Part shown: piece by piece, positions 1 to 64,000 of the stretch
Numbering within the stretch: position 1 is the stretch's first letter
Layout of the letters: each line of letters starts with the position of its first letter
NCBI RefSeq assembly: GCF_004341445.1
Contig: NZ_SLXV01000006.1
Coordinates: forward strand, 1 to 64,000
Direction of reading: 5' to 3'
DNA length: 64,000 nt
Origin: Baia soyae
Lineage (GTDB): Bacteria > Bacillota > Bacilli > Thermoactinomycetales > Thermoactinomycetaceae
Made by a program: the position numbers and the translations under genes
Notes under the pieces: generated by a model
Told to the model about the DNA's origin: nothing
The model's input: the letters and a program-made list of their open reading frames with translations, nothing else
Database searches by the model: none

Positions 1-43
1 CGATGGAGAAACCATCGCCATAAACGATATTTGAGTCAATTCA

Positions 44-83
44 CACAAAAACCTCTTCTAAACTTGTTGTTCAGAAGAGGTTT
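44..83 (-). terminator. Rho-independent terminator after the first glycosyltransferase
   Basis: Inverted repeat 49-59/73-83 forms an 11-bp stem. Read on the minus strand it is followed by a T-rich tail (48-44). It lies 70 bp past the stop of the gene at 153-1334. Confidence 0.6.
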
Positions 84-94
84 GTCTGCAGTCT

Positions 95-134
95 GAAAGG
101 AGTGACCATATGACTACAGTCACTCCTTTCTTTA
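95..134 (+). terminator. Hairpin, probable terminator for a gene upstream of the window
   Basis: Perfect 12-bp inverted repeat 95-106/119-130 followed by TTTAT on the plus strand. It may act in both directions, since the minus-strand gene at 153 also ends here. Confidence 0.5.
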
Positions 135-152
135 TGAAGATAAGATATCATC

Positions 153-1334
153 CTAGGAACACCCTTCCAACTTCTCTTCTAACATCTTATACCTCTTATC
201 ATACATATCCGGACCAAATTGATGAATAGCTTGTATCTGGTTCCTTTCTCCCACCTGTTGCCGTAGCTCATCTGATTGTAGTAGCGGACGAATCACTTTT
301 CGCAGAGCAGACGGATTAATATCTTTCGCTAGATATCGCTTATTTGAAGTAGACAAGAAAATTTCTTGCAACCCTCCAGATGGATAAGCGACGACAGGCT
401 TTCCATGCCCCATGCCCTCTAAAGCAGTTAATCCAAATCCCTCAGGCAAAACACTCGGAACCACAACGAGGTCAAGCGCAGAATACACCTGAGCAATATC
501 CTTCACAAATGGAATCCAATGAACTCGATTTTGCAATCGATGCTTTGCTATATGTTCGCGAATTTGCCGAAAATAGGCGTTTTTGTGGTTAATCGGCTTT
601 GTAGCACGAAGCATGAGATGAATAGAGGGATCTTGCTTCATTAAGGGAGCCATAGCTCGAACTACATGCCATATTCCTTTTTGAACATTCACCTTGATTG
701 CAACCGTTCCAACCACAATACTTGAATACGGAATCTGATACCTTCTTCTTAGTTGCCGATGCATTTTTTCAGATCGTAGGGCATGATGGTCCAATTCATT
801 CCAGCACGGATATAAACAATGCATTTTATGATTAGGATATCCTCTCGAACGAAAAGGCTCTAGCACACTTTCAGAAATACCGATTATGACCGGCTCTATT
901 CTTTGAACAAGCGAAAACCATTGTTCCTTATAAATGGGGACGTGTTCTTGTAAAAACCAAATGACGGGGATATTCTCTTCTTTTGCAATGATTGCAGGAA
1001 GCAAATTAACTGAGGTATTCACCACTATATAGTCAGGGCGTAGACTTTGCATAGTACGCCGAATCGCCTCATCTTCACCTTGAGAGCGAATATGATCTAG
1101 TTCTATTTGGAAATCACCTTGCAAATCTTTTACACTCCACACAGCAGAGTACCTACAAAATGTGGTAGGTATCTTAAGTCTATCCACTTGTCTAGAAAGC
1201 TCTCCACTTTGCGGAAAAATGCATAGGCAACAGTGCTTCTCGTTCATCTTTTGTATCAATTGAAACATCGTTTTCTCTGCACCTGACATCGCGTTTGCCT
1301 GACATATATGAGAAAAGAATGCAAATTTCTTCAT
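153..1334 (-). CDS. Family 4-type (GT-B) glycosyltransferase
   Basis: A 393-residue protein with two Rossmann-like halves. The N-terminal half carries the SGAEK loop near residue 17, where GT4 enzymes bind acceptor. The C-terminal half has PEGFGLTALEGM at about 300-311, the E-x7-E motif that holds the nucleotide-sugar donor, followed by GKPVVAYPSGG. It probably transfers a sugar to a growing surface glycan on the inner membrane face; donor and acceptor cannot be read from sequence. The ATG follows AAAGGTGG at good spacing. It is divergent from the next glycosyltransferase, and the 290 bp between them (1335-1624) hold no gene and no convincing promoter. Confidence 0.85.
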   Translation of the reverse strand: MKKFAFFSHICQANAMSGAEKTMFQLIQKMNEKHCCLCIFPQSGELSRQVDRLKIPTTFCRYSAVWSVKDLQGDFQIELDHIRSQGEDEAIRRTMQSLRPDYIVVNTSVNLLPAIIAKEENIPVIWFLQEHVPIYKEQWFSLVQRIEPVIIGISESVLEPFRSRGYPNHKMHCLYPCWNELDHHALRSEKMHRQLRRRYQIPYSSIVVGTVAIKVNVQKGIWHVVRAMAPLMKQDPSIHLMLRATKPINHKNAYFRQIREHIAKHRLQNRVHWIPFVKDIAQVYSALDLVVVPSVLPEGFGLTALEGMGHGKPVVAYPSGGLQEIFLSTSNKRYLAKDINPSALRKVIRPLLQSDELRQQVGERNQIQAIHQFGPDMYDKRYKMLEEKLEGCS

Positions 1335-1624
1335 GGATAGCCACCTTTCTAAAAAGGCTAATCAACCCCTACTGTGTAATGATAATATTATCCATCCAGG
1401 ATCTTAATGGGTGGTATAATCTCTCTTGGTCTCTCTCTACATAGTATATGGAGCAATGTCCAGAAGGACCCTCGCATATATCTATCCGCATTTGCTTGTC
1501 ATTCCATTATCAATCCAGATTGAGTACATTAATCTACTAGTCTCACATTTCTTTGCTGTCTTCATATACTAACTGAAAATAAGCAATGATCTTTCAATAT
1601 GTATTATTTCTGGGGGGAAGCAAA

Positions 1625-2626
1625 TTGAAAGTCGTGATTCCTGTAATCAATTTAAGCATAGGTGGCGGATGTAAAGTACTATCACAACTTGCTCATGGCC
1701 TCGTACAAGCTAACCATGAAGTAGAGATCGTAATCCCCCATGGTGCTTCCATCCATTATCCACTCACCTGTAAAGTAACACGAGTTCCGGAAATCAGCAG
1801 GAAATATATACCTAAAGGAGATATCATTCTAGCCAATTATTATAAAACGTTTGAGGCAAGCTACGAAGCTTGGCCACAACAATGTGTAAGATACACTATG
1901 GGATACGAACCCCACTATGTACCTGATAGAGAATATGCAATTACTCTTTACCAAAAAAAAGTACCAACCATTACAATTTCCAAGTGGCTACAAAAGAACT
2001 TGTGGACGGATAATACTCAAATAAGTACTGTTATTTCTCCAGGACTTGATTTAGATATATACAAACCTCGTGAAAAGTCCATTAAGCCAAAAGGAATTCG
2101 AAAAATATTATACATCGCAAGAAATCCTGCAGCCCAAATTAAGGGTTATAACGACTTTATAGATAGCATAGAAATCGTGAAAAAAAAGAGTAAAATGCCC
2201 TTCAAAGTATTTTTTATTTGTCCCGAAAAAAACATAATACCTGCTCATATTCCGCATAAATGTTTTCGTCCTGCATCCGAACAAGCCATGGCTGACCTAT
2301 ACCAAAAGGCGGATTTATTTGTCTCTACCTCATGGGTTGAAGGATTCTCTCTCCCCCCATTAGAAGCCATGGCATGTGGAACCCCTGTCGTAACGACAAA
2401 TTCTGGAGGAGTCACCGATTTTTGCATTCAAAAAAGAACAGCAGTCCTTGTGAAAAAACAAAATCCTCAATCAATTGCAAATGGGATTCTTACTGTATTA
2501 CACAACCAGAAGCTAGCAAATCAACTAGCCTTTCATGGTATGCAAATGGCTCAACAATTTTCTCTAGAACAGTTCACTCAAAGTATGATTCGTACTTTCC
2601 AAGAGATTATCACCACTAGGCAGTAA
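1625..2626 (+). CDS. Family 4-type (GT-B) glycosyltransferase
   Basis: I place the start at the TTG at 1625, because GGGGGG lies 8 bases upstream and the protein then opens directly with the first beta strand (KVVIPVINLSIGGG). An in-frame ATG at 1586 has no ribosome site. The product is about 333 residues. The donor-site motif EGFSLPPLEAMACGTPVV (E-x7-E) sits near residue 240, and GYNDF near 175 matches the hinge loop of GT4 enzymes. It likely belongs to the same glycan pathway as its neighbours but is transcribed alone on the plus strand, ending 9 bp from the convergent GT2 gene. Substrate unknown. Confidence 0.85.
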   Translation: MKVVIPVINLSIGGGCKVLSQLAHGLVQANHEVEIVIPHGASIHYPLTCKVTRVPEISRKYIPKGDIILANYYKTFEASYEAWPQQCVRYTMGYEPHYVPDREYAITLYQKKVPTITISKWLQKNLWTDNTQISTVISPGLDLDIYKPREKSIKPKGIRKILYIARNPAAQIKGYNDFIDSIEIVKKKSKMPFKVFFICPEKNIIPAHIPHKCFRPASEQAMADLYQKADLFVSTSWVEGFSLPPLEAMACGTPVVTTNSGGVTDFCIQKRTAVLVKKQNPQSIANGILTVLHNQKLANQLAFHGMQMAQQFSLEQFTQSMIRTFQEIITTRQ

Positions 2627-2635
2627 GCACAATAA

Positions 2636-3403
2636 TTAACTTGGGATATCGAGAGGCAAATCTGGATCCCTATCCCATTTTTTCATAAAGTATTCACGAT
2701 TCTCTTTTGATAACTTTCTAGCCAACTCATCTGAATTGTTTTGAATAAAGCTTTTGCTCCCAAAATGATGGACATAGGTATCGCCAGCGATCATACATTT
2801 ATAACCCGCTAAGCGGACGCGATAAGTAAAATCGATATCTTCGTAATAACCCATACCATAGTTTTCATCAAACTCGCCCACAGTGTTCCAAATTTTTCGT
2901 GGAAAAACTAGACAGAATCCAGATAATCGATCTGATACTTTCCACTTTGCTAGATTTTGACGGTTAAATTTTTTGCAAAACATATGAATGTCCTTCACTC
3001 GTTTCAAATCCGTTTGGAGGTATTGATCGGGTAGAACATAGTTGGACAAAGGGGCCGTTACGCCACACAAAGGTCGATCTTTCAATACGCGTAACATATT
3101 TGCTAACCATCTATGAGAAGGCAGTGTGTCATTATTAATCGTTGCCAGATACTTTCCTTTTGCCATTCGAAACCCTTGGTTTAATGACGCTGAAAACCCA
3201 TTTTTATAAGAATTATGAATTTGTTTAACCGTAGGAAATTCCTTTATCAATTTTTTTTCTGTTACATCTGTTGAGGCATTATTTACGATAATCACTTCTA
3301 TCGGAATACGTGTATGCCTAAAGAGTGATCGCAAACACATTTGGGTCACAGGCCATTGATTATGAACTGGAATCACAATACTGGTCAAATTAAGATCGGA
3401 CAT
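2636..3403 (-). CDS. Family 2 (GT-A) glycosyltransferase, rhamnosyltransferase-like
   Basis: A 255-residue GT-A protein. SIVIPVHNQWPVTQMCLRSL opens the fold, VNNASTD follows near residue 40, and INNDTLP near 95 stands in for the DxD metal/nucleotide site. MGYYEDIDFTYRVRLAGYK near 190 is the conserved ED acceptor-base region, followed by HHFGSKSF. This pattern is usual in O-antigen and rhamnan-type glycosyltransferases. It is the last gene of the minus-strand block that begins with the dehydratase at 6128, with 33 bp to the reductase upstream. The ATG follows a GGGGG ribosome site. The sugar transferred is not known. Confidence 0.85.
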   Translation of the reverse strand: MSDLNLTSIVIPVHNQWPVTQMCLRSLFRHTRIPIEVIIVNNASTDVTEKKLIKEFPTVKQIHNSYKNGFSASLNQGFRMAKGKYLATINNDTLPSHRWLANMLRVLKDRPLCGVTAPLSNYVLPDQYLQTDLKRVKDIHMFCKKFNRQNLAKWKVSDRLSGFCLVFPRKIWNTVGEFDENYGMGYYEDIDFTYRVRLAGYKCMIAGDTYVHHFGSKSFIQNNSDELARKLSKENREYFMKKWDRDPDLPLDIPS

Positions 3404-3436
3404 CTGTAAACCCCCTTCATCAAGTAAAAAATGATC

Positions 3437-4387
3437 TCATAGAATCATTTCCTTCCAAATATCACACAACGTTTCTTTCAATGTGTAAGTTGGCTTCCAA
3501 CCAGTAGAACCCCTGATTTTTTTATAACTTCCTATAAAACAATCCTGGTCTATAATAGAGGAATGGGTATTCGGGGTAATCACCTTAATGGGAGATTGAA
3601 TCACTTCTTCCCATGTAGAAACCAACTCTAAGACAGAGGCTCCTTTTTGTGAACAAATTTGATAGCAGTCCCCCACACATTCGCTTGCCTTCTCAGAGAG
3701 CATAAACAAAGCCTGCACAGCATCCCTCACATCTACATAATCTCGAATCCCACTTAAACTACGTAAATGAATCGTTACAGGCAACTCTTCAAATGGATAT
3801 TTCTCTTTCAATTGCTGAGCAATCCATGGAATAATTCCTTCTCTTGCTCCTGGTCCGATGAGATTAAAAGGACGAACACAAATAATAGGAAGATGATGTG
3901 TCCTAGCGAACCACTGTGCACTACTCGTTACCAGATGTTTACTCCATCCATACAAGCTAGTTGGCTCCACAATCGAACTTTCTGTTATCGGAAGCTTTTT
4001 TTGCGTTTGATATTCCATAGCTGTTCCGATCACGAACACACTTTCTAAAGAGTCTAATTTTAATTTACGGAGCGAATCTAAGAATAAAAGAGATGCATAC
4101 ACATTATCTTTCCAAACATTTGAGTGGTCGATATCCGCACGATTTTCTCCAGCTAAATGATACATTCTTTTCCACGGATGTTGGCGAAGAACGGTATCCA
4201 TCTCTTTCAAATTAGTCAAGTCTGCCACTTGATAATGAACACGTGGATGTTGTACAACCTTTTCTCTTGAAATAGAACGTCCAATTCCTACAATCTGTGT
4301 ATGTTCTTCTTTCAAATACCTTTGAATCAAATGTTGCGCCACAAATCCATTGGCTCCTGTAATGAAAATCCAATTATCAAGACCCAT
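3437..4387 (-). CDS. NAD(P)-dependent sugar-nucleotide epimerase/reductase (extended SDR)
   Basis: A 316-residue extended short-chain dehydrogenase. The Rossmann motif TGANGFVAQHL lies at residues 9-19 and the catalytic YGWSK (Y-x3-K) at about 145. The ATG at 4387 has GGGAG at good spacing and starts the protein just before the Rossmann strand; an upstream in-frame ATG at 4522 lies inside the preceding gene. Start and preceding stop overlap by 11 bp, so translation is probably coupled. With the nucleotidyltransferase and dehydratase upstream it probably completes a deoxy-sugar nucleotide by reduction or epimerisation, much as GDP-6-deoxymannose reductases do. That last step is inference from gene order. 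Confidence 0.75.
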   Translation of the reverse strand: MGLDNWIFITGANGFVAQHLIQRYLKEEHTQIVGIGRSISREKVVQHPRVHYQVADLTNLKEMDTVLRQHPWKRMYHLAGENRADIDHSNVWKDNVYASLLFLDSLRKLKLDSLESVFVIGTAMEYQTQKKLPITESSIVEPTSLYGWSKHLVTSSAQWFARTHHLPIICVRPFNLIGPGAREGIIPWIAQQLKEKYPFEELPVTIHLRSLSGIRDYVDVRDAVQALFMLSEKASECVGDCYQICSQKGASVLELVSTWEEVIQSPIKVITPNTHSSIIDQDCFIGSYKKIRGSTGWKPTYTLKETLCDIWKEMIL

Positions 4388-5099
4388 GCTCAACTTCTCC
4401 CGGAAGGATTTGAGCCTTAAACTGTTCAAAGATTTGATTCGCTTTTTCGTAGTCGTGCGGCCTTCCAATATCCATCCAAAATGAATCAGTGTGGTGATGG
4501 GTAACCCTCTCTTTATGATCAAGCAATGTATAGATCAAATCAGGAATATCGAACTTTCCTTCTTTCGGAATATACGTAAGAGCATCTTGATGAATGATAT
4601 ATATCCCCATACTTACTAATGAGTGATTTGTTGGCTTTTCTACAATCTGAAGGACTCTTTCTCCCCTCACATCTAATACTCCAAAATCGATCGGCACCTC
4701 AACCTCATGTGAGGCAATGGTTAACATCGATTTTTGATCAATATGTTTCTCATAAAAATCTCGGAAATGGAGATTTGTTAGAATATCGCAATTCATAACC
4801 AACATAGATTCCTGTTCACACGATATATCACGAAGCGCTCCTGCTGTCCCTAGAGGAACATCTTCCTTTAAATAATCAATCTCCAATCCCCATTTCTCGC
4901 CATTTTGAAAGTAGTTTTGAATCATTGTGGCGAGATATCCACAAGCCATCGTTATGCGGTGAAACCCATAATACCGGCACTGTCTCACAAGTATATCTAA
5001 TAGAGGAATCCCATCGATAGGAAGTAATCCTTTGGGAAAAACATGAGTATAAGGACGCATCCGCTCTCCTTTACCACCCGTCATAATAACAGCATGCAT
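4377..5099 (-). CDS. Sugar-1-phosphate nucleotidyltransferase
   Basis: A 240-residue NTP-transferase-fold protein. The signature GGKGERMRPYT (residues 8-18) followed by FPKGLLP binds the nucleotide phosphates. KEDVPLGTAGAL near 78 is the sugar-site loop, and VMNCDIL near 98 supplies the metal-binding Asp. It activates a sugar-1-phosphate to an NDP-sugar, and by neighbours it feeds the dehydratase encoded upstream. Base specificity (dTTP, GTP or CTP) is not decidable by eye. It is shorter than RmlA (about 290 residues) and lacks the C-terminal acyltransferase domain of GlmU. The start ATG follows a run of GGAGGAGGA. Confidence 0.8.
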   Translation of the reverse strand: MHAVIMTGGKGERMRPYTHVFPKGLLPIDGIPLLDILVRQCRYYGFHRITMACGYLATMIQNYFQNGEKWGLEIDYLKEDVPLGTAGALRDISCEQESMLVMNCDILTNLHFRDFYEKHIDQKSMLTIASHEVEVPIDFGVLDVRGERVLQIVEKPTNHSLVSMGIYIIHQDALTYIPKEGKFDIPDLIYTLLDHKERVTHHHTDSFWMDIGRPHDYEKANQIFEQFKAQILPGEVEHGS

Positions 5100-5132
5100 C
5101 AAATCCTCCTCCTCCTGAAATACACTTTTTTG

Positions 5133-6128
5133 TTACACTACATATTGATCAGGACGATACCCCTCAGGGTTTGAGCGAATCCATTCGACTGTTTTCTCTA
5201 ATCCCTCTCGTAATGAGACTTGGGGTTCCCAACCCATAACTTTAAGCGCTTTCGATGAATCTGAGCAAAGGCGGTCTACTTCACTTTTAGCTGGTCGTAA
5301 ACGCTCATCAGCCACTCGGATCGGCAGTTCTCTTCCGACAATTTGTTTAATATATATGGAAAGATCTTCGATACAAATCTCTTTTCCAGAGCCCGCGTTT
5401 ACTGTTGTACCAATCGCCTGCTCACTAGTAGCCGCGTGAATGAACGCTCTTGCAGTATCTTGAACATAAGTAAAGTCTCTGGTTGCCTCTAAGTTTCCTA
5501 AGACGATCTCATCTCGATGGATAGCTTGATTAATAATGGTTGGGATTACTGCTCTCATGGATTGACGTGGTCCATACGCATTAAAAGGTCTTACTGTGAC
5601 TACGGGTAAGTCAAAAGAACAATAAAAACTTTCTACACATTTATCTGCACCAATTTTACTAGCTGAATAAGGAGATTGTCCTTGCAGTGGATGGGATTCA
5701 GGAATCGGGACTATTCGAGCTGAACCATATACTTCACTCGTGGAGGTGTGTACCATTCGGGATATTCCATACTCACGAACTGCTTGTGCTACATGCAACG
5801 TACCAAGAACATTTGTTTGAAATACATCTGTAGGGTTCTGGTATGAGTACGGGATGGCAATCAATGCTCCCAAGTGCATGACTATCTCTTGATTCCGTAC
5901 AGCACTTCGGACTGCATCTTGATCTTTTAAATCCCCTGTGTAAAAACGGATTTGACTTTGCATCTCCTGGGGGATTCGATCCAACCATCCTTTACTTCCA
6001 TTGGAATTATAATGAATGAAAGCCGTAACGTCTGCACCAAGTCTCACCAATTCTTCTACCAGGTGGCTCCCGATAAATCCCCCTGCGCCTGTTACCAGTA
6101 CACGCTTTCCGTTCCATGTCACCTTCAT
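5133..6128 (-). CDS. NAD-dependent sugar-nucleotide 4,6-dehydratase/epimerase, LegB-like
   Basis: A 331-residue extended SDR. TGAGGFIGSHL (13-23) binds NAD, STSEVYG near 128 is the active-site strand, and YSASK near 155 is the Y-x3-K pair. The stretch after the Rossmann motif (HYNSNGSKGWLDRIP) and the whole layout resemble LegB-type NDP-GlcNAc 4,6-dehydratases of legionaminic-acid clusters. The aminotransferase and sialic-acid-synthase-like partners of those clusters are absent here, so a plain deoxy-sugar pathway is more likely. It is the first gene of the minus-strand block. The start could also be the GTG six bases downstream (6122), which is better spaced from GGGAG. Confidence 0.78.
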   Translation of the reverse strand: MKVTWNGKRVLVTGAGGFIGSHLVEELVRLGADVTAFIHYNSNGSKGWLDRIPQEMQSQIRFYTGDLKDQDAVRSAVRNQEIVMHLGALIAIPYSYQNPTDVFQTNVLGTLHVAQAVREYGISRMVHTSTSEVYGSARIVPIPESHPLQGQSPYSASKIGADKCVESFYCSFDLPVVTVRPFNAYGPRQSMRAVIPTIINQAIHRDEIVLGNLEATRDFTYVQDTARAFIHAATSEQAIGTTVNAGSGKEICIEDLSIYIKQIVGRELPIRVADERLRPAKSEVDRLCSDSSKALKVMGWEPQVSLREGLEKTVEWIRSNPEGYRPDQYVV

Positions 6129-6270
6129 CCACTCCCTACATAATCAGTTTTACATTTTATTCCGCTAAAATCAGGATGGCCACAAAAAAATCGATAAAGC
6201 AATTTCTTTTATAAAAAATGAGATATAAAATCATCTCAACTTGACCATTTATATAGACTCTCTATCACTT

Positions 6271-6462
6271 TTTATTCATATTTTCATAGAATAGGAAGAT
6301 CGATATTATTACTAGATTAAAAAATAGGTAAGATTATTGGAACCTTATTATTCATATCTTCATAGAATATGAAGATCAATATTATTACTAGATTAGAAGA
6401 ATAAGTAAGATTATTGGAGCCTTTTATTTTCTTAGAATACAAAGATCGATTTATTGCTAGAT
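6271..6462. repeat. AT-rich tandem repeat, about 76-77 bp unit, 2.5 copies
   Basis: Copy 1 begins near 6271, copy 2 near 6347, and a degraded partial copy 3 covers about 6421-6462. Each unit contains TATTCATA, then GATCGATATTATTACTAGATT (GATCAAT in copy 2), then AAGATTATTGG. The offset between copies 1 and 2 is 76 bp, growing to 77 in the second half of the unit. Copy 3 keeps AGATCGAT and GCTAGATT. The array fills most of the 389-bp gap between the divergent genes at 6128 and 6518. No reading frame or known element is visible in it. Confidence 0.85.
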
Positions 6463-6517
6463 TCTCTGAGAAATCTCTTTCATCTTGTGCAAAAACATCA
6501 GGAGGGATGGAACGAAA

Positions 6518-7297
6518 TTGGCCATTCATTTATCGGCTGAAGAGAATATTTTCCATGAGAGTCATAAAAGGGTTTGTTTTATCCACATGCGTGTCTTGAG
6601 TTATTGGAAGGATATATTAGATAGACAACTAAAAAGATTATGCTCATCGGGGTTATATCAAAAGTTAGATGCTATTTTTATTACTTTTGTTATAGATGAT
6701 ATTCATAATACCCAATATATTAAAGATCACATCATAGACCCCTTGAGTCATTATGATGATATCATTCAATATAGGATTCTCCCTCAAGAACATCTGTATG
6801 AGAGAGCCACCTTGTATTGGATGCACAAGTATTGTAGCTCAAGTACAAATAATGTGGCAGTGCTGTATCTTCACTCTAAGGGAGTAAAACATGGTGAAAC
6901 ATCACCCTATAAAGACAGTATAGATGACTGGGTTAATTTGATGGAGACTGTATTAGTTGACCATCACGAAGTAGTCTTTGAGTGTCTAAAAGAAGTAGAT
7001 GCTTGTGGAACTATCTTTTTCCTTCTCCCTCCATATCCACCACATTATTCCGGGAATTTTTGGTGGGCAAATAGCAACTATATTAAACAGTTAAATGGAA
7101 CAATTCCGCCGGATTATATCGCACCAGAAATGTGGATTTTGTCTCATGACACGGTTACATTTGCTGATATATTTAATTCTGGATATGGACTTGCAGCTCA
7201 CTATTACACCCGATTTCCAAAAGAGAACATCCCCGAACACTTTCAACCAATTATTTATCAAAAAAATGGAAGCGAAATAAAAAGAATTAGTTCTTAA
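6518..7297 (+). CDS. Unclassified protein with glycosyltransferase-like motifs, paralogue of 32780-33562
   Basis: A protein of about 259 residues that I do not recognise as a named family. It contains LYLHSKGVKHGE near residue 117 and HYSGNFWWANSNYIKQL near 180 followed by PEMWIL. The HxKG and NFWW...E-W pattern recalls uncharacterised glycosyltransferase-like proteins, but that is only a resemblance. A second copy, clearly homologous over its whole length, lies at 32780-33562. I start it at TTG 6518 with AGGAGGG 11 bases upstream, because the paralogue uses a TTG in the same context and aligns from exactly there. A longer in-frame start at 6485 has no ribosome site. Glycan-locus neighbours suggest a role in surface sugars. 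Confidence 0.7.
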   Translation: MAIHLSAEENIFHESHKRVCFIHMRVLSYWKDILDRQLKRLCSSGLYQKLDAIFITFVIDDIHNTQYIKDHIIDPLSHYDDIIQYRILPQEHLYERATLYWMHKYCSSSTNNVAVLYLHSKGVKHGETSPYKDSIDDWVNLMETVLVDHHEVVFECLKEVDACGTIFFLLPPYPPHYSGNFWWANSNYIKQLNGTIPPDYIAPEMWILSHDTVTFADIFNSGYGLAAHYYTRFPKENIPEHFQPIIYQKNGSEIKRISS

Positions 7298-7328
7298 ATA
7301 GATGTTTTTTAAAACAAAACTATAATCT

Positions 7329-7372
7329 GGGAGCGCCCTATGTGTATTTTAAAAATAGGGTTGCTCCCCTTT
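7329..7372 (+). terminator. Rho-independent terminator
   Basis: Stem 7329-7341/7355-7368 (GGGAGC..CCCTAT with ATAGGG..GCTCCC) followed by CCTTTCTG, 32 bp after the stop of the gene at 6518-7297. Confidence 0.75.
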
Positions 7373-7426
7373 CTGTTCTTTGAGTAAAGTTTGTATAAGC
7401 ATTCATTTTCTTATGAAGAAATAAAG

Positions 7427-7460
7427 AAACCCTTCTGAAAAATAAAAATCAAAAGGGTTT
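7427..7460 (-). terminator. Rho-independent terminator after the methyltransferase-like gene
   Basis: Arms 7427-7434 and 7453-7460 (AAACCCTT/AAGGGTTT). Read on the minus strand a T-rich tail follows. It lies just past the stop at 7489. Confidence 0.7.
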
Positions 7461-7488
7461 CTCTACGGTTAATCGAATAATGCTTACT

Positions 7489-8184
7489 TTATAACCCTGA
7501 CTCCTCTATCAATTTTTTTATTTTGATATCCTTCTTACGATTACTAGGTATTAAAATTCCTAGGCCTGAGCAAGGAAGCACTTTGTGAAAAGTAAGATTG
7601 AAGCTTGTCTTCTTTAAAAAGTCTTCAATGGCGGTTAAAACTCCGTTCTTTTCACCATTTTCATATAAAGCATTATTTAAGTGATGATTACAACCACCCT
7701 CTACCAATTCAGAAACACCTGGACACATGCCTTTTTGTTCATAAGGCTTTCGATACGCTTCTGGAATTGTCTCAGGCATATAGTACATATCTCGCCTACC
7801 ATACGGCCATTCTGTATCATGAAGAAAAACAAGAGGGAATTTTTCTATTTTTTTTGCTCTACGTTCAATCACACCCAACTCATTAAACACCGTATACCAA
7901 TTATGATCACCATCGATGAGTACTGCATCATATTGGCTGATGTTAGGCAGAGCCATTAAGCTAGTTAAACGTCTCATTTTCATATGACGCTGATAATTCT
8001 TTTTTAGAGCACCCACATGAAACTTGGGATAAGGGTCAATGATATATGCCGTTCCATTCACTTTCCGGCAGTAATCAAGAATTTTTACTGTATTCATCCC
8101 CCCATTAGCGCCAATTTCTACAATCGTTTTCGCCTTTTCCATCCTGAGAATAGGCTTAATCACTTTCTCCCAAAATGGATGCAT
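7489..8184 (-). CDS. Class I SAM-dependent methyltransferase-like protein (Methyltransf_24 type)
   Basis: A 231-residue protein. TIVEIGANGGMNTVKIL (residues 20-36) is the SAM-binding motif I strand and loop, AYIIDPYP near 50 is motif II, and YDAVLIDGDHNWYTVFNEL near 88 is the acidic post-motif typical of Methyltransf_24/cephalosporin-hydroxylase-like proteins. These are often found among glycosyltransferases and may methylate sugars; substrate unknown. LVFLHDTEWPYGRRDMYY carries a conserved His-Asp. The start is ATG 8184 behind AGGGGG; a GTG at 8193 lies too close to the ribosome site. It stands alone between terminators. Confidence 0.72.
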   Translation of the reverse strand: MHPFWEKVIKPILRMEKAKTIVEIGANGGMNTVKILDYCRKVNGTAYIIDPYPKFHVGALKKNYQRHMKMRRLTSLMALPNISQYDAVLIDGDHNWYTVFNELGVIERRAKKIEKFPLVFLHDTEWPYGRRDMYYMPETIPEAYRKPYEQKGMCPGVSELVEGGCNHHLNNALYENGEKNGVLTAIEDFLKKTSFNLTFHKVLPCSGLGILIPSNRKKDIKIKKLIEESGL

Positions 8185-8270
8185 CGAAAACACCCCCTAT
8201 GTATCTTATTCAAACCGTTGCTAGATTGATATTATTTCGCACACCCATTTTCTATTATGTAATCATAAAA

Positions 8271-8292
8271 AAAGAGAGCATAAGCCCTCTTT
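8271..8292 (-). terminator. Rho-independent terminator
   Basis: AAAGAGAG...CTCTTT hairpin with a 7-T tail on the minus strand, 19 bp past the stop of the gene at 8311-8706. Confidence 0.7.
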
Positions 8293-8310
8293 GGAATGCT
8301 TTACTATTGG

Positions 8311-8706
8311 TTACGCCTGCTTATCTTTATTAGAGGAAGAATCTTTAGAAGCCGCACCACACGAATCTTTACAACAACATCCTGCACACAACGATACAAG
8401 TGCTAAAACCCCCATGATGATTTCATTCGTAAGTGTCGCCTGCATAACTCCCAGGATCTCATCTGTAAATAAGCCAATCACCGCTAAGAGAGCAAAAACC
8501 ACTCCAATCACTCGCGCTGCGCATTTACTCATTTCCTCTGATGAAGAGGAGGCTAGCCAAGCAATTCCTGCTACAATGTACAATAAATTACTCCACAAAC
8601 TTGGGGCTACAGCTTCTGTGACCACTCCCGAATCAGGAAGAAAGAAACCAACAAGCCCCCACACCAACAATAAAATACCAAGACTAACCGCATATTGCTT
8701 CTTCAT
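8311..8706 (-). CDS. Small four-helix membrane protein with Cys-rich tail
   Basis: A 131-residue protein with about four hydrophobic helices: residues 5-24, 37-53, 65-81 and 92-108. A short cytoplasmic or exposed tail follows with CAGCCCKDSCGAASKDSS. The alternation of helices resembles small DUF4383-like membrane proteins, but I cannot assign it firmly. The CCC and CxxxC cluster could bind metal or be acylated; this is speculation. ATG 8706 follows GGAGGG at good spacing. It is a single gene with its own terminator, divergent from the CAP lipoprotein. Confidence 0.6.
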   Translation of the reverse strand: MKKQYAVSLGILLLVWGLVGFFLPDSGVVTEAVAPSLWSNLLYIVAGIAWLASSSSEEMSKCAARVIGVVFALLAVIGLFTDEILGVMQATLTNEIIMGVLALVSLCAGCCCKDSCGAASKDSSSNKDKQA

Positions 8707-8882
8707 AAATCAGAACCCTCCATTCTTGGTTCAACAGACAGAATAAAGTGCTCTACAATTTATGAGCCTAATGCCTCTTATATTCATAAAGATTATTTCC
8801 ATTTAAAGGATTCTAATATTTTCCTTATTTTTTTCGGTTCTTTGCATATAGAATAGTATATAGATTGCCGAAAGGAGTAAAA

Positions 8883-9635
8883 GTGATAATGCGACGTATT
8901 CTTCCTATCGTAACATCTATTCTAATCTTCTCTTTTGTGATAGTTGCTTGTACTTCAGCAGCTGATTCTGGAGGAAACAAAACTCCAGCTGCATCCACCG
9001 ACACATCCCAGACAGCACCTGTACCTACCGAAACGGCTAGCTCTCTCTCTACCAATTCGAGTGACCCAACCAAAAACGAGGCTAGTAGTAAAGAAGAAGA
9101 GAAAAGCAACAACACGGCTGAGTCAAATCAAAAAGAAAAAAATGCAAAGCCAACAAACAGTCCGACTACCCCTAAAGCACCTACAACACCAGAAAAAAGT
9201 AAAGCACCTACCAAACCAACAGCAGGAGCAACAACTCCTAGTAACAGCGCTCTATCCTCTGCTGAGAACGAAGTAGTTCGATTAGTTAATATTGAACGAC
9301 AAAAAGCTGGCTTAAAGCCTTTAGTAGCTGATACGAAGATCTCCTCCGTAGCAAGGGTAAAATCGCAAGACATGATCGACAATCGTTATTTTAATCATCA
9401 GTCACCAAGATATGGTTCTCCATTTGATATGATGAGTCATTTTGGAATTCGTTATCAAACTGCTGGTGAAAATATTGCAGCCGGACAACCTACTCCAGCT
9501 GAAGTAATGAAGAGTTGGATGAATAGCCCAGGTCACCGAGCTAACATTTTATCCAGTAATTTCACCAAAATAGGAGTCGGCTTTGTAAAAGGCGGATCTT
9601 ATGGTATGTACTGGACTCAACAATTTGCCGGATAA
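8883..9635 (+). CDS. CAP/SCP-domain lipoprotein, YkwD-like
   Basis: A lipoprotein of about 250 residues. A hydrophobic signal ends in IVAC near residue 20, a lipobox. About 105 low-complexity Ser/Thr/Pro/Lys residues then form a wall-spanning stalk. The C-terminal 120 residues are a CAP domain: NEVVRLVNIERQKAGLKPL, YFNHQSP, GENIAAG and SWMNSPGHRANILS, with the conserved His-Glu-His cavity residues. YkwD-type proteins are extracytoplasmic in spore formers; some act in spore assembly, others are general surface proteins. AAAGGAG lies 5 bases before GTG 8883 and 11 before ATG 8889, so either may start translation. Confidence 0.82.
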   Translation: MIMRRILPIVTSILIFSFVIVACTSAADSGGNKTPAASTDTSQTAPVPTETASSLSTNSSDPTKNEASSKEEEKSNNTAESNQKEKNAKPTNSPTTPKAPTTPEKSKAPTKPTAGATTPSNSALSSAENEVVRLVNIERQKAGLKPLVADTKISSVARVKSQDMIDNRYFNHQSPRYGSPFDMMSHFGIRYQTAGENIAAGQPTPAEVMKSWMNSPGHRANILSSNFTKIGVGFVKGGSYGMYWTQQFAG

Positions 9636-9653
9636 TCTTACTTACATCATGAA

Positions 9654-9698
9654 AAAACACCAACATCTAAGGGATTATCTCTTAGTGCTGGTGTTTTT
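9654..9698. terminator. Bidirectional terminator
   Basis: AAAACACCA...TGGTGTTTT hairpin, about 17-bp imperfect stem, with an A run on the left and a T run on the right. It lies between the convergent genes ending at 9635 and 9707 and serves both. Confidence 0.8.
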
Positions 9699-9706
9699 AT
9701 TTTAAC

Positions 9707-11149
9707 CTATTCTCTACTTAGATCGCACTCCGCTAACGGAACTACTTTCGTACGTTTGGTGAATTTATATCCCAACCAAACGAGCACGAATAACGGTAAC
9801 CCCACATAGGAAGCAGTCACTCCATACCAATCAATCTTATCTTCTAAAAAGGCTTGATAGTTTTGGCCAAAGATTACGATTGTACATAGGACGAACGCAA
9901 ACAGAGAACCAAAAGGGAAAAATCGTGCCCGGTAAGGTAGTTCGCTCAAGCTTCGTCCTTGTGCTTTGAACGCTTTGCGGAAACGGTAATGGCTAATCGC
10001 GATGCCAAACCAAGCAATAAAGCCTGATAAGCCCGATGCATTTAACAACCATGTATATACAACGCCATCCCCAAACAAGGAAGCAATAAAGGCTAACGCT
10101 CCCACAGCCGCTGTAACCAATAATGCAGCTACAGGCACTCCATAACGATTTACTTTTGCTAGAAAACGAGGAGCTTTTCCCTCTTTCGCAAGAGTGTAAA
10201 GCATACGGGTGGAAGCATACATCCCGGAGTTTCCTGCTGACAAGACCGCTGTTAAGATAATCGCATTCATAGCAGAAGCAGCAAATGCTAGGCCTGCATT
10301 TTTGAATACCAGCGTAAACGGACTAACTGCTACATTTTCAACTTCGTTACTTAATAAATTTGGATCTGTATGTGGAATGAGAACTCCAATAATCGCAATC
10401 GCTACAACGTAAAACAGTAAAATCCGCCAAAAAATACTTTTCACTGCACGTGGGATATTTTTCTCTGGTTCTTTACTTTCACCAGCCGCTACTCCTATTA
10501 ACTCAGTCCCTTGAAAGCTAAAACCAGCCACCATAAAGACTCCGACAACTGCTAAAATCCCCCCATTAAATGGAGCTTCTCCTGCCGTTAGATTGCTCCA
10601 ACCAGCCGTATGTCCTTCTAGAATTCCAAAGATCATCGCTAAACCAAGTATAATGAAGATAATGACGGTAGCCACTTTAATAAAAGCAAACCAAAACTCT
10701 GATTCTCCAAACCCTTTCACAGATAAGAGGTTAAGCCCGATGATCAGTAATAGAAAAAGTCCACTCCAAAGCAAAGAAGAACTATCTGGAAACCAAAACT
10801 TCATAATCAAAGAAGCTGCTACCAGTTCAAACGCAAGCGTAATCGCCCAGTTGTACCAATAATTCCAGCCTAATGCAAATCCAAAAGCAGGATCTACATA
10901 ACGAGTTCCATACGTACTAAATGAACCTGAAACCGGTAAATAAGAAGCCATTTCCCCCAAAGCTGTCATTAAGAAGTAAACCATGATCCCTACGATCACA
11001 TAAGCAAGCAACGCCCCACCTGCGCCTGCATTTGCAATCGAAGCTCCACTCGCGATGAAAAGACCTGTTCCGATCGATCCACCGATTGCAATCATGGATA
11101 GTTGACGAGCATTTAGCCCTCTACGTAATTGATTCTCATTGGTTGACAT
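9707..11149 (-). CDS. lysP: Amino-acid permease, probably lysine-specific (LysP-like)
   Basis: A 480-residue APC-superfamily transporter with about 12 membrane helices. It opens with LRRGLNARQLSMIAIGGSIGTGLFI, the unwound helix-1 substrate site of the AAT family. MTALGEMASYLPVSGSFSTYG and FGWNYWYNW-like segments are typical of LysP and relatives. Lysine specificity rests mainly on the lysine riboswitch in its leader, which is strong context. The ATG at 11149 follows GGGAGAGG; an in-frame ORF extends back into the riboswitch but is not a likely start. It imports lysine when internal lysine is low. Confidence 0.85.
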   Translation of the reverse strand: MSTNENQLRRGLNARQLSMIAIGGSIGTGLFIASGASIANAGAGGALLAYVIVGIMVYFLMTALGEMASYLPVSGSFSTYGTRYVDPAFGFALGWNYWYNWAITLAFELVAASLIMKFWFPDSSSLLWSGLFLLLIIGLNLLSVKGFGESEFWFAFIKVATVIIFIILGLAMIFGILEGHTAGWSNLTAGEAPFNGGILAVVGVFMVAGFSFQGTELIGVAAGESKEPEKNIPRAVKSIFWRILLFYVVAIAIIGVLIPHTDPNLLSNEVENVAVSPFTLVFKNAGLAFAASAMNAIILTAVLSAGNSGMYASTRMLYTLAKEGKAPRFLAKVNRYGVPVAALLVTAAVGALAFIASLFGDGVVYTWLLNASGLSGFIAWFGIAISHYRFRKAFKAQGRSLSELPYRARFFPFGSLFAFVLCTIVIFGQNYQAFLEDKIDWYGVTASYVGLPLFVLVWLGYKFTKRTKVVPLAECDLSRE

Positions 11150-11266
11150 AAAAATAACCCTCTCCCTGCCGTTCGTGTTTATCACGCGAAAGCTGGTTTG
11201 GGCATAAAAATAACCGCCAACAAATACAGACGGTAGGATCTCTTCTACCCGCACCAACATTTCGCT

Positions 11267-11478
11267 AAGATAGCTCAACACAAACCATATGCGACATGGT
11301 TTGTGACAGTCCTGTCCCTATTCGGTAACAGTCCCAGCAAAACTACATGAGAGTATGTAGTTTGCTTCGGCGGTTGTGCCTTTCCTATGTAGTCCTTGAT
11401 GTTTACTACGACGTAAGTGGTGTCGAAACTCTCCATCTCATACAAAGTACTATTCAAAACCGCGACCTCTACCTCACC
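11267..11478 (-). promoter_or_regulatory. Lysine riboswitch (L box)
   Basis: Read on the minus strand from 11478: GGTGAGGTAGAGGTCGCG, AGTACTTT, GAAAGGCACAACCGCCGAAGC, a hairpin, TTGCTGGGACTGTTACCGAA, GGACAGGACTGTCAC, a hairpin, then TTGAGCTATCTT closing the P1 helix. These blocks follow the L-box consensus of lysC-type leaders in order. It lies 118 bases before the permease ATG. The expression platform contains a small hairpin (GGGTAG/CTACCG near 11238) that could be part of a terminator, but the switch is less clear than in the SAM leaders below. The overlapping 60-codon frame is not a gene. Confidence 0.9.
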
Positions 11479-11640
11479 TTATTTGATGAGGGTTGAAATA
11501 TATAATCCATTTAGGATACTTGAAATAATTCTACACGATCATAAAAAATCCTGCAATAACTATTTCATGTAGACTTAATTTTTGATATATGTGGCATGCT
11601 ATTTATAGGTATCTATAACATGGAACATTAGGGGATTGAG

Positions 11641-14061
11641 ATGGATAAATCACGGAGAAAAACAAACAAACCTAGACGAAAAAAGTGGAAGTTGATTTTT
11701 TTAACCCTATTAACCGTTATTTTTTTAATAGCAGGTGGTATTACCGCTGTCATCGTGCAAGGAAAAACATTTGACCTTGATCAATTAGGCAATATCCAAA
11801 ATAATTCGGCCATCTACGACCTCGATGGGACCAAAGTAGCGGAACTAGGAAATTTCCAACGAGAGATTGTATCTCTAAGCGATATAAAAAAAACAAATCC
11901 TCTTCTCCCTCAAGCTTTTCTCAAAGTAGAAGATGTTCGATATTATCAGCATAGTGGTATCGATTTTTATGCATTGGGGCGAGCCGTCTACGCTAACATC
12001 ATCCAACGTGATAAAGCCCAAGGAGCCAGTACAATTACGATGCAGGTAGCTGGAAACGTAATCCTCGAAGATCGCCGTAAAACCTATACCCGCAAGGTCA
12101 AAGAAATCGCAACAGCTTGGAATTTAGAACAGAAATATAACAAAGATCAGATTCTGGAAGCATATCTGAATTACATTTACTTTGGCAATAACGTCAGAGG
12201 AATCCAAATGGCTTCGAAAATTTATTTTGGAAAAGATGTAACGAAAAATCGTCTCACCATTTCAGAGATTGCTTTCTTAGCCGGTTTGCCCAAAGCCCCC
12301 GAAGCGTACAATCCATATGCCTCCGAGAAATCCGCTCAAAGAGCAATCGAACGACGAAAAATTGTACTGACCGAAATGGCTGAGAAAAATGAGATGAATG
12401 CACTCATCACCGAAGATGAGAAGCAAAAAGCCCTACGCCAGCCCCTCGGAACGGATGAAAAATATCTCGTCCGCTATGGCAAAAAGGATGGCTATCAACC
12501 CTACAAACAATTTGTACTGAAGGAATTAACAGAGCGCTTTGGAATCATCCCTTCAGATGTGGAAAGTCGTGGATTTCGAATATACACCGGAATTAACACT
12601 CGGGCACAAGCAGAAACAGATCGTGTTCTCAAACAAGACTCCACGTATAAAAAGCAGGCTATTTTAGATGGAGGATCTGCCACCGTTGATCCACGCACAG
12701 GGCTTATTGCCGCAATCGGAGGCGGCCGTCACTACGAAGGCCAAGGCTTTCGCATTAACGGACAACTTCCGATTCAACCCGGCTCGGCCATTAAGCCTTT
12801 AACCGTTTATGCACCTGCCATCGAAAAATCAGGTGGCGACATCAACGAGTACACCATCATTCCAGATCGTGCTATCACCATTAACGGGTACAGCCCTCGT
12901 AACTATGATCGCATCTTTAGAGGTGATGTACCGCTATCCGAAGTAGTAAAAAGCTCCTTAAACGCTGCTACAGTTTGGTTGCTAGATAATAAAGTGGAAG
13001 TTGCAAATGCGTTTCAAACCGCTCAAAAACTTGGCCTTCCACTTGAAGAAGCAGACAAAAATATCGCACCCCTTGCCTTAGGTGGGCTTACAAAAGGAGT
13101 TAGCCCTCTGCAACTTGCACAAGCATATACAGCTTTAGCGAACAATGGAGTCGTCATAAAAGCACATGCAGTAAGAGAAGTGAAAGTGACTGAAAATGGA
13201 GTAGAGCAGAGCATCCCGCCTCAATCCGAGCCAGAGAAAAAACGAGTTTTTAGTCCCAAAACCGCCTACTATATGACCCGCATCCTAGAGCAAGTCGTAG
13301 AAAGTGGTACGGGACGCTCAGCACAGCTTGCAGGCGGACGACCGGCTGCTGGGAAAACAGGAACAACCAATAACAACGTTGCCGCTTGGTTTGCAGGCTA
13401 TACCCCCCAATACGTAACCGTTGCTATGGTATACAACACGAGTAAAACCCCCTTAGAAAATCGAGTAGACGACTTAACAGGCGGACACTATGCCACAACC
13501 ATTTTCAAAGACGTCATGAACAAAGCATTATCAGGGGTTCCCGTTGTAGGATTCTCCAAACCATCTGGGGTCGAGGAACCAACTCCTCCTTATACATTCC
13601 AAGCCCCACAGCTACAAGCAACCTACAGCAAAGAAGCTCAGGCGATACAAGTAAATTGGAGCAGTCCATCCGATCGAGTCACCTATCAATTACAACGCTC
13701 CGAAGATGGAAGTAACTTTGGTACGATCTTCGAAGGGGCAGGAACAAGCTATACGGATCAAAACATCCAGATTCCTGGCTACAACTTCATGGGTGGTCAA
13801 TCGAAATCCTACTATTATCGTGTAAACGCCATCGATTCGCAGACCGGGGAATCGCATACTTCATCCCCTGTAAAAGTAGACATCAACTCAACTCAGTCTA
13901 GACCACAACAACCCGATCAGCGACCCAAATCCTTTCCACCTAGACAGCCCGAACAATCTCCATCCAATCAGGAACGCCCGAACAGACAGCCTAATCAGGA
14001 AAATCAGCAACAACAACAGGAAAACCAACAAAACCCTCCTGATCGTCGACCATTTCCATAA
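11641..14061 (+). CDS. pbpF: Class A penicillin-binding protein (PBP1A-type) with FN3 domain
   Basis: An 806-residue bifunctional peptidoglycan synthase. A basic cytoplasmic tail precedes a membrane helix (18-39). The GT51 domain shows EDVRYYQHSGID near 98 (catalytic Glu), GASTITMQ near 128 and KVKEIATAWNLEQKY. The transpeptidase domain has GSAIKPL (Ser-x-x-Lys), KSSLNAAT (SxN) and AGKTGTT (KTG). A fibronectin type III domain follows near 650-730 and a Gln/Pro/Asn-rich tail ends the protein. It polymerises and cross-links glycan strands outside the membrane. The symbol is by family only; ponA-like is equally possible. A promoter-like TTGATA at 11582 with TATAGG 16 bases on lies upstream. Confidence 0.85.
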   Translation: MDKSRRKTNKPRRKKWKLIFLTLLTVIFLIAGGITAVIVQGKTFDLDQLGNIQNNSAIYDLDGTKVAELGNFQREIVSLSDIKKTNPLLPQAFLKVEDVRYYQHSGIDFYALGRAVYANIIQRDKAQGASTITMQVAGNVILEDRRKTYTRKVKEIATAWNLEQKYNKDQILEAYLNYIYFGNNVRGIQMASKIYFGKDVTKNRLTISEIAFLAGLPKAPEAYNPYASEKSAQRAIERRKIVLTEMAEKNEMNALITEDEKQKALRQPLGTDEKYLVRYGKKDGYQPYKQFVLKELTERFGIIPSDVESRGFRIYTGINTRAQAETDRVLKQDSTYKKQAILDGGSATVDPRTGLIAAIGGGRHYEGQGFRINGQLPIQPGSAIKPLTVYAPAIEKSGGDINEYTIIPDRAITINGYSPRNYDRIFRGDVPLSEVVKSSLNAATVWLLDNKVEVANAFQTAQKLGLPLEEADKNIAPLALGGLTKGVSPLQLAQAYTALANNGVVIKAHAVREVKVTENGVEQSIPPQSEPEKKRVFSPKTAYYMTRILEQVVESGTGRSAQLAGGRPAAGKTGTTNNNVAAWFAGYTPQYVTVAMVYNTSKTPLENRVDDLTGGHYATTIFKDVMNKALSGVPVVGFSKPSGVEEPTPPYTFQAPQLQATYSKEAQAIQVNWSSPSDRVTYQLQRSEDGSNFGTIFEGAGTSYTDQNIQIPGYNFMGGQSKSYYYRVNAIDSQTGESHTSSPVKVDINSTQSRPQQPDQRPKSFPPRQPEQSPSNQERPNRQPNQENQQQQQENQQNPPDRRPFP

Positions 14062-14067
14062 CAGCCA

Positions 14068-14110
14068 AAAGCGAGCACCCGTTTCCGAAACTAGTGCTCG
14101 CTTTATTTTC
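14068..14110 (+). terminator. Rho-independent terminator after the PBP gene
   Basis: Perfect 11-bp stem 14068-14078/14094-14104 (AAAGCGAGCAC/GTGCTCGCTTT) with ATTTTCTT after it. Confidence 0.85.
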
Positions 14111-14178
14111 TTCTACAACTTAGTCAAGCTGTTATGAAAGAGTATGCACTAGGGCAAACTCATAGTTTCATTCATCAC

Positions 14179-14721
14179 TTACAAAACCTTGCTAGCAGAA
14201 ATCGCCTTTGTAAAGGTAACCAGTTCCTCAACTACTCCACGGAATCGTTTATCTGCCGCTTCGATTAATTGTCCATTTCCGGTTAAGTCAGCAGGGTCAA
14301 TAACAACTTGTTGAGGCAATCCCAAACCGAGTATCCCACGGATTACGGTTCGCACATTATTAAGCGCATTGATGCCACCTTTTCCGCCACCTCCTGCCGC
14401 TGCAATGGAAACAGGCTTTTGGCGAAAATAGGAAGATCCCAGGAAATCAAGAGCATTTTTCAACGCCCCACTCATAGCGCTATGATATTCAGGGGTAAGA
14501 ATGAAAAATGCCTCCGCTTGGCTGGCATAATCACGCAACTTTTGGACATTTGGGTGCAGTTCTTCTCCTTCTGCCCCTGAATAGAGAGGAAGGATATCAT
14601 GACCTACATCAAAAAATGTAACATCTGCTCCTAGTTCGGTAAGATATTTCGAACCGAGATTCGCTACCTTTCTTGTATTTGACTCAACTCTAGCGCTTCC
14701 ACTTATCACTAAGATTTGCAA
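14179..14721 (-). CDS. NADPH-dependent FMN reductase / azoreductase-like flavoprotein
   Basis: A 180-residue flavodoxin-fold protein. ILVISGSARVESNTRKVA (residues 3-20) is the phosphate loop that binds FMN, and FILTPEYHSAMSGALKNALD near 78 is the hallmark of the NADPH:FMN reductase family (YhdA, EmoB, azoreductase). It reduces FMN or quinone/azo compounds with NADPH. I choose the TTG at 14721 with GGAGG 8 bases upstream, which gives the family's usual length. Upstream ATGs at 14736 and 14784 overlap or precede that ribosome site. It is a single gene, convergent with the PBP. Confidence 0.78.
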   Translation of the reverse strand: MQILVISGSARVESNTRKVANLGSKYLTELGADVTFFDVGHDILPLYSGAEGEELHPNVQKLRDYASQAEAFFILTPEYHSAMSGALKNALDFLGSSYFRQKPVSIAAAGGGGKGGINALNNVRTVIRGILGLGLPQQVVIDPADLTGNGQLIEAADKRFRGVVEELVTFTKAISASKVL

Positions 14722-15006
14722 TCGAAATTCCTCCATATGTATATAACATTTTTTTGATACCATCATAGCACGATTTTGTCTCAAATTTCGATTTCTATCC
14801 CATACTAAGTAAGGTAGATATAACAGAAAAAACCGAACTCACTTACTTTACGACAGTTTGTTCAAGATACTGATATAGTAAGTTCAAAAATGGTATGATA
14901 TTATGCGAATTGACTATAACGTATCTTAATCAGATTATCCATCAACTATACAACAGACATGTTACTCCATTCATAGCTGTATAGCTGGTGAAAAGGTGGA
15001 TTTTTA

Positions 15007-16038
15007 ATGAGTAAACCATTTAATGATGCATTCTTAAAAGCTTGTCGAAAAGAACAAACTCCACATGTTCCAGTATGGTATATGCGCCAAGCAGGGAGAT
15101 ACCAGCCAGAATATCGTGAGATTCGCAAGAAATATACATTCTTCGAGATGAGTGAGATCCCAGAAGTTTGTGCAGAAGTAACTCGTCTTCCTGTCGAACA
15201 GCTAGGGGTAGACGCTGCGATTTTATTTGCGGATATTATGACACCCCTACAACATATTGGTGTAGATGTCGAAATCCGCTCAGGAGTCGGTCCTGTCATC
15301 GATAATCCGATCCGTTCGGAGAAAGATGTAGAGCGTTTGACGGAAATTGATCCTGAAACGCATGTGGCAACCACGTTGGAAGCGATTCGCATCTTGAACC
15401 AACAATTATCCGTACCTTTGATCGGCTTTGCAGGTGCTCCTTTTACATTGGCAAGCTACATGATCGAAGGCGGACCATCGAAGAATTATCATAAAACCAA
15501 AGCCTTTATGTATGCCGAGCCTGTTGCATGGAAAGCCTTGATGGAGAAGCTAGGTGCGATGACCATCTCCTACTTAAAAGCCCAAGTAAAAGCTGGCGCA
15601 CATGCCATCCAGGTATTTGACTCTTGGGTTGGTGCACTAAATGAACAAGATTATCAGCTGTATGTCGCACCGATTATGCACAAGATCTTCCAAGCTTTAA
15701 AGGAAATGGGTGTACCAACCATCTATTTTGGAATTGGAACGGGACATCTTCTTACCGAATGGAACAAGCTTCCTGTAGATGTGCTTGGATTAGACTGGCG
15801 CACATCCATCACGCAAGCACGAGCAAAAGGAATCGACAAAGCGCTACAAGGAAACCTAGATCCTTCTCTACTAATTGGCCCATGGGAAGTCATCCAAGAA
15901 CGGGCAAAGGCAATTTTGGATCAAGGGATGGCACAACCTGGTTATATCTTTAACCTAGGACACGGAATTTTCCCAGATGTACCTGTAGAAAACCTACAAA
16001 AACTAACTGCTTTTATCCATGAATATACAAAGAGGTAA
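15007..16038 (+). CDS. hemE: Uroporphyrinogen III decarboxylase
   Basis: A 343-residue enzyme that decarboxylates the four acetate side chains of uroporphyrinogen III to give coproporphyrinogen [19 protein letters not shown] (residues 20-35) is the family signature with the substrate-binding Arg residues. FADIMTP near 75 carries the key Asp, and FDSWVGAL near 205 and [10 protein letters not shown] near 315 are further conserved blocks. Length is typical. AAGGTGG precedes the ATG. It leads the hemEHY cluster, with 6 bp to hemH. This is the order found in Bacillus subtilis. Confidence 0.96.
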
Positions 16039-16044
16039 TCAGTT

Positions 16045-17010
16045 ATGGAAAACACCACAATTGGATTATTAGTAATGGCATATGGTACTCCTAGAAGTCC
16101 TGAGGAGATCGAACCTTATTACACACATATCCGTCGCGGGCATACACCACCACCAGATCTTTTAGAGGATCTAACGAATCGCTATGAGATGATTGGCGGA
16201 GTTTCTCCCCTCGCTCGAATTACAGAAGAGCAAGCATATGCTTTAGAAAAAGCTCTAAACGCAAGAAATAGCGAGAAAACGTTTAAAGTATACCTTGGCT
16301 TAAAACATACCACTCCTTTTATTGAAGATGCGGTACAACAGATGCACGCAGATGGAATTAGAGAGGCAGTAAGTATCGTACTTGCACCTCATTACTCCAC
16401 TTTTAGCGTGAAATCGTACAATAAACGGGCCCAAGAAGAAGCAGAAAAACTAGGCGGACTTGCCATTTATTCCGTAGATAACTGGCATACGGAACCCAAG
16501 TTTATTTCTTATTGGGTTTCTCAGTTGCAGAAAACATTCTCTTCTATCCCTACGGAACAGCAGGCGAAAACGATTGTTATTTTCTCTGCTCATAGTTTAC
16601 CAGAGAAAATTCTTCAAGTCGGCGATCCCTATCCGGTTCAACTAGAGAAGACTGCTGAGCTAATCGCTGAAGAGTCCAACATCCCCCACTACGCCATCGG
16701 CTGGCAAAGTGCAGGCAACACACGTGATCCTTGGATTGGCCCCGATGTTCAGGACCTGACTCGCGAATTATACGACAAGCACGGATATACTTCCTTCGTA
16801 TATTGTCCAGTTGGGTTTGTATCGGACCACTTAGAAGTTTTATATGATAACGATTATGAATGTAAAGTCGTAACAGACGAAATTGGAGCAAACTACTATC
16901 GCCCAGAGATGCCAAATACAGAGCCTATCTTTATCGACGGATTAGCAGATGTCGTAGAAAAGCGTTTATCCATGGAGAAAGGGACTAACTATGAACTCAG
17001 CTCCCTCTAA
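16045..17010 (+). CDS. hemH: Coproporphyrin III (formerly protoporphyrin) ferrochelatase
   Basis: A 321-residue type II chelatase. [20 protein letters not shown] opens the fold. [13 protein letters not shown] near 112 and [11 protein letters not shown] near 178 contain the catalytic His, and the Glu near 255 in [12 protein letters not shown] completes the metal path. In Firmicutes this enzyme inserts iron into coproporphyrin III (CpfC), not protoporphyrin; this is family knowledge. The Cys-ligated Fe-S cluster of other ferrochelatases is absent, as in B. subtilis. The 3' end overlaps the hemY start by 20 bp. Confidence 0.95.
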
Positions 17011-18424
17011 AAACATCGTCATCGTAGGCGGCGGTATTACAGGACTCTCAGCAGCGTTCTATCTACAAAAGGAGCTTCGGGCAAGAAATCTTCCTTGGAC
17101 GATTACCTTGCTCGAATCCAAACAACAACTAGGTGGAAAAATCCAGACTATCGTTCGAGATGGATATACCATGGAGCGAGGACCTGATTCGTTTCTATCA
17201 CGGAAGCCAAGTGCAACGCAGTTAGTTCGGGATGTAGGCCTCGAAGCCGATCTAGTACGAAATGAAGTCGGGCAAGCCTATATCCTTCGGCATGGACAGC
17301 TCCTTCCTATTCCAGAAGGGGCCGTGATGGGAGTTCCTACGGAAATAAAACCGTTTGTCACTACTTCCCTCCTATCTCCCCTCGGAAAAATGAGAGCCGC
17401 TGCTGATCTAGTACTTCCTGCGTCCAAAATGCTATCGGAAGAAGACCAGTCCGTAGGAACGTTTTTCCGACAACGTTTGGGAAATGAAGTCGTCGAAAAT
17501 ATCATCGAACCCCTTCTCTCTGGGGTTTATGCGGGTAATATTGATCAGATGAGTCTCATGACGACTTTTCCTCAATTTGCTCAAATGGGAAGAGAGCATC
17601 GTAGTTTAATTCTCGGTATGAAATCCTCACGCCCTAAGAAACAGGCAAATCAGAAGCCTGTAGGGATCTTTCAAACGTTAAAATCTGGACTCTCTTCACT
17701 AGTGTATGCGCTGGAATCTCAGTTAACAGATGTTGACGTAAGAAAAGGGATCTCTGTAGAAAAGATTGTGCGAGATCAAAATCAATATAGATTGTCCCTT
17801 CCAAACGGTGAACTGCTGCTAGCAGATAGTGTCATTCTAACTACTCCGCATGGACTCGCCCGTAAAATCTTAGGGGATCCTGACTTTTTAAAGCCCCTCC
17901 ACGATCGCCCCACCTCTGTGGCAACTGCTATCTTGGCCTATCCACAAGAAGCGATCACATTGGATAAAGAGGGAACAGGATTCTTGGTTCCACGCAGCGA
18001 GGAAGGGTACTCCATCACCGCTTGCACATGGACCAATAAAAAGTGGCCTCATACCGCTCCTCTAGGAAAGACACTGCTACGTTGCTATGTAGGACGTGCA
18101 GGCGAAGAAGCAATCGTCGACCTGGATGATTCAGAGATTGTGGATACAGTAATTCAAGACATCAAAAAGTTATTCAACATTACAGGTGAACCAGAATTTA
18201 GCTATGTGACACGTTGGAGACGAGCCATGCCACAGTTTGTGCCGGGACATAAAACATGGCATTCTAATGTACAGAAGCAAATCCGCAATCAATACCCTGG
18301 CCTGTTTCTTGCTGGCTCATCGTACGCTGGCTCAGGGATTCCTGATTGTATCGATCAAGGTAAAAATGCCATCACCGACGTAATCGATTACGTATCGTCC
18401 ATATCTTTATCCACTGCTTTGTGA
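16991..18424 (+). CDS. hemY: Coproporphyrinogen III oxidase (HemY/CgoX)
   Basis: A 477-residue FAD enzyme. [17 protein letters not shown] (residues 9-25) is the dinucleotide-binding motif, followed by [29 protein letters not shown] near 63 is the conserved substrate/FAD loop, and the C-terminal [17 protein letters not shown] holds the second FAD contact. It oxidises coproporphyrinogen III to coproporphyrin III with oxygen, and hemH then inserts iron. The final HemQ decarboxylase is not in this window. The start lies inside hemH, which suggests translational coupling. Confidence 0.94.
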
Positions 18425-18460
18425 TAGCCATCACAATTGAAGCAAATCTATTGGTTAAGA

Positions 18461-18505
18461 AAAAGCATGTGTATCTTTTAACCGAGATACACATGCTTTT
18501 TTGAT
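18461..18505. terminator. Bidirectional terminator
   Basis: Perfect 16-bp stem 18461-18476/18485-18500 flanked by A and T runs, between the convergent hemY and protease genes. Confidence 0.88.
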
Positions 18506-18506
18506 T

Positions 18507-19403
18507 TTACAACATAACCGAGGCATCACTTGATTCGAATATCTTTACTACTTCTCTCTCTCTCATCATCACAATATAATTCACATAGAGACGCCACCAC
18601 GCTTGCCAGAGTTCATCCCCATATGGCTTGTACACGACATTTAAGCCGATGCTTTTGGCATCAAAATGATCGATCACTTGCCCATGGTTCGGGTACTTCT
18701 CGATGTTGATCAGTTCTTCGGCAATTCGCTGAGCTTCTTTTAGATTTCCTTTATGCATCGAACGAGAAAGCCACTTAACTGCCAAACGTTTCGAATGTTC
18801 GATCGATTTTAAACAATAATCGATTAAAGCTGCGTCTACACCCTTGAGAAACGGATAGTAGGCTGGGTTTAATGCTTGACCGTTTGCATGTTCTTTCTTA
18901 ATCATCTCAAGACCATTCAAAAATGCTTGAGCAGGCCTGAAAGCTAGTCCAAATGAAGTGGGAATCGTCACTTGTGGATCAATCGGACCTAGCTCAGAGG
19001 TATTACTCATGACAATTTCATCTGCCGCCAAACTAACTAAAGTAGCTGCACTCTTCGCTGCTTGTGGAACAACAACTCGCAAATGTTTCGTTCGTGATAG
19101 AAGTGTATGAACGATAATCTCGGCTGCATTCGGATCTCCACCAGGGCTTTGGATAATAAAATCCACATCACTATCTTTATCGATGCTTGCGATAATCTCA
19201 TTAAACGGTGCGATGTCCTCGCGCAAAATCGCACTATCTGAGTGATTCAGATTCGACATATATACAATGACTCGTCGCCCAGTTACTTTCTCAATCTCTT
19301 TGATAAAAGCTTGTCTATCATACCGATCGCGATTCACCGCATGTGTGAGCGGTTGGTTCGGTAAGAAGAGAGAAAGAGATGGGGGTACTTGTGGTTGATC
19401 CAT
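18507..19403 (-). CDS. SDH-family (ClpP/crotonase fold) serine protease
   Basis: A 298-residue protein of the serine dehydrogenase proteinase family, related to SppA. FIIQSPGGDPNAAEIIV near 85 is the oxyanion loop. VVVPQAAKSAATLVSLAADEIVMS near 112 contains the likely nucleophile Ser in KSAAT, and SELGPIDPQVTIP near 140 is the conserved loop after it. No signal peptide or membrane helix is seen at the N-terminus, so it probably works in the cytoplasm or loosely on the membrane. Substrate unknown. ATG 19403 follows AAGGGG. It may be co-transcribed with the small gene just upstream. Confidence 0.78.
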   Translation of the reverse strand: MDQPQVPPSLSLFLPNQPLTHAVNRDRYDRQAFIKEIEKVTGRRVIVYMSNLNHSDSAILREDIAPFNEIIASIDKDSDVDFIIQSPGGDPNAAEIIVHTLLSRTKHLRVVVPQAAKSAATLVSLAADEIVMSNTSELGPIDPQVTIPTSFGLAFRPAQAFLNGLEMIKKEHANGQALNPAYYPFLKGVDAALIDYCLKSIEHSKRLAVKWLSRSMHKGNLKEAQRIAEELINIEKYPNHGQVIDHFDAKSIGLNVVYKPYGDELWQAWWRLYVNYIVMMREREVVKIFESSDASVML

Positions 19404-19426
19404 TTTTATTACCCCTTTACTCGAAA

Positions 19427-19621
19427 TTAAACTTGATACGGTCTGCCATGTAATCTCTCTTTAGAAGGCTTATTTTCTATAGCCTCCATATGCTTTTCAA
19501 ACTCCTGAAAAGTCGTAAGGAAGCTGTCAAATTCTTTTTCGGTACTACCTTGCGATACAAACTCTTGTTTCGCTTTTAGCAAAGTCTCAAACTGTCTTGC
19601 CTTGATGAGTGTTTCCATCAT
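19427..19621 (-). CDS. Small hypothetical helical protein (64 aa)
   Basis: A 64-residue charged protein, mostly predicted helix (KARQFETLLKAKQEF, FLTTFQEFEKHMEAI), with no Cys and no membrane segment. I do not recognise it. A strong AAAGGAGG precedes the tandem ATGATG, which supports real translation. It lies 23 bp upstream of the SDH protease on the same strand and may act with it, but that is context only. Upstream to 19882 is non-coding; a GATCTAT/ATAGATC hairpin near 19830-19860 has no T tail. Confidence 0.55.
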   Translation of the reverse strand: MMETLIKARQFETLLKAKQEFVSQGSTEKEFDSFLTTFQEFEKHMEAIENKPSKERLHGRPYQV

Positions 19622-19882
19622 GAAACCTGACCTCCTTTGCTTACTCTACATACTATATGCGAAAACATGCGAATAGACCTCCACTTTTCACATATAGAGA
19701 ATCCTAATTTATATTTTATCAAACATCTCTATTAATTACATCATATTGAACGGAAGAGTTTGATAGCATACTTCTTTATTGTTGACTACATATGAGTAAG
19801 TTAAACAGCCAAATACAGGAACAATCCCAGATGATCTATCTTTCCATGCTAAATAGATCACCTAGAATCATTGATTGACTAG

Positions 19883-21967
19883 TTAACTTACAGACACAGC
19901 TTCTGGTAACAAAGGAGACGGATTATCTGAAGTAAGCACAACGAGTGAGTGGAGGGCACGAGTACATCCAACATAGAGCAGCTTTGCTGTCAGAGCATCA
20001 TCTGGATACTGCTCGTTATCGACGTCAACTAAAATGACTGCATCGAATTCCATCCCTTTTACTAAGTAGATCGGTGCTACTGAGATTCCACCCGCATACT
20101 GGTTTCGATCCGGTGTAATCAAATGATGTTCAGTCCCGTTGGAGAGTAAATCTGCCGATAGTATGGATGCTGCCTTCTCGGTACGAGTCACAACGGCAAT
20201 CGACTTCATTCCTTGAGCGGATTGGTTCTGAATCCATCCCGCTACTGCTAGTGTACGATCTTGATCACGTACTTGCTCCACTTGAACCGGCTCCCCACTA
20301 CGGAATACAGGAGTGGCTGGAGTAAGATTCCCTCGATAAGAGTGAATCACCTGATTGGCAAATTGGATAATTTCCACTGTAGAACGATAACTTCGGTCTA
20401 GCTGAAAATAAGATACCTGTTCCTCTGGAAACAAATGTACAAACTCATTCCAATCGTAAATTCCTTTGTATGCATAAATATTTTGCAATAAATCTCCGAG
20501 AATCGTAAACGAATTCCCTCTCACATGCCCCTTTAATACGTACACTTGAAAGGGAGAAAAATCCTGAGCTTCATCGATAACCACATGATCAAAGCGATGC
20601 TCCGTCTCAATCCCGTAGAGGAAATTGTAAATATATAACAATGGAGCTAGATCTTCTGGATCAAACAGGACCTTTTTCCGTTCGATCGTAAATGGCTGAA
20701 TCACATCGGATTTCTTAGCCAAATCAACATACATTTGGGATACTGTTCGACGATCCCAGAGATTTTTATATTGGCGAAACTTCTCCATCGCTTTTTTCTT
20801 CATCTCATTTCGTGGATCCCGGTTTCGAATATCGCGATGCTCCATCTCAATCCATCTCTTCATTCGAGAGAAGATCCTCTCTTGACGCTTACGCAAAGGT
20901 TCGTGTCGATACTCTACATGGAACCAATGGGAAATTTCTTCAGCCGTCAATTTCTTCTCATCCCAAATGGCAAAACCAACTTGTGGGACAAACCCCTTCT
21001 CCAAAGAAGCTAATTGCTGCTGAAGATACTCCAAAAATACAAAAGAACCCTTATAGCGGGCTAGCATCTCTTGCTGTTCACGTTCCAAATCGGTTGATTG
21101 GCCTGTTTCAAACCAACATTCCTCTCGATCCGTCTGATTCCGTAGGGTTATGGGTTCGGGTAATAAATCGAGTACCCATTCGATGAAAGTAGTCTGCTTA
21201 ACGCCACCAATTCCTAGCTCAGGAAGAACATTCGAGATATAATCCAAGAACATCTTATTAGGAGCAAAGATCATGATGCGATCTGCTCGGACCTGATTCT
21301 GATACTGATACAATAGATATGCTAGACGATGGAGAGCTACCGTAGTTTTCCCTGAACCCGGGACTCCTTGAATAATAAGGGATTGATTCCGCTCAGATCG
21401 GATAATCTTATCTTGTTCCACTTGGATCGTCGAAACAATATCCCTTAATCGATGATCTTTGTTCTCCCCTAGACGATAAAGGAGAAATTCATCTGTAACC
21501 TGTAAATTCTCCCCGCCCCGAACATAACTGTCCACAACTCGTTTTAACGTCTGTTCTTCAACAGCCAAATTCCGCTTTAGATGGATAGTCCCTTCTACCT
21601 CACCATCAGGAGAAACATATCCAGCACGATCTCCTTGCCCCGTAAAAGAGTAAAACATACTGGCCACAGGAGCACGCCAATCAATCACAATGGGTTGATG
21701 ACTATCAGGGTCTTCTACACCCGCTTTTCCTAAATAGAGCGGCGTCAGTTGTTTTCCGTCCTCTTCAAAATCAATGCGGCCGAAATAGGGAGACTTTTCC
21801 GATAACTGCAATCGATTAACCGTTTGCCTCCTCTGATCATCCAGGAGCTGTTCCACCAAATCTGAGCCTTGATATCGTGGAATCAATTGAAGCTCTTTTA
21901 ACTGTTGTTGAATAAAAGAAAGTGTTTCTTGTAACTTCGCTTGCTCATATTGATAGATTTCGTCCAT
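19883..21967 (-). CDS. helD: HelD-like UvrD/Rep-family helicase (RNA polymerase recycling factor type)
   Basis: A 694-residue superfamily 1 ATPase. The N-terminal 150 residues include an initial coiled coil, then PYFGRIDF and PIVIDWRAPVASMFYSF, which mark the HelD branch. Walker A GVPGSGKTTVALHRLAYLLY is near 208, Walker B VIDEAQDFSPFQ near 470, and LDRSYRST near 530 is motif IV. The C-terminal VKGMEFDAVILVDVD and LYVGCTRAL are motifs V and VI. HelD proteins release stalled RNA polymerase from DNA. This one is somewhat shorter than B. subtilis HelD (about 774). Single gene. Confidence 0.82.
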   Translation of the reverse strand: MDEIYQYEQAKLQETLSFIQQQLKELQLIPRYQGSDLVEQLLDDQRRQTVNRLQLSEKSPYFGRIDFEEDGKQLTPLYLGKAGVEDPDSHQPIVIDWRAPVASMFYSFTGQGDRAGYVSPDGEVEGTIHLKRNLAVEEQTLKRVVDSYVRGGENLQVTDEFLLYRLGENKDHRLRDIVSTIQVEQDKIIRSERNQSLIIQGVPGSGKTTVALHRLAYLLYQYQNQVRADRIMIFAPNKMFLDYISNVLPELGIGGVKQTTFIEWVLDLLPEPITLRNQTDREECWFETGQSTDLEREQQEMLARYKGSFVFLEYLQQQLASLEKGFVPQVGFAIWDEKKLTAEEISHWFHVEYRHEPLRKRQERIFSRMKRWIEMEHRDIRNRDPRNEMKKKAMEKFRQYKNLWDRRTVSQMYVDLAKKSDVIQPFTIERKKVLFDPEDLAPLLYIYNFLYGIETEHRFDHVVIDEAQDFSPFQVYVLKGHVRGNSFTILGDLLQNIYAYKGIYDWNEFVHLFPEEQVSYFQLDRSYRSTVEIIQFANQVIHSYRGNLTPATPVFRSGEPVQVEQVRDQDRTLAVAGWIQNQSAQGMKSIAVVTRTEKAASILSADLLSNGTEHHLITPDRNQYAGGISVAPIYLVKGMEFDAVILVDVDNEQYPDDALTAKLLYVGCTRALHSLVVLTSDNPSPLLPEAVSVS

Positions 21968-22100
21968 AGAAAATATTCACCCCTCTTATTGACAGAAGGC
22001 TATTATACAAGAATGGACTACCTTTCGCAAATTAATTTACAAAAAAACAAAAAATGATCCTTTTTGTACGCTCACACTAACATATCTACTATCTTCCACT

Positions 22101-22811
22101 CTATTTTCGTCTATAATGCGATATCATTTTCCGTAGTTCTAGCACTATAAAAAAGTCAACCGTCTGTAATTTCGGATTTATAATCGGCTCGCTAGCAATC
22201 TTTGCTCCAATCCAATAACATCTTTTTAACGAAGCAGAAAGTTTACGTTGTATTTTCTGTGAGTCCATTTTTTCGGGACTAATCAGATGTAATCCTTGGA
22301 TGCGAAACTCTTCTCTTGGCTCAATACCATAACGATCAATTACAAAACCACTATACACTAGGAAACTATATATCTCGTTTATCTCTTGAATCTCCATCTG
22401 GGGTAAACTCGTACAAGTTACTATATATCGATATGTATTTCGGTTCAGATAATCCCTAATCCCTTTCCATAACATCTGAGTCACCTTGCCATCTTGATAA
22501 CCAGCAGCCACACAACCGCTTCCTATTTCTACTATTTGGGATATATGTTCAGTAAGATGATGAAACTCAAATAATGATTGTGAATAGAGCCCTCCTAGGT
22601 CAATCACTCTTTTACCCGGTAAAAGCCGATATGTACCTACCACTTGATTTACCGTCTCGTCAACTACTATGAGATGGTCACTATAGAGATCATAGTCTTG
22701 TTCAGATACGTTTTGTAACTGTCGTAGTTGATAAACTTGTGCCTTCTCCTCTTTCGTCTTCGCCAGACGGGTCACCCATGAATGAGCAAATCCCTTATCT
22801 ATCTCTTCCAT
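22101..22811 (-). CDS. GNAT-fold acyltransferase (Acetyltransf_5 / OlsB-like)
   Basis: A 236-residue protein. LIVVDETVNQVVGTYRLLPG near 47, EIGSGCVAAGYQDGKVTQMLWKGI near 92 and YIVTCTSLP near 130 match the hemolysin/ornithine N-acyltransferase-like branch of the GNAT fold (Acetyltransf_5), where acyl-CoA or acyl-ACP is the donor. The second half after 170 (ISPEKM...LSASLKRCYWIGAKI) fits the same family's C-terminal part. Acceptor unknown. ATG 22811 follows GAGGGG. It stands alone, downstream of helD in the opposite position to the mtn operon. Confidence 0.65.
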   Translation of the reverse strand: MEEIDKGFAHSWVTRLAKTKEEKAQVYQLRQLQNVSEQDYDLYSDHLIVVDETVNQVVGTYRLLPGKRVIDLGGLYSQSLFEFHHLTEHISQIVEIGSGCVAAGYQDGKVTQMLWKGIRDYLNRNTYRYIVTCTSLPQMEIQEINEIYSFLVYSGFVIDRYGIEPREEFRIQGLHLISPEKMDSQKIQRKLSASLKRCYWIGAKIASEPIINPKLQTVDFFIVLELRKMISHYRRK

Positions 22812-22916
22812 TTATGTCATCCCCTCATTCCAACATTCCTTTCCCATCTATCATATTACATTTTAATAAATTAAATATTCATTTTTTTGAAACTTTTATA
22901 AAAAATGTTGCCTTAA

Positions 22917-22974
22917 GCAAACAAAAAATGAACAAAGCCCGTTTATCGATGGCCTCATTCATTTTTTTGTTTGC
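22917..22974 (-). terminator. Terminator of the mtnWXBD operon
   Basis: Long imperfect inverted repeat 22917-22932/22958-22974 (GCAAACAAAAAATGAA with TTCATTTTTTTGTTTGC), immediately past the mtnD stop at 22982. Confidence 0.75.
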
Positions 22975-22981
22975 TCAATTC

Positions 22982-23497
22982 TTATTTATAAATAGGAACC
23001 CAGCCTTCTTTCGTTTTGAAAATCCGAATCGCTACAACCTGACGATCTTCCATTAACGTAAAATAATGTCGATATCCCTCTGGTACAGAAATAAGGTCTC
23101 CCGGCTCCAATTCCACATCAAAAAAATGACCCTCCAGACTCTGAATAGCAAAAATCCCATGTCCACTCACGATAAAGCGTACTTCATCGTCACTATGATG
23201 GTGTTCAGCTAAGAAATTCTGCAGCAATTGATCGAGATTCGGCGTCTCTGGTGAAAGAGAAATAACATCATTTGTGGTGTAACCTCTACGTGCTGAGATC
23301 GTATCAATTTCACTTTGAAATGTATGAAGAACCTCCGTTTTTTGCCCCTCGGTTAAATGGTAATTTTCCCGAAGACTTGCAGGTAGTTTCTCGATATCCC
23401 AATGCTCATAAATCACTCCTTGAGATTGTAGATAAGAGCTGACCTGATCTTGAGCAGATACATACTCATCTGTATGATGAAATCGTATTTGTGCCAT
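22982..23497 (-). CDS. mtnD: Acireductone dioxygenase
   Basis: A 171-residue cupin. HHHSDDEVRF near 98-107 supplies two His and the Glu metal ligands, and PEGYRHYFTL near 143 the third His. With Fe2+ the enzyme splits acireductone into formate and the keto-acid precursor of methionine; with Ni2+ it gives the off-pathway CO route. ATG 23497 has GGAGAGG upstream and overlaps the end of mtnB by 32 bp. It is the last gene of the mtnWXBD operon. Confidence 0.93.
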   Translation of the reverse strand: MAQIRFHHTDEYVSAQDQVSSYLQSQGVIYEHWDIEKLPASLRENYHLTEGQKTEVLHTFQSEIDTISARRGYTTNDVISLSPETPNLDQLLQNFLAEHHHSDDEVRFIVSGHGIFAIQSLEGHFFDVELEPGDLISVPEGYRHYFTLMEDRQVVAIRIFKTKEGWVPIYK

Positions 23498-24146
23498 GAA
23501 CATCCTCTCCCCACTTAGCATATAAATTTGGTTGCAACAGACGTAGCTTAATATGATAGGAAAATAAAAACTCAAATGCTTCTAAATACTTCTTCGCTTC
23601 GAGCGGTGTAGCTCCCCATGTAGTAATCCCGTGATTCCGAATCAGGATTCCCTTCAACAGAGGATCTTGTAGCAGAAGACTTCCAAACTCCTTAGATAGC
23701 AGATCTAGATCGGCATAATTTGGGATAATCGGAATCGATATCTCCCCATCTTCTTCCCAGATTCCAAACGCTTTGATTAGCTCCTGTCCGCAAAAAGTGA
23801 CTCGTCCTTCGCTCGCATATAACTCAGAGATCAGGTTGTTATCTAATGTGTGGACATGGAGACAACATGTTGCCCCTGTTCTCCGATAAATCTCTGCATG
23901 GATTCCTACTTCGGCCGAAGCTTTGAGATGCGTGTTTCCTAGCGGATTTCCATCTTGATCTACCAATAAAAAATCTTCTTCGGTACGCTTTCTTTTATCT
24001 TTTCCACTAGCTGTAACGAGAAACGTAAGCGGATCTTCGCGAACCCTGATCGATAAGTTTCCACTTGTTCCTGGAAACCAATCACGAGCCGCAAGCTCAT
24101 CTTTTATATCCGCCAGTGTGCGCCATTTTTTCGCCACCTCTATCAT
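23466..24146 (-). CDS. mtnB: Methylthioribulose-1-phosphate dehydratase
   Basis: A 226-residue class II aldolase-fold enzyme. WFPGTSGNLSIRV near 22-34 is the phosphate-binding loop, CLHVHTLDNN near 98 the two zinc His, and RNHGITTWG near 170 the third. It dehydrates 5-methylthioribulose-1-phosphate to the diketo compound used by MtnW. The ATG shares an ATGA with the mtnX stop, so the two are translationally coupled. Confidence 0.93.
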   Translation of the reverse strand: MIEVAKKWRTLADIKDELAARDWFPGTSGNLSIRVREDPLTFLVTASGKDKRKRTEEDFLLVDQDGNPLGNTHLKASAEVGIHAEIYRRTGATCCLHVHTLDNNLISELYASEGRVTFCGQELIKAFGIWEEDGEISIPIIPNYADLDLLSKEFGSLLLQDPLLKGILIRNHGITTWGATPLEAKKYLEAFEFLFSYHIKLRLLQPNLYAKWGEDVHGTNTISSYR

Positions 24147-24811
24147 ATGGGTTGAAACACCTCCTCTTGCTCTAAAACAAAGCGAATATCGTGAAATGTT
24201 TTAAATGGAGAGTATCGAATCTTCTGCTCTTCACACTTCCCGATTAAGAAATCCCTCGCAAATACTTGATCTGCCATCTTCGCCGCTTGTAAGTCCGTTA
24301 TCGAATCACCGATCACAATACGATGGACCTCCGTAGAATCAAACTGACGCAAAATCGTTACCTTGCAACATCCACAATCATTTTGACACGGATGATCGCA
24401 AGTATGCGGCCATATGATTTCAATTTGTTCACCTGTAAAATCACTGTGATTACAATAAATGTTCTCTGGCTTTACGATCCCTTCAAGAGCTGGATAAACA
24501 AAGAAATCAATTCCTCCGCTTACAATCCAAAATGGAATTCCCATCTCTTCTGCCCAACCTACAAACTCTTTAAATCCTTCCCGAAGTCTCATTTGCTCGA
24601 GGATATATCCCACAATCTCGTCCTTTTGCGAGCTGGGTAATAGTCGGAACAACTGGGTAACTCCATTCCGAATCGAAATACGTTGGGCTAGGATATCATC
24701 TTTGATAGCGATCCATTCTGGTGGCGCAAACTGTTTCATGATCGCAATAATGTTATCAGATTCCGTTACCGTCCCATCAAAGTCACAAAAAATGACAGGT
24801 TTCTTTTTCAT
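24143..24811 (-). CDS. mtnX: 2-hydroxy-3-keto-5-methylthiopentenyl-1-phosphate phosphatase
   Basis: A 222-residue HAD phosphatase. FCDFDGTVTESDN at 8-20 holds the nucleophile and acid Asp, VSGGIDFFV near 97 is motif II, and IVIGDSITDLQAAKMAD near 168 is motif IV. A Cys-rich insert (CNHSDF, CDHPCQNDCGCC near 120-150) probably binds zinc, a known feature of MtnX. It dephosphorylates the MtnW product to acireductone. It directly abuts mtnW. Confidence 0.92.
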   Translation of the reverse strand: MKKKPVIFCDFDGTVTESDNIIAIMKQFAPPEWIAIKDDILAQRISIRNGVTQLFRLLPSSQKDEIVGYILEQMRLREGFKEFVGWAEEMGIPFWIVSGGIDFFVYPALEGIVKPENIYCNHSDFTGEQIEIIWPHTCDHPCQNDCGCCKVTILRQFDSTEVHRIVIGDSITDLQAAKMADQVFARDFLIGKCEEQKIRYSPFKTFHDIRFVLEQEEVFQPI

Positions 24812-26050
24812 TTACTCGCCTCCCCATAGAGCGATCGCTTGGTTTAACTCCGTATACTTCGTATCAGAAGCTACCTCTGACAGTGTCTTCCCAGCAAGTA
24901 CAACCTCAATCGCTTGTCGAAATGCTTTCCCACCTGCCACTGTCCCGCTTGGATGACCATGAACTCCACCACCCGCATTAATAACGCTATCCATTCCAAA
25001 ATCTTGAATCAGCCGTGGTACGATCCCGGGATGAATTCCAGCTGAGGGAACTGGAAAGGCCGGACGTAATGCAAGTTGATCGGTACGTAGCGAGTGCGCA
25101 ATCCGAAGTGTTTCCCCTTTTTCTAAAACGACACTGCCATAAGGGGAAGGGAATAACGACAAATCAGCTCCCGCCACACGGAGTAAGGTTCCAAGTGCTA
25201 ATGAATGGCTTAAACCATAAAACGCTGACGATGTAAATGCCCCAGAAAAAGCGGGATGTGCTAAGATTGGGACAGCTACTTCGGGATCTTCCGCCAACTC
25301 CTGTAAAATGTCCAAACCATAGGTGAAAACATTAAACAAAAGAGCACTGGCTCCTAATTCGACTGCTTTGCGTGCACGATCCCGTAATTGAGAGCTCCGG
25401 CCTGTGATATTCACCGCATACAACGTTTTCTCTCCTGTGAGAGATTCTGCTTCGCGCAGTACTTTAACTGCTGTACGGACACGATCTTCCCATGGAGTTA
25501 GCGGGTTATCGAATAAGATTTCATCATCCTTAACAAGGTCAATCCCGCCTAAAGCCTGCAATCTTAACTGTTCTTGGAAATAGTCAAGATCTCTCCCGAT
25601 AACACTTTTAAAAATACTCATTAGAAGCGGCCGATCGGTTACGCGGACCTTTTCCCGAACCCCTCGTATTCCGTATTTGGGTCCTGGATAGAATGAAAGG
25701 TGCTCATCAGAGAAATGAAGATCGACTAACTTCACCTCACCATCGAGTGATAATTTTCCAAATACCGTAGTAAGAATGGCTGGTAAATCATGAGAGAAAT
25801 TAGCTGTCGGATATGCGATTTTTAATAATCCCCTAGTACGTGTTCCCCCTAAATATTGATTTGCTTCCGGGTCTTCATCTAGCTCTATTACCTCTACTAC
25901 TTCTCCCTTATGAAGCTTCAATTGCTCTTGAATCAAAAGAGGTAACTCTGTCCACGAACCAATCGTCAACCCCAATGCGATCGACTCTGCTTTTTTCACT
26001 AAATCTTGTTTTTTGTCATGAACCAAATAAGTGGCAGTCAACCGTGTCAT
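24812..26050 (-). CDS. mtnW: 2,3-diketo-5-methylthiopentyl-1-phosphate enolase (RuBisCO-like)
   Basis: A 412-residue type IV RuBisCO-like protein. [10 protein letters not shown] near 165 is the metal-site loop with the Lys that is carbamoylated in the family; [10 protein letters not shown] and AHPAFSGAF are other family blocks. It enolises the diketone made by MtnB and does not fix CO2. I choose ATG 26050 with GGGAGG upstream; the longer frame to 26101 runs back into the riboswitch terminator. It is the first gene of mtnWXBD, controlled by the SAM-I riboswitch upstream. Confidence 0.93.
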
Positions 26051-26080
26051 TTGTAGAACCTCCCATTGCCTTTTATCTAT

Positions 26081-26114
26081 AACAAATAAAGCCTCTCCCA
26101 TGTGAGGAAGAGGC
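26081..26114 (-). terminator. SAM-controlled terminator in the mtnW leader
   Basis: On the minus strand GCCTCTTCC and GGGAGAGGC form a 9-bp stem with a 6-base loop, followed by TTTATTTGTT. The 5' arm overlaps CTTCCTC (26110-26104), which can instead pair with GAGGAAG (26137-26131) at the edge of the riboswitch P1 helix. That is the antiterminator. Confidence 0.88.
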
Positions 26115-26134
26115 GCAAAAAGTCCGTCATCTTC

Positions 26135-26247
26135 CTCTCATCTCTCAGTCCATTTCTGAACTGCAAGAATTAGCACCGTTTTTATCGTTAGATAAGTCGG
26201 TTGCCGGGTTTCAAAGGGCTAGTCCCTCCACCTACTCTTGATAAGAG
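26135..26247 (-). promoter_or_regulatory. SAM-I riboswitch (S box) of mtnWXBD
   Basis: Minus strand from 26247: CTCTTATCAAGAG, GGTGGAGGGACTAGCCC, GAAACCCGGCAACC, ACGGTGCTAATTC, CTGAGAGATGAGAG. P1 is CTCTTATC (26247-26240) with GATGAGAG (26142-26135). High SAM should stabilise P1, break the antiterminator and stop transcription before mtnW. It lies between mtnE and mtnW, so mtnE itself is not under it. Confidence 0.95.
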
Positions 26248-26308
26248 AAATATCATCTTTCAATTATTTAATTAGTCTGATTATGCCCGAATCCATTTGC
26301 GATGTCAA

Positions 26309-27493
26309 CTATATTTTTACTTGGTGATAACAACGCGCCATTCTCTCTGCCGCTTCGATCAATCTCTCTTCCGTCGTCAATAAGCCAACACGGATATATC
26401 CATCTCCACTTTGGCCAAAGCCAACTCCCGGAGCTACCGCAACATGCTCTTGTTCCAGCAACAAATCAGCAAATTCTTGTGATCCTAGCCCACTTGGCGT
26501 CGGGAACCAGCAAAAAAATGATCCTTTTGGTGCGTGAATATGTTCCACACCCAGTTCCTGGAGTCGCGATATAAAGGCATTTCGGCGACGTTCATAAACC
26601 TCTACCAATTCATTCACACATTCCTGAGAGCTGCTTAGCGCTACTGCCGCCGCTTCCTGGACTGCTCCGAAAATGCTTACATAAAAATGATCCTGAATCA
26701 AATTAATCGACTTGATCACTTGCTCATTTCCTACAGCAAATGCGATCCGCCATCCCGCCATATTATAGGTCTTGCTCAATGTATATATTTCAATCCCCAC
26801 ATCTTTCGAGCCTGGGATTTGCAAGAAACTAATTGGTTTTTTTCCGTCAAATCCGATTGCTCCATAGGCAAAATCATGTACAACTAGCACCTGATGTTCT
26901 CCTGCACGAGTAATCGTTTCCTCAAAAAATTCTGTGGTGGCAATGCCCGCAGTTGGGTTATTGGGATAGTTTAAAAACATTAATTTTGCCTGATTCCATT
27001 GCTCATCTGAGATTTGCGTGAAATCAGGTAAAAATTGATTTTTTTCTAACAATGGCATTGTCACCATTTTGGCCCGTGCCATAGCAATTCCAGACCAATA
27101 ATCCGGATAGCCTGGATCGGGTACAAGAGCGACATCATCTGGATTTAAATAACACTGGGATATTTCCACTAAGCCCACTTTCCCTCCAAAGAGAACCGCT
27201 ACTTCACGCTCAGGATCCAGCTCCACTCCATATTCACGAGCGTAGAAATTAGCTACCGCTTCCTTAAGAAAACGATGCCCCTGAAAAGGAGGATATCGAT
27301 GATGCTCAGATTTGGCTGTCGCCTCTTGCATGGCACAAACGATATGTTGTGGGGTTGGGAGATCAGGATTACCTTGCCCCAGATTAATGACATCTGCCCC
27401 GCTTGCAGTAAGATGATTCACCTTTTGAACGAGATTGGCAAAGAATTGCTTCGGTAGTTTTGTTAATACATCTGCTTGTGTGAATTGCGCCAC
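26309..27493 (-). CDS. mtnE: PLP aminotransferase, methionine salvage type (MtnE)
   Basis: A 394-residue fold-type I aminotransferase. INLGQGNPDLPTP near 36 is the substrate loop, LNYPNNPTAG near 170 holds the conserved Asn, and YTLSKTYNMAGWRIAF near 233 contains the PLP-binding Lys. The final methionine salvage step, transamination of ketomethiobutyrate, fits its place directly upstream of mtnWXBD. The start is GTG 27493 behind GGGGAG. No riboswitch lies in its own 95-bp divergent promoter region with mtnU, so it may be expressed independently of SAM. Confidence 0.87.
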   Translation of the reverse strand: MAQFTQADVLTKLPKQFFANLVQKVNHLTASGADVINLGQGNPDLPTPQHIVCAMQEATAKSEHHRYPPFQGHRFLKEAVANFYAREYGVELDPEREVAVLFGGKVGLVEISQCYLNPDDVALVPDPGYPDYWSGIAMARAKMVTMPLLEKNQFLPDFTQISDEQWNQAKLMFLNYPNNPTAGIATTEFFEETITRAGEHQVLVVHDFAYGAIGFDGKKPISFLQIPGSKDVGIEIYTLSKTYNMAGWRIAFAVGNEQVIKSINLIQDHFYVSIFGAVQEAAAVALSSSQECVNELVEVYERRRNAFISRLQELGVEHIHAPKGSFFCWFPTPSGLGSQEFADLLLEQEHVAVAPGVGFGQSGDGYIRVGLLTTEERLIEAAERMARCYHQVKI

Positions 27494-27525
27494 TATCCAT
27501 CACTCCCCGTCACTTTCGAACATTC

Positions 27526-27553
27526 TTGAAATGATAATGATATATGTTATAAC
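27526..27553 (+). promoter_or_regulatory. Putative sigma-A promoter of mtnU
   Basis: TTGAAA (27526-27531), 16 bases, TATAAC (27548-27553), about 35 bp before the mtnU start. No S box follows it. Confidence 0.5.
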
Positions 27554-27588
27554 GTGTAGAGGAAGTTGTCAAAGGGGAGGATTTTGGA

Positions 27589-28377
27589 ATGAAGCAAACA
27601 ATTTGTCTGATTCAGATGGATATCACATTTGGAGATCCAGAGGCTAATGTGAAACGAGTAAAAGACCTCATGCATCAAGTAATGAAACAGTTACATCCAC
27701 CTCACGTGATTGTGTTACCTGAGTTATGGACGACTGGCTATGATTTAAAGCGCCTACATGAGATTGCGGATCCAGAAGGCGAACATACACAATCTCTATT
27801 CGCCGAATTAGCAAAAAAATATCAAGTTCATATAATCGCAGGGTCGATTCCTAAAAAAACAAAAACAGGCATTACCAACACGCTCTATGCCTTTAATCGT
27901 GAGGGAGAAGTCGTAACCGAATACAGCAAAGCACATCTCATTCAGTTGATGGACGAACATCTGTATCTTACTGCTGGTTCAAGTCTGGAACCATTTATGC
28001 TGGATGAAGTAGTAAGCGCAGGCTTTATTTGTTATGATCTACGCTTTCCTGAGTGGATTCGAAAAGCCATTCTTGCTGGTGCTGAGGTACTCTATATCCC
28101 TGCTCAGTGGCCTATCCAACGTCTTGCTCACTGGAGAAGCCTCTGTATTGCCCGGGCAATTGAAAACCAATGTTATGTCATTGCATGCAATCGGGCAGGA
28201 AGTGATCCAAACAACCAATTTGCTGGTCATTCCATGGTGATAGATCCATGGGGCGAAATATTGGCTGAGGCCGATGAGAGGCCCGCCATCATCCAAGTAA
28301 AAATTGACACCGACCAAGTACAAAAAATACGCTCTACTATCCCGATCTTCATCGATCGTCGTCCAGAGATATACTAG
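27589..28377 (+). CDS. mtnU: Carbon-nitrogen hydrolase, omega-amidase type (MtnU)
   Basis: A 262-residue nitrilase-fold enzyme with the Glu-Lys-Cys triad: VLPELWTTGYDL near 43, EYSKAHLI near 109 and AGFICYDLRFPEW near 145. In methionine salvage it removes the alpha-keto-glutaramate left when glutamine is the amino donor for MtnE; this is family knowledge and fits its position divergent to mtnE. The ATG follows GGGGAGG. It is transcribed separately from mtnKA, which has its own promoter and riboswitch downstream. Confidence 0.88.
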   Translation: MKQTICLIQMDITFGDPEANVKRVKDLMHQVMKQLHPPHVIVLPELWTTGYDLKRLHEIADPEGEHTQSLFAELAKKYQVHIIAGSIPKKTKTGITNTLYAFNREGEVVTEYSKAHLIQLMDEHLYLTAGSSLEPFMLDEVVSAGFICYDLRFPEWIRKAILAGAEVLYIPAQWPIQRLAHWRSLCIARAIENQCYVIACNRAGSDPNNQFAGHSMVIDPWGEILAEADERPAIIQVKIDTDQVQKIRSTIPIFIDRRPEIY

Positions 28378-28404
28378 GCTTATTTGAGTCAAAAAAAATT
28401 TGTA

Positions 28405-28434
28405 TTGACAACAAATTCCGAAAGCCTATATGAT
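28405..28434 (+). promoter_or_regulatory. Sigma-A promoter of the mtnKA transcript
   Basis: A perfect -35 TTGACA (28405-28410) with TATGAT (28429-28434) at 18 bases or TATATG (28427-28432) at 16. The S box starts about 45 bp downstream. Confidence 0.65.
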
Positions 28435-28479
28435 TGCATTTGAAAAGTTCAATTAAAAACTCAATTATATATTTTTGGT

Positions 28480-28657
28480 CTCTTATCAAGAGCAGGTGGA
28501 GGGATTTTGGCCCGATGAAGCCCAGCAACCGACCGTAATACCATCGCGAGATGGGGCGTCCACGTCAAGTGAGAGTGGGAGCCTTGACATATAGTCAAGC
28601 ACGGCACGGTGCTAATTCCAGCGGAACGTATTTTATTTGACGTTCGCAAGATAAGAG
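28480..28657 (+). promoter_or_regulatory. SAM-I riboswitch (S box) of mtnKA
   Basis: CTCTTATCAAGAG at 28480, GGTGGAGGGATTTTGGCCC, GAAGCCCAGCAACCG, an extended P3 arm (about 28530-28605), CACGGTGCTAATTCC and a closing GATAAGAG at 28650-28657. The P3 arm is clearly longer than in the mtnW copy. P1 pairs 28480-28487 with 28650-28657. Confidence 0.95.
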
Positions 28658-28713
28658 GCGCGGAATGAAACAATTCCCTGCCTCTTTCACACCGAAAGGG
28701 GCAGTTTTTATTT
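28650..28713 (+). terminator. Terminator/antiterminator switch of the mtnKA leader
   Basis: Terminator: GCCTCTTTC (28680-28688) pairs with GAAAGGGGC (28694-28702), followed by AGTTTTTATTTG. Antiterminator: AGAGGCGCGGAAT (28654-28666) pairs with ATTCCCTGCCTCT (28673-28685). The antiterminator uses the 3' strand of P1, so SAM binding should favour termination. Confidence 0.85.
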
Positions 28714-28753
28714 GCCCCGAATCGCATCACTACACTTCGGGGAGGAAATGATC

Positions 28754-29965
28754 ATGACACAACCGGCTGTTGTAAACCAATATGCTCCTTTTACCACGCA
28801 AACCGTGGTGGAGTTTGTAAAAACTCTTTCCATCTTTGATCATCCTAATCGTCTAATCGCCAACGAAATTGGAGATGGCAATCTAAATCTCGTTTTCCAA
28901 TTAGTTGAACTAGAAACCAATCGTTCCATCATCGTCAAACAAGCTCTTCCTTATGCGAAGGTGGTAGGAGAAAGTTGGCCCCTTTCCCTCAATCGAGCAA
29001 AAATTGAGTCAGAATCACTACGCATTACCGCAAAAGTAGTACCCGATCTAGTGCCCCACGTTCTACACACGGATCACGAGTTAGCATGTACAGTGATGGA
29101 GGACCTATCTGACTATAACATTCTACGAACAGAGCTAATTTCAAACCATCACTATCCGTTACTTGCTGAGCACATAGGGCGTTATCTCGCGCAGACTTTA
29201 TTTTCTACCAGCGATTTCGCGCTCCATCCCTTTGTCAAAAAAGAGCTCGTACAAAAATTCACCAATCCAGACCTGTGCAAAATCACGGAAGATCTTGTCT
29301 TTACAGACCCTTTCTTCGATCACCCAACCAATGATTTTCCAACAGAACTCAGGCCCGCAGTTGAGGCGATATGGGCTGATGAAACATTACTCACCGAAGT
29401 AGGAATCCTAAAATTCCAATTTCTCACCCAAGCAGAGGCGCTTTTACACGGCGACTTACACACAGGAAGTATCTTTGTCACCTCACAGTCAACCAAAGTT
29501 ATCGATCCAGAGTTCGCTTTCTTCGGACCGATCGGTTTTGATCTGGGGCAATTCTTCGCCAATATCATTTTAAATGCCCTATCAAAGCTCGCTACTACCG
29601 AACGCCCAGCACTTCTAAGTGAACTTCTACGCACCACCGAACGAACTTGGATTACCTTTGCTCAAGAATTCACCAAACTTTGGGACGAATCAAATCAAGA
29701 AATCTATACTAATGTATCCGGCATCTTGCCACGTTTCTTATTAAAAATTTGGACGGATGCCATTGGGTTTGCTGGTTGTGAAATCGTTCGCCGTACGATC
29801 GGATTAGCTCATGTAGCAGATCTTGACTCCATCGAAGACTTTCACACCCAAATTGAAATCAAAGAGCGTGCCCTTCAACTTGGTGCGGACTTAATCAAAT
29901 CCCGTACTCAGCTCTACAGTTTAAGCCATTTCATTCAACGGATAAAAGGAGCATTACGATCATGA
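28754..29965 (+). CDS. mtnK: 5-methylthioribose kinase
   Basis: A 403-residue kinase of the aminoglycoside-phosphotransferase fold. [13 protein letters not shown] near 36 is the ATP loop, [11 protein letters not shown] near 235 contains the catalytic Asp (HGDxHxGS), and [19 protein letters not shown] near 252 is the metal-binding DPE motif. It phosphorylates methylthioribose, the entry step of the salvage route. ATG 28754 has GGGGAGG 8 bases upstream. Its stop overlaps the mtnA start in ATGA. Confidence 0.94.
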
Positions 29966-31029
29966 GCAAACACACACCCATACAATCTGTACAATACCGG
30001 GGAGATCACCTACTCCTCCTAGACCAACACGAGCTTCCACACAAAACCGACTTCGTCCGGATTGAAACAACCGAACAACTATGGAATGCGATTCACGCCT
30101 TACAAGTGAGAGGTGCCCCTGCTATTGGGATTGCAGCCGCTTTTGGTCTCTCTCTATGGGCAAATCAACAAAAAGAAGAGTCAGACTTACGAACTTTTGT
30201 CCATCAATTAAAGATCCAACGGAATTATCTTTCCTCTGCTCGTCCAACAGCTGTTAACTTATGTTGGGCATTGGATCGTGTTGTGCAATCCATTCAGCTT
30301 GCTGAAACGGTTCAAGATGCCATTCAACTTATGGAAATCGAAGCCCTCACAATTCAACGAGAAGACGAAACCACTTGCCAACAAATTGGGGAATATGCCC
30401 TTAGTTTATTTCAACCAGGTGACCGTATTTTAACCATATGTAATCCAGGATCGATCGCTACTGCACGCTACGGAACCGCGCTCGCCGCCTTCTATCTTGC
30501 TCAAGAACGAGGGGTTCCACTATCGGTTTATGCCTGCGAAACCAGGCCCTTGCTCCAAGGCTCTCGCCTCACCACTTGGGAGTTACAGCAGGCTGGTGTG
30601 GACGTCACCCTCATCACAGATAATATGGCAGCCCATACCATACGTATCAAGAACATCTCAGCCATCATCGTAGGTTGCGATCGGATCGCTGCCAATGGGG
30701 ATACTGCCAATAAAATCGGAACCTTTGGTCTTGCGCTCCAAGCAAAAGCACTCGGAATTCCCTTTTACGTCGCTTCTCCCTTATCTACGATTGACTTAGA
30801 CACCCCGACTGGAGAATGCATCCCCATCGAAGAACGTCATCCAGAGGAAGTGACTCATCTAGCAGGGAAACGGATTGCACCTGAGGGAGTCCGGGTGTAT
30901 AATCCTGCTTTTGATGTCACACCACATGAGTATATTTCAGCTATTATTACCGAACAAGGGATCATATTTGGTAACTATCGAGAGAAGTTAGCCATGGTCA
31001 AAAACCAGATGAATCTACTAATAAGCTAA
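29962..31029 (+). CDS. mtnA: Methylthioribose-1-phosphate isomerase
   Basis: A 355-residue eIF2B-alpha-like protein. [18 protein letters not shown] near 49 is the phosphate-binding segment, [17 protein letters not shown] near 155 contains the catalytic Cys, and [18 protein letters not shown] near 234 the catalytic Asp. It converts methylthioribose-1-phosphate to the ribulose isomer used by MtnB. It is coupled to mtnK by a 4-bp overlap. Confidence 0.95.
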
Positions 31030-31030
31030 A

Positions 31031-31070
31031 AGCCTGCTCAACGATGAACAGGCTTCTGGCTTTCTTCTAT
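31031..31070 (+). terminator. Terminator after mtnA
   Basis: AGCCTG..TCA/TGA..CAGGCT hairpin (31031-31040/31045-31054), then CTGGCTTTCTTCT. The T tract is modest. Confidence 0.55.
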
Positions 31071-31084
31071 TCACTTCTTCATTG

Positions 31085-31642
31085 TTACTGTTTTTGAATC
31101 ACTCCACAAGCGATACGTGCTCCAGAATTCCCTGATGGATCCGTCTTATAATCATCTTTGTCTTTATGAATGACAATCGCTGTTCCACCAGGATGGAATA
31201 AAGAATTACCTTGATTCCCTTTTAAAGTAACATTTTCTAATGCAAATTCAGCCATTCCCTCACCATTATCATTGATTTCTAAGTTGGGTAAATCTCCGGC
31301 ATGCGGTCCTGCCGCATTTTCAATTCCATGCTTTTTCTCTGCTGGATTTAAATGAGCCCCAGCCGTTTCAAAAGTAGGAACATCACATTTTCCTACTGTG
31401 TGGACATGAATCCCATGTGGTCCTTCAGGCAGATCTTTTACTGTTACCCTTGCCATCACATAGTCCTGCTCCTGCCAGAATTCAGCTTTTCCAATAGTTG
31501 CGCCTTTACTGTTTATGATTTCGGCTTGCGCTTTTTCTGATGAAGTTGGAAGTTGCTTCATCGTGGGAGTAGAGTCATTGCATCCTGCTAGGGATAAAGC
31601 GAGAACAGATAGTCCAATCATGGATTTAATAGAACGTTTCAT
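31085..31642 (-). CDS. sodC: Cu/Zn superoxide dismutase lipoprotein
   Basis: A 185-residue exported protein. The signal peptide ends at LSLAGC (Cys 21), a lipobox. The SOD fold follows: GPHGIHVHTVGKCD near 82 (copper His pair and one disulphide Cys), AGAHLNPAEKKHG near 102 and GPHAGDLPNL near 120 (zinc and bridging ligands), and VIHKDKDDYKTDPSGNSGARIACGVI at the end (fourth copper His and second Cys). These copper and zinc ligands appear to be kept, unlike some inactive Bacillus YojM proteins. It is anchored outside the membrane. Single gene. Confidence 0.85.
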   Translation of the reverse strand: MKRSIKSMIGLSVLALSLAGCNDSTPTMKQLPTSSEKAQAEIINSKGATIGKAEFWQEQDYVMARVTVKDLPEGPHGIHVHTVGKCDVPTFETAGAHLNPAEKKHGIENAAGPHAGDLPNLEINDNGEGMAEFALENVTLKGNQGNSLFHPGGTAIVIHKDKDDYKTDPSGNSGARIACGVIQKQ

Positions 31643-31782
31643 AATTCCTCCTTATAAGAAAATAATATAACAATGGTAATTTCTTCCTTTTAAACCCTTT
31701 TCCTTTTTTCAGGAATTATTTTTTCACATACTCTCTAAGCTGCTCTCGTCCATGATTTATAATAAATAGGAGGAGGGCGTAC

Positions 31783-32706
31783 ATGAACATTCAAGAAGGC
31801 TTTATTCACATGAAAGATGGGACGGAAATCTATTTATACACATGGCTACCTACAGAAACACCTAGAGGAATCGTTCAAATTGCGCACGGTATGACTGAGC
31901 ATATAGGCGTATATAACGAATGCATAGAAGCCTTGCTAACCGCCGGTTTTGGGGTATACGCTCACGATCATCGCGGACATGGGAAAACCGTAAAACAAGA
32001 AGAAGACTATGGACATTTCGAGCCTGATGTAGGATGGGATCAAGCTGTTATGGATATCATCTTCGTTTCCGACCTCATTCGTGGCAGGCACGCCTGCCCA
32101 CTCTTTTTGCTCGGGCACAGTATGGGTTCTTTTTTAGCAAGACAAGCTGTACAACTTCAAAGTCATGTATGTGATGGATTACTTCTTTCGGGGACAGGGG
32201 GGAATCCAGGACTTCTAGGAAAAATGGGGTATCTATTAGCAACTCTGGAAATGAAAATACGTGGAGCAAAAACAAAGAGCCACATGCTGAAATTGTTGTC
32301 ATTTGGCACTTTTAACTCTCAATTCAAACCAAAACGTACCGATTTTGATTGGCTATCTTCTGATACAAGTCAAGTGGATCGCTACATAGCGGATCCAGCA
32401 TGCGGCTTTACCTGCACAACCGGCTTTTACCGTGAATTATTTAAAGGCGTACTCAGTGTAAATCAACTCAAAGAATATAAAAAAACACCCAAAAACCTCC
32501 CTATCTATTTATTTTCAGGAGATCTTGACCCAGTTGGAGATAAAGGAAAAGGGGTACAAGAAGTATATGAAACATATCAAAAATGTGGCATTATGGACGT
32601 AACCATGAAGCTATATAAAAACAAGAGGCACGAGATGCTACATGAAGATAATCGTGAAGAGGTTTACCAAGATCTCATTGATTGGATTACAAAAAAATTG
32701 AATTAA
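31783..32706 (+). CDS. Alpha/beta hydrolase, monoacylglycerol-lipase-like
   Basis: A 307-residue serine hydrolase. IVQIAHGMTEHIGVY near 25 is the oxyanion loop, GHDHRGHGKT-like AHDHRGHGKTV near 62 is family typical, LLGHSMGSFLARQA near 108 holds the nucleophile Ser, GDLDPVGDKGKGV near 247 the Asp, and KRHEMLHEDNREEVY near 283 the His. The Hydrolase_4 layout suggests an ester or lysophospholipid substrate. AGGAGGAGGG precedes the ATG. Single gene with no signal peptide. Confidence 0.82.
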   Translation: MNIQEGFIHMKDGTEIYLYTWLPTETPRGIVQIAHGMTEHIGVYNECIEALLTAGFGVYAHDHRGHGKTVKQEEDYGHFEPDVGWDQAVMDIIFVSDLIRGRHACPLFLLGHSMGSFLARQAVQLQSHVCDGLLLSGTGGNPGLLGKMGYLLATLEMKIRGAKTKSHMLKLLSFGTFNSQFKPKRTDFDWLSSDTSQVDRYIADPACGFTCTTGFYRELFKGVLSVNQLKEYKKTPKNLPIYLFSGDLDPVGDKGKGVQEVYETYQKCGIMDVTMKLYKNKRHEMLHEDNREEVYQDLIDWITKKLN

Positions 32707-32728
32707 CATACTCTCTACGATATAAAAA

Positions 32729-32774
32729 GTACCACTTAGATAGACAGTTAAGAAGCTGTCTATCTAAGTGGTAC
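32729..32774. terminator. Bidirectional terminator, 19-bp perfect stem
   Basis: 32729-32747 and 32756-32774 are exact reverse complements with an 8-base loop, preceded by AAAAA. It lies between convergent genes ending at 32706 and 32780. Confidence 0.8.
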
Positions 32775-32779
32775 GTGTA

Positions 32780-33562
32780 TCAATCTATTCCAGACAAGAC
32801 CTTTAAGCCATCTCCATATTTATGATATACAACCGGCTGGAAATGGGATGGAATTTCTTCTTGAGGGAATCGATGGACATAATGACCTGCGAGTGGATAT
32901 CCAGAATTAAATATCTCGGCAAATGTAGCCGTATGATTAGATAAAACCCACATTTCTGGCGCTAACCAGTCCGACGGCACCGTTCCTGGTAACTGTCTAA
33001 TATAGTGACTATTTGCCCACCAAACATTCCCCGAATAATGGGGTGGGTACGGAGGGTGAAGAAAAAAGTTAATTCCACAAGCGTCCACTTTTTTTAGATA
33101 TTCGAAGCTCACTTCATGATAGTCCACTAATACGGTCTCCATTAAATTAACCCAATCTTCTATACAAGCTTTATTGTGTACCTCACCATGTCTTACTCCT
33201 TTGGAGTGGAGATATAGCACTTCTACATTATTCACACTTGCGCTACTATACTGATGTATCCAATGCAAGGTAGCTCTTTCATACAGATACTCTTCAGGAA
33301 GAATCCTATATTGAACGGTATCATCATAGTGACTAAAGGGATTTATAATTTGATCTTCAATATATTCAGTATTATGAATATCATCCACGACAAAATTAAT
33401 GAAAATAGCATCCACTTTTTCATATAACCCCGATGAGCATAATCTTTCTAGCTTTTTTTCTAATACATCCTTCCAAAAACTCAGAGTACGAACATGAATA
33501 AAGCAAACCTTTTTATGATCCAGATGATATATGTTTTGTTCAGGTGATAAACGAATAGCCAA
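32780..33562 (-). CDS. Unclassified protein with glycosyltransferase-like motifs, paralogue of 6518-7297
   Basis: A 260-residue protein with the same blocks as its paralogue: KVCFIHVRTLSFWKDVL, LCSSGLYEKVDAIFI, YLHSKGVRHGE, HYSGNVWWANSHYI, APEMWVLS and FNSGYPLAGHY. The similarity is continuous from first to last residue, so this is a duplication and not a shared domain. The start is TTG 33562 with AGGAGG 8 bases upstream, and the ribosome-site context (GGAGG-ATGGAAC) is itself conserved with the other copy. Here it stands apart from any glycan gene. Function unknown. Confidence 0.7.
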   Translation of the reverse strand: MAIRLSPEQNIYHLDHKKVCFIHVRTLSFWKDVLEKKLERLCSSGLYEKVDAIFINFVVDDIHNTEYIEDQIINPFSHYDDTVQYRILPEEYLYERATLHWIHQYSSASVNNVEVLYLHSKGVRHGEVHNKACIEDWVNLMETVLVDYHEVSFEYLKKVDACGINFFLHPPYPPHYSGNVWWANSHYIRQLPGTVPSDWLAPEMWVLSNHTATFAEIFNSGYPLAGHYVHRFPQEEIPSHFQPVVYHKYGDGLKVLSGID

Positions 33563-33754
33563 GTTCCATTCCTCCTCATCTACTCTACCGTTCTGTCATC
33601 TTCCTATGACACTCTCATTGCTGCTACTAGATCAGCTCGTATATGTTATTCTTTGTAGAGAGTACAGGTGATAGTTAGATAGATGATAAAATGGAAAAAG
33701 GGCTAGTTTGCATAGATCCCTTATTTGAGGGACAAGGGGGTAGATACTCCCCTC

Positions 33755-35218
33755 TTATGTCCCACAAAAAGTTTGATAGGGCGGTGAGGACGGATCAGGT
33801 AGTGAGCAGTATGTAGCTTGTCCCACTGTATAGGCATATGGATTGGAAAGAGCCTCTAAAAGCTTGTTCATCACACTAAGATCTCCTCGCATCGCAGACT
33901 TTAACGCTTCCTCTACTCGATGATTTCGCGGAATGATGGCTGGATTATGATTCCTCATTAACTGTTGTGAATCTGATTTTGAAGCTTGTTCTCGCTCTAA
34001 TCTTTTTTGCCACTCTTGGATCCACTGGTCCCATTCTGGCTTTCCATAAAAAGCTAACTCCTCTAATTGGCCTAGCGTGAGCGCACGAAATGTATTGTTA
34101 TAGTCAGCTTGGTACTTTTGCATCATGTAAAGAAGACTTTCAATTAACGATTCATCCCCTGCTTCTGCATGAAATAGCCCTATCTTAGCTCTCATCCCAG
34201 CAAGCCAATCATTTCGATAGATTTCAGGGAACTGGGAGATCGCCTCTTGGGCCACTTCCACTGCTTCAGACTCATTTTCGTGAAGCAACTGCAAGAGAGC
34301 TTCTGCAAATCTAGCCAGATTCCATCCAGCAATTCGAGGCTGATTCCCATAAGCATAACGCCCCTGCTGATCAATAGAACTAAAGACTGTTTCCAAGTGA
34401 TAGGTATCCATAAAGGCACACGGACCATAGTCGATTGTCTCACCACTAATGGTCATGTTATCCGTATTCATCACTCCATGTATAAAGCCAACCAGTTGCC
34501 ACTTCGCAATCAATGACGCTTGACGGTTGATCACCTCTTTTAATAGAGAAAGATACCGATTTTCATCTAGGGCAACCTGCGGAAAATGACGTTGCAACGT
34601 ATAATCTGCTAAAGTCCGTAAATCCTCCTTACTCCCCCATCTAGCTGCATATTGAAAGGTACCTACACGAATATGGCTCTTAGCTACACGAGTTACGATA
34701 GCTCCCGGCAAATCGGTTTCGCGGATAACCATTTCTCCGGTCGTCACGACTGCTAGACTTCGAGTAGTGGGAATTCCGAGCGCATGCATGGATTCGCTAA
34801 TGATATACTCGCGTAGCATAGGACCAAGCGCCGCACGACCATCACCTCCACGAGAGTATGGCGTTCTACCTGATCCTTTCAGCGCAATATCAAATCTCTC
34901 TCCTCTAGGTGTAATCTGCTCTCCTAGCAATATAGCCCTGCCGTCCCCTAACATCGTAAAATGACCAAATTGATGGCCTGCATACGCTTGGGCCAGTGGC
35001 AACGCACCTTCTGGAGCCTTATTACCAGCAAAAATTTCCGCATCCTTTTGCAGAGCTTCCGCATCTAATCCCAGAGAGCTTGCTAATGACTGATTTAGGA
35101 GAATCAGCTCTGGAACACGTACAGGGTTCAGAGCCGCCGTTGAGAAAAATACTTGGGGTAAGGTAGCATAACTATGATCAAAGTTCCATCCTACTATTCT
35201 TTCATTTTTTTGCGTCAT
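33755..35218 (-). CDS. selO: SelO-family protein adenylyltransferase
   Basis: A 487-residue pseudokinase-fold AMPylator (YdiU/UPF0061). The N-terminal blocks [55 protein letters not shown] and [20 protein letters not shown] are the family core, and [16 protein letters not shown] near 242 is the inverted catalytic/metal loop. SelO proteins transfer AMP to Ser/Thr/Tyr of redox proteins. Length is normal, and the tail ends PYQTFCGT with a single Cys near the C-terminus, where eukaryotic SelO has Sec. It is a single gene; nothing around it points to a target. Confidence 0.93.
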
Positions 35219-35286
35219 GAAATCCCCTATTCTGTATTCGTTTTGACATCACTTGTCGTGAATTATACCCTATTCGCACTCCTCAT

Positions 35287-35316
35287 AACAAAAAAAGAGC
35301 ACCCATTAGGATGCTC
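35287..35316 (-). terminator. Rho-independent terminator
   Basis: GAGCATCCTAATGGGTGCTC on the minus strand followed by seven T, 35 bp after the stop of the small secreted protein. Confidence 0.8.
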
Positions 35317-35350
35317 AGTATTGGCAAATACTTTATGTTTGGTTATATAA

Positions 35351-35767
35351 TTATCTGTACCAGATGCTACCACCAAAGCCACCTGAAACAGCAGTTCTCT
35401 TTAATTGCATACCAGTTGCTGTATAGTAAACAGTGAATGACAAGTTTCCGTGGCTCATGACTGCACCTCTTGGTACGTCAGCCCATGTACCCGCCGCTTT
35501 ATCTCCAGTTAATTGTCCTTTAAACACGTTGGTCCAGTTGGTTCCCACTCCATTGTTACTCAAACCTGTCCACCAAACAGTGTTTCCAACTTGACGGATA
35601 TAGTATAAACCACCATCATTGCCTCGCCAGACACCTGTGACATCAATAGCTTGTGTTCCAATACCTGGTTTTGCTTGCTCCTTTGCCAAAACACCGTTAC
35701 CAGAAGCAACGAGCCCAACACTTAACATTAAGGCAAATGCTAAACAAACAGAAAAAAACTTCTTCAT
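35351..35767 (-). CDS. Small secreted beta-rich protein
   Basis: A 138-residue protein with a clear signal peptide (KK, then about 20 hydrophobic residues, cleavage probably after VLA). The mature part is a repetitive beta-rich domain: VWRGNDGGLYYIRQVGN, VWWTGLS, TNVFKGQLTGDKAAGTWADVPRGAV and LSFTVYYTATGMQLKRT. Its alternating Trp/Gly pattern suggests a small beta-barrel like avidin/lipocalin-type folds, but I do not recognise a named family. No Cys. ATG 35767 follows GTAGGAG; the frame upstream to 35836 lacks a ribosome site. Confidence 0.68.
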   Translation of the reverse strand: MKKFFSVCLAFALMLSVGLVASGNGVLAKEQAKPGIGTQAIDVTGVWRGNDGGLYYIRQVGNTVWWTGLSNNGVGTNWTNVFKGQLTGDKAAGTWADVPRGAVMSHGNLSFTVYYTATGMQLKRTAVSGGFGGSIWYR

Positions 35768-35883
35768 CCAATTCACTCCTACAATTGTATTGAAATACAA
35801 ACTAATTATAACAGTTATATTATTCAGAAGATACATATTAACAAAAACTTAATGATATTTTAACTTTGTCTTAGTAATATTTT

Positions 35884-36810
35884 TCATCGAGGTGGTTCCA
35901 CAGAGCCTTCCTGAAACTGAATCCACCCTTCCGTTGCATCGATTTCGGTAAGTACTCCTATCGGCAACGTCCAATTAGGTTGAGTATGCCCTACGTTTAA
36001 GCCATAATAACAAGGGATTCTAAGTGGCTTTACAATACTATCTAAAATCTCTCGAATGGTCAGGCTCTTCTCTTCATCTTCTGCGGTACAGTCCGTGAAA
36101 TCAGTAAACACAATTCCTGCTGCCCTTTGAAGTTTAGTAGCATGACGTAACTGAGTTAGCATACGATCCAACCGGTACGGATCTTCGTCTACGTCTTCAA
36201 TAAAAAGAATTTTCCCCGTTGTATCAAATTCAAATGGAGTTCCGAGTAGAGATACAAGCAGAGATAGATTTCCTCCGATTAATGGTCCTTTTGCGGATCC
36301 TGCTACAATAGAATGCTTCTCCACTAACTCTTCATACCTAGGAACTGGAGCGTTACTGGTCAAGTGTTGAAACAAGGTAGACCATGAATGAAAATCCGGC
36401 TTCCTCGCAAGCTCCGTAATCATAGGTCCATGAAAAGTAACCAAACCCGTAAATCGGTGAAGCGCTAGGTGTAAGGCCGTAATATCACTGTAACCCACAA
36501 AGATTTTCGGATTTTCCCTAATGATCCTATAATCAATTAGATCGAGAATACGCGGCGCTCCATAACCACCTCTCATGCAGAATATAGCATCCACTTCAGG
36601 ATCTGCAAACATCCGGTTCAAATCATCTGCCCTGATCCAATCGTGTCCTGCCAAATATCCATGTTGTTCCCACAGCGAATTCCCTAATTTAAGCTTAAAA
36701 CCAAACTCAGAAAAAATTTCCAACGCTTGTTCTTGCTCCTCTGGATTCGTCGGACTTGCAGGCGCGATAATCCCAATTGTATCCCCTAGCTTTAACGCTC
36801 TGGCTTTCAT
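35884..36810 (-). CDS. LD-carboxypeptidase / MccF-like (S66) peptidase
   Basis: A 308-residue S66 family member. LGDTIGIIAPASP opens the fold, FCMRGGYGAPRILDLID near 78 is the conserved Arg loop, VGYSDITALHLAL near 105 contains the nucleophile Ser, LFIEDVDEDPYRLDRML near 205 the Glu, and GLNVGHTQPNWTLPIG near 275 the His. These enzymes remove D-Ala from the murein tetrapeptide during recycling, or cleave microcin-type peptides. The symbol is left open. The ATG follows AGGGGG. It is divergent from the cotJ operon. Confidence 0.85.
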   Translation of the reverse strand: MKARALKLGDTIGIIAPASPTNPEEQEQALEIFSEFGFKLKLGNSLWEQHGYLAGHDWIRADDLNRMFADPEVDAIFCMRGGYGAPRILDLIDYRIIRENPKIFVGYSDITALHLALHRFTGLVTFHGPMITELARKPDFHSWSTLFQHLTSNAPVPRYEELVEKHSIVAGSAKGPLIGGNLSLLVSLLGTPFEFDTTGKILFIEDVDEDPYRLDRMLTQLRHATKLQRAAGIVFTDFTDCTAEDEEKSLTIREILDSIVKPLRIPCYYGLNVGHTQPNWTLPIGVLTEIDATEGWIQFQEGSVEPPR

Positions 36811-36905
36811 TGGAGGACCCCCTAAATAAAAGCGACTTCCATTCCTTATTTAGATAGTATATTTACATCATGAAATAAGAATCATCTTATATAGTAAGAT
36901 TATTC

Positions 36906-36934
36906 GAATAACAAATAAAACCTTATCATACCTT
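36906..36934 (+). promoter_or_regulatory. Candidate sigma-E promoter of the cotJ operon
   Basis: GAATAAC (36906-36912), 14 bases, CATACCTT (36927-36934). This compares with the mother-cell sigma-E consensus KMATATT-N14-CATACAAT. It lies 35 bp before cotJA, and cotJ is a sigma-E operon in B. subtilis. Assigned by eye. Confidence 0.5.
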
Positions 36935-36968
36935 CTAAAGAATAACTCTCTAACAAGGAGGGATTTTT

Positions 36969-37214
36969 TTGAGTCAAAAAGAGCGTTGTCACTTTACACC
37001 TATGAAAACATATGACGTATACCATGGACCCTTTGATCCCTGTCCCCCTATTGGGCATAAATACTACTCTACTCCCCCTCATCTTTATATGGGCTTTCAG
37101 CCCCGTTGCTTGGAGCAATTTCCTATTCGTGAAGCCTTATTTCGTGGGACCTTATGGAAAGAATTATATGATCCTTATGAAAATCCATATCGAAAAAGGG
37201 GGGAACTTCGATGA
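36969..37214 (+). CDS. cotJA: Spore coat-associated protein CotJA
   Basis: An 81-residue protein rich in Pro, Tyr and Cys: DVYHGPFDPCPPIGHKYYSTPP and YMGFQPRCLEQFP, then EALFRGTLWKELYDPYENPY. This is the CotJA pattern. The start is TTG 36969 behind AAGGAGGG. The stop overlaps the cotJB ATG. It is made in the mother cell and lies in the inner coat layers with CotJC; this is family knowledge. Confidence 0.9.
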   Translation: MSQKERCHFTPMKTYDVYHGPFDPCPPIGHKYYSTPPHLYMGFQPRCLEQFPIREALFRGTLWKELYDPYENPYRKRGELR

Positions 37215-37474
37215 ACACTCCCCTACCACCTGAATACTACGAGCTTTTGGAAGAATTACAAGCCGTGGACTTCGCCTTAGTAGAGTTAACCCTTTACCTT
37301 GATACTCACCCAAAAGACATGGATTCCATTCGCCAATTTAACGGATTAGCCAAAAAACGAAAAAAATTAGCTAAAGAATACGAAGCACGATATGGTCCTC
37401 TCTTACAATTTGGTCGTAGTTACTCCGATGAAGATTGGTCCTGGGGAAAGGCTCCTTGGCCTTGGCAGGTATAA
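37211..37474 (+). CDS. cotJB: Spore coat protein CotJB
   Basis: An 87-residue acidic/aromatic protein: PEYYELLEELQAVDFALVELTLYLDTHP, then QFNGLAKKRKKLAKEYEARYGPLLQFG, ending in SWGKAPWPWQV. Sequence and position match CotJB. ATGA overlap with cotJA, and 18 bp to cotJC with GGAGG in between. Confidence 0.92.
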   Translation: MNTPLPPEYYELLEELQAVDFALVELTLYLDTHPKDMDSIRQFNGLAKKRKKLAKEYEARYGPLLQFGRSYSDEDWSWGKAPWPWQV

Positions 37475-37492
37475 AAAGGAGGTTTCCGGTCA

Positions 37493-37726
37493 ATGTGGGT
37501 ATATGAGAAAAAACTGCAATATCCCGTAAAAGTAAGTACATGCAATCCCTATCTAGCAAAACTACTGGTTGAACAATACGGCGGAGCCGATGGCGAACTC
37601 GCCGCAGCACTCCGCTATCTCAATCAACGATACACCATCCCCGATAAAGTGGTTGGACTACTAACCGATATCGGCACAGAAGAATTCGCTCATTTAGAAA
37701 TGATTGCTACCATGATTTATAAATAA
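37493..37726 (+). CDS. cotJC: cotJC, 5' part (codons 1-77), interrupted by the element
   Basis: First 77 residues of CotJC, a manganese-catalase-family coat protein of about 189 residues. It contains GADGELAAALRYLNQRY (metal-ligand Glu 35 by analogy) and GTEEFAHLEMIATMIYK (Glu 64, His 67). After AAA at 37721-37723 the frame hits TAA at once, where the inserted element begins. The rest is at 41635-41973. Splicing at the shared TAAA (37720-37723 = 41631-41634) restores the frame exactly: ...MIYK + LTKDATPEQ.... Ribosome site AAGGAGG precedes the ATG. Without excision only a stump lacking half the metal site could be made. Confidence 0.93.
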   Translation: MWVYEKKLQYPVKVSTCNPYLAKLLVEQYGGADGELAAALRYLNQRYTIPDKVVGLLTDIGTEEFAHLEMIATMIYK

Positions 37727-37746
37727 ATAATTTCTTTTCAGCAACT
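37705..37746. other. Left attachment site (attL-like) in cotJC
   Basis: Core TAAA at 37720-37723, with cotJC codons to the left and the element arm 37727-37746 to the right. That arm matches the reverse complement of 41608-41627 at 14 of 20 positions. Confidence 0.75.
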
Positions 37747-37756
37747 AATCATTTAT

Positions 37757-37793
37757 AAAAAACAGAGCATCAACATTTCATTGATTTGCTCTG
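37757..37793 (-). terminator. Terminator at the left end of the element
   Basis: CAGAGCA/TGCTCTG stem (37787-37793/37763-37769) extended by ATCAA/TTGAT, with a six-T tail on the minus strand. The upstream arm lies inside the last codons of the 49-codon ORF. Confidence 0.75.
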
Positions 37794-37919
37794 CAATAAT
37801 AGGCGGACCAGTTTCTCCATATCAAGTGAACCGTAAACTCTAACCGTTCCCTTATCCTCAATTATTTCTTCAAACGTTATGGGCTTATCTTTTAAGAGTT
37901 CTTCTATTCGGTTGTCCAT
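37770..37919 (-). CDS. 49-aa protein in the element, possible recombination helper
   Basis: A 49-residue ORF: it begins MDNRIEELLKDKPITFEEII and ends VRLLLQSKSMKC. TAGGAG lies 9 bases before the ATG and a good terminator overlaps its end, so it looks like a real small gene. It is charged and mostly helical, with a short beta segment (GTVRVYGSL). I do not recognise it. Its size and place next to the left attachment site resemble the recombination directionality factor SprB of SP-beta (58 residues), but there is no sequence evidence of that function. Confidence 0.55.
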   Translation of the reverse strand: MDNRIEELLKDKPITFEEIIEDKGTVRVYGSLDMEKLVRLLLQSKSMKC

Positions 37920-38021
37920 AACAACCAGCTCCTATAGTAGGTTCGATTTAATGTATTAGTGATTTGGATTGTCTTATTACTACGAACTGTTAATCGGTAA
38001 ATGGATCCCTATTAGACACAG

Positions 38022-38049
38022 AAAAGGATCCCTTTTTCCTAAGGAATCC
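38022..38049 (-). terminator. Possible terminator after the 270-aa gene
   Basis: GGATTCC...GGATCC hairpin with one bulge followed by TTTTC on the minus strand, 36 bp past the stop at 38085. Confidence 0.35.
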
Positions 38050-38084
38050 AATGGGGATGCAAAATATCGGGTAATGGAGTGAAG

Positions 38085-38897
38085 CTATACATTAATAGAA
38101 ACCTGTTTGTACTCTTCTGTTTGTATGCCTACAAGGAGATCGTTTTGGACAACTTCTTTTTCAGTAAACAAATGCTCACAATCTAATTCAAAATCAATTG
38201 AGGGATTCGTATTTCGGCAATGATATTTAAATTTAGGTCGGTGAGCAGGCCACGCAACCATTCGGAGATCAATCAACTCAACAAATGTGTTACCAATGGA
38301 GTCCTGAATAGTTATGTCAAACTCCCAAGAGATAGTGCCATTGCACTTACTCTGTAGTGAAGTATATGGAGAGTCTAAGTTTGTCCTTGCTTGTGCAAAT
38401 TTCATTTGGGCACTGGTAAGCTTGTCTTTTGTTATGTGGAAATCATGTAGTTCAAACATTTGCATAGAGAAATTTATTAATTCTCCGGGTGGTAACAAAA
38501 TTGGAAATGGATCATATACATTCGGCTTGCCTTCAAAAAAATAAGATGTACCAATGGTGCATTCTACAAGATTTATAGGAACTACTCCTATATTGGTTAT
38601 TGTCACCAAAAGTATACGGTATTTTTGTTTTCCAAACTCATGTTCCTCAATAACTGGACGTATAGCTATTCGTGGTTCGCTCGCAGCAGCAGTCATTTTT
38701 CTTTGTTCTTCTAATTGTCTAAGAGCAAGTTCTCTTTGCTCATTCATTTGTAACATAGCAATTTGTTTACTTTCCTCGGTCTGTTTTAGTACCACTTTCA
38801 CTTGTCTAAAACCTACGTATACTGCCAGTACGGTTCCTATTGCACCCGCCCATTGACCGATTGCGCTCCACCAATCGGGATCTTTATACCAACTCAT
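38085..38897 (-). CDS. Membrane-anchored coiled-coil protein of unknown function (element cargo)
   Basis: A 270-residue protein. A single membrane helix lies near 10-30 (WSAIGQWAGAIGTVLAVYVGF), followed by a Gln/Glu/Lys-rich coiled coil (about 31-70). A soluble beta-rich domain from 75 to the end (EPRIAIRPVIEEHEFGKQKYRILLVTITNIGVVPINLVECTI is split between strands) has an Ig-like feel. I do not recognise a family. It is the largest cargo gene of the cotJC element. GGAGGAAG precedes the ATG, so it is probably expressed. No catalytic motif is visible. Confidence 0.6.
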   Translation of the reverse strand: MSWYKDPDWWSAIGQWAGAIGTVLAVYVGFRQVKVVLKQTEESKQIAMLQMNEQRELALRQLEEQRKMTAAASEPRIAIRPVIEEHEFGKQKYRILLVTITNIGVVPINLVECTIGTSYFFEGKPNVYDPFPILLPPGELINFSMQMFELHDFHITKDKLTSAQMKFAQARTNLDSPYTSLQSKCNGTISWEFDITIQDSIGNTFVELIDLRMVAWPAHRPKFKYHCRNTNPSIDFELDCEHLFTEKEVVQNDLLVGIQTEEYKQVSINV

Positions 38898-39107
38898 ATG
38901 CTTCCTCCGAAAAAGGATTGTTTTTACACATTCTACTTTATTTAATTTCTAATAACAATGAAATTTCTAATTATAATCTTATAAATTATAACTCGAGATG
39001 AGCAAATTCACTGGAAATAATTTACAAATGATCAAAAAGAAAGACATGGTACCCCCTGTGTAGAAGTTAGTGGTTCCCGCCAAATAACTTTGTGAAGGAG
39101 ATAAAAC

Positions 39108-39649
39108 ATGTCTCGTAACGTCAGACTACCACATCACGAAACAATCAACCAGTACTTACAGAGAAAGAAATTCAATTTATATTACAGTAAACCTGCTTTG
39201 GAGCATATGATTCATTTCATAGATGGCGTGACGCAAAAAGGTTTTTCAGGGACACTTACAGATATTCATGGCTCCAGCCATGATTGCACCATCGCACCAC
39301 TTTAGGGCATTTTCTTCAACACGGAAAATGGCAAGAAGATTGGCTTCTTAAAAAATCTCAAAGTGATGTGTTACGTCAGATCTACAAAGAAGCAGAACAA
39401 ACGTAATTCCCCATCCATGTAACTGTTGATGATACCCTCTGCAAGAAGACAAAGCCTTCGTCACAGGCGACGTCGTCCATTCCAAATGCTGAGTTTCACT
39501 TCTCCCATAAAGAAGGGCGTTGCATCTGGAGTCATCAAGTTATTGTCGTACTTTTCCAATGCGGAAAACTCCGTCTTCCTTACGCTTTTCTACGATATGA
39601 TAAAGCTGGAAAAAGCAAAATTGATCTTGTGTGCGATTTGCAGGCATGA
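39108..39649 (+). pseudogene. Degenerate DDE transposase (IS4/IS701-like), truncated
   Basis: Intact ribosome site and ATG, then about 57 residues (HHETINQYLQRKKFNLYYSK, LTDIHGSSH). An 11-bp insertion at 39282-39292 shifts the frame, and the next part reads HRTTLGHFLQHGKWQEDWLL. After a stop near 39403 come PIHVTVDDTLCKKTKPSSQA and FHFSHKEGRCIWSHQVIVVLFQCGKLRLPYAFLRYDKAGKSK, split in normal family order, then a stop at 39647. VDDT holds the first catalytic Asp. The C-terminal half of a normal transposase is missing. No terminal inverted repeats were found. Confidence 0.75.
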
Positions 39650-39769
39650 TCGAATGGATTTATTCGCAATGCCGTTTAGGCATTCCGCTTAGTTGTATAA
39701 AAAAGCAACTGAATGCGGCCTAGCCGTAGTCTGTCTATTGGAACTGGATATTTCTGTTAGCAGATTCGC

Positions 39770-39988
39770 TCATCTCGAGTTAATTATATGATTCAAGCAT
39801 ATGAAGCCGTAGTGTAAGAATGGACCTGGATAATCATTAGAAGCAAATGTATGAACTGAAATAAAGTCTTCAGGAATTTCACTTGCTTTATGTCTACTAA
39901 AGTACATACTGAGTGTATTTGTTTCAAATTCAGTTAGCCCATTGAATTCGATATACTCCTTTATCCCCAACAAATCTTTGTATTTCAA
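39770..39988 (-). CDS. 72-aa hypothetical protein in the element
   Basis: A 72-residue ORF starting at TTG 39988 with GAGGT 6 bases upstream. It contains KYKDLLGIKEYIEFNGLTEF and a C-terminal YPGPFLHYGFICLNHII. Not recognised. It follows the recombinase gene by 77 bp on the same strand, beyond that gene's terminator. It could be a second candidate for a small recombination accessory protein, or a remnant. Confidence 0.4.
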   Translation of the reverse strand: MKYKDLLGIKEYIEFNGLTEFETNTLSMYFSRHKASEIPEDFISVHTFASNDYPGPFLHYGFICLNHIINSR

Positions 39989-40024
39989 TTTTGTACCTCA
40001 TTTCAATCCTGTAGAGCTGTTATA

Positions 40025-40050
40025 TCAAAAAAGCGTGACTAAAATCACGC
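40025..40050 (-). terminator. Terminator after the serine recombinase gene
   Basis: GCGTGATTTTAGTCACGC on the minus strand followed by six T, 16 bp past the stop at 40066. Confidence 0.8.
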
Positions 40051-40065
40051 CTCATTCTGCTCTCA

Positions 40066-41553
40066 TCACTTCATAACAATTTTTATATCAAATTCTTTAC
40101 CGATCTTAGTATACACGATAACTTCTACCAACTCTCTTAAAATCGTGTTCACTTCACGTTCTGGAAGTTTGTCTCCGTGCGTGAGGAATCGACTCATTTT
40201 CTCAAGTGTTACTTCCACTCTGTCTAACTCTGTGATATTTCCTTGTTCTTTGAGCTCATCGACTTGCTCCTCTAGTGTCTTGATCTGTTGTTTGGCTTGG
40301 TAAATTTGCTCTCTTGCCTCACCCTGTGTGAAAATCTCCAACATGAACCCTTGTTGAATTCGTTTAATATCGTTATTTAACTTTGTAATTTGTTTTTGCT
40401 TTGATTCTAGCTCTTGTGTATAGTCTGGTGAATCGTTCAAATCATGTTCTCTTATCAAACCAACGTACTGTTCTAGCTGTTTTACATGCTGGGAGAAATA
40501 CATATAGAATAGCTCTTCAAACTGCGACAGCTTTGCTCCACTGTTTTTGCAAACGGTGTAATCATCCCCACTACTATATATCCTCGTTTGACAAGATGCG
40601 ATCCGCTTACCTCCGTATCTACTCCCTTGAAATGAATGAATGGCCCCACATAGACCACAGCGAATCAGTCCGCTAAACTTATGCTTTCCTAGTCTCAATG
40701 ATGGTGGTCTACTATTTCGATCTTTCTTTAGCTGTTGAACTTGATTAAATAGCTCTTGAGATACAATGGATTCGTGCGTATTCTCAACTAAAATCTGCTC
40801 GGATTTATCTGCATATGTTATGGTACGTCTTCCATCAACCGTCTTTTGGATTGTCTTTCCATATAAAGAGTGTCCAGCATACACAACATTGGAAAGCAAT
40901 CTTGACACACTAGCAGAAGACCACAGCATATTCATTGTGGTTTTGACTGTTTCCTGTGTGAACTTATACGCTATATCCTTAGTAGACAGTCCAGCTATGT
41001 ACAGGTCAAACATTTCCTTCATAACGGGGGCATCTTCTGAGACTTCTAACCGCTTGGTATCTCGATTATATTTGTATCCAATCGGAGATTTTTTCCCTAA
41101 CCAGTTACCATCACGGGCTGATTGCCTAGATCCTCTAATAAGACGAGCTTTGATTTTCTGGTATTCTTGCTTAGAAAGAACACTTTGAATATCCGAGATA
41201 AAATCATCATCGTCTTTTCTAAAGTCGTATACTCTCGAAGGAGTAACAAATAAGCAACCTGCATTCACTAAGATTTGTTTTATTTGATCTAAATGACCTA
41301 CACTACGACTCAAACGGTCTTGGTCGGCAGAAACAACGGCATCATAATGAAAAAGTTTGATTCTTGAAATCATCTTTTGAAGTTCTGGTCGATCGAGTTC
41401 TTGAGAACTTCCGACCTCTTTATAAACATCATATTTCCAATGGTTACGTTCGCATAAATCAATAAGAACAGATTGTTGTCGTTGTAAAGTGTCTTCGGTT
41501 TCTTCTTCTCTAGACTTACGAACATATACAGCAACTATTTTCTTTGCTTCCAT
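40066..41553 (-). CDS. Large serine recombinase (SpoIVCA-like) of the cotJC element
   Basis: A 495-residue recombinase. Resolvase domain 5-150: AVYVRKSREEETEDTLQRQ with catalytic Ser 14, and DRLSR at 79-83. Recombinase domain 155-275 (SPIGYKYNRDTKRLEV, VSRLLSNVVYAGHSLYG). Zinc ribbon C299/C302/C321/C335 (RCGLCGA ... CQTRIYSSGDDYTVCK). Coiled coil about 365-445. Size and domain order match SpoIVCA of the sigK skin element (about 500 residues). It should cut and rejoin the two TAAA sites to release the element. The gene starts 78 bp inside the right end; I could not find a convincing sigma-E or sigma-K promoter there. It looks fully intact. Confidence 0.93.
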   Translation of the reverse strand: MEAKKIVAVYVRKSREEETEDTLQRQQSVLIDLCERNHWKYDVYKEVGSSQELDRPELQKMISRIKLFHYDAVVSADQDRLSRSVGHLDQIKQILVNAGCLFVTPSRVYDFRKDDDDFISDIQSVLSKQEYQKIKARLIRGSRQSARDGNWLGKKSPIGYKYNRDTKRLEVSEDAPVMKEMFDLYIAGLSTKDIAYKFTQETVKTTMNMLWSSASVSRLLSNVVYAGHSLYGKTIQKTVDGRRTITYADKSEQILVENTHESIVSQELFNQVQQLKKDRNSRPPSLRLGKHKFSGLIRCGLCGAIHSFQGSRYGGKRIASCQTRIYSSGDDYTVCKNSGAKLSQFEELFYMYFSQHVKQLEQYVGLIREHDLNDSPDYTQELESKQKQITKLNNDIKRIQQGFMLEIFTQGEAREQIYQAKQQIKTLEEQVDELKEQGNITELDRVEVTLEKMSRFLTHGDKLPEREVNTILRELVEVIVYTKIGKEFDIKIVMK

Positions 41554-41607
41554 TCCCTAACCCCTTGTTGCTTAATAGTTTAATTTGCATGATTACTATA
41601 ACAGAAT

Positions 41608-41650
41608 AGTATCAAAAAAGGAATAATCTGTAAACTAACAAAGGACGCCA
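41608..41650. other. Right attachment site (attR-like) in cotJC
   Basis: Element arm 41608-41627, three bases CTG, core TAAA at 41631-41634, then cotJC codon 78 onward (CTA ACA AAG). Together with the left end it gives a palindromic attP: arm, 3 bases, TAAA, 3 bases, arm. Confidence 0.75.
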
Positions 41651-41973
41651 CTCCAGAGCAATTAAAAGCCGCGGGGCTTGATTCGCATTATGTGGCCCAT
41701 GATAGTGCCTTATTTTACAATAATTCTGCTGGCGTACCCTTTACAGCCGCTTATATACAAGCGAAGGGTGATCCTATCGCTGACTTGTATGAGGATATCG
41801 CTGCGGAGGAGAAGGCACGGGCGACTTATCAGTGGATTATCGATCAATCGGATGATCCCGATCTAAATGACTCCCTGAAGTTTTTAAGGGAAAGAGAAAT
41901 CGTCCACTCCCAACGCTTCCGAGAGGCTGTGGATATTTTGAAGGATGAGCGGGGGAAAAAGAAGATCTTTTGA
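41635..41973 (+). CDS. cotJC: cotJC, 3' part (codons 78-189)
   Basis: C-terminal 112 residues of CotJC: LTKDATPEQLKAAGLDSHYV, PFTAAYIQAKGDPIADLYED, AAEEKARATYQ, LREREIVHSQRF. By analogy with manganese catalases the remaining metal ligands (Glu near 136 and His 168 of the joined protein) lie here. There is no ribosome site or sensible start at its beginning; an internal ATG at 41692 is not preceded by one either. It is in frame with the 5' part after joining at TAAA. The sequence shows no decay, which argues the gene is still used. Confidence 0.92.
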   Translation, partial: LTKDATPEQLKAAGLDSHYVAHDSALFYNNSAGVPFTAAYIQAKGDPIADLYEDIAAEEKARATYQWIIDQSDDPDLNDSLKFLREREIVHSQRFREAVDILKDERGKKKIF

Positions 41974-41991
41974 TCGTTAAATCCATCAAAC

Positions 41992-42030
41992 AAAAAAGAA
42001 CAAGCTCCTTCTCACGGGCTTGTTCCTTTT
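41992..42030. terminator. Bidirectional terminator between cotJC and thiF
   Basis: GAACAAGC (41998-42005) and GCTTGTTC (42018-42025) flanked by AAAAAA and TTTTT. Confidence 0.8.
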
Positions 42031-42035
42031 TCCTT

Positions 42036-43067
42036 TTAGCTATGAACAGCAATATATTTTTGATATAAATGGTTCGCTATTTCTACATCGTGGGTGCCGT
42101 GGATGAGTACACGACCATCTCGGAATACGACAAATCGGTATGGATTCAATTTAAAAGTAAGCAAGTAGTCATTCACATGTATGTGCTCTGCTTCTCTCTT
42201 GATCAGTTGTTGTAATCGAGTTAGATCAAAGTCCTGATGGGAAAGGGATCGAATTTGAACGGTATCTCTTCCACAAAGAGCCGTTATTTTAGCTCCGTGT
42301 TCTGTTTGAAGAGCTGGATAGGTTGCATTTTGGCCACAAGATGGGCAGTCCTCCTGCCTCAAATGCCCGACTTGAACGGAAGAAACTTCATTCTTCCAAA
42401 CATCGAATGAGTACAGCTTTTGGCGTAAATATTCGGTCTGACCAAGTAATATTTTAAATGCTTCTGTGACTTGCTCCGCCACGACCATCTGTACAGCTGG
42501 GGCGATAATGCCTGCTGTATCACAGGTTTCACTCTGGACTTGGTCGTCTCCTAGTAGGCATCGTAAACAAGGAGTAATCCTTGGGAGGATGCTATAAGTG
42601 ACTCCATAACTTCCTACACAAGCTCCATAAATCCACGGAATTTGCTGCTTTTGCGCTATATCATTAATTAGAAACCTAGCTTCAAAGTTATCGGTGGCAT
42701 CGAAGATAAGGTCCACTTGCTTCACGAAGGAGAAGATATTATCAGCTGTAACATCACTCACATGGGCATGAATGGTCACATCTGAATTAATCTGTTCCAA
42801 CCGATTTTTAGCCGCAATCACTTTGGGTAACGTTTCTGCTTCGTCCTGCTCTGTATACAAAGTTTGACGTTGTAAGTTGCTCAGATCCACATAGTCACGA
42901 TCCACAATCGTAATCGTCCCAATCCCTGCACGAGTAAGCATCTCAGACAGCGAACTTCCTAAGGCCCCCATCCCAATGATGAGAACATGCTTCTTCTTTA
43001 GGAGTGCTTGTCCATGGGCACCGATTGGTTGAAACCGTTCTTGCCTCGAATACCTTCCTGTTATCAT
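42036..43067 (-). CDS. thiF: ThiF/MoeB-type sulfur-carrier adenylyltransferase
   Basis: A 343-residue E1-like enzyme. [21 protein letters not shown] near 30 binds [19 protein letters not shown] near 56 is the conserved Arg/Asp block, and [14 protein letters not shown] near 125 the adenylation site. CLRCLLGD near 172 and CPSCGQ near 253 form the two CxxC zinc pairs. A tail of about 85 residues beyond the zinc site (HINDYLLTF-type strands) exceeds minimal ThiF (about 250). It adenylates the ThiS C-terminus for sulfur transfer. It is last in the operon, coupled to thiG by ATGA. Confidence 0.9.
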
Positions 43068-43828
43068 ACAGGGATTCCGCTCTCCGGACTGCTTGCTGTC
43101 GCATAAGGACGTTTGGAGATTCTCCCTGCTTCAAAGCCCATTCTGCCAGACATGACCGCATATTTCATGGCAAGTGCCATTTTGACAGGATCTTGTGCCC
43201 CTGATACGGCTGTATTTAACAACACTCCATCTGCTCCCAGTTCCATCGCTAGCGCAGCATCCGCTGGACCCCCGATCCCAGCATCGAGAATGACTGGAAC
43301 GGTAGCCTGTTCGATGATAAATGAGAGATGAAGTGGATTAAGTAGCCCCATCCCAGATCCAATCGGGCTTCCTGCGGGCATGATTGCATGTACGCCAAGC
43401 TCCTGAAGTCTGCGAGCGAGTACCACATCATCCGAAGTGTATGGCAATACAATCATCCCATCCTCCAACAATTGTTCACAGGCTCGTAGGGTTTCTATTG
43501 GATCGGGCAACAGAGTACGATCGTCGCCAATCACTTCTACTTTGATCATATGACATAATCCTGATTGATGAGCCAGTCTAGCGATTCGTACCGCTTCCTC
43601 GGCTGTTTTCGCTCCAGCTGTATTAGGAAGCAAATGAAATCTCTCTAAATCAATGGATTCCAAGAAGTTAGGCGCATCTGGATTATTTAAGGGTAATTTA
43701 CGAACCGCAAAGGTTAGAATTTCCGATTCTGATATCTCAATCGCTTGGTTTTGTGTTTGAGCATCGGGAAATTTACCTGTCCCGAGTAATAAACGGGATT
43801 GAAAGGAATAAGGTCCAATTTGTAACAT
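43064..43828 (-). CDS. thiG: Thiazole synthase
   Basis: A 254-residue TIM barrel. [15 protein letters not shown] near 11, [17 protein letters not shown] near 62, [16 protein letters not shown] near 94 (Schiff-base Lys 96), [16 protein letters not shown] near 144 and [27 protein letters not shown] near 180 are the ThiG blocks. It condenses deoxyxylulose-5-phosphate, dehydroglycine and ThiS-thiocarboxylate into the thiazole phosphate. The deoxyxylulose phosphate comes from Dxs, also encoded in this window. Confidence 0.95.
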
Positions 43829-43830
43829 GT

Positions 43831-44031
43831 TTAGCCACCTCCCACAAAATGAATCATTTCAATTCGATCTCGATCTGAAAGCAAAGTATCTTTATATTGT
43901 TCAGGTAAAATAACGGTGCCATTATGTTCAATGATGAGTCGCTTTTTTTCCAAGCTGAGTTGGATGAGAAGCTGTTCGATTGTTTCGGGCATAGGAGTAA
44001 ATTCTCGTAATGAATCATTCAGATATAGCAT
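43831..44031 (-). CDS. thiS: Sulfur carrier protein ThiS
   Basis: A 66-residue ubiquitin-like protein starting [11 protein letters not shown] and ending IHFVGGG; the terminal Gly-Gly is the sulfur-carrying end. ATG 44031 follows TGGAGG and lies 17 bp inside the 3' end of thiO. Length is normal for ThiS. Confidence 0.93.
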
Positions 44032-45133
44032 GTTTATTCCTCCATCTCTCTGGTGCAAATGGCTGTAAGTCAAATGAACTCTTCCCGTGGACAATGAGGT
44101 CCGTTACGATTTCACCTGTAATCGCACTGAGTAAAATTCCATTTCGATAATGTCCGGTTGCATAAATAAGTCCAGGAAGATCAGGATCTAAACCTAGATA
44201 AGGAAGACCATCCTTTGTTTGCGGCCTTATTCCTGACCAAGTCTTTTCAATCTCTCCATCGAGAACAGGTGGATATATCTTAGAAGCATTTAGAAAGAGC
44301 TTGAATAACTCTTCCATCCTCACAACAGGGTCCCATTCATACGGGGATTCTGTGGCACCTACTAGCAAACGATTTCCTGATTTAGGAACAATGTAACAAT
44401 CCTTGGTGTAAAGAGTATGCATAAGCTCCATCTCGGGAAGTCGAAGAGAAAAAGCATCTCCTTTCACAGGATAGAGCGGAATGTGATACTCATCAGGTAA
44501 TAAATCATTCGTCCAAGCTCCTCCTGCTAATACAACCGTTTCAGCGAAATACTGTCCACTTGTCGTGTTAACACCACGAATTTCATTATGATGAATTTCG
44601 AGCGACAGAACGGTTGTGTTTTCATACACTTCGACTCCCCGCTCCTGTGCCACCTTCATCAATAATGGTGCAAGACGAACTGCTTCTAACTGTCCATCTG
44701 AAACATGGATTCCTCCTTTGACCGCCGGAGAAACACCGCGTACCCGATTACAAATTTGATCATAGGTGAGAAGCTGGCTTGAAAGCCCTATTGCGGACTG
44801 AGCCTGATGTAGTTCAGCTAACTCCATCAACTCTTCATCTGTACGAGCAAGGCGGATTATGCCATTTTGGTTTAAGTGAAGCTTTTCTTCAGTCACATTC
44901 TCTAATTGCTCAACCAAATCCACAAAACGTAATTGACTCGCTCTTGCTAGATGAAACAACGGATTATCCGGCTTCAACTCCACTTGTGCACCTAACATGC
45001 CTGCAGCTGCGGATGAAGCATGAGAACCGACTTTATCTCGTTCGATTACCAGGATTCGTTTCTGAAATCGAGACAGATGGTACGCAATCGAAGCCCCGAT
45101 GACCCCACCACCCACGATAATCACATCATACAT
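44015..45133 (-). CDS. thiO: Glycine oxidase
   Basis: A 372-residue FAD-dependent D-amino-acid oxidase-type enzyme. YDVIIVGGGVIGASIAYHL (2-20) binds FAD; SSAAAGMLGAQ near 42, GGIHVSDGQLEAVRL near 140 and WSGIRPQTKDGLPYLG near 300 are family blocks. It oxidises glycine to iminoglycine for ThiG, the oxygen-dependent alternative to ThiH. ATG 45133 follows GGGGGGAA. Confidence 0.93.
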   Translation of the reverse strand: MYDVIIVGGGVIGASIAYHLSRFQKRILVIERDKVGSHASSAAAGMLGAQVELKPDNPLFHLARASQLRFVDLVEQLENVTEEKLHLNQNGIIRLARTDEELMELAELHQAQSAIGLSSQLLTYDQICNRVRGVSPAVKGGIHVSDGQLEAVRLAPLLMKVAQERGVEVYENTTVLSLEIHHNEIRGVNTTSGQYFAETVVLAGGAWTNDLLPDEYHIPLYPVKGDAFSLRLPEMELMHTLYTKDCYIVPKSGNRLLVGATESPYEWDPVVRMEELFKLFLNASKIYPPVLDGEIEKTWSGIRPQTKDGLPYLGLDPDLPGLIYATGHYRNGILLSAITGEIVTDLIVHGKSSFDLQPFAPERWRNKHAISE

Positions 45134-45725
45134 CCAGTTCCCCCCTTGCTCGGTTATAAGAAGCGAGTGCTTCCACAGGCTTGTCCGCATTTAGAATTCC
45201 ACCCATCACCGCAACTCCGTGGAAGCCAATCTGATGTAAGGGTGCGATATGAGCAGGCTGTATCCCGCCAATCGCAATGACAGGTTGATGGACGGCTTCA
45301 ATGATTTGCTTTGCTTCTTTTTCGCCCAGCGGCTGTTTATTGGGCTTGGAAGCAGTTTGATAAATATGACCAAGCATGAAGAATTCTGCTTCTTTTGCCT
45401 GCTCCATTTCCATGAGCGAATGTACGGAGACACCGATTTGCAAGAAAGGGTAACGCTTCTTCACTACTTCAAATCGGGGGCTTCGAAAGCCAATTTGCAC
45501 ATGAGGTAGCCCCAGTTCGGCAACCAGATGCGGGCGGTCATGAAGAATGATTTTGGAGTCTGGAAAGGATTTACTTCTCAGCTCTTTCACAAGGGAAAGT
45601 AATTTCTGATCTGAAAAATAGTGGAGGCGCAGATGAAGCATATCAAAATCATCTTGCATAGGCGGTATCGTCGTAATCAAAGTTTGAAATGAACTGTTCT
45701 CAGGTGTAATCAAATGCAACCTCAT
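45126..45725 (-). CDS. tenI: Thiazole tautomerase TenI (ThiE-like)
   Basis: A 199-residue TIM barrel of the thiamine phosphate synthase family. LHLITPEN, DDFDMLHLRLHYFSDQKLL, ILHDRPHLVAELGLPHVQIG, FMLGHIYQTASKPNKQPLG and VIAIGGIQPAHIAPLHQIG are present. The canonical ThiE elements (QLREK, the DDR metal site and GPIFPTxTK) are replaced (HLRLH, HDRPH, GHIYQTASKP), which points to TenI, the thiazole tautomerase, and not to a true ThiE. ATG 45725 follows AGGAG; a GTG 9 bases earlier overlaps that site. Confidence 0.85.
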   Translation of the reverse strand: MRLHLITPENSSFQTLITTIPPMQDDFDMLHLRLHYFSDQKLLSLVKELRSKSFPDSKIILHDRPHLVAELGLPHVQIGFRSPRFEVVKKRYPFLQIGVSVHSLMEMEQAKEAEFFMLGHIYQTASKPNKQPLGEKEAKQIIEAVHQPVIAIGGIQPAHIAPLHQIGFHGVAVMGGILNADKPVEALASYNRARGELDV

Positions 45726-45745
45726 CCCGATCACTCCTAGCCTTG

Positions 45746-47518
<1,773 letters not shown>

Positions 47519-47566
47519 TCAACTCATATACGCAAGCTAGGGCCTAGAATTCCAGTTTCATAGGCA

Positions 47567-47599
47567 TAAAAAAAGCCGTACGCCAATAGCGCACGACTT
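47567..47599 (-). terminator. Terminator in the thiC leader
   Basis: AGTCGTGCGC/GCGTACGGCT stem with seven T following on the minus strand, between the TPP aptamer and thiC. It is expected to form when TPP is bound. Confidence 0.85.
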
Positions 47600-47669
47600 T
47601 CTAATTTCGAGTATTAGAAGTCTACAAGATCAGAAAAGTTCCGCTAAAAAATAAAAAGCGAATCTTGTC

Positions 47670-47758
47670 CATCCCTACGCTGGCATTATCCAGATCAGGT
47701 TATTGGTCGGTGGCAGAGCTCTCCACCCTCTCAGCTTGGCTATCTCCAGGCTCCCATT
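47670..47758 (-). promoter_or_regulatory. TPP riboswitch (THI box)
   Basis: Minus strand from 47758: GGGAGCCTGG, AGCTGAGAGGGTGGAG, CTGCCACCGACC, ACCTGATCTGGATAATGCCA, GCGTAGGGA. These are the conserved THI-box blocks in order. A possible -10 TATGAT lies at 47793-47788. Confidence 0.96.
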
Positions 47759-47853
47759 TGATCGTATAAAGTTGTTATTTTGAATGTATCATACTCTTTT
47801 TCGGTTAGCAATACATTTAATTTATGAATTTTTTTATACAATGTATTAATAGC

Positions 47854-48258
47854 TTAGGTAAGCCGTTTTTTTAGGTAATATCTTGTATGTTGACCTGGGT
47901 AATCTAGAATCCCAAAGATCTCATATCCATTTTTCAGATAAAAATCTTTTGCTTGAAAGTCAAAGGTATCTAGATGAGCCATGCGGCAACCCTTTTCTCG
48001 CGCATCACCTTCCATATGGCGTAATAAGTTTGAACCCAATCCACCCCTTCTATCTTTCTCATCAATCCAAAAAACAGTAATAAACAAACAACTTTCCTTC
48101 CAGTAGATAATTCCATTGATGCCGCCTCTAATACTTCCGATAGAATCCTTGATATGAAATCCAATTGAGGAAGCTTTGATGGGAACATGTGAACTGTTAT
48201 ATTCGTCAAGTCTTTTGTCAATAAAATCACGCTCATGCTTTTCACTCGTATAGATCAA
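47854..48258 (-). CDS. GNAT-family N-acetyltransferase
   Basis: A 134-residue GNAT protein. GINGIIYWKESCLFITVFWI covers strands 2-4, DEKDRRGGLGSNLLRHMEGDAREKG near 66 is the acetyl-CoA pyrophosphate loop (RRGGLG), and FDFQAKDFYLKNGYEIFG near 97 is the C-terminal motif. Substrate unknown. TTG 48258 lies 8 bases after AAGGAG and is preferred over the GTG that abuts the ribosome site. Single gene between the thi operon and spo0A. Confidence 0.75.
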   Translation of the reverse strand: MIYTSEKHERDFIDKRLDEYNSSHVPIKASSIGFHIKDSIGSIRGGINGIIYWKESCLFITVFWIDEKDRRGGLGSNLLRHMEGDAREKGCRMAHLDTFDFQAKDFYLKNGYEIFGILDYPGQHTRYYLKKRLT

Positions 48259-48290
48259 CTCTATCACTCCTTACGTTTTTACAAACCAAA

Positions 48291-48327
48291 ACACACCTGA
48301 ATCCAATCACTTTGGACTCAAGTGTGT
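48291..48327 (-). terminator. Terminator after spo0A
   Basis: ACACACTTGAGTCCA pairs with TGGATTCAGGTGTGT (15-bp stem with wobbles), T-rich tail on the minus strand, 29 bp past the spo0A stop. Confidence 0.8.
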
Positions 48328-48355
48328 CTTTATATGTTGGACAGGATTAACTAAC

Positions 48356-49141
48356 CTATCCCACCTTATGCTCAATTCGCAATTTATCCGCAACCATAGC
48401 GATAAACTCGCTATTAGTCGGTTTTGCTTTGCTTACATTGATCGTGTAGCCAAATAAGGTACGGATCGAATCCATGTTTCCTCTGCTCCAAGCTACTTCG
48501 ATCGCGTGACGAATCGCGCGTTCTACTCGGCTTGGGGTCGTTTTAAATTTCTCTGCAATCCGGGGATATAAGGTTTTCGTAATCGCACCCAGAAGATCAA
48601 CTTCGTTATATACCATCGTAATCGCTTCTCGTAAATAGAGATATCCTTTGATATGAGCAGGTACACCAATTTCGTGGATAACACTGGTGATACTCACATC
48701 GAGATGATTGGAGCGGGGTGAGAGTGAAGCAGCCATTGCATTGGTACGTGGGCGAATGACACTGCTTACTCCTTTCATCTGCCGAATTCGCTCGGTGAGA
48801 ACATCCATATCAAATGGCTTCAAGATATAGTAAGATGCCCCCAATGAAACAGCTCGTTGCGTAACCTCTTCTTGTCCAAATGCAGTTAGCATAATAATCT
48901 TTGGCATCGGTTGAAGTTGTAATTCTTGAATTTGCTCTAATACGCCTAATCCATCTAAGTGAGGCATGATAATATCGAGGACGAGTACATCAGGTACCTC
49001 TTTTTTTAAAATTTCAATGACCTCTCCGCCATTATAAGCTACTCCAACCACTTCTAAATCAGGTTGTGAAGATAGATGCTCTTTGACAAGCTCAGTAAAT
49101 TCTCGATTATCATCTGCTAATACAACTCGTATTTGATTCAT
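48356..49141 (-). CDS. spo0A: Sporulation master regulator Spo0A
   Basis: A 261-residue response regulator. Receiver domain 1-125: [10 protein letters not shown] (acidic pair), [15 protein letters not shown] (phosphorylated Asp near 54), MLTAFGQEE and YYILKPF (Lys). Spo0A effector domain from about 150: [40 protein letters not shown] (DNA-reading helix) and [16 protein letters not shown]. It commits cells to sporulation by binding 0A boxes. ATG 49141 follows GGGGAGAAAGG. The upstream spoIVB frame runs into it without a stop in the sequence as given, but the start and ribosome site here are normal. Confidence 0.96.
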
Positions 49142-49188
49142 AACCTTTCTCCCCTCGTTGGTCCTGTCCCGAGAACTGGATAGAGTAC

Positions 49189-49218
49189 ATTTTCGACAAC
49201 TTACCAAATCATTCCTTC
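49189..49218 (-). promoter_or_regulatory. Putative sigma-H promoter of spo0A overlapped by a 0A box
   Basis: Minus strand: GAAGGAATG (49218-49210), 12 bases, GTCGAAAAT (49197-49189). Consensus RNAGGAWWW-N12-RNNGAATWW is matched at 8 of 9 and 8 of 9 positions. A perfect 0A box TGTCGAA (49198-49192) overlaps the -10 element. This would give sigma-H-driven, Spo0A-responsive expression about 50 bp before the start. Confidence 0.6.
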
Positions 49219-49227
49219 TATTTATAT

Positions 49228-50527
49228 TTAATTCCCTAACTTTTCCATTTTTTTGATAACGAAACAAAAAGCGGCTACCTGTTAAGGTCTCCGCTGATTG
49301 GTTTTCTAATGCTCCTGCATCTTTTAACATCCATTCGATATAAGTTCCATATCCAGAGCTTGGATCATTTACAAAAACGTGAGTAACAGCACCCACTAGC
49401 TTTCCATCTTGAATAATCGGACTTCCGCTCATCCCTTGAACAATACCCCCCGTTTTGGCTAGGAGACGAGGATCCGTCACTTTAATGATAAGTCCTTTTG
49501 TGGCAGCAAATTTCTGCTTAACGGCATGAGTAATTTGAATTTCAAATTCCTCCACCTTCTGTCCTTCGACAACGGTGTAGATCTTCGCAGGACCTTCCTT
49601 TACTTCATCGGAGAAGCCGACTGGAATCGCTTCACCTTGATTCGAAAGTTTTTCATCCATGCTCCCAAAAATACCAAAAGGCGTGTTTCTTTTTATGTTT
49701 CCTAGCACCTGATCTTCGTTAAAAAAGATCGCTCTCTTTTCTCCAGGTTTACCAGAAGCACCCTTTTGAATCGAAGTCACATTGGAGTGAACGATTTTCC
49801 CATCTCCAACTTGAATTGGCTGTCCTGTATCCAAATCAGAAATGATGTGGCCAAGTGCACCATACACTTTCTTTTGGGGATCATAAAACGTAAGCGTGCC
49901 CACACCCGCGGCAGAATCACGGATGAATAGACCCATTCGGTATTGTTGATCCTTCTCATCAAGCGCTAAGGGAAGGACTACTTTATATTGCTTGTCATCA
50001 CGTCTCAGCACGATTTGTAGCGACTTCGTTGTATTTCCTGCATCTTTAACAACCTTTGCTACATCTTGCGTACTTTTCACTTGTTGTCCATTGATCTCAA
50101 CTAAGTAGTCTCCTACATGAATATCTGCTTGTTCACCGGGAGACTTCTCACCCTCTTTTGTTGAAACCAGATGATGTCCAACAACTAAAATACCGGACGA
50201 CTTTAATTTGACCCCAATAGACTGTCCTCCCGGGATTACCTGTAGCTTAGTATGCTCTTTCGCATCAGGAGAATCCCCTATTTTCTGAAGACCTGCCATC
50301 GTTTGCACAGAGGACCTATTACTCCTTTGCAGGGCATTTGGAGTAGCAGGATTACCTGTAGCCGTGATGGGAATTGACAAGAATACGAGGTCTTCCCTTC
50401 CTTGGATCAAGTGTTGATTTCGAGGAAAGGAGAAATATTGTTGAAAAAGAGAAGATGTACTTCCCATTACCAAGAGAAGCACCAGGAGAACACCTAAAAA
50501 TTTGATTCGTTGTCTGTCTTTACGCAC
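49228..50527 (-). CDS. spoIVB: SpoIVB serine peptidase; frame apparently shifted near its 3' end
   Basis: An S55 signalling protease of the forespore. An N-terminal membrane helix (about 10-28) precedes a PDZ domain near 110-190 ([17 protein letters not shown]-like, [17 protein letters not shown]) and the peptidase domain with [10 protein letters not shown] (His) and [23 protein letters not shown] (nucleophile Ser). It cleaves SpoIVFA to trigger pro-sigma-K processing. The start is taken as GTG 50527 behind CAGGAG. As sequenced the frame continues through spo0A. With one base fewer in the 7-T run at 49248-49254 it would end at TAA 49230-49228, giving about 433 residues, close to the usual 426. 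Confidence 0.85.
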
Positions 50528-50689
50528 GTAAGAATCACTCTCCTGAGCTTCCCGCCAAACCACCAGCCCAAGCAATTACAGTTACATCTTGTACCATACG
50601 TTTAAAGTAACCTCAATCAACTCTGTTTATGTTACTCAAAAGCTTCCATCGAATCAAAATCACAGTCTCTGGAGCAAACCAGTTTTTGG

Positions 50690-52405
50690 TTAATCCACCA
50701 GCATACTCCAGCGCTTCTCTTTTACCACATTTGCCAAACGAATCATCTCAGTAGCGTGGTCTTTGGTTTTATCCGTGACTTCTACTCCACTTAACATTCT
50801 GGCTAGCTCTAAGACACGACCAGAATGGTCTAAACGGTCGATCTTGGCTCGGGTAGACGTAACTGTGCTCTGTTTCGAAATACCATAATGATGGTCCGCC
50901 ATACAGGCCACTTGGGGTAAATGGGTCACACATAACACTTGAAAACGTCCTGCGATATAAGCGATTTTCTCTGCGATAGCTTGGGCGGCTCGTCCGCTTA
51001 CTCCTGTGTCCACTTCATCAAAAATCAGTGTATCAACTTGCGTCACATCGGCAAAGATACAGGTAAGTGCCAGCATGATTCGAGACATCTCGCCGCCAGA
51101 AGCGATTTTTGCTAATGGACGAAGCGGTTCTCCCAAATTGGGAGCGATTAGAAACTCGACACCATCTTGCCCTGTACGAGTAAGCCGTCTTTGCGCATTT
51201 TCTTCCGCGTGAAAATGAACCCGGAATAAAGTCTCTCCCATATACAGGTCTGCCAATTCACGTTCCATTTCCACTTCTAATTTACGCGCTGCCTTCTTTC
51301 GAAGCTGTGTAATCTGCGAAGCGAGTACAAATAAACGTTCCTTGTACAGATCTTGATTCTTCTCCAAATCATCCCTGTGCACATCGCGGTCCAATAGTTG
51401 TGATAGCTCTGCTGAAATTAATTCCTCATACTCGAATATGTCTGGGATCGTTTCTCCGTATTTACGCTTTAGTTGCCCGATATGGTGAGCGCGCTCTTGA
51501 GCCTCCGCTAATCGCTTCGGATCAAAATCTAACGTATCTTGATAGTTGCTCATGTCTCGGATGATCTCATCTAACTGGTCGGCTACGCTAAGCAATTGTT
51601 CATGCAATACTTGCAGCTTCGGATCCAGATCCGCCACATTCGCTAGCTCTGATAACGCTTGCTGAAGGAAATCTAAGCCTTGGTGCTCCCCATATAAACT
51701 GCGATAGGAACGACTGACATGAGCCATTAATTTCTCCGTATTCGCTAGTTTTCGGCACTCGATCTCTAATTCTTCATCTTCACCCAAAATTAACTGGGTA
51801 TCTCGAATCTCTTGCAACTGATATTCTAACAAGTCGATACGTTGTACCCATTCTCGTTCATCTTGATTTAATCTTGCTAATTTACGCTCTATTTGAATAA
51901 ATTTATCATAATTTTCTTGGTACTCTGCTCGTGTGGTAAGAAGCTCATTTCCTCCATATTGGTCAATCCACTCAAGATGCATATCGATTTGATTTAATTT
52001 TTGGTATTCGTGCTGACCATGAATTTCAATCAGATGAGAGCCTATTTGTTTTAAAGTCCCGAGCGTAACCAATCTACCATTCACCCGGCAACTACTTTTT
52101 CCATTTGCCAATAGTTCTCGGCGAATCCATAAACTGCCCTCTTCGAGCTCAAGGCCTTGCTCTTCAAACAAGGCAGATAGCTGCTCACTCAGTTCACAGT
52201 CAAATACAGCTTCAATTTCAGCTTTTTCTTTTCCATGACGGACGAAATCAGCAGAAGCCCGGCCCCCCATCACTAGCCCAAGAGCATCGATTAAGATGGA
52301 CTTTCCAGCGCCTGTCTCCCCTGTCAACGCATGAAAGCCATGAGAGAAATCAATATGTAATTCTTCGATGATGGCAAAGTGACGAATTGATAACTGCCGA
52401 ATCAT
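50690..52405 (-). CDS. recN: DNA repair protein RecN
   Basis: A 571-residue SMC-like ATPase. Walker A ALTGETGAGKSILIDALGLVMGG near 26 (split blocks), long coiled-coil arms about 155-370, the signature KIASGGEMSRIMLAL near 435, and Walker B DTLIFDEVDTGVSG near 462. It gathers at double-strand breaks early in recombination repair. ATG 52405 has AGGAG 9 bases upstream; the ATG two codons earlier is too close. It follows argR by 12 bp. Confidence 0.94.
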   Translation of the reverse strand: MIRQLSIRHFAIIEELHIDFSHGFHALTGETGAGKSILIDALGLVMGGRASADFVRHGKEKAEIEAVFDCELSEQLSALFEEQGLELEEGSLWIRRELLANGKSSCRVNGRLVTLGTLKQIGSHLIEIHGQHEYQKLNQIDMHLEWIDQYGGNELLTTRAEYQENYDKFIQIERKLARLNQDEREWVQRIDLLEYQLQEIRDTQLILGEDEELEIECRKLANTEKLMAHVSRSYRSLYGEHQGLDFLQQALSELANVADLDPKLQVLHEQLLSVADQLDEIIRDMSNYQDTLDFDPKRLAEAQERAHHIGQLKRKYGETIPDIFEYEELISAELSQLLDRDVHRDDLEKNQDLYKERLFVLASQITQLRKKAARKLEVEMERELADLYMGETLFRVHFHAEENAQRRLTRTGQDGVEFLIAPNLGEPLRPLAKIASGGEMSRIMLALTCIFADVTQVDTLIFDEVDTGVSGRAAQAIAEKIAYIAGRFQVLCVTHLPQVACMADHHYGISKQSTVTSTRAKIDRLDHSGRVLELARMLSGVEVTDKTKDHATEMIRLANVVKEKRWSMLVD

Positions 52406-52417
52406 ATTCATCGTCTC

Positions 52418-52864
52418 CTAAAGCATATCTAAAAATCGTTGAACGATAGTAGGTACTAGTTCTTTATTACGTACAATTAGCATGATGGTATCATCACCTG
52501 CAATGGTTCCGATTACCTCATCCCATTCTAAATTATCCATCAAAGCTCCAATAGCCTGAGCGTTTCCGGGTAGGGTCTTCATGACAATTAAATTTTCTGC
52601 ATGATCGATCCCTACAAATGTTTCTTGTAACATTCTCTTCAATTTTTGGTTGGGATTAAAACGATTATCCAACGGAAGAGAGTATTTATATGTGCCGCTA
52701 TTGGTAGGAACTTTTACCAGATGTAATTCTTTAATATCACGAGATACCGTTGCTTGAGTTACATTATATCCAGCTTTTTTTAATTCTTCCACCAGTTCGT
52801 CTTGTGTTTCGATATCACAGTGGGTAATGATATCCCGAATCTTAATGTGCCTTTGCGCCTTCAC
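52418..52864 (-). CDS. argR: Arginine repressor ArgR/AhrC
   Basis: A 148-residue regulator. The winged HTH (residues 5-70) shows [21 protein letters not shown] and [19 protein letters not shown]. The C-terminal hexamerisation and arginine-binding domain has [15 protein letters not shown] and [14 protein letters not shown] with the DD pair that contacts arginine. It represses arginine synthesis and activates catabolism. GTG 52864 follows AGGAGG. The place before recN is conserved in Bacillales. Confidence 0.95.
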
Positions 52865-52882
52865 AGTTGTTACCTCCTGTAG

Positions 52883-53743
52883 TTAACCCTTCTCATCGCC
52901 ATGAAGCTTTTTACGTACTACTTCAAAGAAGGAGCGTTCTCTCCACTTTACTAAATAGGTTTGATTTTGAGATCTTCTGATCCGAATCAAATCACCCTCA
53001 TGAATCTCAAAGCCAATTTGTCCATCAATAGTCATCCCCATCTCATGATGCGCAGCAGATACTCGTACTTCTAACTCACTCTCTGCTGGTAACACCATGG
53101 GCCGAGAAGTAAGGGTATGTGGGCAGATCGGGGTTAACAAGATCGCTTGAAACCCTGGCCACACAATCGGGCCACCGCAAGATAATGAGTACGCTGTAGA
53201 GCCAGTAGGAGTGGAGACAATAATCCCGTCACCTGAGTAACTACCTAAGAACATCCCATCCATACTAACCGAACAGTTGACGATTCTCCCAAATGAACCC
53301 TTGGCGATCCCGACATCATTAAAGGCGGTTCCTCGATGAACAATCTCTCCTTTTCGGATGCATTCTGCATCAATCATCATCCGTTCTTCAATACAAAAAT
53401 CATTATTTAGGACTCGATCTACAGCACTTCCTAGATTATCTGGCTCTGCCTCAGACAAAAAACCTAAGTTCCCTGTATTTATCCCTAGTATTGGCAACTT
53501 CGCCCCAGCTAACTCACGACCCACTCCTAAAAGTGTGCCATCTCCCCCTAGAACAAATACGATTTCCACACGATTGGGAAATTCTTTCAGCGGAATCCCG
53601 CAATCATCTCGGCCTAACACACTTGCTAAGCCCTGCTCGAGTAACACAAACGCATTTTTCGCACAGAGGAGTTGCATTAATTCCTTCGCAACCTGCAAAG
53701 CATGTGGTTTGCTGGCATTCATCATAATGCCGATTCGCTTCAC
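52883..53743 (-). CDS. nadK: NAD kinase
   Basis: A 286-residue ATP-NAD kinase. VFVLGGDGTLLGVGRELAG near 66 is the GGDGT motif, LGINTGNLGFLSE near 92 the NGD-type loop, ISTPTGSTAYSLSCGGPIVWP near 172 the glycine-rich substrate site. It makes NADP from NAD. GTG 53743 follows TAGGAG closely. It lies between tlyA and argR with one unknown gene, an arrangement seen in some but not all Bacillales. Confidence 0.94.
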   Translation of the reverse strand: MKRIGIMMNASKPHALQVAKELMQLLCAKNAFVLLEQGLASVLGRDDCGIPLKEFPNRVEIVFVLGGDGTLLGVGRELAGAKLPILGINTGNLGFLSEAEPDNLGSAVDRVLNNDFCIEERMMIDAECIRKGEIVHRGTAFNDVGIAKGSFGRIVNCSVSMDGMFLGSYSGDGIIVSTPTGSTAYSLSCGGPIVWPGFQAILLTPICPHTLTSRPMVLPAESELEVRVSAAHHEMGMTIDGQIGFEIHEGDLIRIRRSQNQTYLVKWRERSFFEVVRKKLHGDEKG

Positions 53744-53759
53744 AACTCCTACCCCATTT

Positions 53760-54293
53760 CTATTTGGTTATCGACCATGCTACAAGCATTCCTAATACAA
53801 ACACAACGATATAGCTCCACGGAAAAGGGGATCGTTTCTGAGAAGGAAATTCATATTGAAACGTGATTTCCTGCACACTGCGCGCCTCTACATCCACATA
53901 AAGCAAACCCATTGGCTTCGCTAATAAGTAAGAAGCAAAAAAAGAATCTCGTAAGGAAGCCCCTACTTTTTTTAGTGGTCTCCTCCGCCTTGAGGTGATC
54001 ACAGCATAACGGTTCCCATACTCATCCGTAGCAAATACATCGACAAACATCCGGCTATCAAAGCTTTCTTCACCGATTTTAATATGGAGGGGAATCTTCT
54101 GCTTTTCCGCATACGCTTCGTATCCATTTTCCTGTAAGATCGAAGGGATTTCACCCCTGAGCGGTTCAGGATCAGGACGAGTATTAAAAACCCAATCTTT
54201 CATCGAAGCAAACGAAAACCATTTTCTGAGGAAAAAGAAGAAGATGACTCCAACTAATAGGAATAAGACGATCGGATCTCCGGAACGTGTCAT
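53760..54293 (-). CDS. Hypothetical two-helix membrane protein
   Basis: A 177-residue protein. A first membrane helix (about 8-26, IVLFLLVGVIFFFFL) and a last one (about 155-172, WSYIVVFVLGMLVAWSI) flank a soluble middle with IPLHIKIGEESFDSRMFVDVFATDEYGNRYAVI, split in two strands, and KPMGLLYVDVEARSVQEITFQYEF. The middle domain is basic (SRRRRPLKK). I do not recognise it. ATG 54293 follows GGGGGAGG. It is between nadK (16 bp) and tlyA, so co-transcribed with housekeeping genes. Confidence 0.6.
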   Translation of the reverse strand: MTRSGDPIVLFLLVGVIFFFFLRKWFSFASMKDWVFNTRPDPEPLRGEIPSILQENGYEAYAEKQKIPLHIKIGEESFDSRMFVDVFATDEYGNRYAVITSRRRRPLKKVGASLRDSFFASYLLAKPMGLLYVDVEARSVQEITFQYEFPSQKRSPFPWSYIVVFVLGMLVAWSITK

Positions 54294-54350
54294 ACGCACC
54301 TCCCCCTTCCCCTACTAATTCGGAGTCATGAAAAAGAAACCTTTTTATTT

Positions 54351-55157
54351 TTAGGAAAAACGTTGATGTACTTCCTGTACGATTTTTGAAATTTGAGTCG
54401 CCCAATCTTCTTGAACAGGCGTCTCTTGTTTTTGAAGCAAGCTGATAAATTCAATATTTCCTTCTCCACCTGTAATAGGGGAACCCGAAATCCCTTTTAC
54501 AGAAAATCCATTGGAGTTGGCTGTAAACACAAATTTCAATAATACTTGCTCATGAATCTTAGGATCTTTTACAATCCCCTTTTTCCCAATCTGTTCTTTC
54601 CCCGCTTCAAATTGGGGTTTTACCAAGGCAATGGTTTCTCCGCCAACTGGCAAGAGTTGCCGTAAAACGGGCAAAATATGAGAAAGAGAGATAAACGACA
54701 CATCTATCGTAGCATAGGTAGGCTCTTCACCTGTCAGTTGCTTCTTTTCTAAATATCGAAAATTGGTCCGTTCCATGACGACCACACGGGAATCTTCACG
54801 AATCTTCCAAGCTAGCTGTCCATACCCAACATCGATCGCATACACCTGTTTCGCACCATTTTGCAGAGCACAATCTGTAAATCCACCTGTTGAAGCACCG
54901 ATATCTAGCACGACTTGATCTTGAACAGAGGTAGGAAAAACCTGCAACGCTTTCTCTAACTTTAATCCACCTCGGCTCACATAAGGAGAAACCTGTCCTT
55001 TAATCGTAATCGTCTTATCTACTGGCACCTTAGTCCCAGGCTTGTCGATTCGCTCCTGTTCAACCAAGACAAGCCCAGCCATAATGGCACGCTGGGCTTG
55101 CACGCGACTTTCATAAAAACCTTGTTGTACGAGTAACACATCAATTCGCTCTTTCAC
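54351..55157 (-). CDS. tlyA: TlyA-family rRNA methyltransferase (YqxC)
   Basis: A 268-residue protein. An S4 RNA-binding domain (1-62: RIDVLLVQQGFYESRVQAQRAI, split here) is followed by a FtsJ-like methyltransferase: VVLDIGASTGGFTDCALQNGA near 80 (SAM motif I), YAIDVGYGQLAWKIR near 103, and IALVKPQFEAGKEQIGKKGIV near 176. TlyA proteins 2'-O-methylate rRNA cytidines; the Bacillus orthologue's targets are less certain. GTG 55157 follows GAGGAT. It is 11 bp downstream of dxs. Confidence 0.9.
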   Translation of the reverse strand: MKERIDVLLVQQGFYESRVQAQRAIMAGLVLVEQERIDKPGTKVPVDKTITIKGQVSPYVSRGGLKLEKALQVFPTSVQDQVVLDIGASTGGFTDCALQNGAKQVYAIDVGYGQLAWKIREDSRVVVMERTNFRYLEKKQLTGEEPTYATIDVSFISLSHILPVLRQLLPVGGETIALVKPQFEAGKEQIGKKGIVKDPKIHEQVLLKFVFTANSNGFSVKGISGSPITGGEGNIEFISLLQKQETPVQEDWATQISKIVQEVHQRFS

Positions 55158-55168
55158 TGCGTATCCTC

Positions 55169-57055
55169 TTATACTTCCTGTTTTTTCTTTACAAAGCGGG
55201 TTACTTGATCAGCAATTTGAGGTGGCGTTAGTCCTACTTCCTCCATCTGCTGAGCCATACTTCCATGCTCTACAAAGTAATCTGGAATCGCAAGTAACTT
55301 TACCTTTGCATCATAAATCTCTCTTTGTGCAAAAAACTCTAACACTGCACTTCCGAAGCCACCTTGTAGGGCCCCTTCTTCCATTGTAACGATTGGCATC
55401 TGATCGTGATAAAGAGATAAGAGCATTTCTTCATCCAATGGCTTCACAAACCGAGCATTAACCACTTTCGCGCTAATTCCTTGTTTTTGAAGTAATTCTG
55501 CTGTTTGAATAGCTGGCTCAACCATGGACCCAAATGCTACTAAGGCTACATCTTCTCCATCTTGCACGGTTTCTGATTTCCCGATTGGAATGAGCTTAAA
55601 CTCTTCGTCCATCTGTACTCCAGTACCGTTTGCCTTCGAATAACGAACCGCAATTGGTCCTTTTCCATATTCGGTTGCTGTATAGAGCATGTGTTGAAGC
55701 TCATTTTCATCTTTTGGCATCATCATCACCATGTTTGGCTGGGAACGCATAAAGCCGATATCATAGATCCCTTGGTGAGTCTCGCCATCTTCTCCCACAA
55801 ATCCAGCGCGGTCGATCGCAAACACGACATGTAAGTTTTGCCGACAAATATCATGAACGACTTGATCATACGCACGTTGTAAAAAGGTCGAATAGATCGA
55901 AAAGACAGGGATAACCCCTTGCGTAGCAATACCCGCTGCAAAAGTACCAGCATGTTGTTCCGCAATCCCGACATCAAATGTGCGATCCGGGAACCGCCTC
56001 TGGAACTTCTCCAGTTTTGATCCTGTAAGCATGGCTGGAGAAATCGCTACGATCTTTGGATTCTCTTCTGCTAACTTGATCATCGTCTCCCCAAAAACAG
56101 CTGGGTAGGCTACTGGTCCGCCGGATTTTTTGGCAAATGCTCCTGATTCGATCTTATACGTTCCAACCCCGTGATAGTTCACTTGATCCTCTTCAGCAGG
56201 TTGGTATCCGTTCCCCTTACGAGTCACAATGTGTACTAGTACAGGACCTTTAGTATGCGCCGCTTGACGTAGGCACTCCATTAGATCCGTTAAATTATGG
56301 CCATCTATCGGGCCAAGATAGGTGAAGCCCAACGTTTCAAATAAAACTCCGTCTACAACTAGGAATTTCAAACTATCTTTGACACGTTCAAGCAGATGGG
56401 CAAATGGTGTACCCACAGAAGGGATTTTTTTAATAAGTGATTCCAGATCATGCTTGGTTTTCGAGTATGTCTTGTTAGTGCGTAGACGTCCTAGATAATT
56501 ATGGAGCGCTCCAACATTCGGACTGATTGACATTTCATTATCATTTAGTACCACAATGAGGTCTTTTTTCTCTTCCCCAATATGATTAAGCGCCTCGAGA
56601 GCCATACCACCTGTCAAGGCTCCGTCACCAATGATGGCAACCACTTTATTATCTTCACCTTTTAAATCACGTGCAGCCGCCATCCCCATCGCACCCGATA
56701 ACGATGTACTACTATGTCCCGTTTCCCACACATCATGTTCACTTTCGCTCATCTTAGGAAAACCGCATAAGCCTTTGTATTGACGAAGCGTTGGGAAAAG
56801 ATCCATTCGTCCTGTCAATAATTTGTGAACATACGCTTGGTGACCCACATCCCATAAAAACTTGTCCTTCGGACTATCGAATAAATAATGCAGAGCAATA
56901 GTCAGTTCTATTACACCTAGGTTAGAGGCGAGATGTCCGCCTGTTTTTGATAAACTTTCAATTAAAAATTGACGAATTTCCTCCGCTAACTTAGGTAATT
57001 CTTCTACTGGGAGTTTTTTCAGGTCGTCTGGTGATTGCATCTGCTCCAAGAGCAT
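55169..57055 (-). CDS. dxs: 1-deoxy-D-xylulose-5-phosphate synthase
   Basis: A 628-residue transketolase-like enzyme. [21 protein letters not shown] near 35 (split blocks), [18 protein letters not shown] near 146 (ThDP motif start) with [15 protein letters not shown] near 172 (its end), and [18 protein letters not shown] near 360 (catalytic Glu). It makes deoxyxylulose phosphate for isoprenoids and for the thiazole of thiamine. ATG 57055 has AGAGAGG 8 bases upstream; the earlier in-frame ATG at 57091 has none. It consumes thiamine diphosphate, linking it to the thi operon. Confidence 0.95.
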
Positions 57056-57140
57056 CGCGATCGCCTCTCTTTCTAGTTTCTTTATGCACAAAGTATAGCA
57101 TTTAAATTGACTTTTTATTGGTTGAAATGATCATATCAGA

Positions 57141-57175
57141 AAAACGCCGGTCACGAATCTTGGTTCGAACCGGTT
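57141..57175 (-). terminator. Terminator between ispA and dxs
   Basis: CCGGTTCGAA (57173-57164) pairs with TTCGTGACCGG (57157-57147), then CGTTTTT on the minus strand. Confidence 0.65.
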
Positions 57176-57246
57176 ACGATCTCAATCAAATCCCCTATGT
57201 ATGTACATATCATTCTTTTTAAACGTAATTATTATTATACCATAAT

Positions 57247-58143
57247 CTAACGATCACGTGACATTAGGTAATCAGCTATCTCCATTAGTCTCCCCGGGTT
57301 GCAATCTGGAATATTCATGAGCGCTATCTTTGCTTGGGAGATACAGTGATGTAATTTCTTCTTCGATTCTTCCAGCCCTAATAATGACGGGTACGTCGAC
57401 TTGTGATTCGCTTCATCACTCCCCACACGTTTCCCAATCTTCTCTTGGTCACCGATTACATCTAAGATATCATCTTGAATCTGAAAGGCCAATCCAATTC
57501 CATAAGCAAATTGGCTCAAAAAGTGCATCGCCCCTGGGGATACCCCAGCCACACGAGCTCCCATGCGAACCGAATATGCAATCAAATCGCCAGTTTTCCG
57601 TTTATGAATAGACTGGAGATCTTCTAAAGCAATTTGTCGATCTTCAGCTAAGAGATCACTTACTTGTCCCCCAACCATTCCCCTTGCACCCGCTAAATCG
57701 GCTCCTTCTCGCACGATAGTCATCGCCGTATGCACAGGTAAATGAGCCTGAGTAGCTCCATCTGCCAACAAGCCAAACGCTTCCGTAAGCAAAGCATCTC
57801 CTGCTAGGATCGCCATCGCTTCACCATAAACCTTATGATTCGTTAATTTGCCACGACGATAATCATCATCATCCATGCTAGGCAGATCATCATGGATCAG
57901 TGAATAGGTGTGAATCATCTCCACTGCGCAGGCAAATGGAAGGATTCGCTCTGCCTCCACTCCAAACGCTTCTGCCGTCGCAAGTGCAAGGACGGGCCTG
58001 ATCCGTTTCCCCCCTGCTAATAGCGAATAGCGCATGGAATCTAACAACGGTTGCGGAATATCAGTAAGATGGCTTGTATATGTATCTAGCTCTTCATGCA
58101 CGAGCTGTGCTTTTTGCTGTATGTAATCACGAATGGTCGGCAC
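57247..58143 (-). CDS. ispA: Geranyl/farnesyl diphosphate synthase
   Basis: A 298-residue all-helical prenyltransferase. GGKRIRPVLALA near 43 binds IPP, DDLPSMDDDDYRRG near 84 is the first Asp-rich motif (DDx4D), and QIQDDILDVIG near 222 is the second. It makes C15 diphosphate for undecaprenol, quinones and heme A. GTG 58143 follows GGAGG. xseB ends 3 bp upstream. Confidence 0.94.
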   Translation of the reverse strand: MPTIRDYIQQKAQLVHEELDTYTSHLTDIPQPLLDSMRYSLLAGGKRIRPVLALATAEAFGVEAERILPFACAVEMIHTYSLIHDDLPSMDDDDYRRGKLTNHKVYGEAMAILAGDALLTEAFGLLADGATQAHLPVHTAMTIVREGADLAGARGMVGGQVSDLLAEDRQIALEDLQSIHKRKTGDLIAYSVRMGARVAGVSPGAMHFLSQFAYGIGLAFQIQDDILDVIGDQEKIGKRVGSDEANHKSTYPSLLGLEESKKKLHHCISQAKIALMNIPDCNPGRLMEIADYLMSRDR

Positions 58144-58146
58144 AGT

Positions 58147-58404
58147 CTATAGTTCCTCCTCATTTTGGAAAGGTTTCTTTTTCCACTCCCCGTTTTCTTG
58201 AACTAGCATCTCCACTTGTTGCTCCGCCCAATCTAACTTTCCTCGACAAAAAAAAGCTAATTGGTTTCCTTCAGCAAACAAACAAATCGCTTGATCAAGA
58301 GGCACTTCTCCTTGCTCCAATTGTTTCACAACCGCCTCTAAGCGCTCCATCGCCTCTTCAAATGAAGTGGGCTCAGAAGGTTGTACACTTTGATTATTAC
58401 TCAT
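58147..58404 (-). CDS. xseB: Exodeoxyribonuclease VII small subunit
   Basis: An 85-residue helical hairpin protein: SFEEAMERLEAVVKQLEQGEVPLDQAICLF is the conserved core. ATG 58404 follows GGAGG; the frame upstream overlaps xseA. Partner of XseA. Confidence 0.93.
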   Translation of the reverse strand: MSNNQSVQPSEPTSFEEAMERLEAVVKQLEQGEVPLDQAICLFAEGNQLAFFCRGKLDWAEQQVEMLVQENGEWKKKPFQNEEEL

Positions 58405-59761
58405 CGCCCTGTTCCTCCGTTCCAAATACTTGGCATTTTAAAATTCCGTCCTGCATGCGTACTTTTAATAAATCACCTAGTTTGACTTGAGAAGTAGACG
58501 CGATTAAATCTGGTTGATGAAAACGATACACTACCGAATAGCCTCGTTTCAATACTTTTAATGGGCTAAGGGCATCTAATTTTTCTAAACTACGTTCCAA
58601 ACGATTCCCTTCTCGATCCATCGTAGCATTCATCGCTCGAAGTTGATCCCGGCATAATCGAGATAATTGCTCTTGGTATGAGATAATAGATTGATGGGGA
58701 CGGAGCCTATATAGTCGTGAAGATAGCTGTTCTACCTTTAGAGCACTTTTCGCTGTCTTAGACTGTGCATAACTACGCAGATCACGTTCTAGATAGTCAA
58801 GCCTTTGCGAATACTGCTCCAGACGTTCCCCTGGTTTTTGAAAAATAGGACGTTCGAGTACAGAATGTAATTTACTCCGCTTTCCTTCGATCACCTTAAT
58901 AGAGGAGTGATAAAGCCTTGTATGGAGAGATTCAAACCGTTGCGCGATCTCTTGAAAATCAGGGACCACCATCTCTGCTGCTGCAGTCGGAGTAGCCGCT
59001 CGGAGGTCTGCTACATAATCGCTCAGCGTATTATCTGTCTCATGTCCCACAGCTGAGATAATCGGGATCAATGACTCGGCAATCGCACGAACCACTACTT
59101 CCTCGTTAAAAGCCCACAGTTCCTCTAACGAACCGCCACCTCGTCCTACGATTAATACATCGACATCAGCTAATCGATTCATCTCCAGAATCGCCTCTGA
59201 TATCTCCCGTACGGCATGCATCCCTTGGACCGCCACAGGAAGTAGCACGATTTGAGTAAGCGGATAACGCCGCTTCATCGTCGTAATAATATCCCGAACC
59301 ACCGCTCCTTGCGCCGAAGTGATAACCCCCACACGACGTGGATACGTTGGGATTTGTCTCTTAGGGCGTGTAAATAACCCTTCCAGCTCTAGGCGTTCTT
59401 TTAGCTGAAGATATTTGCTATATAAATCCCCTTGCCCGCTATTCTTCATCTCTAAGACTTTTAGCTGTACTTGTCCGTCTTTTTCGTACACATACAGCTC
59501 ACCACGAATGGTTACTTGATCTCCATTCTTCGGCTTAAAGAGTAGAAAGCGACTCGACCATTTAAACATGACAGCTTTCATCTTAGCAGATTGATCTTTA
59601 ATGGAGAAATACATGTGTCCACTGGAAGTGTGATGAATAAAGTTCGTAATCTCACCTTGAATCCAGACCGCTTTACTACGCTCGTCTCGGTCTACTAGTC
59701 CTGAGAGGTGAGAAACAAGCTCAGATACACTCCAGATTTCGCGTTCTTTGCGATGGGGCAT
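58397..59761 (-). CDS. xseA: Exodeoxyribonuclease VII large subunit
   Basis: A 454-residue protein. An N-terminal OB-fold (VWIQGEITNFIHHTSSGHMYF) is followed by the nuclease domain with PRRVGVITSAQGAVVRDI near 137, LIVGRGGGSLEELWAFNEE near 197 and ISAVGHETDNTLSDYVADLRAATPTAAAE near 232 (split blocks). A long coiled coil follows (about 270-400). It degrades single-stranded DNA to oligonucleotides. It is the first gene after the repeat-filled gap behind folD. Confidence 0.94.
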   Translation of the reverse strand: MPHRKEREIWSVSELVSHLSGLVDRDERSKAVWIQGEITNFIHHTSSGHMYFSIKDQSAKMKAVMFKWSSRFLLFKPKNGDQVTIRGELYVYEKDGQVQLKVLEMKNSGQGDLYSKYLQLKERLELEGLFTRPKRQIPTYPRRVGVITSAQGAVVRDIITTMKRRYPLTQIVLLPVAVQGMHAVREISEAILEMNRLADVDVLIVGRGGGSLEELWAFNEEVVVRAIAESLIPIISAVGHETDNTLSDYVADLRAATPTAAAEMVVPDFQEIAQRFESLHTRLYHSSIKVIEGKRSKLHSVLERPIFQKPGERLEQYSQRLDYLERDLRSYAQSKTAKSALKVEQLSSRLYRLRPHQSIISYQEQLSRLCRDQLRAMNATMDREGNRLERSLEKLDALSPLKVLKRGYSVVYRFHQPDLIASTSQVKLGDLLKVRMQDGILKCQVFGTEEQGDE

Positions 59762-59836
59762 GTTGGTTCCTCGCTATCTCTATATGTATGGGATGGGGCT
59801 TGAGTTAGGGCTTTTGATTGGGCTTTGACAGAACGA

Positions 59837-60026
59837 CCGGAGAAGCTTTGGGGGTTCAGTGCTCTTGAAGCCTTGCGCAGATGTAAAAAGACCGCTACGG
59901 CAATTAGCTACGGGCGCGAGCAAAACTCGCATTCGCTCAAACATGTTGCTCGCTTCCTCCCTTCGCCAACCGCCTCCGCTCTGTAAGTGGCGTTCAAAGG
60001 CACATTCACCACCAAAGCTTCTTCCG
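59837..60026. repeat. Palindromic repeat, copy 1 (about 190 bp)
   Basis: The ends are imperfect reverse complements over about 36 bases: CCGGAGAAGCTTTGGGGG at 59837 and CCACCAAAGCTTCTTCCG ending at 60026. The middle holds GAGCAAAACTCGCATTCGCT and CTCAAACATGTTGC. The surroundings (59762-60456, 695 bp) contain no credible gene. Confidence 0.75.
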
Positions 60027-60181
60027 ATCGATTTCGTCGATAGTCCGTTTGAGTGACGTGTGTAATGTATGCTTTTTGTACCAACCTAAATCCATAAATG
60101 ATTGCAACTTCTAACTACAGTCATCTAGTCATAAAACCCAATCACGCCGTCTGTTATTAATCAGATAATGGAGATGGAATA

Positions 60182-60376
60182 GGGGCAATGTGTCTGACCA
60201 CTGCGATGTTAGTGAGTCTACTTAGCGTAGTTCTTCGAAGCAAGGGCGTTTTGTGGCAATGTTTGAGCGTTCTTTGCGAGTTTTGCCACTTGCCCGAAGC
60301 TTCGATGGACGAAGCGGACTTGCTTTTCCACATCCGTGCAGGCTCACTATTTGAGCTGTGGTCAGACACATGCCCC
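60182..60376. repeat. Palindromic repeat, copy 2, inverted relative to copy 1 (195 bp)
   Basis: The ends are near-perfect reverse complements: GGGGCAATGTGTCTGACCAC (60182-60201) and GTGGTCAGACACATGCCCC (60358-60376). The reverse strand middle contains GGCAAAACTCGCAAAG and CGCTCAAACATTGCC, matching the middle of copy 1. So the two are diverged copies of one element in opposite orientation. Confidence 0.78.
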
Positions 60377-60456
60377 GGGACATCCTATCTAGATAAATCA
60401 ACAGAAGCACTCAATCAACAACTCATCTCAATCAGCGAATAAAGCTAGTCCTAAAC

Positions 60457-61317
60457 TTACTCCACACTATCCTCACTCGCACGTTTCGCCGCTTCAATCG
60501 TATTATGCATCAACATCGCAATCGTCATCGGCCCTACACCACCCGGCACAGGCGTAATAGCAGATGCCTTATCGAACACCTCATCAAACAACACGTCACC
60601 AACCAACTTACCTTCCTCATTCCGATTCATCGCCACATCAATCACAACCGCATCCTCTTTGATATGATCAGCTGTAATCAAGCCCACCCTTCCCACAGCA
60701 CTCACAATAATATCAGCCTGCCTAGTAAAGGTTGCTAAATCCGGCGTACGAGAATGACACATCGTAACCGTAGCATTGGCACGTTGCAGTAAAATCGAAA
60801 CCGGCTTCCCTACAATATTACTTCTTCCAATCACCACTACATGCTTTCCATCTATTGTAACATTAGAACGCTCTAAAAGTTGCATAATTCCAAATGGCGT
60901 ACACGGTAGATAACAATTCAATCCAGTCATCATTTTTCCTACATTAATCGGGGTAAATCCGTCTACATCTTTCTCGGGTGAAATCGCTTCGATTACTTTT
61001 AACTCGTCAATATGCTTCGGTAGAGGTAATTGTACCAGAATCCCATGAACCGCCTCATCTTGGTTCAATTCTTCAATTCTATCAAGAAGTTGCGTTTCCG
61101 TTATATCTTCGCCCATCCGAAGGACTTCTGACGCAATCCCAACCTCTGTGGCCGCACGAACTTTCCCACGGATATACGACTGGGAAGCTGGATTATTCCC
61201 AACAAATATCACCATCAAACCCGGACGAATTCCCTGTTGCTGTAACTGTGAGACTTCCTCTTTTAACTCTTGACGAATATCACTTGCGATTTGTTTTCCA
61301 TTGATTAATTGTGCCAT
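60457..61317 (-). CDS. folD: Bifunctional methylenetetrahydrofolate dehydrogenase/cyclohydrolase
   Basis: A 286-residue enzyme. VGNNPASQSYIRGKVRAATEVGI near 37 (split blocks) holds the Tyr and catalytic Lys, HGILVQLPLPKHI near 90, GFTPINVGKM near 119, VVIGRSNIVGKPVSILL near 161 binds NADP, and ITPVPGGVGPMTIAML near 257 ends the fold. It interconverts one-carbon folates. ATG 61317 follows GGGTGATG. A terminator separates it from nusB. Confidence 0.95.
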   Translation of the reverse strand: MAQLINGKQIASDIRQELKEEVSQLQQQGIRPGLMVIFVGNNPASQSYIRGKVRAATEVGIASEVLRMGEDITETQLLDRIEELNQDEAVHGILVQLPLPKHIDELKVIEAISPEKDVDGFTPINVGKMMTGLNCYLPCTPFGIMQLLERSNVTIDGKHVVVIGRSNIVGKPVSILLQRANATVTMCHSRTPDLATFTRQADIIVSAVGRVGLITADHIKEDAVVIDVAMNRNEEGKLVGDVLFDEVFDKASAITPVPGGVGPMTIAMLMHNTIEAAKRASEDSVE

Positions 61318-61426
61318 TTGTCATCACCCTTATAGACCGTAGTTTTTAGATATGTTATGGTTTCACATATTATCATCCAGTTTATTCGTTTCTACGAAAG
61401 CTGTAAAGGAAAATCCGAACAATATA

Positions 61427-61453
61427 AAAAGAGAGCGAAGCAATATTCGCTTC
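61427..61453 (-). terminator. Terminator after nusB
   Basis: AGCGAA (61434-61439)/TTCGCT (61446-61451) stem, with CTCTTTTTATATT after it on the minus strand. Confidence 0.6.
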
Positions 61454-61463
61454 TACTCCCCTA

Positions 61464-61883
61464 TTATTGTATTTCTTCCCGTAACTGATCTAGATCTTTC
61501 GCCAATTTACCTAAAATCCCATTGATAAAGCGGCTTGTTTCCATCCCACTAAATGCTTTGGAAAGCTCTACTGCTTCGTTTAGCACCGCACCAGATGGCG
61601 TTTCTGGTTGATAGAGTAACTCCAGCGTAGCCACACGTAGCACAGCTCGATCCACGGCAGAAAGACGGCTTAGCTTCCAGCCTTCTTTTACATACCGCTC
61701 TAAAATAGGATCAATCTTAGGATGATGCTCCTTCACGCCTTGGACCAGGAACCGATAAAAACCCAAATCTTCCCCTTGAACCTTCTTCTCCAATTCGCGA
61801 ATCATTTGGAGATCTGCTTCAGGATGCACATCTTGCTGATATAAAGATTGAATCGCTATTTCTCTTGATAATCTCCGACTCAT
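61464..61883 (-). CDS. nusB: Transcription antitermination factor NusB
   Basis: A 139-residue all-helical protein: SRRLSREIAIQSLYQQDVHPE opens it, LSAVDRAVLRVATLELLYQPETP near 78 and VLNEAVELSKAFSGMETSRFINGILGKLA near 105 (split blocks) are the family core. With NusE it binds boxA of rRNA leaders. ATG 61883 follows GGAGG. Confidence 0.94.
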   Translation of the reverse strand: MSRRLSREIAIQSLYQQDVHPEADLQMIRELEKKVQGEDLGFYRFLVQGVKEHHPKIDPILERYVKEGWKLSRLSAVDRAVLRVATLELLYQPETPSGAVLNEAVELSKAFSGMETSRFINGILGKLAKDLDQLREEIQ

Positions 61884-61897
61884 TTAAAATCCTCCAA

Positions 61898-61931
61898 AAA
61901 GAAACCCGAGCCACCTTCTTGGGCCCGGTTT
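61898..61931 (-). terminator. Terminator between asp23 and nusB
   Basis: AAACCGGGCC pairs with GGCTCGGGTTT (61931-61922/61912-61902), then CTTTTT on the minus strand. nusB starts just downstream, so this may attenuate rather than end transcription. Confidence 0.6.
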
Positions 61932-61955
61932 CGATGTAACTTCTTACCTACTATC

Positions 61956-62354
61956 TTACCTTACTCTTGGGTTAGATTCCCCGTCTTTTGTTTTTTCAGG
62001 TTGTGGAAATTTAATTCCTTCGACACGAACCACAATCTGATCTACTTGGATACCCGTCATCGTTTCCACAGCCGATTTGATACTTTCTTGTACTTGTTTT
62101 CCTACTTCCGGGATTGGCACCCCGTATTCAACAACAAGCGATACCTCAATCGTTGTGGTCTCATCCAAGTTTACCGTAATACCTTGACGCAGGCTTTTCC
62201 GACCAATCAGCTGATTAAAGTTCTCGACGACGCCGCCACTTAGACCAATAACTCCCTTGACCCCAGTCGCAGCTAGCCCAGAAATAACTTGCAACACTTC
62301 TGGTGCAATCTCTACTTTGCCTAGATTGCCATTTTGCGTTGGTAGATGTTCCAT
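61956..62354 (-). CDS. Asp23/Gls24-family protein (YqhY-like)
   Basis: A 132-residue protein. KVEIAPEVLQVISGLAATGVKGVIGLSGG is the Asp23 signature (split blocks), followed by IEVSLVVEYGVPIPEVGKQVQESIKSAVETMTG. In Bacillales YqhY sits between accC and nusB and is linked to control of acetyl-CoA carboxylase activity; this is family knowledge. It is 6 bp downstream of accC here, in the same order. ATG follows GAGGGA. Confidence 0.88.
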   Translation of the reverse strand: MEHLPTQNGNLGKVEIAPEVLQVISGLAATGVKGVIGLSGGVVENFNQLIGRKSLRQGITVNLDETTTIEVSLVVEYGVPIPEVGKQVQESIKSAVETMTGIQVDQIVVRVEGIKFPQPEKTKDGESNPRVR

Positions 62355-62360
62355 ATTAGC

Positions 62361-63716
62361 TTAGGTTCCCTCCTCGTATATATTAGTCGTTTCCAAAAAC
62401 TGAATATGAAAATCACCAGAGCGAAATTTTGGGTGCTGGATCATGAGTTGATGGAAAGGAATCGTAGTATGAACACCATCAATCGCAAATTCATGCAATG
62501 CACGATTCATGCGGTCGAGTGCTTCCTCGCGATCCTTTCCCCAGACAATTAACTTCGCTACCATTGAATCATAAAATGGAGGAATACGGTAGCCCTGATA
62601 ACAAGCGCTATCCACTCGAACTCCCATACCACCTGGAGCTAAGTACGTTTTAATCGTACCCGGCGATGGCATGAAGTTTTTATCAGGCCGCTCAGCATTG
62701 ATCCGGCATTCGATCGACCAGCCGTTGATAGCGATATCTTCTTGTTTCACTAAGAGTGGTTCTCCTGCGGCTACCCGAATTTGTTCTTTAACTAGGTCAA
62801 TCCCTGTAATCATCTCTGTAACAGGATGTTCAACCTGGATTCGAGTATTCATCTCCATAAAGTAGAAGTTTCGATCGCGATCAAGGAGAAGCTCGACCGT
62901 ACCTACTCCTTCATAATCAACAGAGCGCGCTGCAGCGATCGCAGCCTCACCCATTCGCTCACGCAATTCTGGATTAAGGGCTGGAGATGGGGCTTCTTCA
63001 ATCAGTTTTTGGTATCGACGTTGAATCGAGCAGTCCCGTTCACCTAAATGAATGACATTTCCATGGGAATCAGCTAAGACTTGAATTTCAATATGGCGAG
63101 GCTCTACTAGGAATTTCTCTAGATACACGCCTGGGTTACCAAAGTTGGCTTCGGCTTCCTTCTGCGCTAGCGTAACCGCATGGCGCAATTCTTCTGAACT
63201 ATGTACAATTCGCATTCCTTTTCCGCCACCACCAGCTGTTGCTTTTACGATGACGGGATAGCCGATGGAAGTAGCAATCTCTTCAGCCTCATTGAGATCT
63301 TCAATGACACCTTGCGTTCCCGGAACGACTGGAACTCCTGCTTCTTTCATCGTTTCACGAGCCGTTGTCTTATCCCCCATCTTCAGGATGGCTTCTGGCG
63401 ATGGACCGATAAAGGTAATGCCACATGCCGCACAAAGCTCAGCGAAATCGGCATTTTCCGATAAAAATCCATATCCAGGATGGATCGCATCTACTCCAAC
63501 TAGAGTTGCCACACTCAGCAAATTAGTCATGTTTAGATAACTTTCACGAGATAGAGCTGGACCGATGCAAAAAGCCTCATCTGCCAAACTCACATGTAAT
63601 GCCTCTCGATCCGCTTCGGAATAAACGGCTACAGTGGCAACTCCTAGCTCTCGACAAGCTCGGATGATTCTAACAGCAATTTCTCCACGATTTGCAATAA
63701 GTACTTTTTTAAACAT
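62361..63716 (-). CDS. accC: Acetyl-CoA carboxylase, biotin carboxylase subunit
   Basis: A 451-residue ATP-grasp enzyme. [21 protein letters not shown] at the start (split blocks), [12 protein letters not shown] near 80, [15 protein letters not shown] near 158 (glycine-rich ATP loop), [22 protein letters not shown] near 228 and [17 protein letters not shown] near 288 (metal Glu and catalytic Arg). It carboxylates biotin on AccB. ATG 63716 is 10 bases after AGGAGG; the ATG two codons upstream is 4 bases after it. Confidence 0.95.
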
Positions 63717-63738
63717 GCACATTTTCCCTCCTGAACAA

Positions 63739-64000
63739 TCAGGACGTTTTTACCAAGAACAATGGTTGTCCATATTCTACTAACTGGCCATTTTCTACTA
63801 ACACTTTTACAATTGTGCCTTTTACATCCGCATCAATCTCATTCATCAGCTTCATCGCTTCCACGATACATACGATCGTTTCGTTTTGAACCAGATCTCC
63901 TTCTTTTGCATAGGGCTGAGAATCTGGGGAAGGTGCACGATAGAATGTCCCTACCATAGGAGAGACGATTTTATGTAAAGTAGCATCCTCCATATCAGGT
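63739..64000 (-). CDS. accB: Biotin carboxyl carrier protein, C-terminal part (cut by window end)
   Basis: At least 87 codons; the frame is open to the end of the window, so the N-terminus lies outside. [18 protein letters not shown] near the start and [13 protein letters not shown] with the biotinylated Lys are the lipoyl/biotinyl domain. An ATG at 63993 sits in the middle of the normal protein (about 160 residues) and is not the start. It is followed by accC after 22 bp. Confidence 0.93.

Follow-up and report, generated by a model that had tools for sequence, protein, structure and literature searches.

Among the systems described to date, those closest to the locus considered here are elements that split a sporulation gene. 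For SP-beta, which interrupts spsM in B. subtilis, SprA and the 58-aa SprB suffice for excision, a mother-cell promoter lies before sprB, and a laboratory element reduced to sprA and sprB is still excised (PMC4191935). The two skin elements of B. subtilis and C. difficile occupy different sites in opposite orientation and are taken as independent events (PMC5025042). Mother-cell or sporulation genes other than cotJC are likewise split by vfbin (spoVFB) and by the spoVR element (PMC6957869; PMC10747680; neither main text contains "cotJ"); yin in yabG, a further gene other than cotJC, is another such element. The phi027 prophage of C. difficile lies next to a cotJC-like gene, but in the available part of its description this homologue is a 678-bp ORF downstream of attR that is not described as split, and two other cotJC-type genes are named (PMC11222575). 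No published cotJC insertion was found among the matches listed in a search confined to the open-access PMC literature.

The DNA analyzed here is a 64,000-nucleotide stretch of the Baia soyae genome (hereafter the window), in which a first-pass annotation had claimed that cotJC, a manganese-catalase-family coat protein gene, is divided by a serine-recombinase element in the manner of skin. The split itself is borne out: deletion of 3,911 bp between the two TAAA copies yields an open 189-codon CotJC, both halves match the expected family, and the recombinase has the position and size claimed, starting 78 bp inside the right TAAA copy (Table 1). The names of the two preceding genes are putative, that of cotJA following the B. 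subtilis operon order. An open joined frame is by itself weak evidence, as 672 of 3,600 nearby breakpoint pairs also give one, and a 4-bp repeat alone is trivial evidence against chance. Chance is nevertheless excluded by the exact 189-codon fit, by the alignment of an intact relative (G002) across the insertion site (85.4% over 1,181 nt), and by the recurrence of this split in 13 more genomes. An assembly or contamination artefact, which the 92-contig draft state of the genome and the location of the G001 halves on separate contigs might suggest, can be given practically no credence, since the two halves share one contig in the window and in 12 other assemblies. cotJC is demonstrably split in frame at Lys77 by an element that has att-like sites at its ends and its own large serine recombinase.

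Table 1. Features of the split cotJC locus, in window positions.
Feature	Position	Strand	Basis or remark
cotJA (start inferred; first gene of cotJABC operon)	37002..37214	+	ORF
cotJB	37211..37474	+	87-aa ORF; like-sized similar ORF (87 aa) directly before cotJC in G013
cotJC N-terminal half, 77 codons + element-supplied TAA	37493..37726	+	Mn_catalase PF05067, E 2e-35
TAAA core copy in attL	37720..37723	+	
49-aa ORF, candidate recombination directionality factor	37770..37919	-	conserved in G001 (94%) and G013 (73%)
Putative sigma-E-like promoter of 49-aa ORF, TAATAAG-N15-AATACATT	37950..37979	-	spacing identical before same ORF in G001, G013
270-aa ORF, cargo	38085..38897	-	function unknown; without match in Pfam, PHROG or PADLOC at thresholds used
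Degenerate stretch without identified gene	39000..39760	.	other genome matches only fragmentary; its 65-aa ORF without Pfam match
72-aa ORF	39770..39988	-	no Pfam or PHROG match
Large serine recombinase, type 1, 495 aa	40066..41553	-	Pfam, PHROG integrase, PDB YokA/SprA E 2e-28
TAAA core copy in attR	41631..41634	+	
cotJC C-terminal half, codons 78-189 + stop	41635..41973	+	PF05067, E 7e-36

The window recombinase carries Resolvase, Recombinase, and Zn_ribbon_recom in one protein, each above the Pfam cut-off, and its closest solved relative is SprA/YokA of SP-beta; a 93% match to the recombinase is carried by a contig of Croceifilum oryzae DSM 46876. No close phage relative was found (66 phage records at E 1e-20, all below 60% identity), a pattern search of IMG/VR returned no close relatives either, and a comparison of four ORFs of the element with PHROGs (E 0.01) revealed no phage structural or lysis genes, only the recombinase being matched. 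The degenerate stretch was considered as an insertion-sequence relic, a candidate rejected for want of a Pfam match and of anything other than fragmentary copies elsewhere. With a recombinase, a small ORF, and little cargo, the window element approaches a natural minimal unit.

Uninterrupted relatives and the same insertion point, for which a search of related genomes had been proposed, were both found: among the 21 Thermoactinomycetaceae species with a cotJC match, 14 have the gene divided at this same codon, Lys77, and 7 carry no element in it, which means that the element is not needed. All remaining 15 species of the order with a match have an intact cotJC; two partial rows (G049 and G082, representing a contig end and an N part only) were left out of the splits. 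Every joined frame is open (14/14, joined at codon 76/77, with direct repeats of 4-12 bp) and comprises 189 codons in 13 cases and 188 in G016. The elements range from 2.6 to 55 kb, only the two ends of the 55-kb G015 element having been examined, and a large serine recombinase was found in each of the 14 (the elements of G001 and G015 having been covered only in part). These recombinases fall into two lineages, 26-33% identical, with three elements of type 1 and 11 of type 2; the Lys77 site is used across the family by both lineages. When 24 centres were tried for each element, the best dyad of its joined ends was centred, in all 14 cases, on the AA with which the Lys77 codon begins, so that AA is likely the crossover dinucleotide. 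The G013 element, of the window's type, sits at this site in the opposite orientation; a palindromic TA core was rejected as the cause on account of the same AA centre, and the flip stays unexplained.

Split and intact species are intermixed within four genera, and recombinase distances follow those of the hosts only partly (Mantel r 0.43, p 0.002 for 11 genomes; 0.34, p 0.038 for 10 genomes), indicating that the elements come and go; a very long RpoB row of odd make-up from G010, taken as a wrong frame, lies outside this test, although it distorts the drawn tree. Both observations would suit a conventional integrative element for which a conserved gene serves as attachment site and which merely disables a coat gene that the cell can do without; there would be no programmed excision, and the halves would look intact as the insertions are recent and turning over. 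Apart from the joined frames, all of which are open, two observations make this account unlikely. First, the element common to G004 and G017 is collinear (93% nt, similar to its flanks) and was inherited by descent, yet their split cotJC shows 25 synonymous and no nonsynonymous changes; for G000 and G001, the corresponding numbers are 56 and 1. Second, G012, whose cotJC is intact, also has a displaced C-half with a G021-type attR arm, and this copy has acquired a stop and a frameshift and lost 19 codons. It is a natural control in which an unneeded C-half does decay. The claim that neither half has decayed is upheld by the open frame and by the strong purifying selection seen for each half in both unsaturated split pairs; saturation at synonymous sites affects most pairs, so that the selection test rests on few. 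The machinery is constrained as well, with a dN/dS of 0.06 for the window recombinase relative to G001 and of 0.10 for the 49-aa ORF relative to G013 (20 synonymous and 16 nonsynonymous differences), such that halves and machinery alike are under purifying selection in the measurable pairs.

Intact halves would also be expected if they functioned without DNA excision, as two assembling polypeptides. An in-frame ATG near the start of the G113 C half, a TTG at the beginning of that of G013, and a sigma-70-like match just before the window C half point the same way, although the latter occurs at chance level (two upstream matches versus 1.1 expected). However, the window C half has no possible start codon before GTG 41692, 19 codons into its 112, and the tail gained where the N half reads on into the element differs from one element to another, leaving this possibility very improbable. 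A second intact cotJC elsewhere, named in the first-pass annotation as grounds for refutation, was sought in the window's own 92-contig draft, and no such copy was found.

In 13 of the 14 elements (3/3 of type 1 and 10/11 of type 2), the recombinase occurs together with a tiny ORF, in G017 at a distance of about 2.5 kb; none was found in the type-2 element of G003, and conserved ORFs were listed for six of the 11 type-2 elements. We predict that it encodes a recombination directionality factor, a function that is inferred. The 49-aa window ORF has no Pfam match at E 1, no meaningful PDB match, and a poor predicted structure (pLDDT 64). A phmmer comparison of the window and G020 ORFs with PDB chains gave no match to the YokA-YotN fusion, the fold not being compared, and homology of the small ORFs to SprB was discarded as an idea after two of them, tested by sequence, gave no match. 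A CATA box resembling those of mother-cell genes lies at -24 to -28 before 8 of 14 small ORFs, versus 4 of 201 mechanical ORFs of at least 150 aa, although related rows are not independent. The other six show no CATA within this interval: the box lies at -16 from the assumed start in G018 and G016 and only at -59 in G001, and it is absent in G004, G017, and the window, the window ORF having AATACATT at -38. A consensus scan also placed a sigma-E-like GAATAAC-N14-CATACCTT at 36906, ahead of cotJA; it returned 59 sites at a score of at least 13 on both window strands (0.46 per kb per strand), many of them by chance. The sigma-E-like promoter of the 49-aa ORF is therefore suggestive only, and the promoter evidence for mother-cell control of the small ORFs is modest, in the absence of expression data.

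The skin-like design proposed for this locus gains support from the lack of a second cotJC, selection on the halves, the conserved recombinase and tiny ORF, some CATA boxes, and the likeness to SprA/YokA. We consider it highly probable that the split cotJC is a sporulation-gene intervening element of the skin/SP-beta kind that is excised in the mother cell; excision, timing, and cell type are inferred, without reads, RNA, or PCR. Sigma-E (or sigma-K) would switch on the tiny ORF in the mother cell, its product would make the recombinase excise rather than integrate, attL and attR would recombine at the AA of the Lys77 codon, and the operon promoter would then transcribe the whole of cotJABC. 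The element would be retained in the spore chromosome and thereby inherited. More broadly, and with somewhat less assurance, we believe that Lys77 serves the whole family as a landing site, at which each of the two recombinase lineages has established itself in the form of developmentally excised elements (the window's lineage in either orientation). The forms of 2.6-3.9 kb would be natural two-gene units, consisting of a recombinase and a tiny excision factor that the mother cell controls; they would be maintained because the gene has to be rejoined, and would in effect be a DNA-level intron. One genome would hold three elements of this kind, one in cotJC and two in sigK.

On this reading, cotJC, which encodes a coat enzyme, would join the small set of sporulation genes known to be restored through DNA excision, and two divergent machineries can colonize a single codon repeatedly within one family. 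Some species carry the element and others lack it; together with the tiny natural versions and the displaced half that has decayed, they provide a ready system for studying fixation, excision timing, and whether splitting benefits the host, and the two recombinase/small-ORF pairs are candidates for compact reversible recombination tools.

In comparison with the known systems, the locus resembles SP-beta in having a large serine recombinase, a predicted small partner protein, and a split sporulation gene, but the gene differs, the window recombinase shares 25.9% identity with the enzymes of phi3T and of phi3T/SP-beta hybrids, the element has no recognized phage genes, and its small ORF is not detectably SprB-homologous by sequence. 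The gin element in gerE of B. cereus (GirC/GirX) likewise lacks phage genes and combines a serine recombinase with a 42-aa excision-giving factor (PMC5595907), but spans 28.6 kb in a different gene and has three recombinases. An unexpected observation concerns sigK itself, which is split in three in the window's genome by two further elements; this, the family-wide hotspot in cotJC, and its use by two recombinase lineages are beyond what the earlier single-sequence reading could see. The skin elements in sigK of B. subtilis and C. difficile (the latter with the RDF CD1234) have the same architecture and the same inferred role, whereas sigK encodes a sigma factor and cotJC a coat enzyme, and the opposite orientations of the skins are found at different sites, in contrast to those in cotJC, which occur at one site with related recombinases.

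In the window, two ORFs that we take to be cotJA and cotJB are followed by a cotJC gene that is interrupted after codon 77, both parts of which match the manganese-catalase family. The first-pass annotation had proposed that removal of 3,911 bp between two TAAA copies yields an open 189-codon CotJC, and had ascribed a 495-aa large serine recombinase to the element; both claims were confirmed. An open joined frame is weak evidence alone (672 of 3,600 breakpoint pairs nearby are also open), but this is countered by a relative of the same genus (G002), whose intact cotJC encodes a protein 99% identical to the joined CotJC in an alignment that runs through the site. A second, intact cotJC, which would have spoken against the split copy being used, did not appear: when the 92-contig, 99% complete genome was searched for the protein family, the two halves alone were returned. 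The element also holds a degenerate stretch, a 49-aa ORF adjoining its left end, and 270-aa and 72-aa ORFs for which no Pfam or PHROG matches were found.

The initial observation is right, and larger in extent than noted. A cotJC match was obtained in 21 of 23 genomes of the Thermoactinomycetaceae, 14 being split at the same codon and seven intact, while G008 (68% complete) and G009 gave no cotJC match. Across the order, 36 of 42 genomes had a match (E 1e-25), and the 15 outside the family were all in one piece. All 14 split loci rejoin at codon 76/77 with open frames and repeats of 4–12 bp, giving 189 codons in 13 loci and 188 in G016; in G004 and G017, a longer repeat occurs elsewhere by chance, but its use would yield 179 codons, whereas the codon-77 join yields 189. 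With the element ends joined, the best dyad (24 centres tried) is centred between the first and second A of the Lys77 codon in 14/14 cases. The distance between the halves is shortest in G013 (2.6 kb) and longest in G015 (55 kb); those of G001 are on two contigs. Split and intact species are intermixed within four genera, and recombinase distances agree only partially with RpoB distances (Mantel r 0.43, p 0.002; r 0.34, p 0.038 without one of a near-identical pair). Thus, the elements seem to have been both inherited and re-acquired.

Neither half was said to have decayed, and this was borne out: the C half in the window is not decaying, although its first start codon comes 19 codons in and the promoter matches in front of it are at chance level. 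Between the window's genome and G001, cotJC differs by 56 synonymous changes and one replacement. The elements of G004 and G017 are collinear with 93% nucleotide identity, like their flanks, so cotJC has been split since their ancestor; their cotJC genes differ by 25 synonymous changes and no replacement (the remaining split pairs in the comparison were saturated). A natural control is provided by G012, where an intact cotJC is accompanied, 6 kb downstream, by a second C half that lacks 19 codons and contains both a frameshift and an internal stop. In front of this C half lies an arm that can be aligned with the G021 element's right att arm; the three large ORFs between the intact gene and the C half resemble a gerA-type germination operon. 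This genome shows that cotJC halves decay when not needed. A frameshifted C-terminal relic is also found in G007, ~5 kb beyond the C half in use. Excision is the best reading of the split gene, although both excision and its timing are inferred.

Coordinates of the cotJC and sigK features and of side observations
Feature	Genome and locus	Coordinates	Remark
TAAA copies	window	37720, 41631	
Type-1 element	window	37720-41634	
Small ORF	window	37770..37919 (-)	49 aa
sigK pieces	own genome C30 (L137, L138)	1947-2327, 20542-20626, 33065-33358	
Decayed displaced cotJC C half	G012 C23 (L082)	7872-8164 (reverse-complement coordinates)	G021-type attR arm
cotJC C-terminal relic	G007 (L146)	C31:348509-348673	
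Split cotJC	G113 (L139, L140)	C1:2034823-2088879	different family
Asn-synthase/PCMT cargo	G021 (L079)	3809-6571	relatives in L080 (G022)
AbiEii-type cargo	G004 (L067)	1422-2300	
PPDK_N/PEP-utilizer cargo	G003 (L066)	2901-5555	
Recombinase adjoining 114-aa ORF	own genome (L008)	C18:9270-9698	

Two lineages of large serine recombinase occupy Lys77. Type 1 is common to the window, G001 (93% identity) and G013 (80%), and type 2 is carried by the other 11 elements (49–96% identical to each other and 26–33% to type 1 in local alignments). Type 1 is rare in the class Bacilli, being present at an identity of at least 66% in three of 398 sampled genomes, a sample that counted the window's own genome and left out G001; of these three, the G059 copy is broken, lies at the end of a contig and has no close cotJC. 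Type 2 is part of a large family, with matches (E 1e-90) in 61 of the 398 genomes. The whole 2.63-kb type-1 element of G013 is inverted relative to that of the window, with the recombinase beside the N half, the 49-aa ORF beside the C half and the att arms swapped. The use of the same site in both orientations is unexplained, given that AA, the inferred crossover dinucleotide, is not a palindrome.

Beyond the family, a class sample gave cotJC matches (E 1e-30) in 99 of 151 genomes, 93 of them outside the Thermoactinomycetaceae: 90 in one piece (some being distant homologues), two partial (G049, located at a contig end, and G082, with the N part only) and one, G113, clearly split. The G113 gene is divided at ~codon 62–67; its halves are 53.5 kb apart, and its N half has a type-2-like recombinase nearby. 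A second position within cotJC has thus been targeted, in a different family.

Several elements carry cargo. Asn-synthase and PCMT methyltransferase genes with 85- and 120-aa ORFs occur in G021, with relatives in G022, and may form a lasso-peptide cluster, to judge by resemblance. The G004 element carries an AbiEii-type nucleotidyltransferase (PADLOC E 3.5e-134), possibly a defence gene, and that of G003 an 884-aa PPDK_N/PEP-utilizer protein.

In the window's own genome, sigK is also divided, lying in three pieces between which tandem elements of 18.2 and 12.4 kb are inserted. The first piece comprises the codons up to ...CIENEILM and the middle piece ~28 codons, and joining at GAGATCTTGATG (18.2 kb out) and AATGA (12.4 kb out) gives an open 248-codon frame that can be read as SigK from end to end. 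Because alternative joins of the second pair are open as well, the exact core of that pair is less certain. The first element's recombinase is presumably SpoIVCA-like, and the second element contains a type-2 relative and the small divergent ORF. A developmental reading becomes more natural with three split points in a single genome, given the requirement for sigma-K in late sporulation (established in B. subtilis). A prophage integrated in sigK of Alicyclobacillus is reportedly on record (PMC13141910). Elsewhere in the same genome, a 492-aa serine recombinase directly adjoins an ORF ending at 114 aa, which we take to be HAD-phosphatase-like and which is possibly another element-split gene.

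A small ORF, the candidate recombination directionality factor, is kept with each recombinase lineage: a 49-aa ORF is present in all three type-1 elements, and a 47–69-aa ORF divergent from the recombinase, with start codons of our own choosing, in 10 of the 11 type-2 elements. None was found within the type-2 element of G003, and ~2.5 kb separate the two genes in G017. The remaining genes are common to subsets only, e.g., everything in G004 and G017 (shared-ORF comparison displayed for six of the 11 type-2 elements). Of 15 other type-2 relatives taken from 24 loci, 13 have a relative of the small ORF inside their 4.5-kb locus, some of these matches being weak. The small ORFs tested gave no Pfam family above cut-off, no meaningful PDB match and only weak PHROG matches, to unknown or unrelated functions; dN/dS was 0.07–0.14 in the five pairs measured.

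The -10 boxes of sigma-E and sigma-K start with CATA. This motif stands 24–28 nt before eight of 14 small ORFs (11 type-2, including one in sigK, and three type-1) versus 4 of 201 mechanical ORFs of at least 150 aa, and at -16 from the assumed start in G018 and G016. No CATA occurs within 60 nt upstream of the small ORF in G004, G017 or the window, the last being preceded by TAATAAG-N15-AATACATT with identical spacing in G001 and G013. A -10 of the sigma-E/sigma-K kind is reported for sprB (PMC4191935). Judged from motifs alone, the evidence for putative sigma-E/K-like promoters is only suggestive, because the rows include relatives, which are not independent of one another, and such sites often arise by chance.

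Published split genes, within the portions of the literature available, are sigK, spsM, spoVFB, spoVR, gerE and yabG. No published cotJC intervening element was found in the accessible open-access literature (preprints were outside its scope, and an earlier report elsewhere is possible); a C. difficile phage adjoins and does not interrupt a cotJC homologue, and 'cotJ', 'catalase' and 'spore coat' are absent from the main text of a serine recombinase survey, supplements being outside scope (PMC10083194). The split cotJC is a mechanism of known kind in a new gene, with excision and timing still to be shown; what is new is the recurrence at one codon, the minimal size and the two machineries. The recombinase SprA and the 58-aa SprB suffice for SP-beta (PMC4191935), and GirC and the 42-aa GirX for the gin element (PMC5595907). 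The pairing of a recombinase with a tiny ORF in the cotJC elements matches this two-component design, the function of the tiny ORF being inferred by analogy. Among solved structures, the closest relative of the window's recombinase is YokA/SprA of SP-beta.
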